This document shows positions 1 through 64,000 of a DNA stretch of 64,000 bases, one piece after another. The notes under the pieces were generated by a model that worked only from the letters and a program-made list of their open reading frames with translations, was not told the DNA's origin and did no database searches. Position numbers and translations under genes: made by a program. Source of the DNA: Rhodamnia argentea. Its lineage: Eukaryota > Streptophyta > Magnoliopsida > Myrtales > Myrtaceae. The first letter of the stretch is position 1. Each line of letters opens with the position of its first letter. The stretch spans positions 18,214,178 to 18,278,177 of the forward strand of contig NC_063158.1 in the NCBI RefSeq assembly GCF_020921035.1, in the 5' to 3' direction.

Positions 1-774
1 GTGAATACGTCGGGTATATCAACACTACCTCAGGGCGTCATCTATCTAAAAAAGAAAACTCGACCTTCAAACCCCGATCACTTAAACGATCTTACAAATT
101 GTGAGGATATGTCGTGAAAATGCATGATATGCAAAATTTAAATTTACAAGTTCAAAATAAAGAGGGTAGAAAGCCTTACCAACCGATGTTACTCTTTTTT
201 TGGGTTTTTGGTTTTAGGTATACCAACCGTCCATTTCACATGCGCATGAGACAAGTGAGGTTCAACTCTAAAGAAATCAAAAAGGCTCGGGTATGGACCT
301 AAAAAGGCTCCCGCTATACAAATCGATGGGCCGCCCACAAGCGCAATCAAACAACAAGTGGGTAGGACCATCAATCTTGCACAACGAGCGGGATCAAATA
401 TGGTCAACCTAAGTGCAATCAAACACAAGAGCTTCGCATACCGATCCCTATCTATGGCGACCTATAAAGGTGATTCGCGGCTCGGGTTTAGGCGCTTGTG
501 TGTGCAGTGTCGTGATCCTCAAAATATGCAAGACATGCACAACAATTTATATTCAAAACACCGCTTCAATATTTGCATAAATAAACAAACAACCCGAAAC
601 TCCATATCTGCATCAAAAATGGTTAGCATAGACATCACCCCTTATAACTCCCATCCGCATCAACATTTAACACTTTTGTTAGTGGACGTACCTCATCTTC
701 AAGAGCATCTGCAGAAAAACGAGGTTAGAAAACAATCAACATTTTTATCGGCTTAAGTCCTCTTAATTTGATTT
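1..774 (-). mobile_element. Ogre/Tat-type retrotransposon, 5' internal region (runs off left edge)
   Basis: This lies downstream of the primer-binding site of the minus-strand element whose LTR occupies 796-4574. No long ORF is visible on either strand. Such untranslated leaders or upstream ORF regions before gag are typical of Ogre/Tat elements (family knowledge). The gag-pol part would lie left of the window, so completeness cannot be judged. Confidence 0.6.
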
Positions 775-790
775 TCCCCAGTGGAGTCGC
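775..790 (-). other. Retrotransposon primer-binding site (tRNA-Arg type)
   Basis: The minus strand reads GCGACTCCACTGGGGA, five bases after the LTR end. This matches my recollection of the tRNA-Arg-type PBS that is a hallmark of Ogre/Tat elements. It fixes the element's orientation (minus) and the LTR/internal boundary. Confidence 0.75.
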
Positions 791-795
791 TGATC

Positions 796-3700
796 TGTCG
801 CAACCCTCCTCCGGAAATTCGTTCGATGAAATCCCGGCGGTGGAGTAGGGTTAACGAGCCGATCCCTTTTTACATTTTTTTTATGGGATCGCGGGTCCCT
901 CCCAAGACCCATTACTCGAATCGCGATGTCGGGTAAAATTTATAAAATATCGAAATTGACCTTGTGTGGTCGAGTGGCATGTGCAATGTGTACATGCAAT
1001 TTGGAGTCGCCACCGATCGATTTATTGGAAGGTACGATCGGAAAACCTTACCGAGCCGTCGGGAGAAACCGTTCGGTTCCGCGAAAACCCGAGATTTTTG
1101 GGTCAGGGGACTTGGTTACGCCAAATTTCATATTGACGCCCTTTCGGTTACCAATGTCGAGTGTTTTTCTCACCTAAGAATTCATGCAGATGCGATATCG
1201 GATGAGGTAGGTCCTAACAATTCTAAGTATTCATGCAGATTGGGATTTTACTATTCCTATCAATCACAATCAAAAAAATTAAAATGCGCAATCAAGTATA
1301 ATTTCAAACAGTCAAATCAATCAATCAAGGCTCTATATACCTGAAGATGGCCCTATCGGCCCACACAAAAATCAAATTTGGGTTTCGGGGTGATTTGGCT
1401 AAAATTTGGGGCGGAAGGCCCGGAAGGGTAGAATGGTCATTTTTTGAGGTTCGGGACCCGAAAATCACAAAATCGGGGTCCGGCCAGTTGAATGTGGCCA
1501 TTTCCCATTTTTTGTGATTTTATGGAATTTTTCTAATTTTTTCTAATTTTTTCGAATTTTTATTTATTTTCTAAAAATATTGGGAATTTTTCGGATCGAC
1601 ACGTATCGACCCTCGAAGCCTCAAAATTATCGATCCAGACTTTATGAGTCCCGAATCGATCTACAAATTTTTAGAAATTTTTTTATGAAAATCTGGGAAT
1701 TTTTATGAATTTTTTTAAGTATTTTTATAATTTTTTTGGATTTTTGGAAATTTCTTTTTTATTTTTTTATTATTTTTTTATTAAAGAACCGGACCGGGTC
1801 AACCCGGTCAACGACCGGTCAACCCGGTCCGACCGGACGCAGACTCACTCCACACAAAACGACACCGTATATATATATACTAAATTTCTTTTTTGATTTT
1901 CTAAACTAATTTCTAATAATCGGAATATACTAAAATGGAATGGACGACCACGATTTACTATAAAATCCATCTCGACCGTCGACTCATTTTCACTAAAACG
2001 ACGCCGCGCTTCGGATACTCTCTACCAAAACGACGACGCACGCCTAGCAAACGAACGGACGGTCACGATTTCTTTTGGACCTAACTGGACCGTCTATCTT
2101 TCTCGAAAACAAAACGACGCCGTGTTCACTAACTAGACGGACGGCCGGGATTGACTTCGATTTGATCGACCCGTCCACTCTCCTATAACGAAAACGACGC
2201 CGCATCCTTTAACACACTGAACGGCTAAGATTGATTCTAAGTTTGATCGGACCGTTCGTCCGTTCAAACGGCCAAACGACGACGCATTACAAAGTTAAAA
2301 CGGCACCGTTTCGGTTATTTTCGAATTTCTATCTAATATACTAATATCTAAAAATACAAAACAAACAGATCCGACGGCCTAGAATTAAAAGACTTGATTT
2401 ATTATGGCCGTCCGATCTACCGAGTCGCCTAAACCGATCTAACGGCCAGGTGACTCGGCGCCAAAGTGGACCAATGATCGCCCAACACCTGGACCTTTGA
2501 CCATTTGACCGCGCCACGTCCTCGTCGTCGTCTACCTCTCGACGACCACAAAACGGACGGCTAGAAACGTTCCGGCGAGATCCAACGGCGAGATCTCGCC
2601 GGAATGACACCAAACCAACTCGACTCGACTCGTCTTAAACCCTAGATCAACATATCTCGGAATCAAGCATTTTCATCCACAAAATCACGACTAATCAAGC
2701 TTTCACAATATCAATATCACGAAGTTCGATCGAGCAACACAGAGCATATTAGTTCGATTCCTTCACACAGAAGCTCGAAAAGGAGTATAGAAAGCTTACC
2801 TCGAGCTCAGATTGAGCTCACAAGGATTAGGACTGCCCGGCCAAAGCTTGACCGGACCGGCGCGAGTTGGAGGTTCGACTCGAATGATTTGGACAAAATC
2901 AATGCCGGAGCAAGTTGCGACGGGGATTAGTGAGGTTCCAGAACAAAAATGCACACAACAATTTCAAGGATCGTGCTCGGATAAGCGTGATGCCATGGAT
3001 GCACAGTGATGATGTTGGAAGTTCGACTGCCTTGTTTTGAAGGTCTTGAGCTGATCCGGTCGGTGCGATCGACTCCTAGTAGCTCCGGCGAACTTCCCGT
3101 GGTGGTCCGACGTTCCGATTTGGCTTGGATTCGCCGGGCCGAAGTTGCGCGATTCGAACTCCGGCGAGCTACGGTAAAGCTCACGAGAGCTTCTCTCACC
3201 TCTCACTCTCTCTTTCTCTCTCTAGTTTTTTGGCTGTGCGAGCAAATGAGCTTCTCCTGCGTCCGGAACCTTCCTCGGCCTTATATACCCGTTTTCAAAT
3301 TCGCGCGCGTATACGAATGAGTTGGCCGAGACTCCCACGTGCCAATCACGCGTTTTGCGGTCACTGGACGGTGACGGAATCGTTAAGATTCCGTCCAAGT
3401 CCGTTAGATGTCCGTTTGGTACTCAGGCGAGCACAAATGGGCGCAAATTGTTCATGAATTGCAATATGTTGACTTTTGCGCACGCCGAGCCTTTGACCGG
3501 CAATGCCGCCGTCCTCCGGCGGTGATTAGCTCTGCCACCGGTGGGGGTCGACGCTCCTCGGCCCGAAAAACCAAACCCCTCAATCAATTGAATCAATTAG
3601 AGTCGAATTGGCTCTCAATTTGATCACCAAAACTCGGCGCTCAAACCTGCAAATCGTGCCTCTCATTTGGGGAAGATGAAGTACTGTTCTGGACCGGTTC

Positions 3701-4574
3701 GACCGGTCCGACCGGCGGTCAGACCGGTTTGAACCGGTTCAGACAGTGTTCTTTACAAAATTTTCAAAATTAGTTGAAATTGAGTGGGGATTTTTGCAAT
3801 TAAACTTCAAAATTGGACTTAGGGGCCTGAATTCTATATTAAAATGTGATTTTGCCCAAAAGTTCATGTCAATTTCAACAAAAACCCCAAATTTTCAAAA
3901 ATGCCCAAATTAGGGAAATGTCCAATTGAGTGTCAATTCGATCAAATTGGACCCCGAGACCTATGCCAATTGATTTAGAATGTGTGAAAACATAGGGTGA
4001 CAATCCAATTTTACCATGATAGTCCCTCAATTAAAAATAATTTCAAAGATTGGCCAATTGAGGGACTAAATTGCAAATAATTTGGGGATTTTGTGCAATC
4101 TGTGCAATTCGCGCAATTTAGGGTGCAATTGATCAAATTGAAGTTCAAAGGGATTGCAATTGAATGTCTAGACCTGAAATGTGCAAGAATTGCAAATAAA
4201 AAGACTCAATTGGTATTTTTTATGCAAATTCAACCTTAGGTATTATGAAGAAACACCTAAAATTGGATTCAATTTTCAATTTTTCTTGAGGTCAATATGA
4301 AAAGGGAATTAAAAGAAAAATATTGGATATTTTTGTGTATTTTTGTGACCTCAAAAAGTATTTTTTCATGAATTTTCAAGTATTTTCCTATTTTCCTAAA
4401 ATATTTAAAAAATGTGAAAAATATGAAAAATTATTTTTTGTTCCAAATTGGTTCCTTAGGCTTGGCCAAGGCTTCCAATGTTGATTTTTCAATTTTTTAA
4501 TTTTTTTGTGAATTTTTAATGAATTTTGGAAAATGAAACTAAAGGAAAACCGACTAAAAATTCGGGTGTCAACA
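796..4574 (-). mobile_element. Ogre/Tat-type Ty3/gypsy 5' LTR, 3.8 kb
   Basis: On the minus strand the LTR starts at 4574 with TGTTGACACCCGAATTTT and ends near 796 with ...GCGACA, immediately before the PBS. It therefore has the TG...CA ends and PBS adjacency expected of a 5' LTR. It contains no credible protein gene. Tracts of Y/R-biased sequence (about 1500-1780) and GC-rich gene-like sequence (2500-3400) are the LTR's own leader and U3. A TATA box at 3279-3290 splits it into U3 (right) and R-U5 (left). A length near 3.8 kb suits Ogre/Tat, whose LTRs are unusually long. The 3' LTR is outside the window, so target-site duplication and age cannot be read. Confidence 0.75.
3279..3290 (-). promoter_or_regulatory. 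LTR TATA box
   Basis: The minus strand reads GGGTATATAAGG. Downstream (leftward) comes a GC-rich then CT/GA-rich leader, as expected for U3/R of an LTR promoter, so transcription would start about 3250-3258. No independent start-site evidence is available. Confidence 0.55.
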
Positions 4575-4933
4575 GGCCGTTTTTGAAATTGGCTTAACCT
4601 TAACCGGCCAGTGAGGGCCGGGCCAATTCCGGTTCGGAACAAGCAAGCATAGTCAATGGGCCTGTTCCGGGCCCAAATCGGCCCATGGCCATTTTTACCC
4701 GATATAGTCGGGGTGGACCAATCTTTCTATGGGTTAGGTTATTCAATCGTGAATTACCCAAACCGATTCTTTAAAAGGAACTCTTTTTTTTCGAAGAGTG
4801 CTCTCCCTATCCTTTGCATGAAGGCACAATTGTTTCCGCACGTAAGAAGCAGTATAGTTCTTAGCTTGATCTTGGTGTACTAGTAATGAATTTTAAAATT
4901 GGCATAATAAATAATTGGACAGTATTTTATTGT

Positions 4934-5515
4934 GGAAAAATTACTTAAAAAATCCTAAACCTAAAACAATTGTGTAAGTTCAATCCTAAACCTTTTCAAT
5001 TTGTGCCAATTCAATCCTAAACATTTTTAATTTGTGTTAATTCAGTCAATATTGTCAATTTTGATCAATCACTGCCGACGTGTAATTTCTCAAATAATTT
5101 TTTGATAAGATTTTGAATATTTTATAATTTTTCTTCTTTTTTAATTTTTTTAAGTTTTTCTTCCCCCTGGACTTAGGTCCGGCGAGGCTCGGAACGCTCT
5201 CGTTGGCCAGGGCGAGAACACTCGGACCATTCCCTAGATCTAGCAAGGAACATGATGCCCACGCGAGATCTAGCCCCTCGCCGAGCTAGTCCAAAAATAA
5301 AAAATAAAGAAAAAAGTAAAGAATTATAAGAAATTCCAAAAATTATCAAAAAAAAAAAAACCTACATAATGGCCACATCGGCGATGGACGGCTAAAATTA
5401 GCCGGATAGATTGAATTGACACAAATACAAAAGGTTTAAGATTGAATTGGCATAAAAAAAATATTTAGAACTGAATTGGCACAAGATGCATTTTTGAATT
5501 TTTTGGTAATTCTCC
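4934..5515. mobile_element. MITE-like element, family 1 copy A
   Basis: Long imperfect terminal inverted repeats: the left end GGAAAAATTACTTAAAAAATCC pairs with the right end read in reverse, GGAGAATTACCAAAAAATTC. Arms are AT-rich with reiterated phrases such as TTGAATTGGCACAA. The centre (5160-5290) is GC-rich. It is absent from tandem unit 3, which gives an empty site near 12950. Flanks TATTTTATTGT and TATTTATGTGT resemble a degraded 9-11-bp target duplication, which would suit a Mutator-type element. It has no coding capacity. Confidence 0.65.
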
Positions 5516-5934
5516 TATTTATGTGTCTCAAATATGATCCTTCTATTTAAGAAGAGATTTTTAGTCTATCACGTCACTGAATAAATTAATTTGCTAATCA
5601 ATTTGATACACATAGCATTACTCTATACGTTTGAATCTTTTTATTTTTAAATAGCTTACGTTCTAGAAGGTCAATTTATTAATTTTTTTTGGTCGAACAA
5701 TTTATTAATTGAAACGTGCAATTAAAGGTATTTTTGTTGTGGCCTTTGCTTTGTTTTTCTTTTTCCTTTTCTTAAATTTAAAAAGCATTTCAAAATGTAC
5801 AAAAATCAATTCTTTCGTCATTAGTGTAAAATTTAAAATATTATTTCCCATTTAAAATTCTTGAAGTGAAAAGTAAAACTATAAAGTAGGTAAATGGTAA
5901 AAATGCTCTTTCTAGTGGAGAAATAGGAATCTTA

Positions 5935-6911
5935 GGGCGCGCATGATAACACTTTTGCTTCAAAAATTAACTTTTGGCTAGAAGTTGATTTTTTTACTTC
6001 TCCTTATAAGCAGAAGTTAATTTTTCTACTTCTCCTCTAGAAGTTATTTTTGATAAGAGAAATTCGTTTGGTAACGGTTAAAAATTTCTACTTCTAAAAC
6101 ATCATTAACACAAAATATTCTATGAAAAATTATTATCGATGGCCGAAAAATTTCTACTTCATTTCTGAAAATTTTAAATTTCTTTAAAAATAATTTCTAT
6201 TATTAAAATATTATTTTAATTTTTAAAAATAAAATTTATTTTTTATTTTTTACTCCGGTGGCCAAAGACAACGACTCGGCGGCGGCCGGCGCGGTGGTCG
6301 ATTGTTGGTAGGAGTTGGCGGTGATTGCGGCCGGCAAAGATCGGGGTTTGGAATCGATTACAATCGGCGAAGATTGGGAGTGGGAGGTGGTCGGTGGTTG
6401 GCAATCAGCGGCGGCGATAGGCGGCAGTGGTCGGCGGCGATAGGCGGCGGCCGGCAGAGGTCAACCGTGGTTGGCTACGGGAGGTCAATTGTGGTTGGCT
6501 ACGGGGACGATTGGCAAGTAGCGGCGGTAGATGTTTGTGGTGGGCGGGGCAAGTGATGGTTGGCGGTTGGCGATGGTCGTGGGCGGCGGCCGGTGGAGGA
6601 CAACGATGGGTGGCGGTCGGACATGGTCCACGGAGGCGGAGGTTGACGGATATGAGTATGATTGAAAAGAGAGTGAGAATGTATTAAAAAGAGGATGAGG
6701 CGAGAAGTACTTCTAGAGTTGGAAAAGCTTTTTTTTTTTAATTTCTCAAATTGGGAAAAAAAAACAACTTCATAAATGGAAATTTCTTTCAGAAGTGGAA
6801 ATTTTTACCAAATGGATTTCTACTTCAAAAGTTAAATTAACAAACGGATTTCTGCTCCAAAAACACTTCTAGAGCAGAAATGCACTTCCAAAAATGTTAT
6901 CATGCGCACCC
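5935..6911. mobile_element. Non-autonomous TIR DNA transposon, 977 bp
   Basis: The ends are inverted repeats: GGGCGCGCATGATAACACTTTTG on the left, and the right end read in reverse is GGGTGCGCATGATAACATTTTTG. Flanks are TTA and ATA, suggesting a 3-bp target duplication (PIF/Harbinger-like, uncertain). The sister copy before 14760 shows the empty site. The interior at 6255-6650 is a GGCGG/GGTGG-rich simple-sequence tract whose open frames are compositional, not genes. Confidence 0.75.
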
Positions 6912-7608
6912 ATAGAAAACGAAAAAAAAACAAAAGGTGTTGGTACTACGTCTCCCAAAACCCAGAGAGGGAATCCTCCAAAACGCGGGGCTTATTTTTG
7001 GTTGTCGACAATGGCCATCTTGGTTTGTTATAGAATGGCCCAAAGAAATCCACTTCCTTCGTGTAGATATTAAACGTAATTTTTATTAACCTTTATAGTT
7101 AAATAAAAGAATTTCATTCCGATGTTATTTATCTTGTAATTGAAAAGAGAATTGATCACGTAAAATTTATAAATTTGAAGTTGGTTACAAAAATTAAAAA
7201 AATTAAAGCATACCTTTAATTGAAGTGAGTCGTCGATAAAATGTGGCAATTAAGTCGTCAATAAAAAGAGATCAAATTGGGTCAAAACAGTTTGTTTAGT
7301 GTACTTTATAATTCGTGCCTCGTTACAAAAAAGCTACTTCATTACTTTAATTCCAAAATTTCAATGTAACAGTTATTTTAAGCACAATAAAAGTAGATCT
7401 ATATTGTATGGAAGGTCATTAAATGGTCACACACGATAAATAAAAGTCAAATTGAGAACCATTAAAATTTATTTATGAGAATTTAATAGTCTAAAGTAAC
7501 ATTGAAGAGTTAGAACGCTGAACAATGCAAAATCATCATGACCAAATATAAAGAGAAAAACAAAGCATTATTCTGAGGCACCCGGTCATCATCATCACCC
7601 CAAACCCT

Positions 7609-8158
7609 TCACGACCCCGTAACAATCGCAAGGATGGCGAGTTCTATGTAAGATAGCTGCGTCGCGTCTCCGTTCTGCTTCGTCAACGGCGAGGCCGCGC
7701 CCTTCTTCTCCTTGAACTGGCTCTCGCACGTGTCCACATCCGTAGACACTGTGGTCACCGAGTTCTGAACGTCGGGGTAACGCTTTGCCTGGTATGCCCC
7801 GACCGCCTCTTTCGTGGTATCGACCGCGTCCTGAGTACAGGTCCGAGCAATCCGACAGGCACTTCTGGACGTACGGATCCCACTTCTGCTTCAGCAGCCG
7901 CTGAATGTAGGAGCCCGTGCTCGTCACGCTGCTTTGTAACAGGTTAAGCGCGATGAGGCCCAAGCCTTGGACGTCCGCCGTCTGGCTCCTCGGGTCCGAC
8001 CCGAGAGCCTTCACACAGTAGGCATAGTTCACGTTCGGGCTCGAGGCCGCACACTTCCGGCAAGTGTCCGCGATGACGTTGGCCACCGCCGATTCGGCAT
8101 GAAAGAGGATGAGAGAGGAGGCCAGGAAGAGGGACAAGGTGCAGAGTGCCCTATTCAT
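7609..8158 (-). pseudogene. Pla a 1-type invertase/pectin methylesterase inhibitor, one-base frameshift
   Basis: The start is the ATG at 8158 (MNRALCTLSLFLASSL), followed by a secretory signal peptide of about 25 residues. The N-terminal half carries family landmarks: DTCRKCAASSPNVNYAYC (the first disulphide pair), then GLGLIALNLLQSS, then KCLSDCSDLYS. One extra base near 7829-7833 shifts the frame. In the other frame downstream the family sequence continues (AVDTTKEAVGAYQAKRYPDV, then a DTCESQFKEKKG cysteine motif) to a stop at 7609-7611. The intact protein would be about 180 residues, an apoplastic four-helix inhibitor of invertase or pectin methylesterase. As it stands the reading runs out of frame to a stop about 7595. 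It could be a recent pseudogene or an assembly error, because the second half is otherwise clean. Confidence 0.8.
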
Positions 8159-8448
8159 CTTTTTTTTTCCGTTTTCTGTGTTGATCAATTGAAGACCGTG
8201 TAGCACTTTATAAAGGGCGATCCATGCTCTGTATTATGGGAATGAAAAGCAATTTAGGTTACAATATTTTGTTTTAGGAAATTGAACTAATTTAGGAAGG
8301 AAAAAATCAGGAGTAAGTTCTGTTCAGGAATGTAAATCATATTCTCGTTCATTGGAAGTAAAGTCTATGATATTCTAGTATCAATAGCTATGGATTTATT
8401 ATTTTACCTTATACACTTTCCTCTTTTATATTTATAAATTTAGGTAAT
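8159..8448 (-). promoter_or_regulatory. Upstream region of inhibitor copy 1
   Basis: This is sequence upstream of the inhibitor ATG. A TTTATAAAGGG stretch near 8205-8216 is TATA-like for the minus strand. The same block (GCTCTGTATTA-GGGAATGA, then GATATTCTAGTAT) recurs at about 11740-11830 upstream of the truncated second copy. No other element is identifiable. Confidence 0.4.
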
Positions 8449-8849
8449 CGACGAAAATGGTCCCCGACCTTTTGGCCCGATGCACTATGTCGGCTATGAA
8501 CTTTTAATCTATTCAATGTAATCTATGAACTTTAGCATAATATGTGCAATGCCGTTTTTGGACTTATAATTTGGTCAATATGATCCCCTGAGCTTTTAGT
8601 ACATGTTCAATTCATTCCTTAAATTGTATGAAAACCTTTAATATTGTCCTTCCATCTAAACATATTCATATAATGTATGGATTAAATTGAACATGTACCA
8701 AAAATCGAGGAATCACATCAAACAAATTAAAAATTCATGGGCGACATTTGATATTGGGCTAAAGTTCGGACACCACATTGATTAAAAATTTAAAGTTCAA
8801 GTATCGGATTATACATTTGACTAAAATTTAGGGACACGTCATTGTCCCT
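8449..8849. mobile_element. MITE-like insertion in unit 1
   Basis: This 400-bp block is present in unit 1 but missing from unit 2, where the flanks meet near 11840. Its ends are weakly inverted: ACGAAAATGGTCCCCGACC on the left against AGGGACAATGACGTGTCCC (right end, reverse strand). Interior phrases (CTTTTAATCTATTCAATGTAAT...) are AT-rich. No coding capacity. Confidence 0.5.
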
Positions 8850-9182
8850 TAACTTTACTAGTCCAATCCCAATGATAGCGTTGTATTTTGGGCTTTGCAT
8901 TTAACTCAGCCTCTCGGTTTATTTAGAATGACGTGTTAACTAAATATTATTCACTCTTTTTGCACTTGATAATACTTTGAAATTTTATTTTTTTTTTTTT
9001 GTCCAATTCAGATCTTCTTGTGCGCCCCGATATAGTCGGGGAGGATCCGTCCTTCTACGGATCGGATTATTCAATCGTGAATTACCCGAACCGATTCTTG
9101 AAAAGGAACTCTCTTATCCGAAGAGAGCTTTCCCTATCTTTGCGTGAAGACACGATGTATTCCGCATCATAAACCATCTTTT

Positions 9183-9495
9183 ATCAATTCAGTCCTAAAT
9201 CTTTTGAATTTTTATACTAATTCAATCCATCATACCAAATTTTGCCAGCCGACACTAACATGGCACTGCCGACGCTAGACTTTTTTATCTAATATTTTTA
9301 TAAATTTCTGAATTTATTTTCTTTTTCTTTTTTGAGTTTTTCTTCCCCTTGGACTTAGGGCGGAGGAGGCTCGGGACGCCCTTGTCGGCTAGGGCAAGGC
9401 CGCTTAGCCTGTCGCCTAGATATAGCAAGGGCCCGGACTCCCACGTTGGGCTAAGTCCAAAAAAAAAAAAACTAAATAAATCATTTTACATTTGC
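9183..9495. mobile_element. MITE-like element, family 1 copy B, truncated
   Basis: Left arm phrases (CAATTCAGTCCTAAATCTTTTGAATTT) and the GC-rich core (CCCCTTGGACTTAGGGCGGAGGAGGC...) match copy A at 5000-5290. The right arm is missing or replaced after 9480. No coding capacity. Confidence 0.55.
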
Positions 9496-9984
9496 GTTTG
9501 CGCGAATTCAATCCATGCAGCCAACGGTGAGGTTATCCATGTTTCATGAGTTCTTTCTTGAGCTGATGGGTCCAAACCCGAACTTAAAGCTAACTTTCTT
9601 AGGGGCCGAATCCGAGAAATTTTAAAACGAGATAGACCTACAATTTCGCCGAACATGTGATAGCTATCGTCATTTTTGGTCCATTAACTAACTCGATTTC
9701 TCTTCGCATGATTTCCTCATAGGGTCGAAGCATAAGCCTAGGTTCGGAAAGAACAAGAATACTTTCACTCTCTCTTCTGCTTCCTTCCATTTTCGCTCCG
9801 TCTTCTTTTTGGTTTCTCATTCCTTCAAGCAACTAAGAGCTACGAAGATTATCGATCATTCAATATAAATTATGTCAATCAATTTTTTAAAAGAATCACC
9901 TCCGCTCGATCGACATAAGAAGTCGAGAGGAGAAAAAAGCCTTCCTGTATGATCTTGTGTTGGATTTTTTCAATTCATGTCGGT

Positions 9985-10278
9985 TCATTCCATATGAGTT
10001 GTTGAATAATAAAAAGGAGGGCAAACATAGATTAGAAGTACTTGATGGTTTTTGTTAGCATAAATCAACGCTTTGTTGTCTGCTCGAGCAATGTCCTCAT
10101 CATCAACATCCTCGGGTCTAACCCCGTGAGCCTCCACATGGTAGTCAAAATTCACGTTCAAGCTCGAGGCCGCGCACTTTCGGCAAGTGTCCACGCTGAC
10201 CTCATTGGTCGTGGATTCGCCAAGAGGATGGAGGGAGGAGGCTAGGAAGAGTGACAAGGTGCAGAGTGCACTATTCAT
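9985..10278 (-). pseudogene. Truncated invertase/PME-inhibitor paralogue
   Basis: The start MNSALCTLSLFLASSL and the later DTCRKCAASSLNVNFDY match copy 1 (7609-8158) almost residue for residue. The second cysteine of the N-terminal pair is replaced by histidine (YHVEA instead of YCVKA). After about residue 53 the frame is lost relative to copy 1 and the reading decays to a stop. The C-terminal half, with the second disulphide, is absent. It would not fold as an inhibitor. It is a decayed tandem duplicate. Confidence 0.8.
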
Positions 10279-10373
10279 CTTCTTCTTTTTTTCCCCCTTT
10301 TTCCTCTGTTCTTGCTTGTAAAAATCTTAACCAACTCGCTAGTCAAATGAAGACCATGTAGCATTTACAAAAT

Positions 10374-11700
10374 TATTTTTTAAAAATAAATATTTACAAG
10401 TTTGGCTGCTGTTGGGGCTCCAACTACGAGCAACCCACTTGCTTGGCAGCCCAGCTACCGAGCAAGGTTGGGTTTTTTTTTTTTTTTAATTTCGTTTTTT
10501 AAGTATTTGAATTATTTATACTTATAATATTTAGTTTATTTCGTATTTTTTAACATGTTTTATTTTTTTTTATTTTTTTTTTCATGGGAGCTTATCTTTA
10601 TAACATAATTAGTAATAATTAATATAAAAATTATTAAGATCTATAATTAATAAATAATGTTGTAATTATGTAATTAATTAAAAATATTCATAAAATAAAA
10701 TTGGTACGATATATGAAATTAAGGAACCCCATCATTAATTCAATATCTTTATAATATAATCAATCGAAACCCATCTAGACGATCCCATTGCAAAATCCAT
10801 CGTTCACGGCCGAATTTGTTTGGGGAAAGGGAAAGGGGGTTCGTTCGATATCAAGTAGCACCGAAGGGAGAAAATGCAAAATTGACAAGGAAAACGGCAT
10901 TTTTTGGGGATAAAGCTAGGCCAAACCACCTATGGCTATTTGCCAATGGATTCCTCTCGAAAAATTACGTGAAATAAAAAAAAAATTGTCTCAAACGGAC
11001 GCCCGAGCAATGAGATATGCTCTTCCAAAGTTTTGCCCTTTCTTTACTTGTTTCCACTCTTTTGCTACGGTTTTTAATCTTTCTATGCAAATTTTTAACT
11101 CTTTTGCTGCGGTTTCCCATCTATCTATTATTGCGGTTTCCAACATATTCCTATGGCTATATTACATTATATCACAATATTATTTATTAATTATAGATCT
11201 TAATAAATATTTACATTAATTATTGCTAATAATGTTATAAATATAAGCTTCACACGAAAAAAATATATAAATAAAATAAATATTCTAAGTATCAATAATT
11301 AAAAAAATATGAAATTTACAACAACAAAAAGCGGGTTCGCCTTGCTCGGTAGTCCCCACTGAAATTTATTTAAATTTAGTATTTTTTTAATACCGCATTT
11401 AATTAATTACATAATTACAACATTATTTATTAATTATAGATCTTAATTATTTTTATATTAATTATTACTAATTATGTTATAAAGATAAGCTTCCCAAGAA
11501 AAAAAAATAAATATAAACATGTTAAAAAAATACGAAATAAACTAAATATTATAAGTATAAATAATTAAAATACTTTAAAAAAAAAAAAAATAAACTTGTC
11601 TGGAGCTGGGCGGGCCCAGATAGTTTCTCAGCCAACCGCCGAGTGAGGCCCAAACTTGTAATATTTATTTTTAAAAATATTTTTGTAAATATTTTTTTAA
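10374..11700. mobile_element. Long-inverted-repeat element in the promoter of inhibitor copy 2
   Basis: The left arm (about 10375-10720) reads AAAAATAAATATTTACAAGTTTGG, a GC-rich patch, a poly-T run, then ATTATTTATACTTATAATATTTAG. It is mirrored on the other strand at about 11385-11690. A third, forward copy of part of the arm lies at about 11165-11335 (TAATGTTATAAATATAAGCTTC...). The inhibitor upstream block continues on both sides (10350-10370 and about 11725 on), so this is an insertion. No transposase is visible; it may be a MULE-derived or foldback element with an internal rearrangement. Confidence 0.6.
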
Positions 11701-11934
11701 AAAAATTAAATTGAAAAAAAACCCCTTTATAAAGAAAGGGTGATCCTTGCTCTGTATTACGGGAATGACAAGGTATTCTAGTATTTATGGTTGTGGATTT
11801 ATATTAACTTTTACACTTTCCTCTTTTTATAACTGTGGTGGTGGATATCGGGCTTTGCATTTAAGTCGGCCTGTCGGTCCATTTAGAATGACTTGTTTAC
11901 TGAACTTTTACTCTTTTGCACATGATAATACTTA

Positions 11935-12374
11935 GAAAACTTCCAAATAAAAACCTAAAGTGCCATCATTTTTTCAAATAATGGCCGGAAGTGGCCATAT
12001 CACTATTAAATAAGAGCATGAAGTAATCATGGTAATTTCTAATAAGGGCCTAAAGCCAGCCAGTTAAGTATTTCGGCTAATCAAGGGCACTTTCATCCAA
12101 TAATAATTTTAAGTCTAAATTAGTTTTTTCTTTTCTTTTTTTTGTTTTCTGCGATCGGCCGGCAGGGGGTGAGGGTTGTGACCCTCACCTAGCCCCTTCG
12201 GGCATCGCTCGTACAGGTGAAAAGAAAAAAAAAAGGAAAAATAGACAAAAAAAAAAGTATAAGACAAAAATGCCATTGACCATCTTGAAGGTCGAACCCT
12301 TGTTTGAAACAAAGTCTACTTTATGCCCTTATTTAAGAAAACGAGAACATTCATGTCCTTATTTGGAATTTTCC
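11935..12374. mobile_element. MITE-like element, family 2 copy E
   Basis: The arms are inverted: GAAAACTTCCAAATAAAAACC on the left, and the right end read in reverse is GGAAAATTCCAAATAAGGAC. The arms repeat phrases such as CAAATAAGGGC and AAAATGCCATT. The GC-rich core (12150-12215) reads GGCAGGGGGTGAGGGTTGTGACCC. No coding capacity. Confidence 0.6.
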
Positions 12375-13210
12375 TCCATTACCTTGAAATTTTTTTCTTA
12401 ATTTTTCCCATTCTTAAGAGAGCTTTCCCTATCTTTTGCTTGAACAGAGAATTGTTTCGGTGACAAGCTACATGATCGAAAAGATAGGACTGAGTTAGAG
12501 TGAGCATTAGGTTATGTTTGTTTCAAGAAAAATGAATGGTTTAGAAAATATCTTTTAAAAAATGGTCGCTTGTAGCGATTGCAAATAATTGACAAATTCC
12601 AAAAAATAATAATTAATAAATGCAAAATTTTTCCATTATCGATAATAATCAATATCCTAATATTTTCGTTGACGATGAAAATTTTCATTCATTTTTTATA
12701 AGCGATGTAAGTAATTATTTTTAAGAAAATATATTTAAAATTATCAATTTTTCACGAGGCGAAGAAAACGGAAGCTGAGAATAAATGAATGAGTAACTGT
12801 TCAACCAGTGTTTACGAGCTAGGGGGAAATGGAGTGGAGATTACATATTAATCGACTTGAAAAGAAGCAATGTAGTTCGTAGCTTGATCTTGGTGTACTA
12901 GATGAATTTTGAAAATGACATAATATGTAATTGGACAATATATTAGTTAGGGTCTCAAATGTGATCCTTTTATTTAATTATTTGATTTTTTATCTGCCAC
13001 ATTGCTGAATAGATTGGTTTTGTAGATCAATTTGATGCACATAACATTAATTTATATGTTTGAATCTTTTATTTGTTAATTACATTGCGTTTAAAAGTTA
13101 AATTTATTTATTGAAAAGTGCAACAAAAGGTCTCTTTATTATGACCTCCGCTTTGTTTTTTTCTTTTCTTTTTGGAATTTAAAGCCCGTAAGCTTTTTTT
13201 TTTTTTTTAA

Positions 13211-13650
13211 AGAAAATTCCAAATGAGTGTCTAAAATACCTTTATTTTTCCATATTTCAAATAAAACCACTGTAATACCATCATTATTTCAAAGAAGGCC
13301 ATAAGCAAAGGCATTTTCATCATTTAATCTTTTATATTGTATATTTTCTTTTCTTTTTTTCCTCCCTTTTCGCCGATGGCCGGCCATACCGGTCACCGAC
13401 GAGGGTTGGGAGGGTTGCCCTTGCCGGATCTAGGCGAGGGTCGTTGGAACCTCGCTAGCCGCAATAAAGAAAAATGGGGAAAAAATAAAAAAAAAATTCA
13501 AAAAGATAAATGACAAGAATGCCATTGGTCAGATCCTATTTTGAAATAATTATGGCACTTCATGTCCTTACTTGAAACAAAGTATACTTCAAAGTTCAAA
13601 CCATTATTCAAGAAAATAAGGGGACTTTAGGCCCTCATTTCAAAATTTTC
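13211..13650. mobile_element. MITE-like element, family 2 copy F
   Basis: The left end GAAAATTCCAAATGAGTGTC and the right end (reverse strand GAAAATTTTGAAATGAGGGCC) form the family-2 inverted arms. The GC-rich core (13370-13460) reads CGCCGATGGCCGGCC and then GACGAGGGTTGGG. It is absent at the corresponding place in unit 1 (about 5775). Confidence 0.6.
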
Positions 13651-13753
13651 ATTTTTTAGTCGATAACCTATAAGTATTTCAAAATGTACAAAAATCAAAT
13701 CTATTCATCATTAGTTTAGAATTTAAAATATTCTGCCATGTTTTAAATTCTTG

Positions 13754-14676
13754 GGAAATTTTCAAAAAAGGGCCAAAAGTCCTCTCATTTTTTCTAATAA
13801 TGGCCAAACATGAACCTTATTTCAAATAAGAGCCTGAAGTGACATAATATGTTTCAAATAAGGGCTTGAAATGGCTATAGAGTTTCAAAAAAGAGCATGG
13901 CTTAAAGGGCATTTTCGTCATTTTGATTTATTTATTTTCTCTATTTTTTCCTTTTTATGGTTTTTAAAAATGAAAAAAAACATAAAAAAACAACCACATC
14001 GGTAGGAGGGCTACCTCTCTTTGGCGGGGGCCCGGGGTGTGGGGAAAGGTCACCGGGCGCCTTCATGAGGGCCAGCTACCCTACCGACCAAAGGCGAGAG
14101 CCAAAGGCCCTCGCCAAAATAGGGAGAGGGTCAGGCCCTCTCCCGGATTTGGGCAAGTGCTGGCGACCTCCGCCCAGGCCAGGGTGAGGGTAGATGGCCC
14201 CCGTCGAGGACCGGGCGAGGTCACCGACTCCCGCCGTAACCTAGGGAGGGGCCGGCGACCCCTCGCCTAGATATGGGAGAGGGCCCAACCCCCTCCCTGT
14301 TCTGGCGAGGGCCAATCGGCCTTCACGGAGGTCTAAGCAACCCCGCTCGCCTTTGCTGGCCCTCTCGGCGATGGGGCAGCAACTAGAGGCGGGAGGGCTA
14401 TGTATACTTTTTTTACAATTTTAAAGAAATAGAAAAAAAATTAATAGAAAAGACAAATATCAAATATAGAAAAAGATCGAAATACCTTTGAAATCATGCT
14501 CTTTTTTGAAATTTTATGGCCACTTTGCACCCTTATTTGAAATAACGTTAACTTCAGACTCTTGTTTGAAAAAATGAAGGCACTTCGGGTCCTTATTTGA
14601 AGTAAGGTTTATTTAGAACCCTTATTTAAAAAAAATAATGAGAAGACTTCGGGCCCTTTTTTTTTTTAATTTGCCC
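13754..14676. mobile_element. MITE-like element, family 2 copy G, with 10-bp target duplication
   Basis: Flanks TAAATTCTTG (13744-13753) and TAAGTTCTTG (14677-14686) match at 9 of 10 positions. Unit 1 has the single uninterrupted site near 5858. Ends begin GGAAATTTTCAAAAAAGGGCC and, in reverse, GGGCAAATT. A 9-10-bp duplication suits a Mutator-type element. The core (13990-14400) is an unusually long GC-rich tract of near-repeats (GGCGAGGGCC..., CTCGCC...). Open frames across it are compositional and not genes. It ends 304 bp before the TGD4-like ATG. Confidence 0.7.
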
Positions 14677-14980
14677 TAAGTTCTTGAAGCGTAGAGTAAA
14701 TCTGAAAAGTAGGTAAATGGTCAAAATGCTCTTTTTAGTAGAGAAACAGGAACCTTAGGAAAAAAAAAACCAACTAGGGTTGGTAGATCGTCTCACAAAA
14801 CCCAGAGAGGGAATCCTCCAAAACCCGGCTGAGCCTTCGATCCCTCTCTTATTCAAAAACAAAAACATGCCTGTCGCTCGCAGATAAGGAAGAGAACAAC
14901 CCAACACAGCCGAAGCGCACTCCACGCCCGTCGCCCACTGCGCACAAAAGCCGAAGCTTCCGCTCGAGTTTTCCCCAGAA

Positions 14981-17900
14981 ATGGCGAACCTGAGGACGGC
15001 CATGGACGCGGCCTTCGGGGACCTCAACGTCGCCTCCCCTCAAGCCCTCGACGGCTCCGCCAAGCTGGTCCCCGGCGACCCCGTCCCTCTCGACGGCGCC
15101 GTCGCCAGCCGAGCCCTCCGCTTCCAGCAGCTTTCGTTTCTCCGGAATGGGTTCCCTCTGGGCATCATCCCTTCTTATTCCCCCACCCCCCGCAAGGAAC
15201 TGGGCTCTTTCTCTCTCCAGTCTCTCCTCCTCCGACCCGCCACTGACAACTGGTGAGGAAAGAGGGGAAAAGATTCGAGCTTGCCGATGAACTCTGTTTG
15301 ATGATTCGCGTTGAAGTTCTCTTTGAATTTGGTCGCTTGGTAGTTTTTATCTCCAGTTTTTTGGCTGTTCAAACTTTGGGGCGACCCAAGTTTTATTTTG
15401 TTTGAGAATTTGGTTTTGTGGATATCTGAAATGATCGAATCATGTTTAGTGCTCATAGTCCTCCAAGATGATATTGCCCTTCCTGGCTGCTTACTTCAAT
15501 TGAGATTAAGAACTGCATTCTGCATGTGCCAATACGAGGTTGATTTGTGTTCTTAGCCTGCAGCGATTGATTGAGAAGGCTCTGCTTAGTTGGTGTGTGA
15601 GTTTGATGTCCTGGTTTCGGTTCTTGTTTGTTCTTGTTTAAGCTCTTGGTTTGTGCTGGTTTTCTCTGTTGTGCTGTTTGATATACTTATGGCTGAAGTT
15701 TCACAATGTCCCGTGCCTAGCTTGTTTAGCCTGGCTTATGTCTGAGGAGTGTTGAGTCACAATCTCGATACAGATTGTGCAATGGTTTCTTGATATGTTA
15801 ATGATTGAGACAAATGGGTCTGCTCTATGTAGGATGGGAGTCATAGTCATTCTTTTTAAGGGATGATTGGTGAAGTTGAATCCTATCAAAATCATTCAAT
15901 TGTAAGGAAGTGATTGAGAATCCCACGTGTGTCTATGAACGTTCGCAAGCATGGATGTCTTAATTTCACCTTTCTGACAGTGATTATAAATCACGAATAA
16001 GCTCACATTAACTCGGCTTGCGTAGGTGGCTTGGAGTAGTTGGGCGATTTCGACCAAAGAAACTGATCGATTCCATAAAAGCAGAAATTTCTAACGTTGA
16101 TGAATGGGAGCTTTCAGCATTGAAGGATGTGGCAAAACATTTCTTGGATAAGTCGCTTTACTCACTTGGTGTGTCCTCACAGCTTTCTCTGTCGCCCTCA
16201 TCATCACTTCTCATTGGCACAGAACAGCTTGGTGAGAAGGAAAGACGCCGCCACAAAATTATGCTTTATCACAGGGTATGTGCTTCAGACTTTCTTAGTT
16301 ACTTTTACTTCCGAATATTGCATGAGATATGACATATTACTTGTTTTTTTTTTCGTGTCTACTTTAAATATTAGGTTCACAATGTGCAGCTTTGATTTTT
16401 CTAGACACATGTATACAAGCATGTTTATTTTCATAGGGAAGGGAAGTGCTTCCTTTTCTCGGGACCTTTGGTTGACGAATCTTCAAATGGGTTTTCTGCA
16501 AAACAAAAATATGTGTTGATCTACACAATATAAAGATAGTTTGTCTTTCTCATAAAGTTATGCCACCCGAGAAGCATTGCTGCTTTTTCTTTATGCACAA
16601 TGTATTTTTTGCAAACACTTGCTGGGCCACTAATATGGACTTCGTCCAATATCAATGTACGTCTCAGAACATGTAGGGCGTTGACTTCAATTCAGAAGCC
16701 ATACTTTCCATCGAGGAGTATGGAACTTACTGGTATGATGGCATTCCATATAATCAGATACGCAATGGATATTGATACACCATGAAGCTGAGTTGGTGAA
16801 AATTCGAAATTGGCCAGTAGATGTTCTTCTGTTTGAACAATAAGTGGGATTATCATATTCAGCATCTTATAACCAAATAATTGCAAGTAAATGTATATTG
16901 AAGCTATGTACCTGTAAGATTTGAAAAAGTTCTGTCTTGGAAATGTCGATTTTTTTTTTTTTTTTGTAGTGCTTTCTGGTTTAACAGCCAACTAAGGCCA
17001 TTTGATCTGTGTGCTTGTTTACCTACAGCTCCCTAATCATGATATCACGATGGAGGCTGCCTGGCCTGGGTTATTCCTGGATCATAATGGTAGATATTGG
17101 GATGTTCCTGAATCAATATCACTGGACCTTTTGTCCCTTGTTTCTGAGTCTGGACTCAGATACCGTTTCGGAATCCACAAGAATGGTGGTCAACCCCATG
17201 GAATAGATGCCACAAATATTGAACCACCTTCTGCTTTAATGCCTGGCCTATGCGCAAAGGCTGCCTTTTCTTATGAAAAGAGTAAGGACTTATGGAGGCA
17301 GAAGGAGACTAAAGAGGATGTCATGGTAAAGACAGAGAAGGGCTTATTTTGGAGGCCTTCATATGATATACGTCTTAGAGAACCTCATTCTGCAGTATCT
17401 GCCATAATTGGTATCATTCACACCCACTTCAGTACTTTTTGATTGATTTTCCTGCAATTAATATCATTAAGTTTTCTATCACTTTCTTCGAATGAATTGA
17501 CTAATTTCACGCTCAAGAGTCTCTTTCTTCTACATTTGAGGCAGCATACTGTATACATTGCACTCATGAATTCTAATTGACAAATGGTTGTAAATTTATT
17601 GGTTTGGCTGTTATAAAGGAACTGCAATGCTTAGAATGAGAGAGAGCTAACTAGCTTTGAACTACTTTCCAAAAACTTCTATTTTTCACATTGTTTATAG
17701 GTGGCTTTAAGATAACTTGCCATTTATCGTAGTTGCAGATTTAAAGACTACTATAAAACATTGTATAGCATGTTTATTGAGCAATCAAGGCATTGTCTTA
17801 AGCTGGCATTGTCATAGTTGTTGTAGTGGTATCAGGTTGGGGTAAGTGATGGTACCTGAGCTGCAATTTAATTGTGTAAATCACATGCACATCCAGTAAA

Positions 17901-20322
17901 TAGCATCCCATCAACCCTGAAGTTGATGGAGAATGATGGTATCGCTTGGCCAGATCGGAAGAATATGCTCTGGTTTGTTCTCATCTTATCACAGGATTCT
18001 GAAAGCCATTGACAGCATAGATTAAGGACTATAGAGGAGTGAGGACAGACTTGACATTTTTCTGATAGACACGATTGTTCCAAATTGAATGTAAAAGGTA
18101 GAATTTAGGATGTATGAAATGAAAAGAGGCAGGTGGATGTCAATATCATTCTTTTCCTGTGTCTACATCCATTTTGCTAGAAGTAGTCCCACATTGGTTA
18201 AAACCACTTCAGCCCCTTGTGAGTCTACGTTGTCTTCTGCTGAGAATGGATAACAGTCTGCATGTTTCAGAGAAACAATAACCTTACGTGCTGCCTGTGC
18301 ATAGTTATGTTATGCTGGCATATCAAACTATCTGACCAAGAGAAAAGTGGAACACTTCTTAAACATTTGGGTGATTGCATGGACCTTTAACTATATTATG
18401 ATGCACGTTTCTTTCCTTTGTCTATTTAATAATTGGTATCATATACAGAATTGTAGTTTCTTATGTGAGGTTTATCCTAATGAAATGCTATGTTTTAGGT
18501 GGCATTTGTACGGCGTGGTTTTGGAATCCAGAGTTCTGTCTTGCTGGTGTATCAAGGGAAGGTGAAATATTTTCTGTTGCTAGTGCAAAGAGGAGTCCAT
18601 TCAATGCTGATCTATTTGGTTCAGTGTGCTATACTTTCCAACTCGGGAAGTTTAGAAAAAAGTACTGTGACCTCACCCGTATAGATGCTCGCTTAGACAT
18701 ATCTTCTGCAGCAGCATTCGCCCAGCGAGTTTTCAATGTTTTGAGTGGTTCATCAGTGAGCAGCTTTCGTAGGCCATCATCTTCTCCGAGGGTGAACTTA
18801 ATTTTTCAGCAGCAGGTACTTTATATTTCTTGAATTGGTCCAATTCCTGGGCATATGGTTGTTGTTAAGGAACTATTGCATTAACAGTTTTATCATATGT
18901 AGAAGGTGAGGGGAAAATCAAAAGAGGGAAAAGCTGTGTGTTACTTTGAGTATTAGTCTATGGGAAGTTGGATAGGATGGAAGTGGCAGATCTGTTAGTG
19001 ACCCAAGGTTCTAAACAAAACAAAACAAAAAGAGCTGCAACTTGCAAGATTGATTACCCTAAATAGAAAGAAAAAACTATTAAAGAGAAGCTGTCATCTG
19101 CAAGTACCCTAAAATGATCACCTTCTTGTTTAATACATCTGCATGGAAATGAAATTGACAGATTGATTACTGCATCTGTTAGCTGTGTTTCTTATGTGAA
19201 ATAAGATGCAATTGTTTTACTGTTATCACCGGATTTTATAGACTACTTGTACATGAAACATCTAGGGTAACTTTGAAAATTGTTGCTGGATGTGCAAGGC
19301 CTCTTTCATAAAATCTTCTATCTGAATTGAAAACCTCAACAATTGTGAGGAACGAATAATGAAAGCAGGAGAAATCTAAAAATTTAGTACCTGCAAGCTT
19401 AGCTATTTGTTTTACGAAACGTTTATTCTATGGCATGCAATAAAAATTATTTCGTATACCAAATTCTATGACAGAACTATTAATGTTCTTTTTAACTCGT
19501 ATGTTTCTTTGTTTTTCTTTTGAAAGTCCAAATCTTTTGTTTAGTTATTTGGACAATAGCAGAAATGGGCAAATTCTTGAATATCTAAATGTCAGAAAGC
19601 AAAGAAACCAGTCCTTGCAATTACTCCGCCCTTGCTCTAACTTAGATCTTGTTTAACAAAATGATAAGGATGATGGCTGATGACATTACTGGATTATCAA
19701 AGGTTCTGGTCATTAGTGAAATTCTCATATGTAGAATAGCGGTGTGATATGGAGCACTATGACACACTTTGTTTTGCTTTTTCTTTTTCTTTTTTGGTTA
19801 AGCTATTATTAATGAAGTGGCAATGCAAAGAAGATTACTAAATCAGGAGCATTGTCACAAAGATCGGTCTCTCTTCTTGTATCAAATGCTATTTTGAGGG
19901 AGGGAGCGCTATCACGAGAATTGTCACAAAGATCTGTCTCTCTTCTTGCATCAAATGCTATTTTCATATAAATTGCTTACCAATTTTTTGTTATGAAACA
20001 CGAACTTCTCATGAATTTCTTAAAGATTGTACAGAAGAGATTACATTTGGCATCGCCTGTTAGGATGTCATTGATAGTAAATGGAATCTTTGTGCAAATC
20101 TGATTTTTGGACTTGACTCATTAGGTCGCAGGGCCGATCGTGTTCCGTGTAGATTCCAAGTTCTCCCTGGGTTCTTTATCAGGAAGACAAGGCCCACATG
20201 TCGAGGATTTAATATATAGTTTGAGCTACTCTCTCAGGCTTTTGCGATCTGGGAAAGTCGTCGCTTGGTACTCCCCCAAAAGAAAAGAGGGTATGGTAGA
20301 GTTGAGACTGTTGGAGTTTTGA
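14981..20322 (+). CDS. TGD4-like chloroplast envelope lipid-transfer protein, 472 aa, five exons
   Basis: Exons 14981-15252, 16026-16275, 17029-17410, 18499-18815 and 20125-20322 join in frame with GT-AG introns (1419 nt). The protein starts MANLRTAMDAAFGDLNVASP, has PLGIIPSYSP in exon 1, spans the exon 1/2 junction with NWWLGVVG, contains VEAAWPGLF-type sequence (MEAAWPGLFLD), GLRYRFGIHKN and GLCAKAAFSY in exon 3, DLTRIDARLD in exon 4, and ends VAWYSPKRKEGMVELRLLEF. These match the TGD4 family. As I recall, the closest relative is Arabidopsis At2g44640, a TGD4 paralogue, rather than TGD4 itself (At3g06960). TGD4 is a beta-barrel-like outer-envelope protein binding phosphatidic acid and importing ER lipid into plastids. 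Whether this paralogue shares that role is inference. The gene appears intact. Its promoter is the third copy of a tandem unit. Confidence 0.92.
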
Positions 20323-20478
20323 TCTTCAATGGCTTGCCATGATTGACTGTTTTCTCTCTTCTTCCATTGAGCCTTCCATTTGTGACGTACTATTGGCGAA
20401 AAGGGCAAGGATGTGTTCATCTTCAGGTTTCACTACATGTTTTAATGTTTTCTTTTCAAGCATGCACATGTCCGGGGC
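20308..20478 (+). repeat. 3' end of TGD4-like gene, first copy of a dispersed direct repeat
   Basis: From the last codons (GGAGTTTTGATCTTCAATG) through the 3' untranslated sequence (CTATTGGCGAAAAGGGCAAG...CATGCACATGTCC), this segment recurs in the same orientation at 27311-27480 with clear but diverged identity. See that entry. Confidence 0.75.
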
Positions 20479-20689
20479 AGAAAATAGCGACAGATGAACA
20501 AGCTAATCTAGTGCGACTGGGCTTTGACAGAACGGAACTGATTTGCTCGCCATACCTGGCAGCGCTTGCGCGCACGCAGCGTTTGGCAACAAGATAAAAA
20601 AATCATGATGGGATAAAATTTGTCCTATTCTGTGTTTGGCTCCCGCCCAGAATAGGATAACGTGGAATATAGTCTAGATAAAATTATCC

Positions 20690-20750
20690 TTGGGGGTGGG
20701 TTTTGTTGGGTTGGCGTGGGGTGGGGTGGGGTGGGGTGGTGGTTTGGGGT
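20690..20750 (+). other. G-rich tract, potential G-quadruplex
   Basis: The plus strand contains GGGTTGGCGTGGGGTGGGG followed by further GGGG runs separated by single T, then GGTGGTTTGGGG. At least four G-tracts with 1-base loops are present about 380 bp after the TGD4-like stop. The DNA or transcript could fold into a quadruplex; no function is shown. Confidence 0.6.
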
Positions 20751-20806
20751 TTGGTGTGTGTTGTGCTTGAAAGGGTACTTACTATTGCTTTGTTTGTCGT
20801 TTAAAG

Positions 20807-21368
20807 GAGAGAATTACTAGAAAAAGCCCTAATCTGATTGCAATTATGCCAATTCAATTCTAAATTATTATTTTTTTGCCAATTCAATCCTAAAAGTTTT
20901 TGTATTTGTGCCAATTTGGTCATTGTGATCAATTTTGGTTAGAAATTGTTGATATTATGCTATTAGAATTGACGTGGTAATTTTTAATAATATTTTAACG
21001 TTTTCCGACTACTTTTATTTTTTTTTTTCATTTTCATTTAAGCCTAGCAAAGGAGATGTCACGCCTCGTCAATGGCCGGCGAGGCGAGCCCCCCACTCGC
21101 ATCCAGTCGGCATAGGACAAAGAAAGGGTAGAAAAAAGAAGAATGAGAAAAGATAAGTAAAAATATTCAAAAAATATTAAAATATTCCTATAAAATAACA
21201 CATCGATATTAGCAGAGCCACGCTAGTCATTTTCAAGCAAAATTGATCAGATAGATTGAATTAGCACAAATATAAAAGCTTTAGGACTGAATTAGTATAT
21301 ATATACATAGATATATAATTTGATTGACATAATTGTAATATTTTTAGGACCTTTCTGGCAATTTTTGG
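20807..21368. mobile_element. MITE-like element, family 1 copy C
   Basis: The left arm (GAGAATTACTAGAAAAAGCCC then CAATTCAATTCTAAATT), the GC-rich core at 21045-21115 and the right arm ending ..TCTGGCAATTTTT match copy A in order and style. No coding capacity. Confidence 0.55.
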
Positions 21369-21985
21369 TCGTTCAAGGAATCATGCAAAGTTCAACAATT
21401 GCGGGACGATGACTGGAAGTTGATCATAAGCAATGTTAGCTACCTAGGTGACCAAGCCAAAATTACTCAATTACGTGTAAGATGTTTAGCAATTCTAGTA
21501 ACTTTGTAATTGACTTATGAACATTTAACAGACGCTCCGCATCGATTTATTGAATTAACTCGTATATTACTTAGGCATGGATCATCTATCCAGCATGGTA
21601 CTCCCTTCTATATCTTAAAAAATCTCATTGGTTGATTATGCAATCCAAAATGTTGTCGCTGGTTGAGATTATTCAATTGAGAGCACTATTCCCAATGTTT
21701 TGTATGATACGAATGAGATTTTCAATTCAATTGAAAATCTCATTGAGAGCCTCCTCGTAATCACCCCCACCAGAATATTATTGTGAATGCTTCCAACTCT
21801 TTCTGCTACCAAGCAAGGGATGGGGAAAAGAGACGTGAAAATAGATAGAAACATTGGGAATAATACTTTCGATAGACATCACTTCAGAGAGGGAAGAGCT
21901 TTTTCCAACCAGACATCGCTTCCAAATTTCTCAGAAACTGCCTCTAGATGCGCTTACGATGCTTTTTGGAGGACCCACTAAGATT

Positions 21986-22436
21986 GGAAAATTGACAAAA
22001 AAAGTTCTAAACTTACTGTAATTGTGTTAATTCAGTCATAAGAAAAACAATTCAATCTTTATATATTTCGCATGAGTACCAATTCAATCCTAAACATTTT
22101 GTAATTGTGTCCATTCAATCCATCCTACTAGCCATAAAGTGGACTTTTTTGTAATAATATTTTGATAAAGTTTTTGAACATTTTATTATTAGTTTTTTCT
22201 TTTGATTTCTTTGGATTTTTTCTACCAAACATTAGGGCAGGCAACCGAACAATAAAAAATTATAAAATATATCATTAAAATATTATTTTAAAAATTCATG
22301 TCAGCACCGACCGCACAAGTTTGAGCAATTGACAAATACAAAAGGTTTAGGACTAAAATTGCAAATAAAAAAAAAATTAAGACGAAGACCAACTTGCACA
22401 ATTAAAATAAATTTAAGATTCTTTTGGTAATTCTCC
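21986..22436. mobile_element. MITE-like element, family 1 copy D
   Basis: The left end GGAAAATTGACAAAAAAAGTTC and right end CTTTTGGTAATTCTCC are the family-1 inverted termini. The internal phrases CCAATTCAATCCTAAACATTTTG and GGTTTAGGACTAAAATTGCA match copies A-C. The GC-rich core is largely lost here. Confidence 0.6.
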
Positions 22437-23428
22437 TCCACTAAGATGTCAATTATCGTTTCAAGTGAGATAAATTTCTCGTCCTAACCATTTTCCAGGC
22501 TTCAACAGAAGAAACTAACAATCACTGGAACCTTGCACAAGAAACACTATCCTCATAGAATTTGGTTCACATATTCCTCTTTTTAAATCTTTCTTCCTTT
22601 CTTTGTTTCGATGTTGTATATATCTTTCTCAATTAACATGTTGGCTATTCTTTCTATTCAAGATTTTAGCTGATGTCACTAACAGAAGATATCATAACAG
22701 TTGCAGATCGATTGACATGGTCTAGTTTAAATATAATATTTGCACAAAATGTAGTCCTGCTGAAATTTGCCTTGATAGCCATAAGAAGATGCGACCATCA
22801 ATTCATCATCTGTTAAATCATACTTCCTAGAACGCAACATGACTTTTAAGCGTTAGGCCTTTTCATGCTAGAACTCAATGAGACACAACTATAACTCAAA
22901 AATATGATAAAGACTTGGAATCACACTTGGCAACTTATAGTGCACTGACTATTCATTAATTTCAGACTTCTGCTGCCTGTCAATTTTTCAGACTATGTAC
23001 ACCAGCTCCAACCAAGCCAAAGGACGATATTACAAAAAAGAACCAAGTGATCACTTTAATTGTGGGATGATCGGACAAAGTCTACCATTGAGAAAAAAAC
23101 CATAACCATAACCCAAAGCAGCGTACTGCTTGAACTTTATACCAGATGGATGCAACATCTGCTCAGGGCCTGAATCTCACAGCAGAAAACCAAGTATAAT
23201 GAGGGAATCACAGTAAGTATAGCATTGAAATAGCTGTTGATTGCTTATACAACCGTATGTTTTCTCATATTTGAACATGATATGTGTAAACTATGAGCAG
23301 TGAATATCTAAAATAAGAGTGAAGTATCAAGTCAAAGCCACTGAACCCATCACTATATTTTCAGAGAAGATGTTTCACACCCATTGTTATCACTAGTATC
23401 AACTAGCACAAAAAATTATGTGAAATTC
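22437..23428. other. Gene-free interval between MITE D and the JMJ fragment
   Basis: AT-rich sequence with no supported coding region, RNA gene or clear repeat boundary. It is 3' of the demethylase fragment on the minus strand and may include its former 3' untranslated sequence. Confidence 0.5.
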
Positions 23429-26104
23429 TTACCCCACATTCTCCAAACACTCGACAGCCTGTTTGACAGCATAAATCATCATTTTCTTAATCTGCATCCC
23501 AAACAAATATTTTATCAGAATAGAAGTGTTACACTTCCAACAAAAAACTTTGAATGTTTAATTTACAACTCTAGGAAGTAATGCATGTTGAGAAGGCATT
23601 CTGACAGTAAAATTTTCCTATGTGCGCAGCTGGCTTTAAATTAAATTCTCGCGTGTTAACATAGAAAGGTATCTTTTGCTATGCCAGCTAAGAGTCTTGT
23701 CAATAAGCAAACTGCAAATTCACCACGATTCCATCCAAAGTAGAGAAACCACGCAGTTAATTTACTGATGACAGTCTGTAAACATCAAATGTTGACATGC
23801 GGAAGAGATTGCAATAATAGACAAAAAGACGATACTGTCTCAATAGGGATCTCAACCAAATTTGACAAAAAACTAAAAGAGAAACAGACTTCTCTAAATA
23901 TGAGATTCAATCAACAATTATGTTAATGTCGATGCACAACCTCATCGTGCAAGTAGAAGTAACAAGCCTCCAACTTGTCCTCTTTGGCTCGATGGTTTTT
24001 GGGAAGTAAACGAAATTCCTCTGTTAAGCGGATGCCGTCACCAACATTTTCAGCAGAAACAAAGTCAAGTGCAACCTTGATACACGACTGCAAAAAAAGA
24101 AGAGCAGCGTAAGACATACTGGAAAACTAAGATATCAATGCACTAGAGTAGCCAAACCATTTAGGCAGAGAGCATTTCATTCTCCACTTTTCAAAGTAAG
24201 TCAAACACAGTGTTGTATCACCCAGGGAGCTTTTTTATATTTCTTAGCTATTATTTATTTCAAATTTTCGATAAATTCTGATTCAGCTAGTGTTCATCCT
24301 CCAGCTGATCAGCTTTTTCTTTAAAATTGGTTAATGAGGAAGCATCACTCGTATTATCAAATATCCTACGTGCAGTAACAGTGGAGATAATAAAACAGAT
24401 TACTAATTGCGTCTACAAAATTTGTATAGGATTAACAAACAACTTACATAAATCATTACAACGTCACATGTGACATTCTGATCAAACTATACAAATAATC
24501 CGATTCATAAGGTTGTTCTTTATGCAATCTACGAAAAAGGCTCTGCTTTATTTCAGACATGCATCAGATAGTAAAAATAATCAACCTCAATGAATGTAAA
24601 GAAGCAATGTGACAATTATCAAAAGGTGTGGTTTTAACCTCAAAAGTGAGGTCATCTCTTGATTGGCACAAAATGTGACATCTCTTAGCTGAATGGGTAT
24701 TTGCTTTAGTGCCAATTAGCAGTGAGTATTGTAATCATCTCACCTCCCAGTCCACGATTGATCAAGTTTTCTGAGAAGAAATTCATGTTTCATGGGATAT
24801 TTGCTGAGAAGCAATTCATCGAAGTCTACTTTATTTCACAAGCAGAGCACACCTTCCAAAAGATCAAGGATCAACAGTCTAACAATAAAATTGTCCACCT
24901 TCACATTCCGGACTTGATGAGGACAGCCAGCAGGAATGAAGACAGCATCACCAAGCTTCTGCACAAATGTCCAGGGTTCTATTCCTAAACACAGAAACAT
25001 GAAAGTCAATAAGCAAAAAGTAGAATAATTAATGTGCAGACTTCGTGGACATACTGTAATAGACTAACCAAATTCCTCCTTTAGCTTCCTTAGGTGCTCC
25101 CTAGACAAATAAAAGGTTTGATCATGTATTGGATGCGTAACCTACACCGAGCAAATATGGATATTATTTTGCAAGTCAGGAAACAATTGCATAGCAGCAC
25201 AAAGAACAAAAATAAATTGAACTTCTCCTGAATCAGTCAAAAGCTGATATTATGGTTTCATTTGATAAGCTACATAGCCACCACAAGTCATGCAATCAGC
25301 CTGTAGTACTGATTAGTCACAGACTTTGAAGCACACCACTTGGACCTATCAACCAGCATGATTTATCGATCTCTCTATCAGGACCGGATTAGACTTATCA
25401 CCAAAGCTTTGGTGTGGCGGAAGATCCATCTATGACACTATCCCTCGCACAGAGAATTCTCCATGCACTAAAAGCTAGTGATAATCAAACAGAACCTAAG
25501 CACCATTTAAAGCCCTTCACTAAAGGAATGAAATGTAAAACATTCTATCTCTAGAAGATATAGGAAAAACAAAATAACGGCCTTATATCTTTCTATGAAA
25601 GTTACCATACATCAGAGCTCCAAGTCCATAAGGCCGTCTTAGCTGGGCAATTACCTGAGGCATAGGACAACAATGAGTGTGCCTGAATTCCCTGAAGTGT
25701 TTTTTTAGATAAACCTGCAGCTTAGGAACATCCTCTCTCCTGAAAATATCCCAGATCGCACCTCCCTCAGCTGCATCCAATACATTTCCAGAAGTTCTTG
25801 AAGTTCCATAAGTCCCATTCATATCTTTTGGACTGGCTTCTCCTTCTCCAGTCTTAACCATATTTGCTGCACTTAAAGGAATTCTCCCCTCCAATGTGAC
25901 ATGACCATTAGTGTCACATCGTTCATCTGCCCTGCATACAAGATTGTTGCTGTATGTGGTATTGTCAATTGTTTTCTTAAGATCCTGACAAACTTCAATA
26001 CTGTCTCTTTGATCTTGCTTTCGATGTTTTTGTTTCAACTCGTCTATCCATTTCATCTGTTCCCTTGTATATCTCACCTCTGCAGTATGTGTAAGCACAT
26101 TGAC
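23429..26104 (-). pseudogene. 5'-truncated JmjC histone demethylase (KDM3/JMJ25-type) fragment
   Basis: Five exons on the minus strand, 25655-26104, 25069-25141, 24899-24984, 23968-24087 and 23429-23491, join in one frame (263 codons). They encode the C-terminal third of a KDM3-type lysine demethylase: NVLTHTAEV, then a charged variable stretch, [60 protein letters not shown] with the distal iron-ligand histidine in [22 protein letters not shown] and HRAKEDKLE, ending KKMMIYAVKQAVECLE. The exon with the HxD iron ligands, the RING-like region and everything N-terminal are not found upstream to 32 kb. It begins exactly at an intron boundary. The 24087-23968 exon ends at a GC splice donor. GTAAGA right after the last sense codons might be another donor. 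It is most likely a duplicated, non-functional fragment, though the retained frame is open throughout. Confidence 0.85.
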
Positions 26105-27310
26105 CTGAAACAGTTGTACAGCCAAACGTCAGGACAAGAATCAGTTCCATCCAAATCCCTACATGCACCAGTCAGTTTGATAATTTACAATCAATCAATA
26201 AATGTCTCTTGTTGCGAATTTGTGAGAAAGGGAGATGCTTTGAACGCTTATAGCTGCGGCAGATACCTATCTTCAGCAATATTTCTCATTCCAAACCATT
26301 GCAACCATATAATGGCAGTCATTTTTAATACAAAAGACTGAATAACATGATGACAGGATATGTTCCAGATCACAAGTTGCCACTTCACCAACACATGCAA
26401 CTATCCTTCTGAGTTTCAGATCATGTCCAACTTTACATGTCAAATCAAGCTCAATGCTAACGAAAAAAGACTGATTTCTGAATCTTCCTAGAAAATTCTA
26501 GCTGGGATGATTAGAAAAAGCAGGTCTCATTTACTCTCCTCAGGTTCATAAGCAACTCCCGACTGAAGATAGACTATTAGAAAGTTAATAAGAAGCACAG
26601 ATACCTACTGATGTTACAGGCAACAGCTTGTGTGACAAAAAATCTGACGTATAGGGGCACCAGCAGTCGATAACCGAAAGTCATATCCCCATGCTTTGAA
26701 AACAAATTGCTCATTATGAAGTATGAAACAACCAAATTATGAATTTAAAGATCTCCTGAATTTCAAGTCAAAAACGGCAAAGAGAGTAATATGATAAACA
26801 GAAGAAAGAAAAGTATATCCAATCAATCACACATGCTCTTAAGAACAAGTACGCCTAACAATGTCATAAAGGCAGTAGATCTGGAAAACAATAGGATGAT
26901 TTCCAACATAAACAACTGACAAAGAAACCTCGAGCCAGGGTACGAATTTCACATTCCAGAACAAATTTTGCCTACTGTGTCTCTCATTTGAAAAGTATAT
27001 TTTGCTTACATTAACTCATACTTCAAATGGGCAATCCTGGACAAATGAATTGGAGGATGTATATGTTTCCAGGGGGGAAGAGATGATTAACTATTGTCTA
27101 CAAACCTGTCTACAAACCTACATAAGCGTATCTCTTAGAAAAGGTTACCTCATCTAATTCATTCTCCATTTATGCTCACACCCATCCTCACTGACATACC
27201 AACAAATAATCAAGAAGCATTTTCATGCATCAACGGTTGAGATTAATTCATACATCCAATGAAGCACTTCAAAATTACAGGATCTTCATTCGATTAAACA
27301 ATTTGCTTTT
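26105..27310. other. Gene-free interval upstream of the JMJ fragment
   Basis: Searched by eye on the minus strand for the missing JmjC exons (HxD motif, NLWPEML-type sequence); none seen. AT-rich, no other feature supported. Confidence 0.5.
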
Positions 27311-27480
27311 GTTTTGAGTTTTGATCTTCAGTGTCTTGCCACAATTGTCATTTTCTCCCTTCCTCTGTTGAGCCTTTCATCAGTGACATGTACTATTGGC
27401 GAAAAGGGCAACAATGTGTTCACCTTCAGGTTTCATTACATGTCCTGTTGTTTTCTTTTCTTGCATGCATATGTCCACGC
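27311..27480 (+). repeat. Displaced duplicate of the TGD4-like 3' end
   Basis: TGAGTTTTGATCTTCAGTG, then CTATTGGCGAAAAGGGCAAC, then CTTCAGGTTTCATTACATG and GCATGCATATGTCC parallel 20308-20478 in order and orientation, with scattered substitutions. Homology stops at both sides. The two copies bracket the 7-kb block containing MITEs C and D and the demethylase fragment. Confidence 0.75.
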
Positions 27481-28034
27481 GAGCATGCGCGCACGCACGA
27501 GAATGTTAAAGGTAATTCACTTGGGTTTTCTACCGCGGCTTACCTACTCTTGAGACGGTCTGCTCGGGTTTATATGCCAAAACAGGCTTTCCTCGTCGTC
27601 GATAAAAGGGGTTAAAGCTAATGCGTCATGCTAATCTAGGGACTTCAATTAAGGTTTTCTCGTCGGCCTGAAGGCTACCATTAAGATGACAGAGATTTGA
27701 CAACATTTTGGTCTTCCCCTTGTAGCAAGGTGTTTGACTTGGGACATGTGAAAATTGGAAACATAAGCAAATTATCGACCTGTTAAAACAAAGAACATGG
27801 AAGCAATCTCTTAAAAAGATGGCGTCTGATTATGGAACATTCACTTGCAAAAAGTAAAGTTCTTTTTTTTTTGTGTGTGCACTTTATGCTGATTACCACC
27901 GAGTGATCTAAAGCGCGGTTTGCAAGCTGAGAGCTCTCGATTCACCAATCTACAGTTGGTTTTTAAGAAATCTTGATTAATCAGTGAAAGACAAGTTTCA
28001 TCCCTGATCTTAAGGAGTTCACTTACATCTCGGT

Positions 28035-28541
28035 GACGGGCTCGTCCAGTAAGCAATGGTTAAGCAGCTAATGATGCATCGTTTGAACATGCTCATACAA
28101 GTAATCTACATTTTTGTCAATGCTACCCTTTCAATTAGCCAAAAAAAAAAAAAAAAAAAAAAATAGGAACTCTTAGTCAATTTACTCCTCATTATGACTG
28201 AATCACCAAAGTATCAATGAAGAATGATGCACCGTAATATCGAGATGATAAATCAAATCAACTTTTGGATTTAGGTGTATACCTCATCTCGAGTTCTCCA
28301 CTCACCTATTATTGACGGGCTCGTCCACTAAGCAATGGTTTAAGCAACCAATGACGCATCGTTTGAACATGCTCATACAAGTAATCTACATTTTTGTCAA
28401 TGCTACCTTTTTAGTTAGCCCAAAAAAAAAAAAATGACTCTTAGTCAATTTACTCCTCATTATGACTGAATTATCAAAATATCAATGAGGAATGATGTAT
28501 CGTAATATCAAGATGATAAATCAAATCAATTGGTTGAGAGA
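28035..28541. repeat. Two-copy tandem repeat, 279-bp period
   Basis: Copy 1 starts GACGGGCTCGTCCAGTAAGC at 28035 and copy 2 GACGGGCTCGTCCACTAAGC at 28314. Both continue through AACATGCTCATACAAGTAATC, a poly-A run (23 A's in copy 1, about 13 in copy 2), CTTAGTCAATTTACTCCTC and AAGATGATAAATCAAATCAA. The copies are highly similar, so the duplication is fairly recent. Confidence 0.8.
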
Positions 28542-29810
28542 ATCACATCCCAACATCTTGATAGCTACTTTCAAATTGATGCAATTAATCTATAAATCGA
28601 ACCTACTTTGAAATGGCCCAGTGACAAAAATTTAGGGGTGGGGACATAGTTTGGGCATTCAAGGGACATCTTTCCCACCCGTTGACTTCAGTAAGCTGAC
28701 TAAAAGTTCGGGCATCTTCATATATAGTTGACTTGGAAGTGGTGAAAGGATTATGGACTTTTTTAGTCCTTTCAACATGCTTTAGGGTTATTTCTTTTTT
28801 GTTGGTTTTAGGATTTTCTCAATCACTTAGCTAAGATATGGCATCGCTCTTAGTTTCTTGCTTAATACTAGCAGGCAAGACGGGCCGATTGAAGTTATGG
28901 TTCATAGCAAAATCCCGAAGCAGAACAATAACGAAGATTCTAGTGGAGTAGAACAAAGGATGTCCAGTCAAGAGCACCGTCAGTCCTATATAATTCAAGG
29001 GTACAAGCGCCCTGGCCACTTGGAAACAAACGAAGATAGGACTAAACCAATATAGCCCAGCAAATTGACTAGATTTGCATGGTTTCATTTCTTCCAGTTT
29101 CTCTAAGCAAAATTAGCTTTCAGCATACATTCTTGAAGGGGCCACTCAAATTCATTCTTTAACATTGTCGATGCATATACTGCATCAAGATCCCCGAGTT
29201 CACTTAGTGGTAGCGTGTTGCCTGAGTTGACTAAGGAAAACATGCGAACCTGTTAGTATTCCTACAGTCACGTAAACAACAAATCAGCAGCCAAGTCTCG
29301 ATTTCAACTTGTTTCAGTTGTAGAAGCCGAACTTTACCATGACTACTCAGGCCTGTCCAGTAGCGATGCTGAGCGGAGGGACCAGAGGTGAAGGGTGAGC
29401 GAGGTTGTAGGCAACATCGACTATGGTAAAAGTGTTTGGATGGTTTTGCAGTTGTTGCCACGGCACGATGACAATGAAAGATAGTGATTTTATGGTGCTG
29501 TTAAAGGGTGGAGTGGTAATCGTGTAGGCAATTAGCATTAGTCTCAGTTTCATATTTTGGGAAAATCAACAGAGATTGCTTCTAAAATTTATGTAGCTAC
29601 ACAGGAAAGGGACGTGGGCTTAAAACACATAACATGATCAGAAAGGCATATCAGATTGATTCTTTTTGCCGTAAAGCATGAAGAAGCTACATCAACTATT
29701 GACCATTCACTGCAAAAAGAGATGTTTAAATAGGAGTGTTTATCATTACACCTTACAGAGGCCCATGATAAAACATGCCCCAATGCCTGACATTCGCTTT
29801 TACGCAATCT
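28542..29810. other. Gene-free interval 3' of the chaperonin gene
   Basis: No coding region is supported. Open frames at 28831-29088 and 29231-29553 lack recognisable domains and show no splice-joined extension. The right end presumably holds the chaperonin gene's 3' untranslated region. Confidence 0.45.
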
Positions 29811-32249
29811 CTATTCAACCACTGCCAATAGATCACCGGCTTTGACAAAGCAATGTCTGGCATCTCCTCCCAGATCCACCTGAGAAAATCACAGCAAATT
29901 CATCTCTTCGATCGCATGAGTGTTGATAACACCAAGAGATTCATTAACATGAAAGCTTTCAAACAAAAATAAATGTTGCATGTCATAGGAGCTAATTTTT
30001 GGGAGGTGCAAGGTATGCTTTAATTTCATTTGCTTAACATCATCTACCCAGCATCAAAACCGTTTCGTCTACACTACTTGAAGAGAGGACTTGAAGATCC
30101 TCCAGTGTCATTCCTCAACGACCAGCTATCAGTAATTCTAGAGAGATTCATGGAAAAATCATTGCATGATGATAGCATCCAGCTGAATATATTGTTTAGG
30201 GAAAGGAACCAACAATTTCCCTATCCAGAGACCTCTCCCTTCTGCATAGCAGAACCTCATTACGCCAACTCTCAGAGTAGATTTATCGAGGATGGATTAG
30301 AGAGAAAGGTATACTGAAAATTTCTAGAGGAACAAGTTCCTAGTCATTCAGAGTTTTCTTCAGCAGTCCAGGCAAGCTAAATTATCCATCACGTAAAGCA
30401 GTCAAAGCAGATTAAAGAATTGATAGAGTGTTTTGAATAATGACAAATCTCCACTAAAGAACTTGATGCAGCAAAAGGTACATCTAACATTATTGGAAGG
30501 CAGGGTCATATTTGATAATCACAGAAGGAATGTAGATGGAAAGATGCCTTCACGAAGAATCTTAAAGAGAACCAGCATACCTCGTAGGCACTTACGTCCG
30601 AGAAAAGCACCTACCACATAAAAACATTTCTTCAGTTGGGAATATATTATTCTTTTTGGGCCGTAAAAAGAGACTCATCTAATCAACTACAATGTAATAC
30701 AGTTACAAGTATGCATCCCATTAAAGCTACAGCTAAACAAGCATAAATTAGAAAGACAACTCATACTCACCAGCACAGGGAGGTTTTCTAAATATAAATA
30801 CCAAGAAAACAAAAACCCCAAAGAGCCCAAAAGCAAACACGAAACTCTATCTCCCTCTCTTGGAACCAAAAGAAATCCTGTTTCTCCGACTCTCGAGAAG
30901 ATTTGCTTATTGGCATATGAATGCCAACAGAGCACTGATCAACCACAATGCGTTTGCAGAGAGCTTAAGAACTAACAGTGAGAGCTGACAAGGAATGGAA
31001 TGTGAAAAAGACAGTGTTGCAGCAGGACTACAAAGTGTATCTATGAGCAACACAATTATACTAATTCAGGTTATCTTGGAAATTTCTGGAACCACAATTA
31101 GACGATTCCCACTCCACACACACACACGCACATGCGCACACGCCCATGCACAGAATTTCCTACCTTCTTTCCAGCATCCACAACCCCTGCTTCTGTTCCA
31201 ACAGTAAGAACCTGTGATGAGGGTATCAGGTTCAGCAGAGAAATTCAGCCAGAAATCCGTATTGAAGCTGAAATAGAATTTATCTAGATAACACAGTAAA
31301 TCGCAGTAGTGTACTCACCTCGCCCATCAGATAACGCTCAAATTTGACAGCAGATTTAGGCAACAAAACGCCACCAGCAGATTTCTGCAGCATTAAGCAA
31401 TTTATCAAGCAAAAGCTCTAACAAACTATTACAACCAAAACCCATATTAAAGTGCCATGAAGATTGAGGATTATGTTGTAAATTCCACAAACATGAGTTG
31501 CAATGTCTGTAAGCAAGACTGTAAATTGTTTTCATCTCCTAATTGTATGTTGCTTGGGGTACAACATCCGCAGACAAAAACTGCTGTCTGATCCCTTTTA
31601 ACATTTCTTCAAAAAGTTTGCCATGAACAAACTGCAACTTGATCTGAACTTGATCACATATGAGCATTCCCACTTGTATGACACATATTCGAGGTACCAC
31701 CGTAAAGTGCTCGTAAGGCTCAAGACAAGTCAGTAAGTAGAAAGACTGACTCAAAACAAGATCATTGAAATGGGAACAATTCGAATACCCAATGAGAAGA
31801 ATTTCAAGGAAATATACCTCAGGGAGCTCCTCAAGGCGAACTAGGACTCTGTCAGCTTGCGGAACAACCTTCATTCCCACAAATCCACCACCATGAGATG
31901 AAGCACCAAAGACCCATTTGCAACAGTACATTGGCAATTCAATCAAACAGAAGAGCAAAGAAAAAGAACACCATTTGAAGGGGGCTCGCAATCTTTCAAC
32001 CAAAAAAAGAGTACCTTGGCGGGTTCCCATTTCGTAGCGACCGCGTTGATTCTCAAAGAACTTCTTCGCAGCCCTGCTCGGAGTCGAAACACGGTCATCA
32101 ACCAAAAGATAAACGGCAAAAACCGAAGCGAAAGGGAGATGTGCGCGTATAGAAGCTTTTGTTGTACCGAGAAGCCTCTGGTTCGACAAGGAGGGAGTAG
32201 CGGCTCTAACGGAGAAGGGTCTTGGGACGGTGACGAACGCGGACGCCAT
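29811..32249 (-). CDS. CPN10: Chloroplast 10-kDa chaperonin (CPN10), 134 aa, seven exons
   Basis: Exons on the minus strand are 32168-32249, 32015-32073, 31818-31868, 31319-31384, 31164-31211, 30581-30610 and 29811-29879, all with GT-AG introns, 405 nt in frame. The start MASAFVTVPRPFSVRAATPS is a plastid transit peptide. The mature part has VVPQADRVLVRLEELPE, SAGGVLLPKSAVKFERYLMG, the exon encoding VLTVGTEAGVVDAGKK, the 30-base exon VLFSDVSAYE, and VDLGGDARHCF...LLAVVE. This is a single GroES fold with the mobile loop (KSAGGVLLP) that docks on Cpn60. It is close in length to the Arabidopsis At2g44650 protein (139 aa from memory). Co-chaperonin for plastid Cpn60. It appears intact. A CA/TG microsatellite lies in the fifth intron (about 31111-31150). 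Confidence 0.93.
31111..31150. repeat. (CA)n microsatellite in a CPN10 intron
   Basis: CACACACACACGCACATGCGCACACGCCC lies within the intron between exons 5 and 6 of the chaperonin gene. An imperfect dinucleotide repeat. Confidence 0.8.
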
Positions 32250-33312
32250 GGATGAGGAGATGCCGTTGCTGGTGTGGCGTCTCTGTTGCAGTGGCTGCTT
32301 CGAGAACCAAAACCCTCCTCCTTTGTAGTCCCTTCAAGCTCGAGGAGGATAGCGAGTGGCGCAGAAGGTTTTCGTCCGCATTTGGGCCGGAGTTCTAGAG
32401 AGTTCCTGTATGTTAGGGTGCATCTATTTTGGCTTTAGACTTCAATAATTTCTTTTTTTTTTACTCATTTTAAAACATTGGTTGGAATTAAATTCGAGGA
32501 TTATTAACAAAAGTGTGCCTCGCAAAATTAAAAGCAAAAGATAAAAAAAAATCAATCCAAACATGCCTGTATAGTGGATTTGAGTAAAGTTTTTAAATTG
32601 ATTCGTATGAACTTTGAACGTAAATTTTTAAGGTATTCCCTAAGACAAAGGGAAGAAAAATTTTTCTTTCGGCTTAGGGGATGATGGTGGAAAAGGTAGA
32701 TTTCATGTCATTTTCAAATGGATATTGCCGGGTAGAGTTGTATAGTAGCGTCCCTCGTCTTGTGGTGAATCATCGGAGTTTCGGCTTCTGCATCATCGAT
32801 TTATGCTTCGCTCGGTATCTTTGAACCGACTTGTCAGCGATATACCCCTAATTTAAAGACATTGTTCTTTCGCCTTTTCGAAAAACATCGTTCTCTAATC
32901 ATCAAACCTATTATATCTAAATTTGCGTGATGCATAACTTTGCACTCGTCTGCAAACCAAAAAAAAAAAAACTTTGCACTCGTTGACTAGAACACTTAGA
33001 GGAGCTCTTAGGTCAATCACTTCCATTTTCTTCATGCATGCTTCACTTGGCTTGGGGAATATAGCTTAGTTGGTAGAGCTCCGAATTCCATAGAATTTCC
33101 CTTACTTGTTCGAACAACCCAAAATTTAATTATTCTTTAAAGACGTTAGAAAGGGTTGATGGCGTAGTTTCAAACTTTCTATTCCATAATAACTTTGCAC
33201 TTGCTCAAACTCGAGTAAAAATAAATAAAACTAGTATATCTACTATTGCACTTTGATTTGATTTCCTTATTTTTCTATTAATATTTTGGTATCATCTCCT
33301 CATAATATTAAG
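32250..33312. other. Intergenic region between divergent CPN10 and PPR genes, left part
   Basis: The CPN10 promoter and 5' leader lie at the left end, on the minus strand. Nothing coding is supported. A tRNA-like A box/B box pair is at 33062-33117. Confidence 0.5.
33062..33117 (+). other. tRNA-like A box/B box pair, possible SINE head or tRNA remnant
   Basis: TAGCTTAGTTGGTAGAGCTC fits the RNA polymerase III A box and D-arm of tRNA. About 40 bases later TTGTTCGAACAACCC resembles a T-arm/B box. The sequence starts GGGGAATATAGCTTAG, reminiscent of plastid trnA, but no intact acceptor stem or anticodon arm is present. Confidence 0.35.
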
Positions 33313-33657
33313 TAGGGGTGTCAAAAAAGCTCGCATCGGACGGGCTAGCTCAATATGAAAATTCACTTAATTTTCGGGCCTTTTTGGACCGGATTTGGTA
33401 CTTGGATTGGGTTGAGTCGGCCCGCTTGACTTTTTTAACACCAATGTTTTCTTTTTAATTTAATTTATTTTTATTTTTTTTTTTATATTCTTTTATTTGA
33501 TGGGTTTGTTAATTGATTTTGATTCCAAAAAAAGAAGAAAAAAAAGAATCAGTCCAAAATCCGGCCCAACTCGACCGGCTCGGCCCGGGTTGAGCTCGGT
33601 TTTGTTCTTTTCGGGCCGGGCCTAGACCAAGCCCGACCCGGCCGGTGGACAACCCTA
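33313..33657. mobile_element. hAT-type MITE, 345 bp, perfect 8-bp target duplication
   Basis: Flanked by ATATTAAG at 33305-33312 and again at 33658-33665. The ends are TAGGGGTGTCAAAAA and, reverse strand, TAGGGTTGTCCACC. An 8-bp duplication and TAGGG termini suit hAT. The interior is rich in GGCCCGGGTTG-type sequence; no coding capacity. Confidence 0.85.
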
Positions 33658-33665
33658 ATATTAAG

Positions 33666-34342
33666 TTAGGTGATTTATTTTTCAAATGTCCATCTAATGA
33701 GGGAACTAAACTCATCAATTATAGTGTAAATTATCAGTGATGTTGCACCTCCTTAATTAGCCTTCGCTTATGGCGTGAGTTGAGATAATTGTATTGTAGT
33801 CCGAGAATTGGTGTCTCTTCTACCTTCCTCTATCCTTTGCGTATTCATATCAAGGTTATAACTACAATTGCAGTATTTTTAAGATTATATGTCAAGGTTA
33901 TTATTTCGGCGACGAGGCAATTGTTGTTGCTCTAAATATAATTTTACGTATTTCTTATACTATCATTTTTCTTGCACGATATCCTGATTTTTTTGGTTTA
34001 ATTAATTAAATAAATAAGAACGATCCAATTAAAGGTTATTTGTGGCAGTTCTGTCATTCTTTATATCTTATTTATTTTTTATTCGAATTTAAGACGAGAA
34101 TGGATTTAATGCGAATTTAAGAAGAATTACGCCTTTTTAACGTGCCAACGAAAACGACGCCGTCTGTCTCGTCTTCTTGCTTAAGTTGCTTTTCCTCATC
34201 GGCGTCGTCGTCTTCTTGTTCAGGGATCGGCGCTCGCGAGCCGTGGCTGCATTTTCGAGCCGCCGCCGCCTTCAACCTTCAGGCGCGGGGATATCTGGCC
34301 GCGAAACGCCGTTCACCGCCACACATCCTTTCGCTCCTACGA
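33666..34342 (+). promoter_or_regulatory. Upstream region of the PPR gene
   Basis: AT-rich sequence 5' of the PPR ATG at 34343. The frame of the gene stays open upstream to 34142, but without an ATG, so I treat that part as 5' leader. No specific elements are identified. Confidence 0.4.
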
Positions 34343-37024
34343 ATGTCAGCTAGCCTGCGCCGTGTGCGCAACCCTCCACTGCATTACTCCGCCTCCATCC
34401 CTCTATCCCAACCAAAGGCGCATACGTCCATTCACTTCACAGTCTCTCACCTCCACGAACCCCTAGCTCCTCGAGCCCATTTCGGGCGCAGCCTGTCGCA
34501 CTTCTCTTGCTGCTCTAGCTCGCCCGACGGCAGTCCTGGCTTCGATTTTTTGCGTCAGTTCTTGCCTCATTCGAGCTCGCGCGCAAATAATTTGAACTTC
34601 CTTAATTCACATGAAAGGCGTAGACTCATTGTTGGATTATCCAGACTGATAAAGCGAAGACAAGGATACACTTTGAAGGCCTTTTTCGGTACATTTTGCC
34701 CCTTTTTCCTGGCGAAGATATTGAAGAATTTGCAATCCCGCCATACTGCTTTTGCATTCTTCAAGCTTGTGTTCCTAGGCGATTCTGACGAGGAAGTCCG
34801 CTCGTGTTGCGTGGCTGCGCATATTTTGGCAGCTGAGGATATCCGTCTCCTTGCGCAGGATATTACTTCGTGGGTGATCAGTAGAATTGGGTCGTGTAGG
34901 AGTAAGGAATTGGTAGAGTTTATGTGGGAGAAGCACCACCTTTATGAAACTGATTTCTCTGTTCTTGATACGCTTATGCGGGCATTTCTGAATGTGGGGA
35001 TGATTGAGGAGGCGGTAAGGATTCTGAGTAGGATGAGGGAAATGAACCTGATGCCTAGCGAATCTGCAATGGTTATTCTTTTGAAGTCTTTGCTTAGAGT
35101 AGGTGATTTCAGTAATCTATGGAAATTGTTTAGAGACATGATTTCTAGGGGACCTTTTCCTTCAGATAAATCTGTAAATGTAGTGCTTCTTGGGTTTTGT
35201 AGGAAAGGGCATGTTACAATAGCTGAAAATTTGTGTCACGTGATGGGAAAATTTGGTTTCAAACCTGATGTTTATTCTTACAACATTTTGATTGGTGCAT
35301 ATTGCACTGGCGGAAGGGCATTAGTAGCAATAAACTGGGTGTATCTTATGATTGGGAGAGGTTGTAGACCTAGCAATGTTACGTTTAATACTGTCATCAG
35401 CGCCTTGTGTAAAGATGGCAATGTGGCAAGAGCAAGACAATTTTTCGACAGTGTTCCCGAGATGGGTCTTTCTAGAAATACTTTCATGTATAACTCTCTC
35501 ATGGATGGGTATGTTAAATCAGGGGACATTCTTCAGGCAAATATGCTTTATGAAGAAATGCGAAGCAATGGTATATCTCCTGATTGTGTCACCTTTAATA
35601 TTCTGGTTGGTGGTAATTACAAGTACGGAAGGGAAGAGTATGGTGATAGATTGTTCAAGGATATGCTTGCGTCTAACTTGCTTCCCAAGAGTTCCCTCTA
35701 TGATATAACGGTTGCAGGAATGTGTTGGACTGGTCAAATAGATGAGGCTGAGGAACTTCTGAGGGATATACTTGAGAAAGGAGAACCTGTAAACTTGACT
35801 GCATTTAATACAGTTATTGCTTCTTATGGTAGGGTTGGGATGCATGATAAAGCCCATGAGATTTATCAGTTAATGATGAGATTTGGTCTGTCACCTTCTT
35901 CATCCACATCCAGCTCTCTTCTTTTGGGTTTGTCAAAGAAAGGAAGGTTGCGAGAAGCCAAAGGTCTTTTGTATGATATGATGGAAAGGGGTTTCCCAGT
36001 CAACAAAATGGGCTTTACAGTTCTCTTGGATGGATATTTGAAAGTAGGGGACATAACTCAGGCTCAGAGTTTGTGGGATGAGATGGAACTCAGGGGTATA
36101 TCTCCTGATGCTATTGCCTTCTCAGCCTATATCAATGGACTATCAAAAGCAGGTTTTGTGGAGGAGGCATATGAAATTTTTCAGGAAATGTTAAGGAAAG
36201 AATTAGTTCCAAACAGTTATATTTACAGCGCTTTGATTAGTGGTTTTTGTGACTGTGGGAAGCTAAAACAAGCAGTGACGTTGGAGAGAGAAATGAGGCA
36301 AAAGGGTCTTCTTCCGGATGTCTTTACTTCCAATGCTATCATTGATGGTTACTGCAAACATGGAAAACTGAAGTCTGCCATGGATGCATATATCGATATG
36401 CATCGAATTGGGTTAACCCCTGATATAGTCACATATAACACTTTGATAAATGGGTATTGCAAAGCATTTGACATGGCTATGGCTGATAAATTCATGAATG
36501 AGATCTATGCCAGTGGGTGGAATCCAGATATTACAACGTTTAATATAAGAATCCACGGTTTTTGCTGTAGCAGGAAAATGAGTAGAGCTGTGATGACACT
36601 GGATGAGCTTGCTGCAGCAGGTGTTGCTCCAAATATAGTCACATATAACACAATGATGAATGGCATTTGCAGGGACATGCTAGATCGTGCATTGATTGTT
36701 ACTGCTAAACTGATTAAGATGGCTTTCATTCCAAATGTGGTTACGGTAAATATATTGCTGTCACAATTTTTTAAGCAGGGAATGCCTGAGAGAACCTTAT
36801 GGTGGGGGCAGAAATTGAGTGAAATTCCATTCTGCTTTGATGAGGTTTCCAATAGAATTATTGAGAGAGCCTATGAGAGCATGCAGAATAGTGCTGAGCT
36901 GTTCCGTGGTGCCTCTGAAAAGAGACTCTTTTTGGATTCCTTGATGTACATTACTTACGACTATATGTATAGAAATAGACAGTTAAGTGAACCGAGTCAT
37001 AGTGCAATATACCTTTATGAATAA
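34343..37024 (+). CDS. P-class pentatricopeptide repeat protein, 893 aa, single exon
   Basis: The first in-frame ATG is 34343 (MSASLRRVRNPPLHYSAS). An open stretch to 34142 begins with GTG and is unlikely to be translated first. The N-terminus is rich in Arg and Ser with few acidic residues, typical of a mitochondrial or plastid targeting peptide. From about residue 170 to 820 there are 17-18 tandem 35-residue repeats with signatures such as YSYNILIGAYC, VTFNTVISALCKDGN, FMYNSLMDGYVKSGD and VTYNTLINGYCK. There is no E, E+ or DYW domain at the C-terminus (ends SHSAIYLYE), so this is the P class, expected to bind organelle RNA for stabilisation, processing or translation. Target RNA unknown; I cannot assign an Arabidopsis orthologue with confidence. 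Intronless, as is usual in the family. Confidence 0.9.
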   Translation: MSASLRRVRNPPLHYSASIPLSQPKAHTSIHFTVSHLHEPLAPRAHFGRSLSHFSCCSSSPDGSPGFDFLRQFLPHSSSRANNLNFLNSHERRRLIVGLSRLIKRRQGYTLKAFFGTFCPFFLAKILKNLQSRHTAFAFFKLVFLGDSDEEVRSCCVAAHILAAEDIRLLAQDITSWVISRIGSCRSKELVEFMWEKHHLYETDFSVLDTLMRAFLNVGMIEEAVRILSRMREMNLMPSESAMVILLKSLLRVGDFSNLWKLFRDMISRGPFPSDKSVNVVLLGFCRKGHVTIAENLCHVMGKFGFKPDVYSYNILIGAYCTGGRALVAINWVYLMIGRGCRPSNVTFNTVISALCKDGNVARARQFFDSVPEMGLSRNTFMYNSLMDGYVKSGDILQANMLYEEMRSNGISPDCVTFNILVGGNYKYGREEYGDRLFKDMLASNLLPKSSLYDITVAGMCWTGQIDEAEELLRDILEKGEPVNLTAFNTVIASYGRVGMHDKAHEIYQLMMRFGLSPSSSTSSSLLLGLSKKGRLREAKGLLYDMMERGFPVNKMGFTVLLDGYLKVGDITQAQSLWDEMELRGISPDAIAFSAYINGLSKAGFVEEAYEIFQEMLRKELVPNSYIYSALISGFCDCGKLKQAVTLEREMRQKGLLPDVFTSNAIIDGYCKHGKLKSAMDAYIDMHRIGLTPDIVTYNTLINGYCKAFDMAMADKFMNEIYASGWNPDITTFNIRIHGFCCSRKMSRAVMTLDELAAAGVAPNIVTYNTMMNGICRDMLDRALIVTAKLIKMAFIPNVVTVNILLSQFFKQGMPERTLWWGQKLSEIPFCFDEVSNRIIERAYESMQNSAELFRGASEKRLFLDSLMYITYDYMYRNRQLSEPSHSAIYLYE

Positions 37025-37989
37025 CGGTATCGGTGCACCATGAAGGTTGAGAATGTGATGAGTACTTGGTTCAGCTGTGAATGATGCAGACTCTCATGCA
37101 ATGGTGGATAAACATCTACCTACTCTCAAATTTATTGAACATGCTGAAGATGAAGGACTATTACTGTAGGGCTGGTGAAATATTGTCAAGTTGATCTCAT
37201 TCTGCCTATACAAATGAAATCTTCACTGATGAGGCTAACAGGTTTGGTCTTCCTATTGCTTTAAAGTTTTTAACTATAAGTTGTAATAGTTCTTGCCCTG
37301 CTGACTCTTTCATAGTTGACACCCAGTTTAAATCCCAGATCAATGTAAGTAATAGCAAACAAAAAAGTGTGAAATTTGTGTAGGGTTGAATTTGCAGCTT
37401 CTTGATTTACTGCTTAAGTAATTGGAGTTCCTGAATTAAGTATTCACCAAGTTGATAATTAACTTTAAATGGGCTTTCATCTTGAGAGGGTCGGGTTTGG
37501 GAGGAAAGTTAACTGGCAGCTTTTGCTGGGACATCTTGTGGCTAACTACTACTTAAAGATTGAATGGAAAAGTTCTGGCTGAGTGACACTGCTGTCAGAT
37601 GTCTCTTTAAGGCATTTGGGACTAGAGCCACAAGTTCTTTCAGCAGAATGAAAATATTTGGTGGTGATTAAATTTACTTCTACCAAAGAAAATATATCAA
37701 TTTAGTGATCGCATTTCATCTATTACTCACAATTTTTGGGAAGATATGCCCTGATGTAGAAATTTTAGCATCAATTAGAGAAAAACCCTGGGTAATGGTG
37801 ACTCCAGATTGACTTTAACTTTTACTTTTAGCTGAATCTCAATCTTGCGGCTCGTGTCATCCATTTTGATCTCTTTTGATTTGAAACTCTCGAAACACGC
37901 AAATATATAAATGTTAGTTTGTAGAATCCTATATATAATTTCTTCGTAATTTTTCAAAATTTGAACAATATATCTTAAATTTTGGGAAA
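37025..37989 (+). other. 3' region of the PPR gene
   Basis: Probably the 3' untranslated region followed by intergenic sequence. No supported coding region. Confidence 0.4.
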
Positions 37990-38304
37990 AAGCCACCAAA
38001 AACCCTAGACTATACTCACCGTGACTCATTTATCTCAAACATTTTTTTTTGACACAAAAAAACTCAAACTTGTACCTATGCGACACATTTACCCTCCGTC
38101 AAGGAGCATCGTTAAAATCTACCTACATGGATGCTGGAAGGCAAACGTTGTTGAATGGCCCCCATATGGCTTAATTGAAATGTCACAAAAAAAAAAAATT
38201 TAGGTAAATGTGTCACAGTGGGCATAGTTTGGGGTTTTTGATATCACAAGAAAAGGTTCAAGATAATTGTGTCAAATTTGATATAGTTCGGGTTTTTGGT
38301 GCAA
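37990..38304. mobile_element. MITE-like element with about 50-bp inverted ends
   Basis: The left end GCCACCAAAAACCCTAGACTATACTCACCGTGAC pairs with the right end read in reverse, TTTGCACCAAAAACCCGAACTATATCAAATTTGAC. Arms repeat the phrase (A)ATGTGTCACA. No coding capacity, no clear target duplication. Confidence 0.6.
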
Positions 38305-39779
38305 AGGAAAATGAGTACCTTTTGCTTTGTCCAATCTAAAACAATTGCTTGCATCTGTCTGAAACTATCAAAAGATTGTAGAGATCCCCTGAAAAGTAAA
38401 ATGGAATCTTCTGGTGACAATTTTCTGAATTACTATAGTAATTCTTCCAGAAAACAAAAATATTCTGACAACACTTGCCCGATTGGTAACTTTCAAAATC
38501 ATTGCTCTGAAAATTGGAGATTCAATCTGCTATATAGTGAAAAGAATTATGAAGACCTTCTGTGCTTGGATGGTACTTCTAAATAAACATGTAGCTGCTC
38601 TTGATCAGCCTTTATTTCACTTTCCAAATCGGACTGGTAATGTTGAGTCAGGGGTGTCCGCTTGGGGAGAAAAATTAACCTTGGCCTTAGCCTTTGAGTT
38701 CCACCTATGAATACTCTGAGAGATCAGTTAAGATTACCTTCGTGAAGTTGCATTGGTCAGGACATGCTGCATGACTCCTATAAAGTGTGTGTCGGTCTTT
38801 GATTTTGGAGAAAGATGTTGTTTTTAAAGAAGAGGCTTTAGTCTCTCTCCATCAGATTCATTTGAGTTCAATTTAACAAGTTGTTAGCTCCACTGAGTCC
38901 ACCTTTTCCAGAATGCAGTTTATATATCATGACCAAGAAAAATATAGGGATTAGCACGGCTTCATTTCATTAAGCACTTTAAACTTCTGAAGGGTGTGTT
39001 AAGGAAGCTTGTGCTTGAAGGGATAGCTAGGTTCTTTTTTCCAATTATTTGCACATGCATCCTCCACTTAAGTGCACGGTCCTTATTTGAGATTTTGCGG
39101 TGCTTTATATTCAACTGACAAACGCAACGGATGCTCTGGATATGATACTTTAATGATGTTGGAGTTCCTTTTGCTGTTTTGGTTATAGGAAAAGTGCCGT
39201 GGAAATTCAATTTCTTGGTCATGTGGAGCATCATATTGGGCAAAGACAACAATTGAAACTTGTGCCTAAGAAAAGCTCACTAATGGTACATCCAGCTCTC
39301 ATGGCTGACTAAGATTGGGAGACTACTTGGAGGATCCCAAGTATCAGCTTATCGGCTTGAAGGGTTAGGAGTTCAGGTAACATATCAAATTACTATCTTG
39401 TGCGGCTTCAAATTAATTTTCAGGCAGTATTGATTGTCGATTACGTTATCTTCAAGATTGATTGAAGAGGTTCTTTCTTCTTAGTGAAAGTGGCCAATTG
39501 GATGTGTGCTTTTGACATGAATAATTTAGGCTCCGCATATTGTTCATGAAATCTGATTTCTCTTAGTCTATGTAATGTGAAATGATCTCTTTTTAGTTTT
39601 GTGTTGCAGTACTGATCAAATGCAAAATTGCCCAGAACTGAAGTTGCTCAGAGTGTGGTTGCTAAAACCCCCTTTTGGAAAATGCAGACAACGTTCAACG
39701 GTTCATTGTTTAGTTATCTTTGAACTCTTTACTTCCTCTATCTGCCCAATCCCCATGGGCCTTTGAGAGACCCATGGTT
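38305..39779. other. Gene-free interval
   Basis: Transcript-like composition but no conserved coding region; short open frames lack recognisable domains. Confidence 0.45.
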
Positions 39780-40505
39780 TACGATGGCGCTTGCCTTTTG
39801 ATGGATCTTCAACTGTACATGTTTTCTTTTGGTGAAATTGGTAATATGTCCTTAGTGGTTCTGCACAATCTGTGTTGACTTTCAAAATTTTGGAAGTGGA
39901 TAATTGTCAGGAACCAATTTAAGAGAATTCTTGGCATCATACTTCAAGGGATTCTGGTTATTTTTAGATTATTTGTGCATTCAAGAATATCTTTGAGAAC
40001 ATGTCTAAGTAAAAATATTGTTGAATTGTCCTATTCTTGGAATTCTCTATTTTTGAGAATTCCCTGTCAGCTTGAACTGTGTGCGGGAAGTGATTTCGTG
40101 TTCCGTGCCTGGATTATTTTAGGCTAAAACCACCATTTGCAATGCAGGAAGAACGTTCATGTTTGTTCTATGAACTCTTGCCTATTCAATCATGGCTTAG
40201 AGTCAAATGGTGAGAATGGCTATCTTTATCTTCGCTGTGCAAAATGTTTTCTATTAGGTGACATTGGTGCAATGATGTCCTTGGTGGTTCTACTCAATCT
40301 TTGTGCCCACTTTAAAAATTTTGGACTTGGATGCTTGCAGTAACAATTAAAATTTGGTATCATACTCAATTTGGTTACTTTTAGATGATTGTGCTTATCT
40401 TCTCAAAGAACATTAGCATTAGAGTCCTGTTCTTGGTTAACCCTCAGTTGACTTTCGAGGACAAAGATTCCTGTTCCTGCCTGGATTATACATTCCATGC
40501 TGGGG
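39780..40505. repeat. Diverged tandem duplication, about 400-bp period
   Basis: ATGTCCTTAGTGGTTCTGCACAATCTGTG at about 39846 is echoed by ATGTCCTTGGTGGTTCTACTCAATCTTTG at about 40275. The following AAAATTTTGGAAGTGGAT / AAAATTTTGGACTTGGAT, GGCATCATACTTCAAGGGATTCTGG / GGTATCATACTCAATTTGGTTAC and GTGCCTGGATTATTTTAG / CTGCCTGGATTATACATT keep order and spacing. Old duplication; no coding evidence. Confidence 0.6.
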
Positions 40506-43121
40506 GTTTCTCTTCCATTTTGGTTTATGGTTATTTTCTAACTAGTTTACAATGGTACGGTCTAGTGCAATGAGTACAATGGTTGGGTTGAGATAAATTG
40601 TTGCCTACTCAATTCTTGCAAGATTTGACCAAAAAAAAAAAAAGGAAGGTTCCTTGGAATGATATCTAAAGAACTAAGCATTGAGTCAGATTTTCTGGAA
40701 AAACTTGCAGTTGGTGGCTGGATCGAGGGGTATGATGAACTGTTGAGTGTGCTAGGCATCGTATTCCTGGCACTGTTATTTTCGTTTTTTTGAGCATATG
40801 TGGTCTTGGTTCATTCCATGGCCTCAACTTCTTCAAGGATACATGCTACCAGCTGCATATCCTTGTACATTTGGAGGGGAAAAAGCTGAAATACTAGTGT
40901 TTCCAGACAACATTTTGAGTGGAATCTTTCTTGACAATCTTGACAAAAGAGTGACTGTTCTGCCAAATGGTATCCTGTCAGAAGTTTCCAGTATTGAGAA
41001 AAGTCCATTTTGTTTCTTTTAACCATTCAATAAACGGATATAGCAAAAGAACATTTTTACGTTCCTACAAATCTTGAATGCACAGTTGAGCAGTGTTGGC
41101 ACTGTTTTCATCGTGAGTTTTAGGACTTCTAGCTTGAAATGACCATTCATGACTGGTCTATGTTGTTGGTCGAGATTATTTATTGTCAGAATCTACCTTT
41201 ACCTATTATTGTTGAGAATTGCAATTTTGGCGCAATGGATTCATAAACATCTTTACTGTAAAATCAGAGGATATTTTTATTTTTCTAGATTCAAAAGATC
41301 TAATGATGAAGTTTATTTAATGTTCTTTATCTCGTTGTAGATACTTTCTGATTCTAATGCATGTGGACATCCTGCCTGCCTTCTATCAGAGAAAAACCAG
41401 CTTTATTATCATTTTCAGCTTGAATAATTTATGATGGTTCCTGATCAAGAAAATAAAAAATAAAAGTTGTGGTTAATCTAGCTGCATCTAGCTACTTGCC
41501 AAAAAAAAAAAAAAAATCTAGCATAATTTTGGTTTTCTCGGTTTTTTTTGTGTCTATTACATGCCTTCTGTTTTGGGGTTAATGATTTGATATCGGATAA
41601 GTGATGGACTGGGGCCACAAGGATGGGATGGTTACGATATCTGATTTTCTTGGGCAGGTGATTGGAATACGTATTTGAGCTCCTGATTGCATTGAGACTG
41701 GCAGTTCAACAGCTAAGACTGAGGTGTGGAGGTCCAGCATTCTATTGCTTCCTTCACCGCTTACTTCCTCCCAGAGTGGAAGGACCTGATTAAACCAAGT
41801 TGTCTATTTTGGAGCACTTAACCTGTTCTGGTATGTGCTTGAAGTTCCTGATCATAAGAGAGAAAAGTTGACTAGAATATGTGCTGCCCGTGGTCAAAAT
41901 GGAATCATCAAGCCAACTTTTTTAGAGTGAGAAGAGATAGTGACATGTGCAATCTATTTTCTGCTCTTATCAGGGGAAGGTCCGGTCTAACTGTAAATTT
42001 GGCAGATTACTACATCTGAAGCTTTCCGGTCTCATGCCAATTACGGAATGTCCGGCACTTTATCCCGGAAAAAGAAAGGTAATTCTACATCCTCACCGGT
42101 CCCCTTGATTGCGTTTGGGATTTGACCTTGTATGCTTGGCTGACTCTGTTCAACCAAATTGTGTTCAACCAAAGTGAGGCAAAAACAGGGAGTGAAAGCC
42201 AGTCATTTTCTCAAGAAACGTCGGCCCATTACAGGCCGATTCGCATCGAGGGAGACTGAGTATTTGTTTGGCAGTTCTCGGTACAAACCACAACAGCTTT
42301 AATACAATCTTTAGCATTTTGTTTTTATCATAAACAGAAGTATTTGGAAATTAAAGCAGTTAATAAGTGATTTTCAAGTTGTTGGTTTGACTTTTAGGAA
42401 GGTTCTATTTCCACAGCCGAAAAGGTTGAGGCCATAGACCTTTTGAAGTGGGTCCAATTTTAGAAAACCTTCAACCCGGATGTAACAAATTGGGCCGTTG
42501 GATTTAGTAGCCCATATCTTGACCGTGGGATATCGATGTAGCGAACATCCATTGCATCGACTTCTATTTCTACTCTGATTTTTGTGCTGGGGCATGTAGA
42601 TATAGAGGAAGTTACATCGACACTCGCTCTAAGCCGTTGGGTCAGATGGTGCATTCTAGCCTGCCGACCAAGGCAAAACCGACGACCGATCATGATCGTT
42701 AATCTCTTTGTTAATCGGATTGGAGAGAGCATTTCTTGGGCTAATTTTGGAGCGTCGATTTTTCAAATAGTCTAATCCATACCATCCATCTCTCACATAT
42801 TTAAGGTTCGGATTCTCTCTTCGCTCTCGCTATTCGTCTTCTCCGATTCATATTCGCAAAAGTTTCCAGAAAACTCTCTCTCTCTCTGAGTCAAACTAGC
42901 CTTTCTTCCTCTCCGTCAACGCTACTTCTACTATGGTCATATGGCTGGCTCAAGCTGTCAGGTCCGTGGTTCCAACTTCTTCTCTTTGACTTAGGCCCAC
43001 TGAGCTGCTCTCTTCCTCTCGATCTAGACCGGCTACGCCACTTGCAACCTCCAGCCTGGATGTCCTGACGACCTCTTAACATGGGTCATTGTCTTCTCTC
43101 CAAAATTCATGTGCACCGGGA
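40506..43121. other. Gene-free interval
   Basis: No coding region is supported. An open frame at 40798-41022 has no recognisable domain. A CT-rich stretch near 42815-42910 resembles a transcribed leader but I cannot attach it to a gene. Confidence 0.4.
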
Positions 43122-43500
43122 TTAGATCACCGTGGGGGCAGCCGGGGATTCATAGCGGGTTTCTAACAAGATTCCGACGAGCATGAGCCTCGGGATCTTC
43201 ATAGTCAAGGGCCGTGGCATTGCTTTATGAGCTAATGCTCGTCTCCACATGTGAAGTCCGCAAACTCCTCCATACATTTCTCTCGTAATATAGTCAGATC
43301 CTTTCGGCGGGACACATCGTAGCAAGGGCCGAGAGAAACGTCGCCGGTAAAAGGTACTGTCTGTTAGAACATATCGCCCGGCACTCCAGTCGGTTATTTT
43401 TCTTTCCTTATTGTCCCTATCACCTCTAGTATTAAGGAATTGCCCTCCATTAGCGCCAGGCAGGTGGGTTCCCCTTTTCGACATAGCCATGAGAGCCACG
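43122..43500 (-). pseudogene. Ty3/gypsy pol remnant (integrase zinc-finger region)
   Basis: The minus-strand frame contains FYRRRFSRPLLRCVPPKGSD, then ITREMYGGVCGLHMWRRALA followed by HKAM. This matches the conserved LYRR-x-PLLRC...EIHEGxCGxHxGxRALAHK segment before and at the integrase H2C2 zinc finger of Tat-lineage gypsy elements. One zinc-ligand histidine region is altered and no flanking reverse transcriptase or integrase core is readable. A short decayed fragment. Confidence 0.7.
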
Positions 43501-44269
43501 CTGACTCGGATGGCCTGAATCATTTTCGACGGCAAAGGTGTCCATATCAGTCCAGCGTGCGAAATGGATTTTGGATCACTAACAAAGCGTACCTCAAACA
43601 TTTAATCTTCCCTTGTCTCTCTCATGTTGGGAAAAATTATCAATTACAATAGATTTAGAACTTTTTGGTTATTTTCCCCTTGCTTTGGAGTCGTTGGGCA
43701 TTGTCCATTTTCGTTGCAAGTCTACATAATTTTTACCTTGCCCAAATAAGAACCAAGATATGCTTGAGACTAAGCGAAAGCATCAACGAAAATTGATGTC
43801 TTTTCCTGACAGGGAATTCCATTTGCTCTTGATGATGATTGGTTATGACTGAATAACCTACTTATGCAGGGAAAAAAACTACCAGATTGATGTATAACTG
43901 CAAACTGCTACCATGTCAAGTTTGTAGGCAATTGCAACACGCAAGTTCTATTGCAAGGACGTAGCTTTCAGCAGACAGGCTTCTTTCTCGAGAGGAAAAT
44001 GCCACAAATTCACTCTGAAAATTGGATTATGGAGCAGTAGACTGCTGAAGTACATACGTCCCTGAGTTCTATTCAAGTCAAGAAGCAGAACATGTAGATA
44101 CATACAAAATGATAAGCAAAACGATATATTTACCATCTCTCTTCTGTTACCTGTACAAAGGAAGACCCGAGCCTAGCCGAGCTGAGCCAAGCCTCGCAAA
44201 AAACCTCAAGTTTATACGACATTGAGAGAAAGTGTTGGAGTAATCTGATTGCTTTAAGAAGATCAAGAT
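43501..44269. other. Interval 3' of the kinase gene
   Basis: No supported gene. The right part should hold the kinase 3' untranslated region (minus strand). Confidence 0.4.
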
Positions 44270-47200
44270 TTATTGCACTCTTGTCCTCTGCATGATCAGA
44301 AATCTTCTCCTGCTCGCGCCCTCGACATGCTCTCCCAATTTAGCTAAATGGGCCATTCGCCTTTTCCATGACTCAGAAGTTCTTCCAGTTTGACCAGGGT
44401 TTGATTCAGAGTCGCCCGGTTCATTCTCACTAAACTCGAAGCTCCTATCCGCTGCCTGACTTGCATCATCTCCGGCACCCGAAACCTGTATTATCTCCCG
44501 CAAACTATGCACCACTTGACTCATCTTCGGCCGATCTTTTGAACTCTTTAACAAGCAACTGTCTGCTAATTTAGCAATCTTGCGAGCCGCACTGATTGAG
44601 TACTGATCCTCGAGTCGGGGATCAATTATTGAGCTGAATTTCCTGCTATTAGCAGGATGCTGTTTCACCCATTCCAAAAGTTTTTGTTCAGCTCTCGGAC
44701 GGTTCCTCTCCAGTGATCGCCTTCCAGTTAGCACTTCATACAAAACGACGCCGAAACTCCACACATCGCTTTTAGTTGTCAAGTGACCAGTCTCGATGTA
44801 ATCAGGAGCAGCATATCCATATGTTCCTACCACCTGGTCAAGGAAAAAGTTATCATAAGCAATGAAGTTGTAAAATTCTTTTGTTCCCATTGCAAGATTT
44901 GGTTCGTATGAAAAAAAAAAAATGATTTTCAATAAGCCATGCACTGAATTTTGAGAAAAAAATTCTGCCGAGAATTGAGACAAGCTATTAGTCATTTCAA
45001 CAAAAGCCAAACACCTTCCTTTTTTCATTCTTATGGATACATCTTCAAATTGGAAAACATTGTCGATGCACCCATAGTTACTTATAGAGAAAAAGGATTT
45101 GAGCACCGTGAAAACTTTTAGCTCAACAAATGTAGCCAAGTCTTCTATAGAAGAACACTAATTGTCTCTAAACAATTGGCTACAGGGGGTCAAGAATCAG
45201 TTTAAGTGTAACTTACAGCAGTTGAAACATGAGTATGGTCATGTGTGGGTCCCACTCGTGCAAGCCCGAAGTCTGAAAGCTTTGGTTTGAAGTCCTCATC
45301 CAATAATACATTCGAGGCCTTGAAATCTCTGTGTATCACCTACACATTCAGATCGAAAGCAAATCGATTTGAATGGAGAATACAATATTCCTGACGATAG
45401 CCTGGGGCTTCAAACCTCAGCCCAGAGTAGACAAACGACACAACTGATAACTTTCTAGTAACATCAAAAAGTGACTCGAAAAACTAGCATCGGTATGTTT
45501 AAGTAATGAAGAATAGGAAATGATTGCTATCGAGTCGGTGGATTAGAAACATCATATGTATGATACTGAGTAAGTTTGATTGCTGGATACTTAAATTATG
45601 GGAACAAAATCCAACTGAGAAGATAGGAAAACCACAATTGTTTTTCCAATAGATTCAAGAAAGGCTGCCTGACCTTGCATAGAATCTGAGTTCTTCCACA
45701 TATTAGAGACTTAGGCTTACAAAGCACATTCTCATCATTCTTATCCCAGTTTCTGAACAACAACGATAATTAAAGCAACAACCCGATCTATCGAGTTTTG
45801 TTAAGTCAAAGTAACGAGGTCTTCAACACTAGTTGGTGAGGAACCTAGCTCCAGCATTTTGAAGAAAAAGAACCAGCAATGTGGTCCACTTGTCAGTAAC
45901 ATGAACTTAACATGGTTGAGTTAAATGACTGCAGTTCAATTCAACTGGTACATCTTAAAACGGCAAGTTAAGAATCCAAATGAACTGATCATTGAGCAAA
46001 AATCACAACTGGACTGCATCATTAACAGAATGGAGATATAAGCCATTCGATGTGCCTCTCTCTGTCACCAGATTCAAAACAAAGAAGAGTTCACAGGACA
46101 AAGTCATATAAAGATCATATATATTTGCAACACTTTCTGTTTACTTCATGATGTCAAAAATCCAAGAAAAGCATATAGAGAGGCTGCATTTGATCAACTT
46201 GGCTACGATGATTATTTACAGTAGATAAACAATGTAGGATACTGAACAAGGATGTTGAACCACATCTCACATATTTTACTAGGGGAAGACAAGATAACCA
46301 GCTCACTGTAAGCTAAGTTCCTTAAACGCAAAAGGCACACATTGAGGCTCGCTAGTTTTGCAAAAACAATTGTCTAAGAAAAGAAGTAAGTTTGGAAGCT
46401 AATCAAAGATGCAGAAATTGAAGCTGCAAATGTACGAAAGTCATCAATGATCTATAATGGTACCTGAACTTCCAATCCTTCGTGAAGATAAGCCAAACCT
46501 TGAGCTGCTCCTAGTATTATGCTCAATCTAGCTTGCCATGAAAGAGCAGCATATGCTGTATTAAATAGATGATCTTCCAAGCTTTTGTTTGGCATAAACT
46601 CGTACGCTAGAAGGTGCTGCCTTCCTCGTTCGCTGTCTTCAGAACAATATCCTATGAGTTTGACAAGGTTTGCATGCTCCACAATGCCGAGAAATTGAAC
46701 TTCTGCAATCCATTGTTTGTGACCCTAAACAGAGAGGAGAAACATTAACACAATAAAGGGAAAACTCTAGCTGCGGAGCATCTACTTGATCTATCAATTG
46801 AATATACTGCAAAAATAAAACATTTCAATGAACCGATGGCCCACCCAAAAATTGTCCAACAGAGCTGTGCCAAATTGAAAATCTGTTCTTGATGTCTGAA
46901 TAAGGAGAAAACAGGTCCATTGGAATACAGGTCTAAATGAGGATAACACGAAAGTCATAAAGTAGGTTGTCCACGGAGGGCATCAATACCATTAAAAGCT
47001 AAGGATAGAAACTCCAAAGATAATACCAAGCATTTCCAAATTGAAGATATGTGATGAAAAGAAGCCAACTTAATTGAACTTCTCTGTATTGTTCACAACA
47101 AATACTGTGAAAACAGTGCAAAACTCCGCACCTGCAACCCATCCCTGTTAAGCTTCTTAATGGCAACCTGGATCGGCTCGCCCGTTCTGTCAACAGGCTT

Positions 47201-47482
47201 AATGGAACCTTTATAAACACACCCAAATCCACCTTCTCCAATCTTAAGAAGCCTGCTAAAACCATTCGTTGCTTGCTTGAGCTCCGAGAAAGAAAACACC
47301 AGCAAATTGTGGGCCTTCTCCTCATAGAGTTCCGGTATACCGCGAGGCGAAGTAGCTGAGCACGAGGACTTAGCGACACGATCGGCGGTGGTGGCTGAAT
47401 TGTTCGATTCCCTCTCCAACTCCGGTGCCGATCTCCGTTCCTTGGGTTTCGATTTGTTCTTGAAGTAGTAGAAGCACTCCAT
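44270..47482 (-). CDS. RLCK-VII receptor-like cytoplasmic kinase, PBL19/PCRK type, 432 aa, four exons
   Basis: Exons on the minus strand 47132-47482, 46464-46724, 45217-45339 and 44270-44833 are all phase 0 with GT-AG introns (1299 nt). The protein starts [20 protein letters not shown] (with Cys3 available for lipidation), then [20 protein letters not shown]. The kinase domain has [11 protein letters not shown] (P loop), VAIKKLN (catalytic Lys), [11 protein letters not shown] (HRD-type loop; many relatives have YRDF), LSDFGLAR (DFG) and [20 protein letters not shown] (activation and P+1 loops, APD instead of APE), ending with a Ser/Arg-rich tail. The order and the GLQGHKQW junction match Arabidopsis PBL19/PBL20 and the PCRK group, plasma-membrane kinases relaying pattern-receptor (PTI) signals. 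Exact orthology needs a tree. It appears intact. Confidence 0.92.
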
Positions 47483-48107
47483 TGCATACAACTCAATGCT
47501 GTCCTCCCAGATCAAAATGCTATGTCTACAAATCAACAAGCAAGGATTACAAATGTAAGCTCTTTCTTTGTGAGTCCTACATTTGGTAGAGATATAACTT
47601 TTAGAAGTCAAACAAATCACCTCCCCAACAACCAATGTGGAAAGAAAGAGACAGTAACAACTGGGGAAAAAGGAAATCTGCCCCAAATTAAAAAGGAGCC
47701 TCCATATCCATTTTTAATAAGCTCGCAGGTAATTCTTTATTTCTGTTCTGTCACAATTCACCAGCAATTGATAGTCGGATACTCGTCCGTAGCTAACAAG
47801 CATTAGAAAAATAGTCCAACAAAATGAAAAAGAAAAAAAGGTCAACGCCAATGGCACCGGAGCAAAACCCCATGAGAGGGGCCAGAAAAGGAGGAAAGAA
47901 GCTACAAGACAAACACGAAAAAGGGGACAGTTAAACACACTCAAGATCAAAGACCCAGATATGAATTCACAACACAGAAAACTTCTACAGGAAGATGCTA
48001 AGAGCATAAGAGCTGGAACTGGAAAGATTAACATCTGAATATCCATGTGAAAAAATGACAAAAAGAAAATCCGATCAGCTGGAGAAGACTTTGAACCATG
48101 AGAACCC

Positions 48108-48152
<45 letters not shown>

Positions 48153-48345
48153 CAGAACAGAAGTTTACAGACATTGCAGGAAAAATCAAGAAAACGACGG
48201 CAAAAAATAGCTCACCTACGAAAAAGGATCAAACTTTTCCACGCTAATTGCTTTCGTGCTCTGCCTCCGCTTCTGCTCCATTGAAGTGATGAACCAGAGA
48301 GGCCAAACAAGAGAGAAGCTTCGGACGCGGGGGTGATGGTTTAGG
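47483..48345 (-). promoter_or_regulatory. Kinase 5' leader with probable leader intron and short uORF
   Basis: A candidate leader exon around 48214-48340 ends in TAG|GTGAGC, a good splice donor at 48213. An acceptor TTTGTAG lies near 47527, about 45 bases before the coding ATG. The leader exon holds an ATG at 48281 opening a 21-codon frame (MEQKRRQS...DPFS) whose TAG is the last codon before the donor. The GA tract at 48112-48150 would be in the leader intron. All inferred from sequence signals only. Confidence 0.45.
48112..48150. repeat. (AG)n microsatellite
   Basis: About 19 uninterrupted AG dinucleotides, in the probable 5' leader intron of the kinase gene (CT on its sense strand). Likely polymorphic. 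Confidence 0.95.
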
Positions 48346-49480
48346 TCGAGTTCGGTTGGCTAAAGGAGGACTCACGGGCTTCCTTGCGAGAGCGGGCAAC
48401 GAAAAAACTGCGCGTTCTTTACATTAAACAAATCGAGGCTTTCGAGAAGCGCCAAGGAAATCGATAAGATTTGGCGTGCTGACTGTAGCTGGAAAAAGTT
48501 TCTTATCATAGCTTCAGTTACGAGAAGCAAGAGACCACCGTCTCTCTCTCTCCCGCGCGCACACAAAAATGGACCCGAAGTTTCAACTCTATTCCCAGGA
48601 TTGGGATGAAACCAAAAAGCTTTCGACTTCAACTCTCCTTGGCCTTTCTCAGAAGCGATGCGAGGAGGGTTGCTCGTGACTTTTATTACGGTCGTTTTCA
48701 ACTTTTAAAGAGCTTGCGCTTTCCAACGATAACTCTTTCTTGGGTCAACGCAGATAAGCCCGGACAGAGACAGTTGGGTGCTTTCATGGCAGCATTATGG
48801 TGCAGGTGCACTAATTTAAGGTTCCGTCTTCATTGTGATGATGAAAAATGAAGAACAGAGTACTTGGAATATACGGTTTTATATTCGGTTTTTGAGGTCC
48901 TTATTCTGTTCATTTGACTAACTCATACGAATTATTAACTTTTTTTGGGTCAAAATACGAATTATCAATTCAGAAGTTGAATATGGGTTTGCAATTGAAA
49001 GTATGCAAAAGTCTTGCTAATGAGTGTCTTCGAAAACTTGTTGAACATATTTAATGGCGAGAAGATGTCCGAATTTTAAAGAACGATTTGCGTTGTAAGT
49101 AACGATTGTGAGTTCGTCTGCTTTGTAAGCTTGTAATATCCATTTGAGCGTTATTCTTACAAGTTAGCAAGAGTGACAAATCCATTTGTAAACCCTACGA
49201 TATGTTGGAAATCCATAAGAACTTGTAGAACAATGGTGAGATTCGTCGCCCAACCAACATGTGCCGGCCCGTTGCTTAAACCATCGGAAATGCTTATTTC
49301 CGAAGCAAACATACTTCTTTCTTTAAGAGAAAGATCACACTTCTATCAGTTTCATTAAAGGGAACAACAAAGCACGAGGACTCGGAAACCCTGAAAAGTT
49401 CATTCGACTTCGAGGCTTATTAAGGTTTTACCTTGACACCGCCGCCATTGCTTGTATGCTGCTTAGCCCCCTATCTCGAC
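48346..49480. other. Kinase upstream and intergenic sequence
   Basis: The left end should contain the kinase promoter. No coding region is supported. Confidence 0.4.
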
Positions 49481-49706
49481 TCCGTTTGTTTTTGCAAAAA
49501 AATGCGTACTTTAAAAAATATTTTTCAACAAATGATTGTTTATATCGCTTAAGAAAATGAATGGACGAAACGTATTCTCATCGTATACGTAAATATTTGA
49601 GGTTGTCGGTAATGAAAACATTTTTCATTAACTAATTATGTCAAGCGATACATGCATCATTTCTATATTTTTCAAATCGGTCATTTTTTGCGAAACAAAC
49701 AGAACC
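49481..49706. mobile_element. Small hAT-like MITE
   Basis: The left end TCCGTTTGTTTTTGCAAAAAA pairs with the right end in reverse, TCTGTTTGTTTCGCAAAAAATG. Interior AT-rich. A related unit follows at 49756. Confidence 0.55.
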
Positions 49707-49755
49707 TTAATCTTATGGAAACTTGGGCTTGACATCATGGCCTATGTACACTTGG

Positions 49756-49978
49756 ATGTGTTTGTTTCACGGAAAACTCAAGATTTGGAAAACATTGTCC
49801 AAAAAATAAATGAGCGAATGCAAAATATCTTCGTCGCCCACCAAAATAGTTAGACATGAATTGTTTTTGTTGTCGACAATGAAAATAGTTTTCGCAAACT
49901 AATTTTGCTAAAAAATATAACCAATCATTTCTCATCTGCATGTACGTTGAAAAAAATCCTTTTTTGAAACACGTTTCA
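49756..49978. mobile_element. Second small hAT-like MITE of the same style
   Basis: The left end GTGTTTGTTTCACGGAAAACTC and right end CCTTTTTTGAAACACG resemble the preceding element. They may be two insertions or one duplicated. No coding capacity. Confidence 0.5.
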
Positions 49979-50082
49979 ATTACCATCTTAAACTTTAAAA
50001 TGAATTGATGGGATTTTTAACATTGGCATCAAAATCATGAAGTTTCAAGCATGATTCCATCATTTCTAGATTTCTTATTTAT

Positions 50083-50400
50083 TGTCACGCCCCGATCCCC
50101 GAGTACGCAATATCCTACCAAAATGCCTCAAGTCATTAAGGACGACATTTCGGGCACGTCATCGACCTGTACATTTTATCTTCTTAATAAGCACATGTAG
50201 AAACGATCAAAAAAAGAAAAAGGGAGGGCAATCCAGCCCTTACCTATGGCCAGTGATCTCCGCCGGCATCTCCAAGGCCCCGGTGATCAGTAGACGAAAA
50301 TAAGAAAAAAAAGAAAAAAAAAGGAAAGAAAAGAAAAGAAAAGAAAAAGAAAAAAAAGGAAAAAATTCTAGAAAATTTGAAAAAAAATTGCAAAAAGGAT
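50083..50400. mobile_element. Truncated terminus of a TGTCACG-type LTR-like element
   Basis: TGTCACGCCCCGATCCCCGAG is the same kind of terminus found at 51730, 55995 and 61329. Only a few hundred bases of similar style follow before A-rich filler. No ORF. Confidence 0.4.
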
Positions 50401-51729
50401 CGACATTAGCCATGGTTGTGTAGGATGGCCGGAGTCCATTAATGATATTTGGTGAAAATTGATTGAAAATACTAGCAAGTTGTCCAAAGGATTATGAATA
50501 ATTTGACAAGATAAAAAAATTTATGACTGAACTGACTGTGTACAATAGGTTTAAGGCTTTTTGAATAATTATCCCATTGATTTTTCTTGTCCGTTCGCAT
50601 CGAACTTATTGTTGGCAAAATTACAAAACCCTAGCTTTGGATCGTGTCAGAAGACATAATAGAAGATCTTGCGATGTGTCCTCGAGTATCAACCATCGGA
50701 TAAATTAGAGTAATGTTAGAGATATCCAGATTTGTAAACGAAACGGGTAAGCTAAATGATGTGGTAAATAATAAATGATTATTTAAACTAATAGAACCAT
50801 TTCAGCATCCCACAGAAATCTGCCGCATCATTTAGGAAAACCCATTTATTTTCGGCATTATTCCTTCCTTTTTTTTTTTGTTTTTTCTTTTGTTTTCCCG
50901 ATCTATAAACTATCTCAAAGGACACCAAAGCAAATCCAATCAATACCAAAGCAAATCCAATGAATCTTATATAGTGTCCCAAATAAACTCGTTATCAGTC
51001 ATCATAAATCAGTTTCCCTAAGATGACAAGGGTTTTATTATTTTTATTTTTTATTTTTTTTAATGATGGTTAATTTTGTCAAAAATTATGTTTAAAGAGA
51101 CGTACTGTTGTAGATACGCATTCCATCCTTTCATATCTGAGGAAACATATGCATATTATTTTTTTATGTAATCTCTTGAACACTAGTAATAGATACTATC
51201 GTTATGGATTTATAGCCGGCTTACTCCACATGAGAATTGCTTTTCACAAGGATAATTATTCCCATCCAAATGAGATGTTTTAGATAATTTTAGCTTAGTG
51301 GGCTCTGAGTGAGGCTTGTTAAGGATGGTCAGGCCTATCCCCTAACATTTATGGTGGGCTTGGTGTCGGCTCATGTGCACATAACACGTGGCACTCCATG
51401 ATTGGCCGGTGTCCCCTGTAACAAGTGGGTACCCTATCTACCATTGGTATTCTATGCCTAGTTTGCCATATGTTATAACAGTGTCAAGCAATCCTTTTGA
51501 TTGCCTTCGAATACTATTGAAGGAACATTTTAGATGATTGAATGTTTAGGATTTAGCAGAGCATTTTCGTCTGATCAAAGTTGTTAATGTCACATCCACA
51601 AATTTAGACAGCGGACCACTTCAAGGCCCAACCCCGTATTGGTCACATGCCGGTCATGGCACGACCACGAAGCGCGCGCCGGCCTTGGGCGGCCGTGAGT
51701 GCCGACGAAGGACGGCCACAAGCGGCTCT
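50401..51729. other. Gene-free interval
   Basis: AT-rich, no supported gene. A second TGTCAC terminus-like sequence at 51588, followed by GC-rich sequence, may be the edge of another TGTCAC-type fragment. Confidence 0.4.
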
Positions 51730-52050
51730 TGTGACGCCCCACATAGCATTGCGAACGCGTCACATCCGTCAACGCCATAAATACTCCCGGGATAATAACC
51801 ACGGTGCACGTATGAAATGAAGCAAGCATGCGGAAAGTAAAAACAACTCCATACAAAAGACAAAAGGATAACTTGGGATAACAACTATATACGGGATAAA
51901 ACATTCGGTTCATATGCAACGGTCGGGGAAAGAGCATACACCAGTACACATTAGGGTCGGAGGAGCCGAGGACCAAATCCAAAAGGGTGCATCAAGGTCC
52001 TAACAAAAGAGATCTATTCCCAAAAGTCATCTTGAAAACCCTTAAGGTCA

Positions 52051-52506
52051 CTAAGTCGAATCGTCGGCTTCGTCTTCATTTTCCTCATCGTCATTATCGG
52101 GATCATAGTCGGAGAAGGTCTCGGAGCGCACCTCTGCCGAATCGTCATCCATATCGTCTTCTGGAGCGGATATCTTAATCACCTCGATACTCTCCTTAAC
52201 TGTCGGGGTTTTCTCGGAAACATTCCTCGAACCAACCATCGAAACCTCTACCTTTATCTCGTCACGAACTGGATGACACCAAGAAGGTACGACACCTTTA
52301 GAGACCTCGGTAGCCTTTAGTGGACCAGTAGTACTATCCCCGACGCGACGAATCCATACTTCAAAACGATGAGGTTTCCAATGCTCCCCTCCCTCATCGA
52401 CCCAAACAGTAGTACATTTTCTAACAAAAACTACACCACGACCATTTGGGAACTCATCAAAATAGGCAGTCATCTCCTTGGGATTGCCTAGGCGTATAGG
52501 TAGCAT
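52051..52506 (-). CDS. LTR-associated small acidic-tailed protein, intact copy (151 aa), unknown family
   Basis: The ATG is at 52506 (MLPIRLGNPKEMTAYFDEF). The centre has CTTVWVDEGGEHWKPHRFEV, then GDSTTGPL. The C-terminal third is strongly acidic (DDMDDD, DYDPDNDDEENEDEADDST). I do not recognise the family. Homologous frames occur in the same position in unit Q (61651-62052) and unit R (57735-57980), where they carry stops. A T-run plus CAG just upstream looks like a 3' splice site, with a GTAAGTCTC donor-like site about 50 bases before it, so a spliced leader is possible. No signal peptide or membrane segment. Retention of one sequence pattern in three diverged repeats argues for a real protein. 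Confidence 0.55.
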   Translation of the reverse strand: MLPIRLGNPKEMTAYFDEFPNGRGVVFVRKCTTVWVDEGGEHWKPHRFEVWIRRVGDSTTGPLKATEVSKGVVPSWCHPVRDEIKVEVSMVGSRNVSEKTPTVKESIEVIKISAPEDDMDDDSAEVRSETFSDYDPDNDDEENEDEADDST

Positions 52507-52800
52507 CTTCAAGGTTTAGGATCTGAAAAAAAAAAAAAAAACAAATCCCACGAAGGGGTGAGACTTACGTCTCAATAAGCTAGCCCTAAACCTAAACTAG
52601 GTCGTCGGTCCCACCAGACCACGCATTAAAGACCGTAGGCAAAGATTTATCAGACCAAGCAATACATGATATCCAAATATCAATGCATCTATGGCATAAT
52701 TGGTATATAGCAAACCACCAATCACGAGGATGTAAAACACGTGAAACCAAGCTACGAACTAACACAAACAATTCGTAAGATGAAAATTTTTCCGTCATTT

Positions 52801-53791
52801 CGGGTGCGTTTGGGAATAGCTTTCCCAAGGGACTTTAGACCTCTAAAGTCCTTTGGGAAAAAGTTTAGGTGTTTGGTAACTTTTTTTTGGGCCACTTTGG
52901 GAAAATGCTACCATTAGCCAAAGCTGAAAGCCCAAAGTAGGTGGAGACCCGCCTTGGACTTTGAGCATTTTCGGAAGGCTGGTTTCAAGGTAAGTATTGA
53001 TTTTTTTTTCCCAAATTGCCCCCACGGATAATTATTTGTTCCACTTTTGCCCTAAAAAATCATTCGTCTTCTTCCCAATGCCCAAGCGTGTTCTTACGCT
53101 CACTGGTTCTCATTCAAGGCGAGGTCATCTTCTTCCCAACGCCCAAAACTTGGGTTGAGATCGAGGGCCACGGTGGCCGTCAAGCCGCTATCTTAGCCGG
53201 AGTTGTTGTCTTTGTCTGATTTGTTGTGAGTTGAGGTTGAGATCGAGATCGAGATCGAGCGACCCAGATCTGGTTCTTTGACCGCAGATCCGTGACCTCG
53301 GCGTCCCTCACTTGGCGTCGCGCATCCCCGGCGTCGCCTCACTTGGCGTCGCGCATCCGCGGCATCGCCTCACCCGAGGTCACGTGACCCCGCCATCTCA
53401 TCCCTCAAGGTCGATCTACCCCGATGGCCTTCGCCTGGGGTCGCGATGTCGGCGATGGGTTTCACGAAACTTCTCTGACCTTCGTCGCCCGGGCTTCGCA
53501 AAACTTCTTTGACCTTCATCGTCCGGGCTTCGCCGAGCTTCGACGGGAGTTGCGACAAGCTTTGTGGCTTCGCGTGGGCGGCGATCGCTTCTGGCCAACA
53601 ATTGGCTGCCTCCGTGCTTCCCCTGCCATGCTTACCTTCAGTTTTTTTTTTATTTTATTATTTCAAAGTTGCTTTGCAAAATATACATGAAAATGGGTTA
53701 TCCAAACACCATTAGCTTTCACCAAATACACCTTCGCTCAAATATCTTTGGGAAAATGACTTTGCATTTACCTAAAGTGGTCCCAAACGCA
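52801..53791. mobile_element. TIR DNA transposon (non-autonomous) inserted in unit P
   Basis: The left end GGGTGCGTTTGGGAATAGC and the right end in reverse, GGATGCGTTTGGGACC, are inverted repeats. TTC directly flanks both ends (3-bp duplication). The interior is GC-rich with a direct repeat (CCTCACTTGGCGTCGCGCATCC twice, about 53307-53360). Frames across it are compositional. Confidence 0.65.
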
Positions 53792-53821
53792 TCCTTCATC
53801 ATAATTCTCAACTCAAAGATT

Positions 53822-53990
53822 TAGTCCACGTTCGGACGCATCGGACTATAACGGTTCTTAAACCCGCGTTCGGACGCTTCGGGTTTCTAGTGCCATTTTA
53901 AGGCTTATGTCGACATACATTAGCTAATCTCGCGTTCTGACGCATCGGGATAATTTCAATTCACTACCCCATGTTTCGACACATCAGGGT
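53822..53990 (-). repeat. Hairpin array in unit P
   Basis: Four units with a common core (on +, CGCGTTCGGACGCATCGG and variants) enclosed by arms that pair. TAGTCC/GGACTA (53822-53848) and AAACCC/GGGTTT (53860-53886) are perfect 6-bp pairs. AATCTC/GGGATA (53926-53952) is near-perfect. ACCC/GGGT (about 53966-53990) is perfect over 4. Inside, GCGT-TCGG-ACGC forms a second stem. A related lone hairpin, GCAACT/AGTTGC, lies at about 54205-54222. Confidence 0.7.
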
Positions 53991-56659
53991 GCCATGGGCC
54001 CTTAGGCTTGACACCTTCGCTACTCAAGGCCTAAATCTCGTACGGCCACTTGAGGTTACATGGCAATCAAATGCATACATCAATAATTTAGCCATAAAAT
54101 TAAAGTTTCACAGCGTAACAAATGCACATGGCTCAATCCACAACCAATTCATTCGGCCCTCATCAAATTGAACAGTATAAATATTCCCATTCATCAATTC
54201 AGCAAGCAACTCGTCCAGTTGCGTCCTAATGTCCTAATATAGGTTTAAGGGTCACTTACCCTTAGATTGAGCTAAAAATTTCCAAATCGCACGACCCTTC
54301 TAGGTCAGTAACTCTTGGCCAAAACAGGGATCAAGTGCCGTCCTAGGAAAAACCACATTTTCCATATTAAAACTTAATCATTTCTCAAGTCCCTTGTGCC
54401 AATACCTTAATAACATCTCATACAATGACTTATGATGTCTCACTAATCATTTCCAAGCCAAATTACCTCTTATTTAACCCCCAACAGATTCAGTTTTTAA
54501 CAGAGCACCCACAGGGCAAAACCGGTTCTGGGTTAATCATGCTAAACAGCCCCTTAAACCTCATTTATTCCTCAATTTATCACTTAATCTCTTCATTAAC
54601 ACCTCAATACATGAGTGTAGATGTCTTACCGTGAATTTGAACTTCAATTAACACCCCAAATGGCTTCACACAGCTCTGTTTCCAACCGGTCTGCAAGAAG
54701 ACAGAATCTGTCTTGTGAAATTCAACCTAAACCATCCATAGAACCACATCCAAAACCAAATAAATTCTCAATCTCAGATCATCAAACCCTACTATTATAT
54801 GTTGGGATCAAGTCACCGAAAATTTGGGACTATTTGAGCTCTTAAAGCCCACTAAAAGCTCAACAACTCATGTCAGCTCGAATTCTGACCTTCGTCCATT
54901 CCAACTGCTCTACCGGAAAAACTACTGGCCCATTTTTTTCCCATAATATGTCCCTGGAAAGCCAAGACAATTATCTTTCAAATGGAGGTGACCTTATCTC
55001 AAAAAGATGTCGGACGAAGGAGATATGGCCGAAACAGTGAGCAGCAACAGTTCTGTCCGGCGACAAAAAAAAAAAAAAAGAGAGAGAATGAGCAGAAACT
55101 TTCAGAGCAAGGGAAATGGTTATCCACGAGCTGAAGGAGAAAGAAAGGGATTATATTTGGTCTTTCTTAGTCAATGGTCAATGGGTCAAAAGTGCAATAG
55201 TTGACTCCAATTATTGATGGCAATACGGGGTCTTGCATTGACACTTAGCATCCACAATAAAATATCCACCAAAAATTTCATATTTTCTTATCATTTTCTA
55301 TCAACACATATATAAGGGAGAAAATGACTAAATTGCCCTTATACCACCTTATTACATGCATTAACCTTGAGGGCAAAATGGTCACTTTATACTTTCTATC
55401 CAAAATTTCATTCCCTCGATGAGGCGATGTCCAATACGTATCCAATGTTGAGATTCTTCATTTCCATTTTTTTTTCTTTCCAATTCAAGATCCCATTTCG
55501 TGATCGATTTTTCGTCAATCGTAATTCCAGTTTATTTCGAACTAACGGGTGGCTTTTGTAGACGTTATGCGTATCGACTCTGTGATCCTCATCACACTTA
55601 GGATGACTCAAGATACGACGACTTAATTTCCATGTAATTGCGAGAGTTTATTACTAGTTCCGACGGTCTCGATCGTCATAGTTCGATTTAGGAAAGATTT
55701 GCAAATCATACGTTGGTTAAGCGGCATCACACGCGTCTTAATCGTATAACGCTAGCAATAGATTCCACCATCGTTCTTAGATCGGCCTTTATTGGTTCTA
55801 AACATTCCCTTGGCAATCCTTATGGTCAAAGCGCCATTTCTCATTCGAGTTTCGCAGGTCCACGTACTTTGCCATGCGTTAGCCTTTCCCTTTGGTCAGT
55901 TAACTTAGGATTGATCGGATCCGAGCGAAATAAAACTGAAATACATCAATAGATATTTCTCATTCAACGGTCTTGAATTGGCAGGAATTTCAGAATGTCA
56001 TGACCCTCCTGCGGCATCATAGTTTAGATTTTCTTGAGTTATAATTGATTTTGATGATTTGTATGATTAATTAGTTTAACAACAAGACTAGTCAAATACT
56101 TAGGGAAGAAGAAGTTTTGTGATTTTCTTCATTTAGAGGATAGAAAACCCTAAGTTTTAGAATTTTCTAGAGAAACTAGTAATTAAGCTAGCTTAGGAAA
56201 CCTTGTGATTGGTCCACATACTAGCAAATTAATCAAATTAGGCTAGCTTGGAGAGGAGGAAACCTTATGATTGGTCCAAAAAAATTAATATTTGACCTAA
56301 CTTTGACTATGTCTTGGGGAATAAGAAAACTATACGGTTATGACATTCGGCCTACTTAATTTAGGATTAAAAATTAATATTAATCTAGATTATGCAAGAA
56401 GAAACCATGTGATTTTGCCACATTATCTAGCCTAATTAGACATGTGATACTTAGGCAAAATAGGCTTGGAGAAGAAGAAATCTTCTCATTAGTCAAATTG
56501 CATTAATCATATGATTTTAGATTAAAAATAAATAGGCTTAGGCAACAAGAAATCTTATGATTGGTCCACTAATTTTAACCATATAAATTAGAGCTTAGAC
56601 TTGGAACTTTCCCATTGGTCCACTTAGCTAGTCATCACTACAACCATCGTGATATCTTG

Positions 56660-56670
56660 CTCTATAAATA
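56660..56670 (+). promoter_or_regulatory. TATA box of unit R
   Basis: CTCTATAAATAGAAC followed about 45 bases later by a pyrimidine-rich leader (CAAGCTCTCTCTCTTCCC). A classic plant core-promoter arrangement inside an LTR. Confidence 0.5.
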
Positions 56671-57734
56671 GAACACCTTCACATCATCTAGTTTTTCCCC
56701 AAAGTCACAAGCTCTCTCTCTTCCCTCCGGTTGCCGCCACCTTTTCTTCCTCCCTCCACTTCTTGGCCGCGTCACCGAGACCACCACCGCTGCACGTTTT
56801 TGACATTTTATCTTGAGTAGAGTAAGTAAATTCTCTTATCTTAAGTCGAGGCATTTGCTCACGGTTAGTTTGATTTCATGTGCTTGAATGCTTGGTTGGT
56901 TGCTTAAAGATTGGCATATATTTTTTTCAAAATAGATAAGAAAAACCGCGTTCCGATCGCGGAGAAAAGACGATGCCTTGAGCCGGTCAGCTTTCTTGTG
57001 CCTTGCCGGCCTTGGTCACCTACGTTTCGCACCGGTCTTGTTTAGCAAATAAAGGCATGCATCTTGACACTTTAGCACCGCAAGTACGGTTGCTTGCCAT
57101 GTCTCTTAAAGGATGAAAAAGATAGTGTGTTATGATCACATAAAGAAAACGTAAGAACCGCCATTACTTGAGGTGACGGTGATGCCTTGCTAGAGGGTGA
57201 GATGCCTTGTCCGATGGCGGGATGGCTCATTTGACCGCGAGGCTTGGTATGGGATGGGTTGAGTGGGAATGATAGTGAGACTTTTCGGGGTTAACGATGA
57301 GATGCCCCGAGGAGTGTTTTGGGATGCCGCTGGAGTTTGCGATGCCCCGTAAGAGAGAAATGGGAGGTCCCCCACGGAAGGGTTGTTAAATAGGATGCCG
57401 TGGAGTGTGATGCCCCTTGATGGGAAGCCCATGACTTACGACAAGAATGATGATTATGATGAGAAAGGGAAAATAAAATAATGAAATGGACGCATGATTG
57501 TCATGCATGAACATGAGGCATCTAGGAAGTATCTTGCATGAAAAGAAAGATTTCTTTGCTATTGTTTTGCTATTTATGCATGTGGTGGTGTACAAAGTTA
57601 TATTTGATATGTATCTCATAATCCTTTTTAGTTTTGTAGGCGCCAAATGAAGCGGTAGGTAAATTCCTTTCTTTAGGACTATAGATTTTACTTACTAAGT
57701 GTCGACTTACTCTTTAACATTTTAGACTTGTAGG

Positions 57735-57980
57735 ATGGGGAACGCGCACGTTGGCGTTCCTATTAATAATGAGTTTTTATTCACCGACCTAGTTGATGTG
57801 GAGGAGAACCTTACCTACCGCTGTTGCAATTCTACCGTGTGGATACAAACTAGCATGATAGATCGTGTTCCTCTCAAGTTTTATGCATAGAACATAGTCG
57901 GGGGTAATGGCCTCATCGGTCCTTTCCATGGGTCCGGTGGGTCGAGCGGCCCCAATGGTGGGGGTTCGGTCACCGCTTGA
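57735..57980 (+). pseudogene. LTR-associated small protein, unit R copy, one in-frame stop
   Basis: The ATG at 57735 opens MGNAHVGVPINNEF, then LTYRCCNSTVWIQTS...VPLKFYA and a TAG at 57888-57890. Without a break the frame continues NIVGGNGLIGPFHG to a TGA at 57978. YR-C-x-STVW and GxxIGP line up with YRHATTV...GDISMGPL in unit Q and VRKCTTVW...GDSTTGPL in unit P. The stop falls where P and Q have tryptophan (VW/AW), so it looks like a TGG-to-TAG change. The acidic tail is not retained here. Confidence 0.5.
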
Positions 57981-58607
57981 TGACCATGAGACTTGAGGGT
58001 GACCAATTTTGGAGTCCGAGTAGCGAAGTTAGGCTCCCCTCTACCCTACCTTTTTCCTCGCTTGTAAATTGGAACAAATAACCTTGTACCATGCCCGATG
58101 ATAATAGTAATAAAATATGGTGTGTTATGTGAAATCTTGATGACTCTACGTTTTCTTGTTTGAATGACTTGTTGGGGATGTTTGTTTCGCTTCCACATGA
58201 ACGAAGAATAACTAAAATAAGAATGTGATTTGACGTGACGCGCCTGGGACGTCACGACCTCGACCGGCCTCGGTTTCAACTAGTGCTAAGCTAAAGCCAT
58301 CGCCGGGCGAGAACGCCTCTTTCGTGGTGGCGGACCGATCCGGGGCGTTTCAGTTAAGGTCTCGAGCATGTTCAATAATAAAAAATATTTTACTATTCGA
58401 TTCAAGATCAACCCATTAAGGCTCTCAGATAGTGTTCCGTGATGAACAGAAGCTTTTAATGTTCCATACCACCCTAAAAAGGATTAAGACGAATTTTGTA
58501 ACTTCATCCGTAATGAGAGATGGTACCCATTTCAAGGGAATGTGACATTTCCTCGCAACAATTGCACCAAAGTACTTCAGTTGGTAAACAATTTCTTATG
58601 TGAAATT

Positions 58608-59248
58608 TGTTGGGCCTTTGGTCTCCAAATTCCATAAGAAGATAAATGAGAAGTGAAGGATGGAGCAAAATCCGAACAAATATGTTTGTTTGATTTTTTC
58701 TTTGAACAAACATGTTCTTTTGAAAGATGTCTATTCGATTTCATGACTCTTCATTCTTTTGGAAGATGTCTATTCGATTTCATGACTCTTCATTCTATTG
58801 GAAGATGTCTACTTGATTTCGTGACTCTTCATTCTGTTGGAAGATATCCATTCGGTTTCGTAACTCTTCATTCGTTTGAAAGAGAACTATTCGGATTAGT
58901 GACTCTTTGTTCTCAACCTTTAGTTCGTGACTCTTCGCTTCATTGTCTATAAATAAAGCATTAATCGTCGCATGAAAAAACGACTACCATTTTCGTCATT
59001 CATACTTCATTATTCATCAATTATACGATTATTCTACAAAGTGCGTTCGAAGGTTTCCTCCGAAGAAGTACCACTTTAGAGGAAAAGGCAATCCGTTCTA
59101 TCTTGAGAGACAATTGTCCAAGAACTTTGGGTACCGATTGAGGCGACAAATTTGTCTTAAGGACACAATGTCATTTCGTTGGGCTCGGATCATTCCTTTA
59201 CATTCGGATTACTCATTTACGTTTGGATTCGGGTTTGTTGATTAACAT
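58608..59248 (+). mobile_element. Ty1/copia element, left LTR
   Basis: Begins TGTTGGGCCTTTGGTCTCC and is closely matched by 60739-61328. It contains five 39-bp tandem repeats (58722-58916) and a TATA-like CTATAAATAAAGC near 58948. The right boundary (near GATTAACA) is approximate; no TGGTATCAGAGC-type PBS is visible after it. Confidence 0.7.
58722..58916 (+). repeat. 39-bp tandem repeat x5 in left copia LTR
   Basis: Units start at 58722, 58761, 58800, 58839 and 58878 with consensus GGAAGATGTCTATTCGATTT then CGTGACTCTTCATTCTnTT. The period is exactly 13 codons and the frame stays open. The same five units are in the other LTR at 60854-61048. Confidence 0.9.
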
Positions 59249-60738
59249 TATTCTACATATATGAACATCTATAAGCAACAACAATCTTAAGACAAATTCT
59301 TTTTTCCGTGCTTCGTTCTTATAGTTATTTTTGTTGTACGCATTCCGTTTCGGCGATTATTGGTTAGGTTGAAATCCAATTTCGTTGCTTGGTTCCGGCT
59401 TTGGTCTTGTTAAGATTTTGAAAGCCATCGCCTTTCTTTGCACAATTGAGCCATTATGGGGTTTTAGGTTGCATCGGATGCATTTGGAGAATTACGAAAC
59501 TATTCCTCGTTCTGTTTATTTGGCAATATTAGTTTAACACATCCGGACGTAGATGATTTAGAGTTTATGCGCTAGAGCATGGATATAAGTAATGAGGCGT
59601 GCGATGATCACCGGGGAAATTTACTGTTCATATCAATTTTGTATGTTTTATTTTGGGTGAAGTTTTTAAAATAATCACATAGCCAGAGAGGGCTCATCGA
59701 TACAAACATTTAGACTAGTCGTCGATCGTCGGAGGTCGCCCGACGGAGGCTCATGCGCCCCCACGGGCCGGTGGGACAGTACCCGTAGGCTACACGCATC
59801 TTTGGGGCGAAACTATGTAACCACGATTGACTTCAACAAGTCAAGTTTAGGAACTTCAAGTGATCATGCATGAGATTCATGTTGAAGGTATGGTTTTAAG
59901 TGAATCACTTCAAATGCTATTTTCATTGAAAAGTTACCAATGTCTTGGAAAGATTTCAAGAATTATCTCAAAGTGTGGGGGTGAGGAATATTATGTATAA
60001 AGGTAAGTCTCGACATATACGTCCAAGACGCGATACTGTAAGACAATTACTCTCTAGTGGAATTATCTAAATTGACAATGTGAAGTCAAAAGATAATGTT
60101 GCGGATCCATTAACAAAAGGCCTAACTAGAGAGATGGTTCTGAAAACATCAAGGGGAATAGGTTTAAGGCCTATAAAATAACCCATCATAGCGGAAACCC
60201 TACCTAGTTGATTGGAGATCCCAAGATCTAGATTCAAAGGGACAACCAAGTTATGCAAGCGATGTAGAGTACTGTCAACTACTACTCATTTCCATATGGA
60301 GACAGTACTAGTATGTGAAGATTAAGCACAAGCTTTTAATGATTCTGAATCGGGTATGCAATATACCATATATTCAGAAATCACCTATGTGAGTGTGAAG
60401 TGAGAGCCGCTACTGTGAGAATTGGAAAGGCCGAATTCTTTAAAGCACTCATGAAACCAGAGGGTGTTTATGGCCAAAACGAACACAACAGTAAGAACCA
60501 ACTTTGTTTGAGAGATAATTATGTGATTTCTATTATCTAGGCTTACACCAAATGTCGACGGTTCAAGGACATCAAGTTTCTTGATTGATCGAGTAAGTCC
60601 GATAGGTCTCACTAGGGAAAGTTCAAAGTCTCGGACTGCTGATCCCGATGCAATCGTCTCTCATTGAATAATCGCACACTGCATCTCATGCATTTACAAA
60701 GAGTCATGATAACTGAACTTCTCATTCATGTGGGGGAT
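59249..60738 (+). mobile_element. Copia internal region, large deletion; RNase H end retained
   Basis: Only about 1.5 kb lies between the LTRs, where a full element would have about 4-5 kb. At 60001-60180 the plus strand encodes the end of copia pol: GKSRHIRPRRDTVRQLLSSG, an in-frame stop, then NVKSKDNVADPLTKGLTREM. A polypurine tract (TGGGGGAT) precedes the right LTR. Gag, protease, integrase and reverse transcriptase are missing; 59640-59830 is unrelated GC-rich sequence. It is a non-autonomous derivative of a Tork/Tnt1-like element. Confidence 0.75.
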
Positions 60739-61328
60739 TGTCGGGGCCTTTGGTCTCCAAATTCCATAAGAAGATAAATGAGAAGTGAGAGATAGAGCAA
60801 AATCCGAATAAACATGTTTGTCTAATTTTTTCTTTGAACAAACGTGTTCTTTTGAAAGATGTCTATTCGATTTCGCGACTTTTCATTTGTTTGGAAGATG
60901 TCTATTCGATTTCGTGACTCTTCATTCTATTGGAAGATGTCTACTCGATTTTGTGATTCTTCATTCTATTGGAAGATATCCATTCGGTTTCGTACCTCTT
61001 CATTCGTTTGAAAGAGAACTGTTCGGATTAGTGACTCTTTGTTCTCAACCTTTATTTCGCGACTCTTCATATCATTGTCTATAAATAAAGCATTGACCGT
61101 TGCATGAAAAAACGACTACCATTTTCATCATTCATACTTCATTATTCATCAATTATGCGATTATTCTATAAAGTGCGTTCGAAGGTTTCCTCTAAAGAAG
61201 TACCGCTTTAGAGGAAAATGTAATCCGTTTTATCCTGGGAGACAATTGTCCAAGAACCTTGGGTATCAATTGAGGGGACAAATTTGTCGTAAGGACAAAA
61301 CGTCATTTCGTTGGGCTCGGATCATTTC
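60739..61328 (+). mobile_element. Ty1/copia element, right LTR, interrupted by unit Q
   Basis: Starts TGTCGGGGCCTTTGG after the polypurine tract and follows the left LTR, including the 39-bp repeats, to CGGATCATTTC. There the left LTR continues TTTACATTCGG, but here TGTCACGACC begins. The remainder of this LTR should lie beyond the window. Confidence 0.8.
60854..61048 (+). repeat. 39-bp tandem repeat x5 in right copia LTR
   Basis: Units at 60854, 60893, 60932, 60971 and 61010 correspond one to one with those of the left LTR, so the array predates or was copied with the last transposition. Confidence 0.9.
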
Positions 61329-61650
61329 TGTCACGACCTGAACCCTACGAGCTCGAAAACATCTCCTTTGGCCACGCTTATGTACAGTTCTCCGGGATCC
61401 AAAGGCCAACAAAAACAAAACATACGGAAGTAGAAAAAAATCCCCGTACAGAAACCAACAACAATACGATAGCTTGGGATAGCAAAAACAAACTTATATA
61501 CATATACACATGTTCTATACAACTTTCCAAACCTAAGGCTTCGGAGGCCACTGTACAAGCCTGTGACCACTACAACAAAAAGATTACGTGGTCAAAGCCC
61601 GCTATACTTCCAAAAGAAAACACTCAGCAAAAGTCAAGAGGCCAACTACC

Positions 61651-62052
61651 CTAGGCCTCATCCTCGCTATCTGCTACTATATCATTTACAGTTGCCAACT
61701 CATTCTCGTCAACTTCGGGTGGCTATTCCGCATCAGATGGCTCTACAACTTCCCCATCCTCTCCCGGCACCATGACCTCCGGGTCGGGCTCCAAGTCTTT
61801 GGGACTAGCATCGGGGTGCACCACTACGCCGTCTAGAGGTGCAGTACTAGTGGGGTCCTATTCCCCAACTCCATCGTAGGGAATGTCAAAACCTCTTAGC
61901 GGACCCATCGATATATCCCCGTGGCGGTACGTCCACGCCACGTATGTGTGGGGCTTCCAATAAAGTTCTCCCTCGTCAACCCGGACCGTGGTAGCGTGCC
62001 TATAATATACTTGATCTTCCCCAACCGGATACTCCATTACTAACGTATCCAT
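61651..62052 (-). pseudogene. LTR-associated small protein, unit Q copy, two in-frame TAG stops
   Basis: The ATG at 62052 opens MDTLVMEYPVGEDQVYYRHA, then TTVRVDEGELYWKPHTYVAW and GDISMGPLRG. TAG stops occur at 61858-61860 and 61723-61725, yet the same frame continues as an acidic tail (LEPDPEVMVPGEDGEVVEPS; VADSEDEA) to a TAG at 61651-61653. The match to unit P spans the whole length, including the tail's character. Just upstream RFGIP-stop-DM parallels P's RLGNPKEM, so the original start was probably further upstream. Confidence 0.55.
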
Positions 62053-62318
62053 GTCTCAAGGGATCCCGAATCTCTAGGGCGGATCATTCATGGTCGAGGC
62101 GGAGGGTCCGAAAAAGAGAGCCCACGACGGGGAGAATAAATCTCAGTAAGAAAGTCCTAATCATAGATCGGGGCACTAGTGCCTTTGGACACGTCACAAG
62201 TTAGCAATTCTTAACAATTCATCTCACAATCAATAATTCACCAAATAAAATTCCAGAATAAACTTCCTTCTTTCTCTCAACTTGCTACATCCTCATAAAA
62301 ATTCCACGTTACTCCCAT

Positions 62319-62678
62319 GCCCGCGTTCAACGCCTCAAGCTATAATAAAAATATTCCACGTTACTCCAAAGCCGGCGTTCGACGCCTCAAGCTATAATAA
62401 AAATATTCCACGTTACTTCAATGCTCACGTTTAACACATCAGGCTATCATATAAATGGATAGACCCGTATAATAATGCCTCAGGCCATTATATAGTCCGG
62501 ACCCGCGTAATAACACCTCAGGTCACTATAACCCGCGTAATAACGCCTCGGGTTAATATCCCGCGTTTAATGTCTCGGGATAAAATAATACACGTAACCC
62601 GGCGTTTAACGCCTCATAACGCCTAAGGGCAAAATATGATCTTATAAATACGAACCCCGCGTCATAACGCTTCAGGGT
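62319..62678 (-). repeat. Hairpin array 1 in unit Q
   Basis: About eight units with core (on +) CGCGTnnnAACGCCTC. Pairing arms: TAACCC/GGGTTA (62529-62555), TATCCC/GGGATA (62557-62582), GACC/GGTC (62500-62524), ACCC/GGGT (62654-62678). The first three or four units (from 62319) and the one at 62463 pair poorly and look decayed. The inner stem GCGTT/AACGC is conserved. Homologous to the array in unit P but with different arm sequences. Confidence 0.7.
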
Positions 62679-62738
62679 AAAATTCCGCACTTCCTCTCAA
62701 TTATTCCACATAAAGACCATATAATAACAATAATTCCT

Positions 62739-63270
62739 CGATCGCTCGTCCGATACCACACGATCGCATAAAACCTTTCAATCGATCAATCTTCACCACG
62801 TGATCTTGCTAAACTTCCCGATTAGCGGATCGAGACCACACGATCTCACAAATTTTCTCTAATAAAAGATCGGGACCACACGATCTTTCTAATTTTCCTC
62901 AACTGCTCAATCGAGACTGCTCGATTTAATTGTACTGAATAAATACTCGATCGGGACCACGTGATTCACTCACGTTGAATAAATAATAAATCGGGACCAC
63001 CCGATTAAATCACACTCAAGCTGTCGGCCAATCGGGCCATACGATTAATTTATGCTATCACAAAAATTAATCTATGCCACACGATATTAATTATGCTAAC
63101 GTAGCAATTAATAATCACCGTACGATCAAAATTATACTAACTACAATTAATACGTACCATACCGTTAAATGATACTAACGTGGCAATTAATCGGGACCGT
63201 ACGATTAAAATACTCTAACGTGCATTTAATTTCCACCACACGATTAATCTACATAAAGCGGAATTCAATC
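62739..63270 (-). repeat. Hairpin array 2 in unit Q, fixed 8-base loop
   Basis: A dozen or so units with core (on +) CG-GGACCACA-CG. Perfect stems: AAAGATCG/CGATCTTT (62865-62888), AATCG/CGATT (62909-62926 and 62989-63006), TTAATCG/CGATTAA (63187-63208), GATCG/CGATC (about 62828-62845), AATCG/CGATT with a 7-base loop (63030-63046), ATCG/CGAT (about 63268-63283). Others are degenerate. Stem sequence and length vary; loop size is nearly constant at 8. Confidence 0.7.
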
Positions 63271-64000
63271 GTAGCCGCACGATAAATCTTCCTAAGCAAG
63301 ATTCAATATAGGCCGTTCAATTAAAGCATGATAAAGCTAGATTTAATCCTAGCTCTCCAATCTTAATCATGCATTACTATTCACTTCAAGAACACATTTT
63401 CTCTCTCCTCCTTCCTCAATTTCGGCCAAGCTTGTTCTAAGCACAAATCCAACAAAATTTTCACCAAATCTACTCAATCCAAGTTCCATTAGCAACCTAG
63501 ATACCTAATCCAAGATTAGAAACCAACTTACCCAAAGTCTAGCAAATTTTTCTGGTGAAAAGTCGAGAGAAAATTTGACCTCGAATGGCGTATCTGGCGA
63601 TTCCTCTCGGTCGGCTATAACCCACGTTACTCCGGCGGTTCCGGGCGGTTCACGGTGGTGGTTAAGCTTCGGCAGTTCAAGGTGAGGTCGGTGGTGGCTT
63701 GAAGAAAATCCGGCGGTGGTGGTGATGAAGAATTCGGCCAAGAGAGAGAGTGTGAGGTAGAGAGAGAAAGCTTCAAGAAATTATGAAGAAGATGATAAAA
63801 ATCATCAATATAATAGGTTAGGATAATTCTTGGAATAGATATTTTGGGGTCTTGAAAGTCAAGAAGGGAAAATTGGTAATTCCACCAACCAAGACTAGTC
63901 CAAATTTTCGGCCACTAGGGGTATTTATCGAAATGCCCTTGAGCCAAAGTGAAAAATTGGATATTTTCCAAGGGTAAATGGGTCTTTTCTCATTTCCAGT

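What the first reader, a model, noticed from the sequence alone, without database searches (positions are those of the whole stretch)
52051..62052. An unrecognised short protein carried at the same place in three diverged LTR-like repeats
Units P (52051-52506, intact, 151 aa), Q (61651-62052, two TAG stops) and R (57735-57980, one TAG) each carry a frame with the pattern YR/VRK-x-x-TTVW-VDEG...WKPH...GPL. It lies about 0.3-0.8 kb before the LTR end and directly after an intron-like 3' splice site, on the presumed sense strand. P and Q share an acidic tail. P and Q are minus strand and R is plus, so they are independent insertions. The protein signal is stronger than the flanking DNA similarity. 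A protein encoded inside an LTR, expressed from the LTR promoter through a spliced leader, is unusual; most LTRs have no gene. It could act on host silencing or packaging, but I have no evidence for function.
Basis: partly seen in the sequence, partly recalled or inferred. Interest (0 to 1): 0.8.

Follow-up and report, generated by a model that had tools for sequence, protein, structure and literature searches.

The report
A protein gene inside retrotransposon LTRs
The long end-repeats of a common plant jumping gene, usually taken to be only switches, carry a small protein gene that evolution has kept working, so even a leftover single repeat may still be able to make that protein.

Summary
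The window is plant DNA; its 346.7-Mb assembly was searchable. P and Q are real homologues (41% over 58 aa; 0 of 2000 shuffles reach the score). Corrections: Q starts further up, with two more stops; R is only a probable, distant relative. At least 150 P-type and 150 Q-type copies were scored, of 1213 and 1402 candidates. They sit in LTRs: 18 and 10 same-strand pairs 7-10 kb apart, none opposite, chance ~0.1; one pair encloses a Ty3/gypsy gag-pol, with ~3.24-kb LTRs and AAAGC on both sides. Splice signals precede the ORF; no RNA was available. No Pfam or PDB relative was found. P-type tails carry a SUMO-interaction-like motif, degenerate in Q-type. Best reading: an accessory gene inside the LTR of a Tekay-like chromovirus; a silencing role is inferred. 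Known plant extra ORFs lie between the LTRs.

The parts
51730..56000 (-). LTR P (no gag-pol beside it: a solo LTR), sense on minus strand; carries a ~1-kb insertion at ~52806-53793
   Evidence: Similarity between P and copy L003 stops ~770 nt after the ORF start; GGGGCGT.AC-type end shared with paired copies; 5' start resembles the LTR start TGTGACATTCTG of the paired element. Right edge (56000 or 56002) uncertain; no target repeat recognised.
52051..52506 (-). LTR ORF, P copy, 151 codons plus stop, intact
52523..54259 (-). predicted intron of P: donor CTAAGG|GTAAGTGACC at 54259, acceptor TTTCAG| ending at 52523 (includes the ~1-kb insertion)
   Evidence: Same donor 752-757 nt before the ORF in L002-L005; acceptor test 86 of 110 copies against 166 of 2200 random 60-mers. 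Splicing itself not shown.
55148..55159 (-). TATA-like sequence of P (CAAATATAATCC)
   Evidence: sequence; not tested
52054..52191 (-). acidic tail of P with SUMO-interaction-like motif SIEVIKISAPEDD
   Evidence: 43 of 46 intact P-type copies carry such a motif; its codons have the lowest pN/pS in the two deeper bins, 0.12 and 0.20; tail letters
61329..64000 (-). LTR Q (runs off the window), inserted in the second LTR copy of a copia-like element
   Evidence: TGTCACGACC edge at 61329 interrupts the 90% repeat 58593-58892 / 60725-61024
61651..62091 (-). LTR ORF, Q copy, broken by four in-frame stops (TAG, TGA, TAG, TAG) before its end; other Q-type copies are open
63523..63539 (-). predicted splice donor of Q (GACTTTGG|GTAAGTTGG)
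   Evidence: sequence
51588..51729 (+). probable 5' end piece of LTR R, separated from the rest by P
   Evidence: TG start; GTTAA at 51583-51587 repeated at 58353-58357; adjacency in other copies not tested (searches unanswered)
56001..58352 (+). main part of LTR R: TATA box 56662-56674, donor at 56822, acceptor ending at 57725 or 57733, AATAAA 58109
   Evidence: sequence; end GGGGCGTTTCA
57735..57980 (+). probable distant LTR ORF, R copy, one TAG
   Evidence: profile 11.5 bits, 0 of 2000 shuffles, but one unrelated segment scores 10.8; pairwise not significant

Best explanation
It is an accessory gene that lies wholly inside the ~3-kb LTR of a Tekay-like Ty3/gypsy (chromovirus) retrotransposon family, so a complete element carries it twice and a solo LTR can keep it, as P does. 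Shown by sequence: the ORF is in both LTRs of full elements, its protein has been kept by purifying selection while the elements multiplied, and donor and acceptor sites lie at fixed places before it in most copies tested. Inferred: the LTR promoter makes a transcript whose 0.7-0.9-kb intron is removed; it ends at the LTR's own poly(A) site (a short mRNA, possible from solo LTRs too) or runs on into gag-pol. Inferred with less confidence (about 0.35): the ~150-aa product works in the nucleus, its conserved first ~95 residues forming the working domain and its acidic tail docking on SUMO-modified host proteins, most plausibly to blunt silencing of the element.
For: Own-genome search: 150 copies scored of 1213 candidates, best E (P itself) 1.5e-99, next 2.2e-92; 74 of 150 without a stop in the match; 18 same-strand pairs 7-10 kb apart, 0 opposite-strand, random placement mean 0.14, maximum 2. 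Q-type: 150 scored of 1402 candidates, 10 pairs, mean 0.12, no overlap with the P list. Between one pair: one frame with gag, zinc knuckle, protease, RT, RNase H, integrase zinc binding and SH3_Tf2-1. That pair's LTRs are 97.8% identical over 1332 nt compared, end ..GGGCGTGACA, are ~3.24 kb long, with AAAGC on both outer sides. 11 LTR pairs compared are 87.2-97.8% identical. Selection, 46 intact copies: median dN/dS 1.10, 0.55, 0.37, 0.38, 0.22, 0.19, 0.24, 0.15 with rising dS; neutral simulations: medians 0.79-0.83, 2.5% points 0.44-0.56. Third codon positions hold 57% of differences at dS 0.4-1.0; the downstream flank (40 pairs) shows 33/34/33%. Q-type, 5 copies, 10 pairs: dN/dS 0.13-0.38. 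P-Q: none of 2000 neutral simulations reaches the protein score, 2 reach the identity count. Acceptor in 86 of 110 copies against 166 of 2200 random stretches; donor at a fixed place in 19 of 30. SUMO-type motif in 43 of 46.
Against: No RNA or protein evidence. Copies were gathered by protein similarity to P, which favours conserved protein, and dN/dS used intact copies only, in non-independent pairs; 586 of 1035 pairs were saturated. At dS 0.4-1.0 the LTR flanks differ less (0.13-0.25) than synonymous sites (0.67-0.80), and upstream about as much as nonsynonymous sites (0.14-0.15): unexplained, perhaps exchange of ORF segments. 24 of 110 copies fail the acceptor test and 11 of 30 have no donor at the fixed place (P's own lies further up because of its insertion); Q lacks the AG. 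The SUMO motif: 644 of 2300 shuffled tails also pass the loose pattern, and 5 of 5 fetched Q-type proteins have proline in the core (EVVEPSDAE-like). The chromodomain match is below Pfam's cut-off (E 0.093). The window-only AlphaFold model is useless (mean pLDDT 46.7).
Confidence: 0.75

Rival explanations
1. The protein is real and selected, but does not work through SUMO: the conserved first ~95 residues bind RNA or gag and serve packaging, RNA export or suppression of RNA silencing, and the acidic tail is only a charged spacer.
For: The N-terminal part is conserved in both P- and Q-type, the SUMO-type core only in P-type. A sunflower study suggests silencing modulation for other Tekay extra ORFs on structural grounds (PMC11728184, passages read).
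Against: The motif codons are the slowest in the two deeper P-type bins, pN/pS 0.12 and 0.20. No RNA-binding family matches.
Confidence: 0.4
2. The frame acts in cis: as an upstream reading frame or spacer it tunes translation or splicing of gag-pol, and its product does nothing.
For: It lies upstream of gag in the predicted full-length RNA; splice signals sit beside it.
Against: A cis role does not predict low dN/dS, third-position excess, or protein similarity between P and Q where blastn finds no DNA match.
Confidence: 0.07
3. Artefact: a chance frame or a non-coding conserved LTR stretch.
For: Flanks are less diverged than synonymous sites in middle bins; R alone would fit chance.
Against: 58 of 110 copies uninterrupted over >=125 codons; periodicity inside the frame, none in the flank tested; neutral simulations do not reach the observed values.
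Confidence: 0.02
4. A captured or host-domesticated gene kept for the host's benefit.
For: Some plant retrotransposons have picked up host domains (PMC9289625, search listing only).
Against: Copies are many and paired as LTRs; no host relative in a database that does hold plant proteins, though only P and the P/Q/R alignment were searched there; dN/dS is ~1 in the two closest pairs, as for inserted copies that no longer matter.
Confidence: 0.04

Closest known systems
Extra ORFs (aORFs, eORFs) of plant LTR retrotransposons, e.g. ORF0 of Retrosat2/RIRE3/RIRE8 and the 5'aORF of sunflower Tekay (PMC3485330, PMC11728184, PMC7264820; passages read)
   Same: A conserved extra protein of unknown function besides gag-pol, in elements with ~3-kb LTRs; Retrosat2/RIRE8 LTR ends (TGTCACACCC..GGGCGTGACA) resemble these
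   Different: Those ORFs are described in the internal region, upstream or downstream of gag-pol; this one lies wholly inside the LTR, is in both LTRs and survives in a solo LTR (P). ORF0 was not found outside grasses; sequence similarity not tested here.
gag-pol frames that run into the 3' LTR (CRM clade, some Reina elements; PMC3605345, passages)
   Same: Protein-coding sequence overlapping an LTR of a plant chromovirus
   Different: There it is the end of gag-pol (chromodomain); here a separate gene with its own start and stop, ~2.5 kb into the LTR and ~0.3 kb before its end
sag of mouse mammary tumour virus (LTR-encoded superantigen; recalled, and seen in the search listing)
   Same: A protein gene inside an LTR
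   Different: Animal retrovirus, U3 of the 3' LTR, spliced from an upstream promoter (recalled); no sequence comparison made; here each LTR seems to hold promoter, donor, acceptor and ORF
SUMO-interacting motifs with acidic/serine flank (recalled consensus)
   Same: EVIEISDSED-type core and acidic flank in P-type
   Different: Core broken by proline in the 5 fetched Q-type copies; binding untested

Membership tests
Ty3/gypsy LTR retrotransposon | gag, protease, RT, RNase H, integrase in that order between two LTRs | tested here: met
   Pfam on L033: gag, RVP_2, RVT_1, RT_RNaseH, Integrase_H2C2 above cut-off, rve below its cut-off; LTR pair and AAAGC on both sides. Pieces of L031 and L034 also match protease, RT, RNase H or integrase parts; L032 was only listed for frames.
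Chromovirus, Tekay clade | chromodomain at the integrase C-terminus | tested here: inconclusive
   PF00385 E 0.093, 13.1 bits against cut-off 25.1; SH3_Tf2-1 strong
Chromovirus, Tekay clade | placement by RT phylogeny | not tested
   No reference set of plant RTs at hand; Tekay is inferred from ~3.24-kb LTRs, end GGGCGTGACA and gag-pol ending just before the 3' LTR
Plant extra ORF (aORF) | conserved ORF distinct from gag-pol in many copies of a family | tested here: met
Plant extra ORF (aORF) | located in the internal region, 5' or 3' of gag-pol | tested here: not met
   ORF lies inside both LTRs
MMTV-sag-like LTR gene | protein gene inside an LTR | tested here: met
MMTV-sag-like LTR gene | sequence or structural homology to sag | not tested
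   no comparison made; only stray single-member Pfam hits, best E 0.043
SUMO-interacting motif protein | hydrophobic core with acidic flank, conserved | tested here: inconclusive
   43 of 46 P-type; 644 of 2300 shuffled tails pass the same loose pattern; 5 of 5 Q-type have proline in the core
SUMO-interacting motif protein | binds SUMO | not testable with these tools
   needs a binding assay

The most novel reading that the evidence does not exclude
Some plant retrotransposons keep a self-contained anti-silencing gene inside their LTR: promoter, intron, SUMO-docking accessory protein and poly(A) site. Solo LTRs, usually seen as inert scars left by recombination, would then be dispersed working copies that can supply the protein in trans, which would also help explain why these LTRs are so long.
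Probability: 0.2. Interest if true: 0.9.

Novelty: new variant of a known kind. Interest (0 to 1): 0.72.

Why it matters
LTRs are treated as control DNA. [quoted passage not shown] A selected protein gene inside a ~3-kb LTR gives a testable reason for their length, means that surveys built on gag-pol overlook LTRs that still code (P is one), and offers a new accessory protein family in which to look for anti-silencing or packaging activity.

Tried and rejected
Protein database (5.8 billion): P alone 16 candidates, P/Q/R alignment 57 candidates, none at E <= 10. The third search went to a control, which showed that plant proteins are held; so the fuller family alignments were never searched there. 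Viral contigs twice and genome contigs once: no relative. Pfam on A4 (22 members): four families, each in one member, best E 0.043. PDB profiles: best E 0.64 and 0.41, chance. Rfam on the window: none at gathering scores. AlphaFold with window sequences only: pLDDT 46.7, not used further. Rejected: P and R as one head-to-head bidirectional element; the LTR end of P at 51730 and GTTAA around R fit nesting better, though P's own target repeat was not found. Searches for the R family and for the P/R junction did not complete.

Literature: searches showed no separate plant LTR-encoded protein in their listings or in the passages I read; the library is open-access only. Passages read: PMC8282616, PMC11656987, PMC11728184 (also outline), PMC6317226, PMC3605345, PMC7264820, PMC3485330, PMC4093653, PMC2864245. 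Steinbauerova 2011 was not seen.

Rows dropped: 110 of 150 P-type copies fetched (40 not); 52 of those 110 not uninterrupted over 125 codons; of the other 58, 12 left out of dN/dS (length outside 420-475 nt, or L006, L045, L065 with altered starts). Q-type: 5 of 150 fetched. Loci L031-L034 (internal regions) were not ORF copies.
Full report
What the sequence is. The window is plant DNA; the assembly it comes from has 346.7 Mb in 74 contigs and the window lies at C9:18214178-18278177. P, Q and R are LTR-type units. P (about 51730-56000, minus) carries an insertion of ~1 kb. Q (from 61329, minus) interrupts the second LTR copy of a copia-like element whose copies are 58593-58892 and 60725-61024. 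R (plus) appears to be split by P: TG at 51588 and CA at 58352, with the exact 5-base repeat GTTAA outside both. That P lies inside R explains why the two look head to head; P's own target repeat was not recognised, so the nesting is likely but not proved.

Check of the observation. P and Q encode homologous proteins: 24 of 58 residues identical, score 128 against a shuffle mean of 26.0, 0 of 2000 shuffles reaching it, while blastn finds no match between the units at E <= 0.01. In that stretch codon positions 1, 2 and 3 are identical in 39, 33 and 22 of 58 codons; 0 of 2000 neutral simulations at equal DNA identity reach the protein score and 2 of 2000 the identity count. Other Q-type copies are open further up (NDAPRRFEIPRNM in L117, RRFGIPRDM-like in the other four, whose fetched stretch ends there); the window has an ATG for this start at 62091, followed by a TAG and a TGA. 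R is weaker: pairwise it is not significant; a 15-sequence profile gives 11.5 bits, above all 2000 shuffles and in register from residue 4, but its open first piece alone gives 8.5 and an unrelated segment of the window 10.8.

A large family inside LTRs. Searching the own genome with P scored 150 matches of 1213 candidates; with the Q piece, 150 of 1402; the two lists do not overlap. Of the 150 P-type matches 74 have no stop inside. 18 P-type and 10 Q-type pairs lie on the same strand 7-10 kb apart, none on opposite strands, against 0.14 and 0.12 expected by random placement, maximum 2. Between the members of one pair lies a 1539-codon frame with gag, zinc knuckle, protease, RT, RNase H, integrase and SH3_Tf2-1 domains. 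In that element the LTRs start TGTGACATTCTG, end GGGCGTGACA, are about 3.24 kb long, 97.8% identical over the 1332 bases compared, and AAAGC stands on both outer sides. The ORF begins about 2.5 kb into the LTR. Eleven pairs compared are 87.2-97.8% identical; at an assumed (recalled) 1.3e-8 substitutions per site and year that is about 0.6-4.6 million years.

Selection. Of 110 fetched copies 58 are uninterrupted over at least 125 codons; 46 entered dN/dS. Median dN/dS by dS bin: <0.05, 1.10 (2 pairs); 0.05-0.1, 0.55 (23); 0.1-0.2, 0.37 (103); 0.2-0.4, 0.38 (100); 0.4-0.7, 0.22 (18); 0.7-1.0, 0.19 (30); 1.0-1.5, 0.24 (6); 1.5-9, 0.15 (167); 586 of 1035 pairs saturated. Neutral simulations under the same counting give medians 0.79-0.83 with 2.5% points 0.44-0.56. 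Differences at codon positions 1, 2, 3 are 36/29/35% in the 0.05-0.1 bin and 23/19/57% at dS 0.4-1.0, while the downstream flank of 40 pairs shows 33/34/33%. Five Q-type copies give dN/dS 0.13-0.38 in 10 pairs. This is the pattern of a gene selected while elements replicate and released after insertion.

Results against. Copies were found by protein similarity and only intact ones were used; pairs share history. In the dS 0.4-1.0 bins the noncoding flanks differ by 0.13 (upstream) and 0.24-0.25 (downstream), less than synonymous sites (0.67-0.80); the upstream value is no higher than the nonsynonymous one (0.14-0.15). Between the L010 and L012 types the ORF differs more than its surroundings. 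Exchange of ORF segments between subfamilies would explain it, but I did not test it. At greater depth, L001-L010: flank blocks more than 120 nt upstream and those downstream differ at 46-60% of aligned sites, the 120 nt just before the ORF at 25-37%, the ORF at 23-40%; for L010-L040 the contrast is weaker (ORF 33-63%).

Expression signals. Before the ORF, 86 of 110 copies have a pyrimidine tract with YAG within 60 nt, in 72 of these at 9 or 16 nt from the start, against 166 of 2200 random stretches. A donor lies at a fixed place in 19 of 30 copies examined: ATCTAAGG|GTAAGT at -752 to -757 in 4, GTAAAT or GTAAGT in a like context at -831 to -877 in 15; L001 (P), L006 and L012 have the motif at another distance, the other 8 lack it in that context. 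P's donor is at 54259 and its acceptor ends at 52523; R has a TATA box at 56662, a donor at 56822 and acceptors ending at 57725 or 57733. Splicing and translation are therefore predicted, not shown.

The protein. About 133-157 residues as read here, a conserved N-terminal part (R29, V36, W51, V73 and P79 invariant in 15 P- and Q-type sequences) and an acidic tail. 43 of 46 P-type copies carry a motif such as EVIEISDSED, which fits the recalled consensus of a SUMO-interacting motif; its codons are the slowest in the two deeper bins (pN/pS 0.12 and 0.20), but 644 of 2300 shuffled tails also pass my loose pattern, and the 5 fetched Q-type proteins have proline in the core. No family or solved structure matches; no relative in the protein database with the two queries made, although plant proteins are held there; none in viral or bacterial contigs. 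The AlphaFold model from window sequences alone is not usable.

How it most likely works. The LTR promoter yields an RNA whose leader is spliced to the ORF; the product is an accessory protein used in trans. My first choice for a single mechanism is docking on SUMO-modified host proteins, to weaken silencing (about 0.35); the other protein functions taken together (RNA or gag binding, packaging, silencing suppression) are about as likely (0.4).

Comparison. Extra ORFs are known in plant LTR retrotransposons, but the review PMC7264820 and the papers PMC3485330 (Retrosat2 ORF0) and PMC11728184 (sunflower Tekay) place them outside the LTRs, up- or downstream of gag-pol (passages read). Retrosat2 is listed under Tekay in PMC6317226, has LTRs over 3.2 kb, and the LTR ends it shares with RIRE8 (TGTCACACCC..GGGCGTGACA) resemble those here. 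In CRM and some Reina elements the end of gag-pol runs into the 3' LTR (PMC3605345), which is another thing. An LTR-encoded protein is known from MMTV (search listing). My searches showed no separate LTR gene in plants; the library is open-access only. I therefore call it a new variant of a known kind.

Noticed in passing
window 51583-51587 and 58353-58357: Exact repeat GTTAA around the P+R block; best read as the target repeat of LTR R, with P inserted near R's 5' end.
   Followed up: partly
window ~52806-53793: ~1-kb insertion inside P's predicted intron with inverted ends TGCGTTTGGGA..TCCCAAACGCA, probably a non-autonomous DNA transposon.
   Followed up: no
window 58593-61329: Copia-like element with a short internal region (LTR copies 90% alike, 2132 bases apart), its second LTR interrupted by Q; the LTRs hold a 39-base tandem repeat.
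   Followed up: no
L010 and L012 types, e.g. L010:1501-1956: Between these subfamilies the ORF differs more (also at synonymous sites) than the LTR around it; suggests exchange of ORF segments between elements.
   Followed up: partly
window 62297-62700 (Q), L111:100-360: Predicted LTR introns hold arrays of short palindrome-like repeats (CGCGTTATAACGCCTC-like); a 52-base tandem array at 62297-62456. Role unknown.
   Followed up: no
window 50083-50300: Another LTR-like end (TGTCACGCCCCGATCCCC) with a splice-donor-like GTAAGG nearby on the minus strand; possibly a further fragment of the same superfamily.
   Followed up: no
window 34142-37024: Open 960-codon pentatricopeptide-repeat frame; the best relatives, from many flowering plants, are up to 60% identical over the 501 residues searched.
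   Followed up: no
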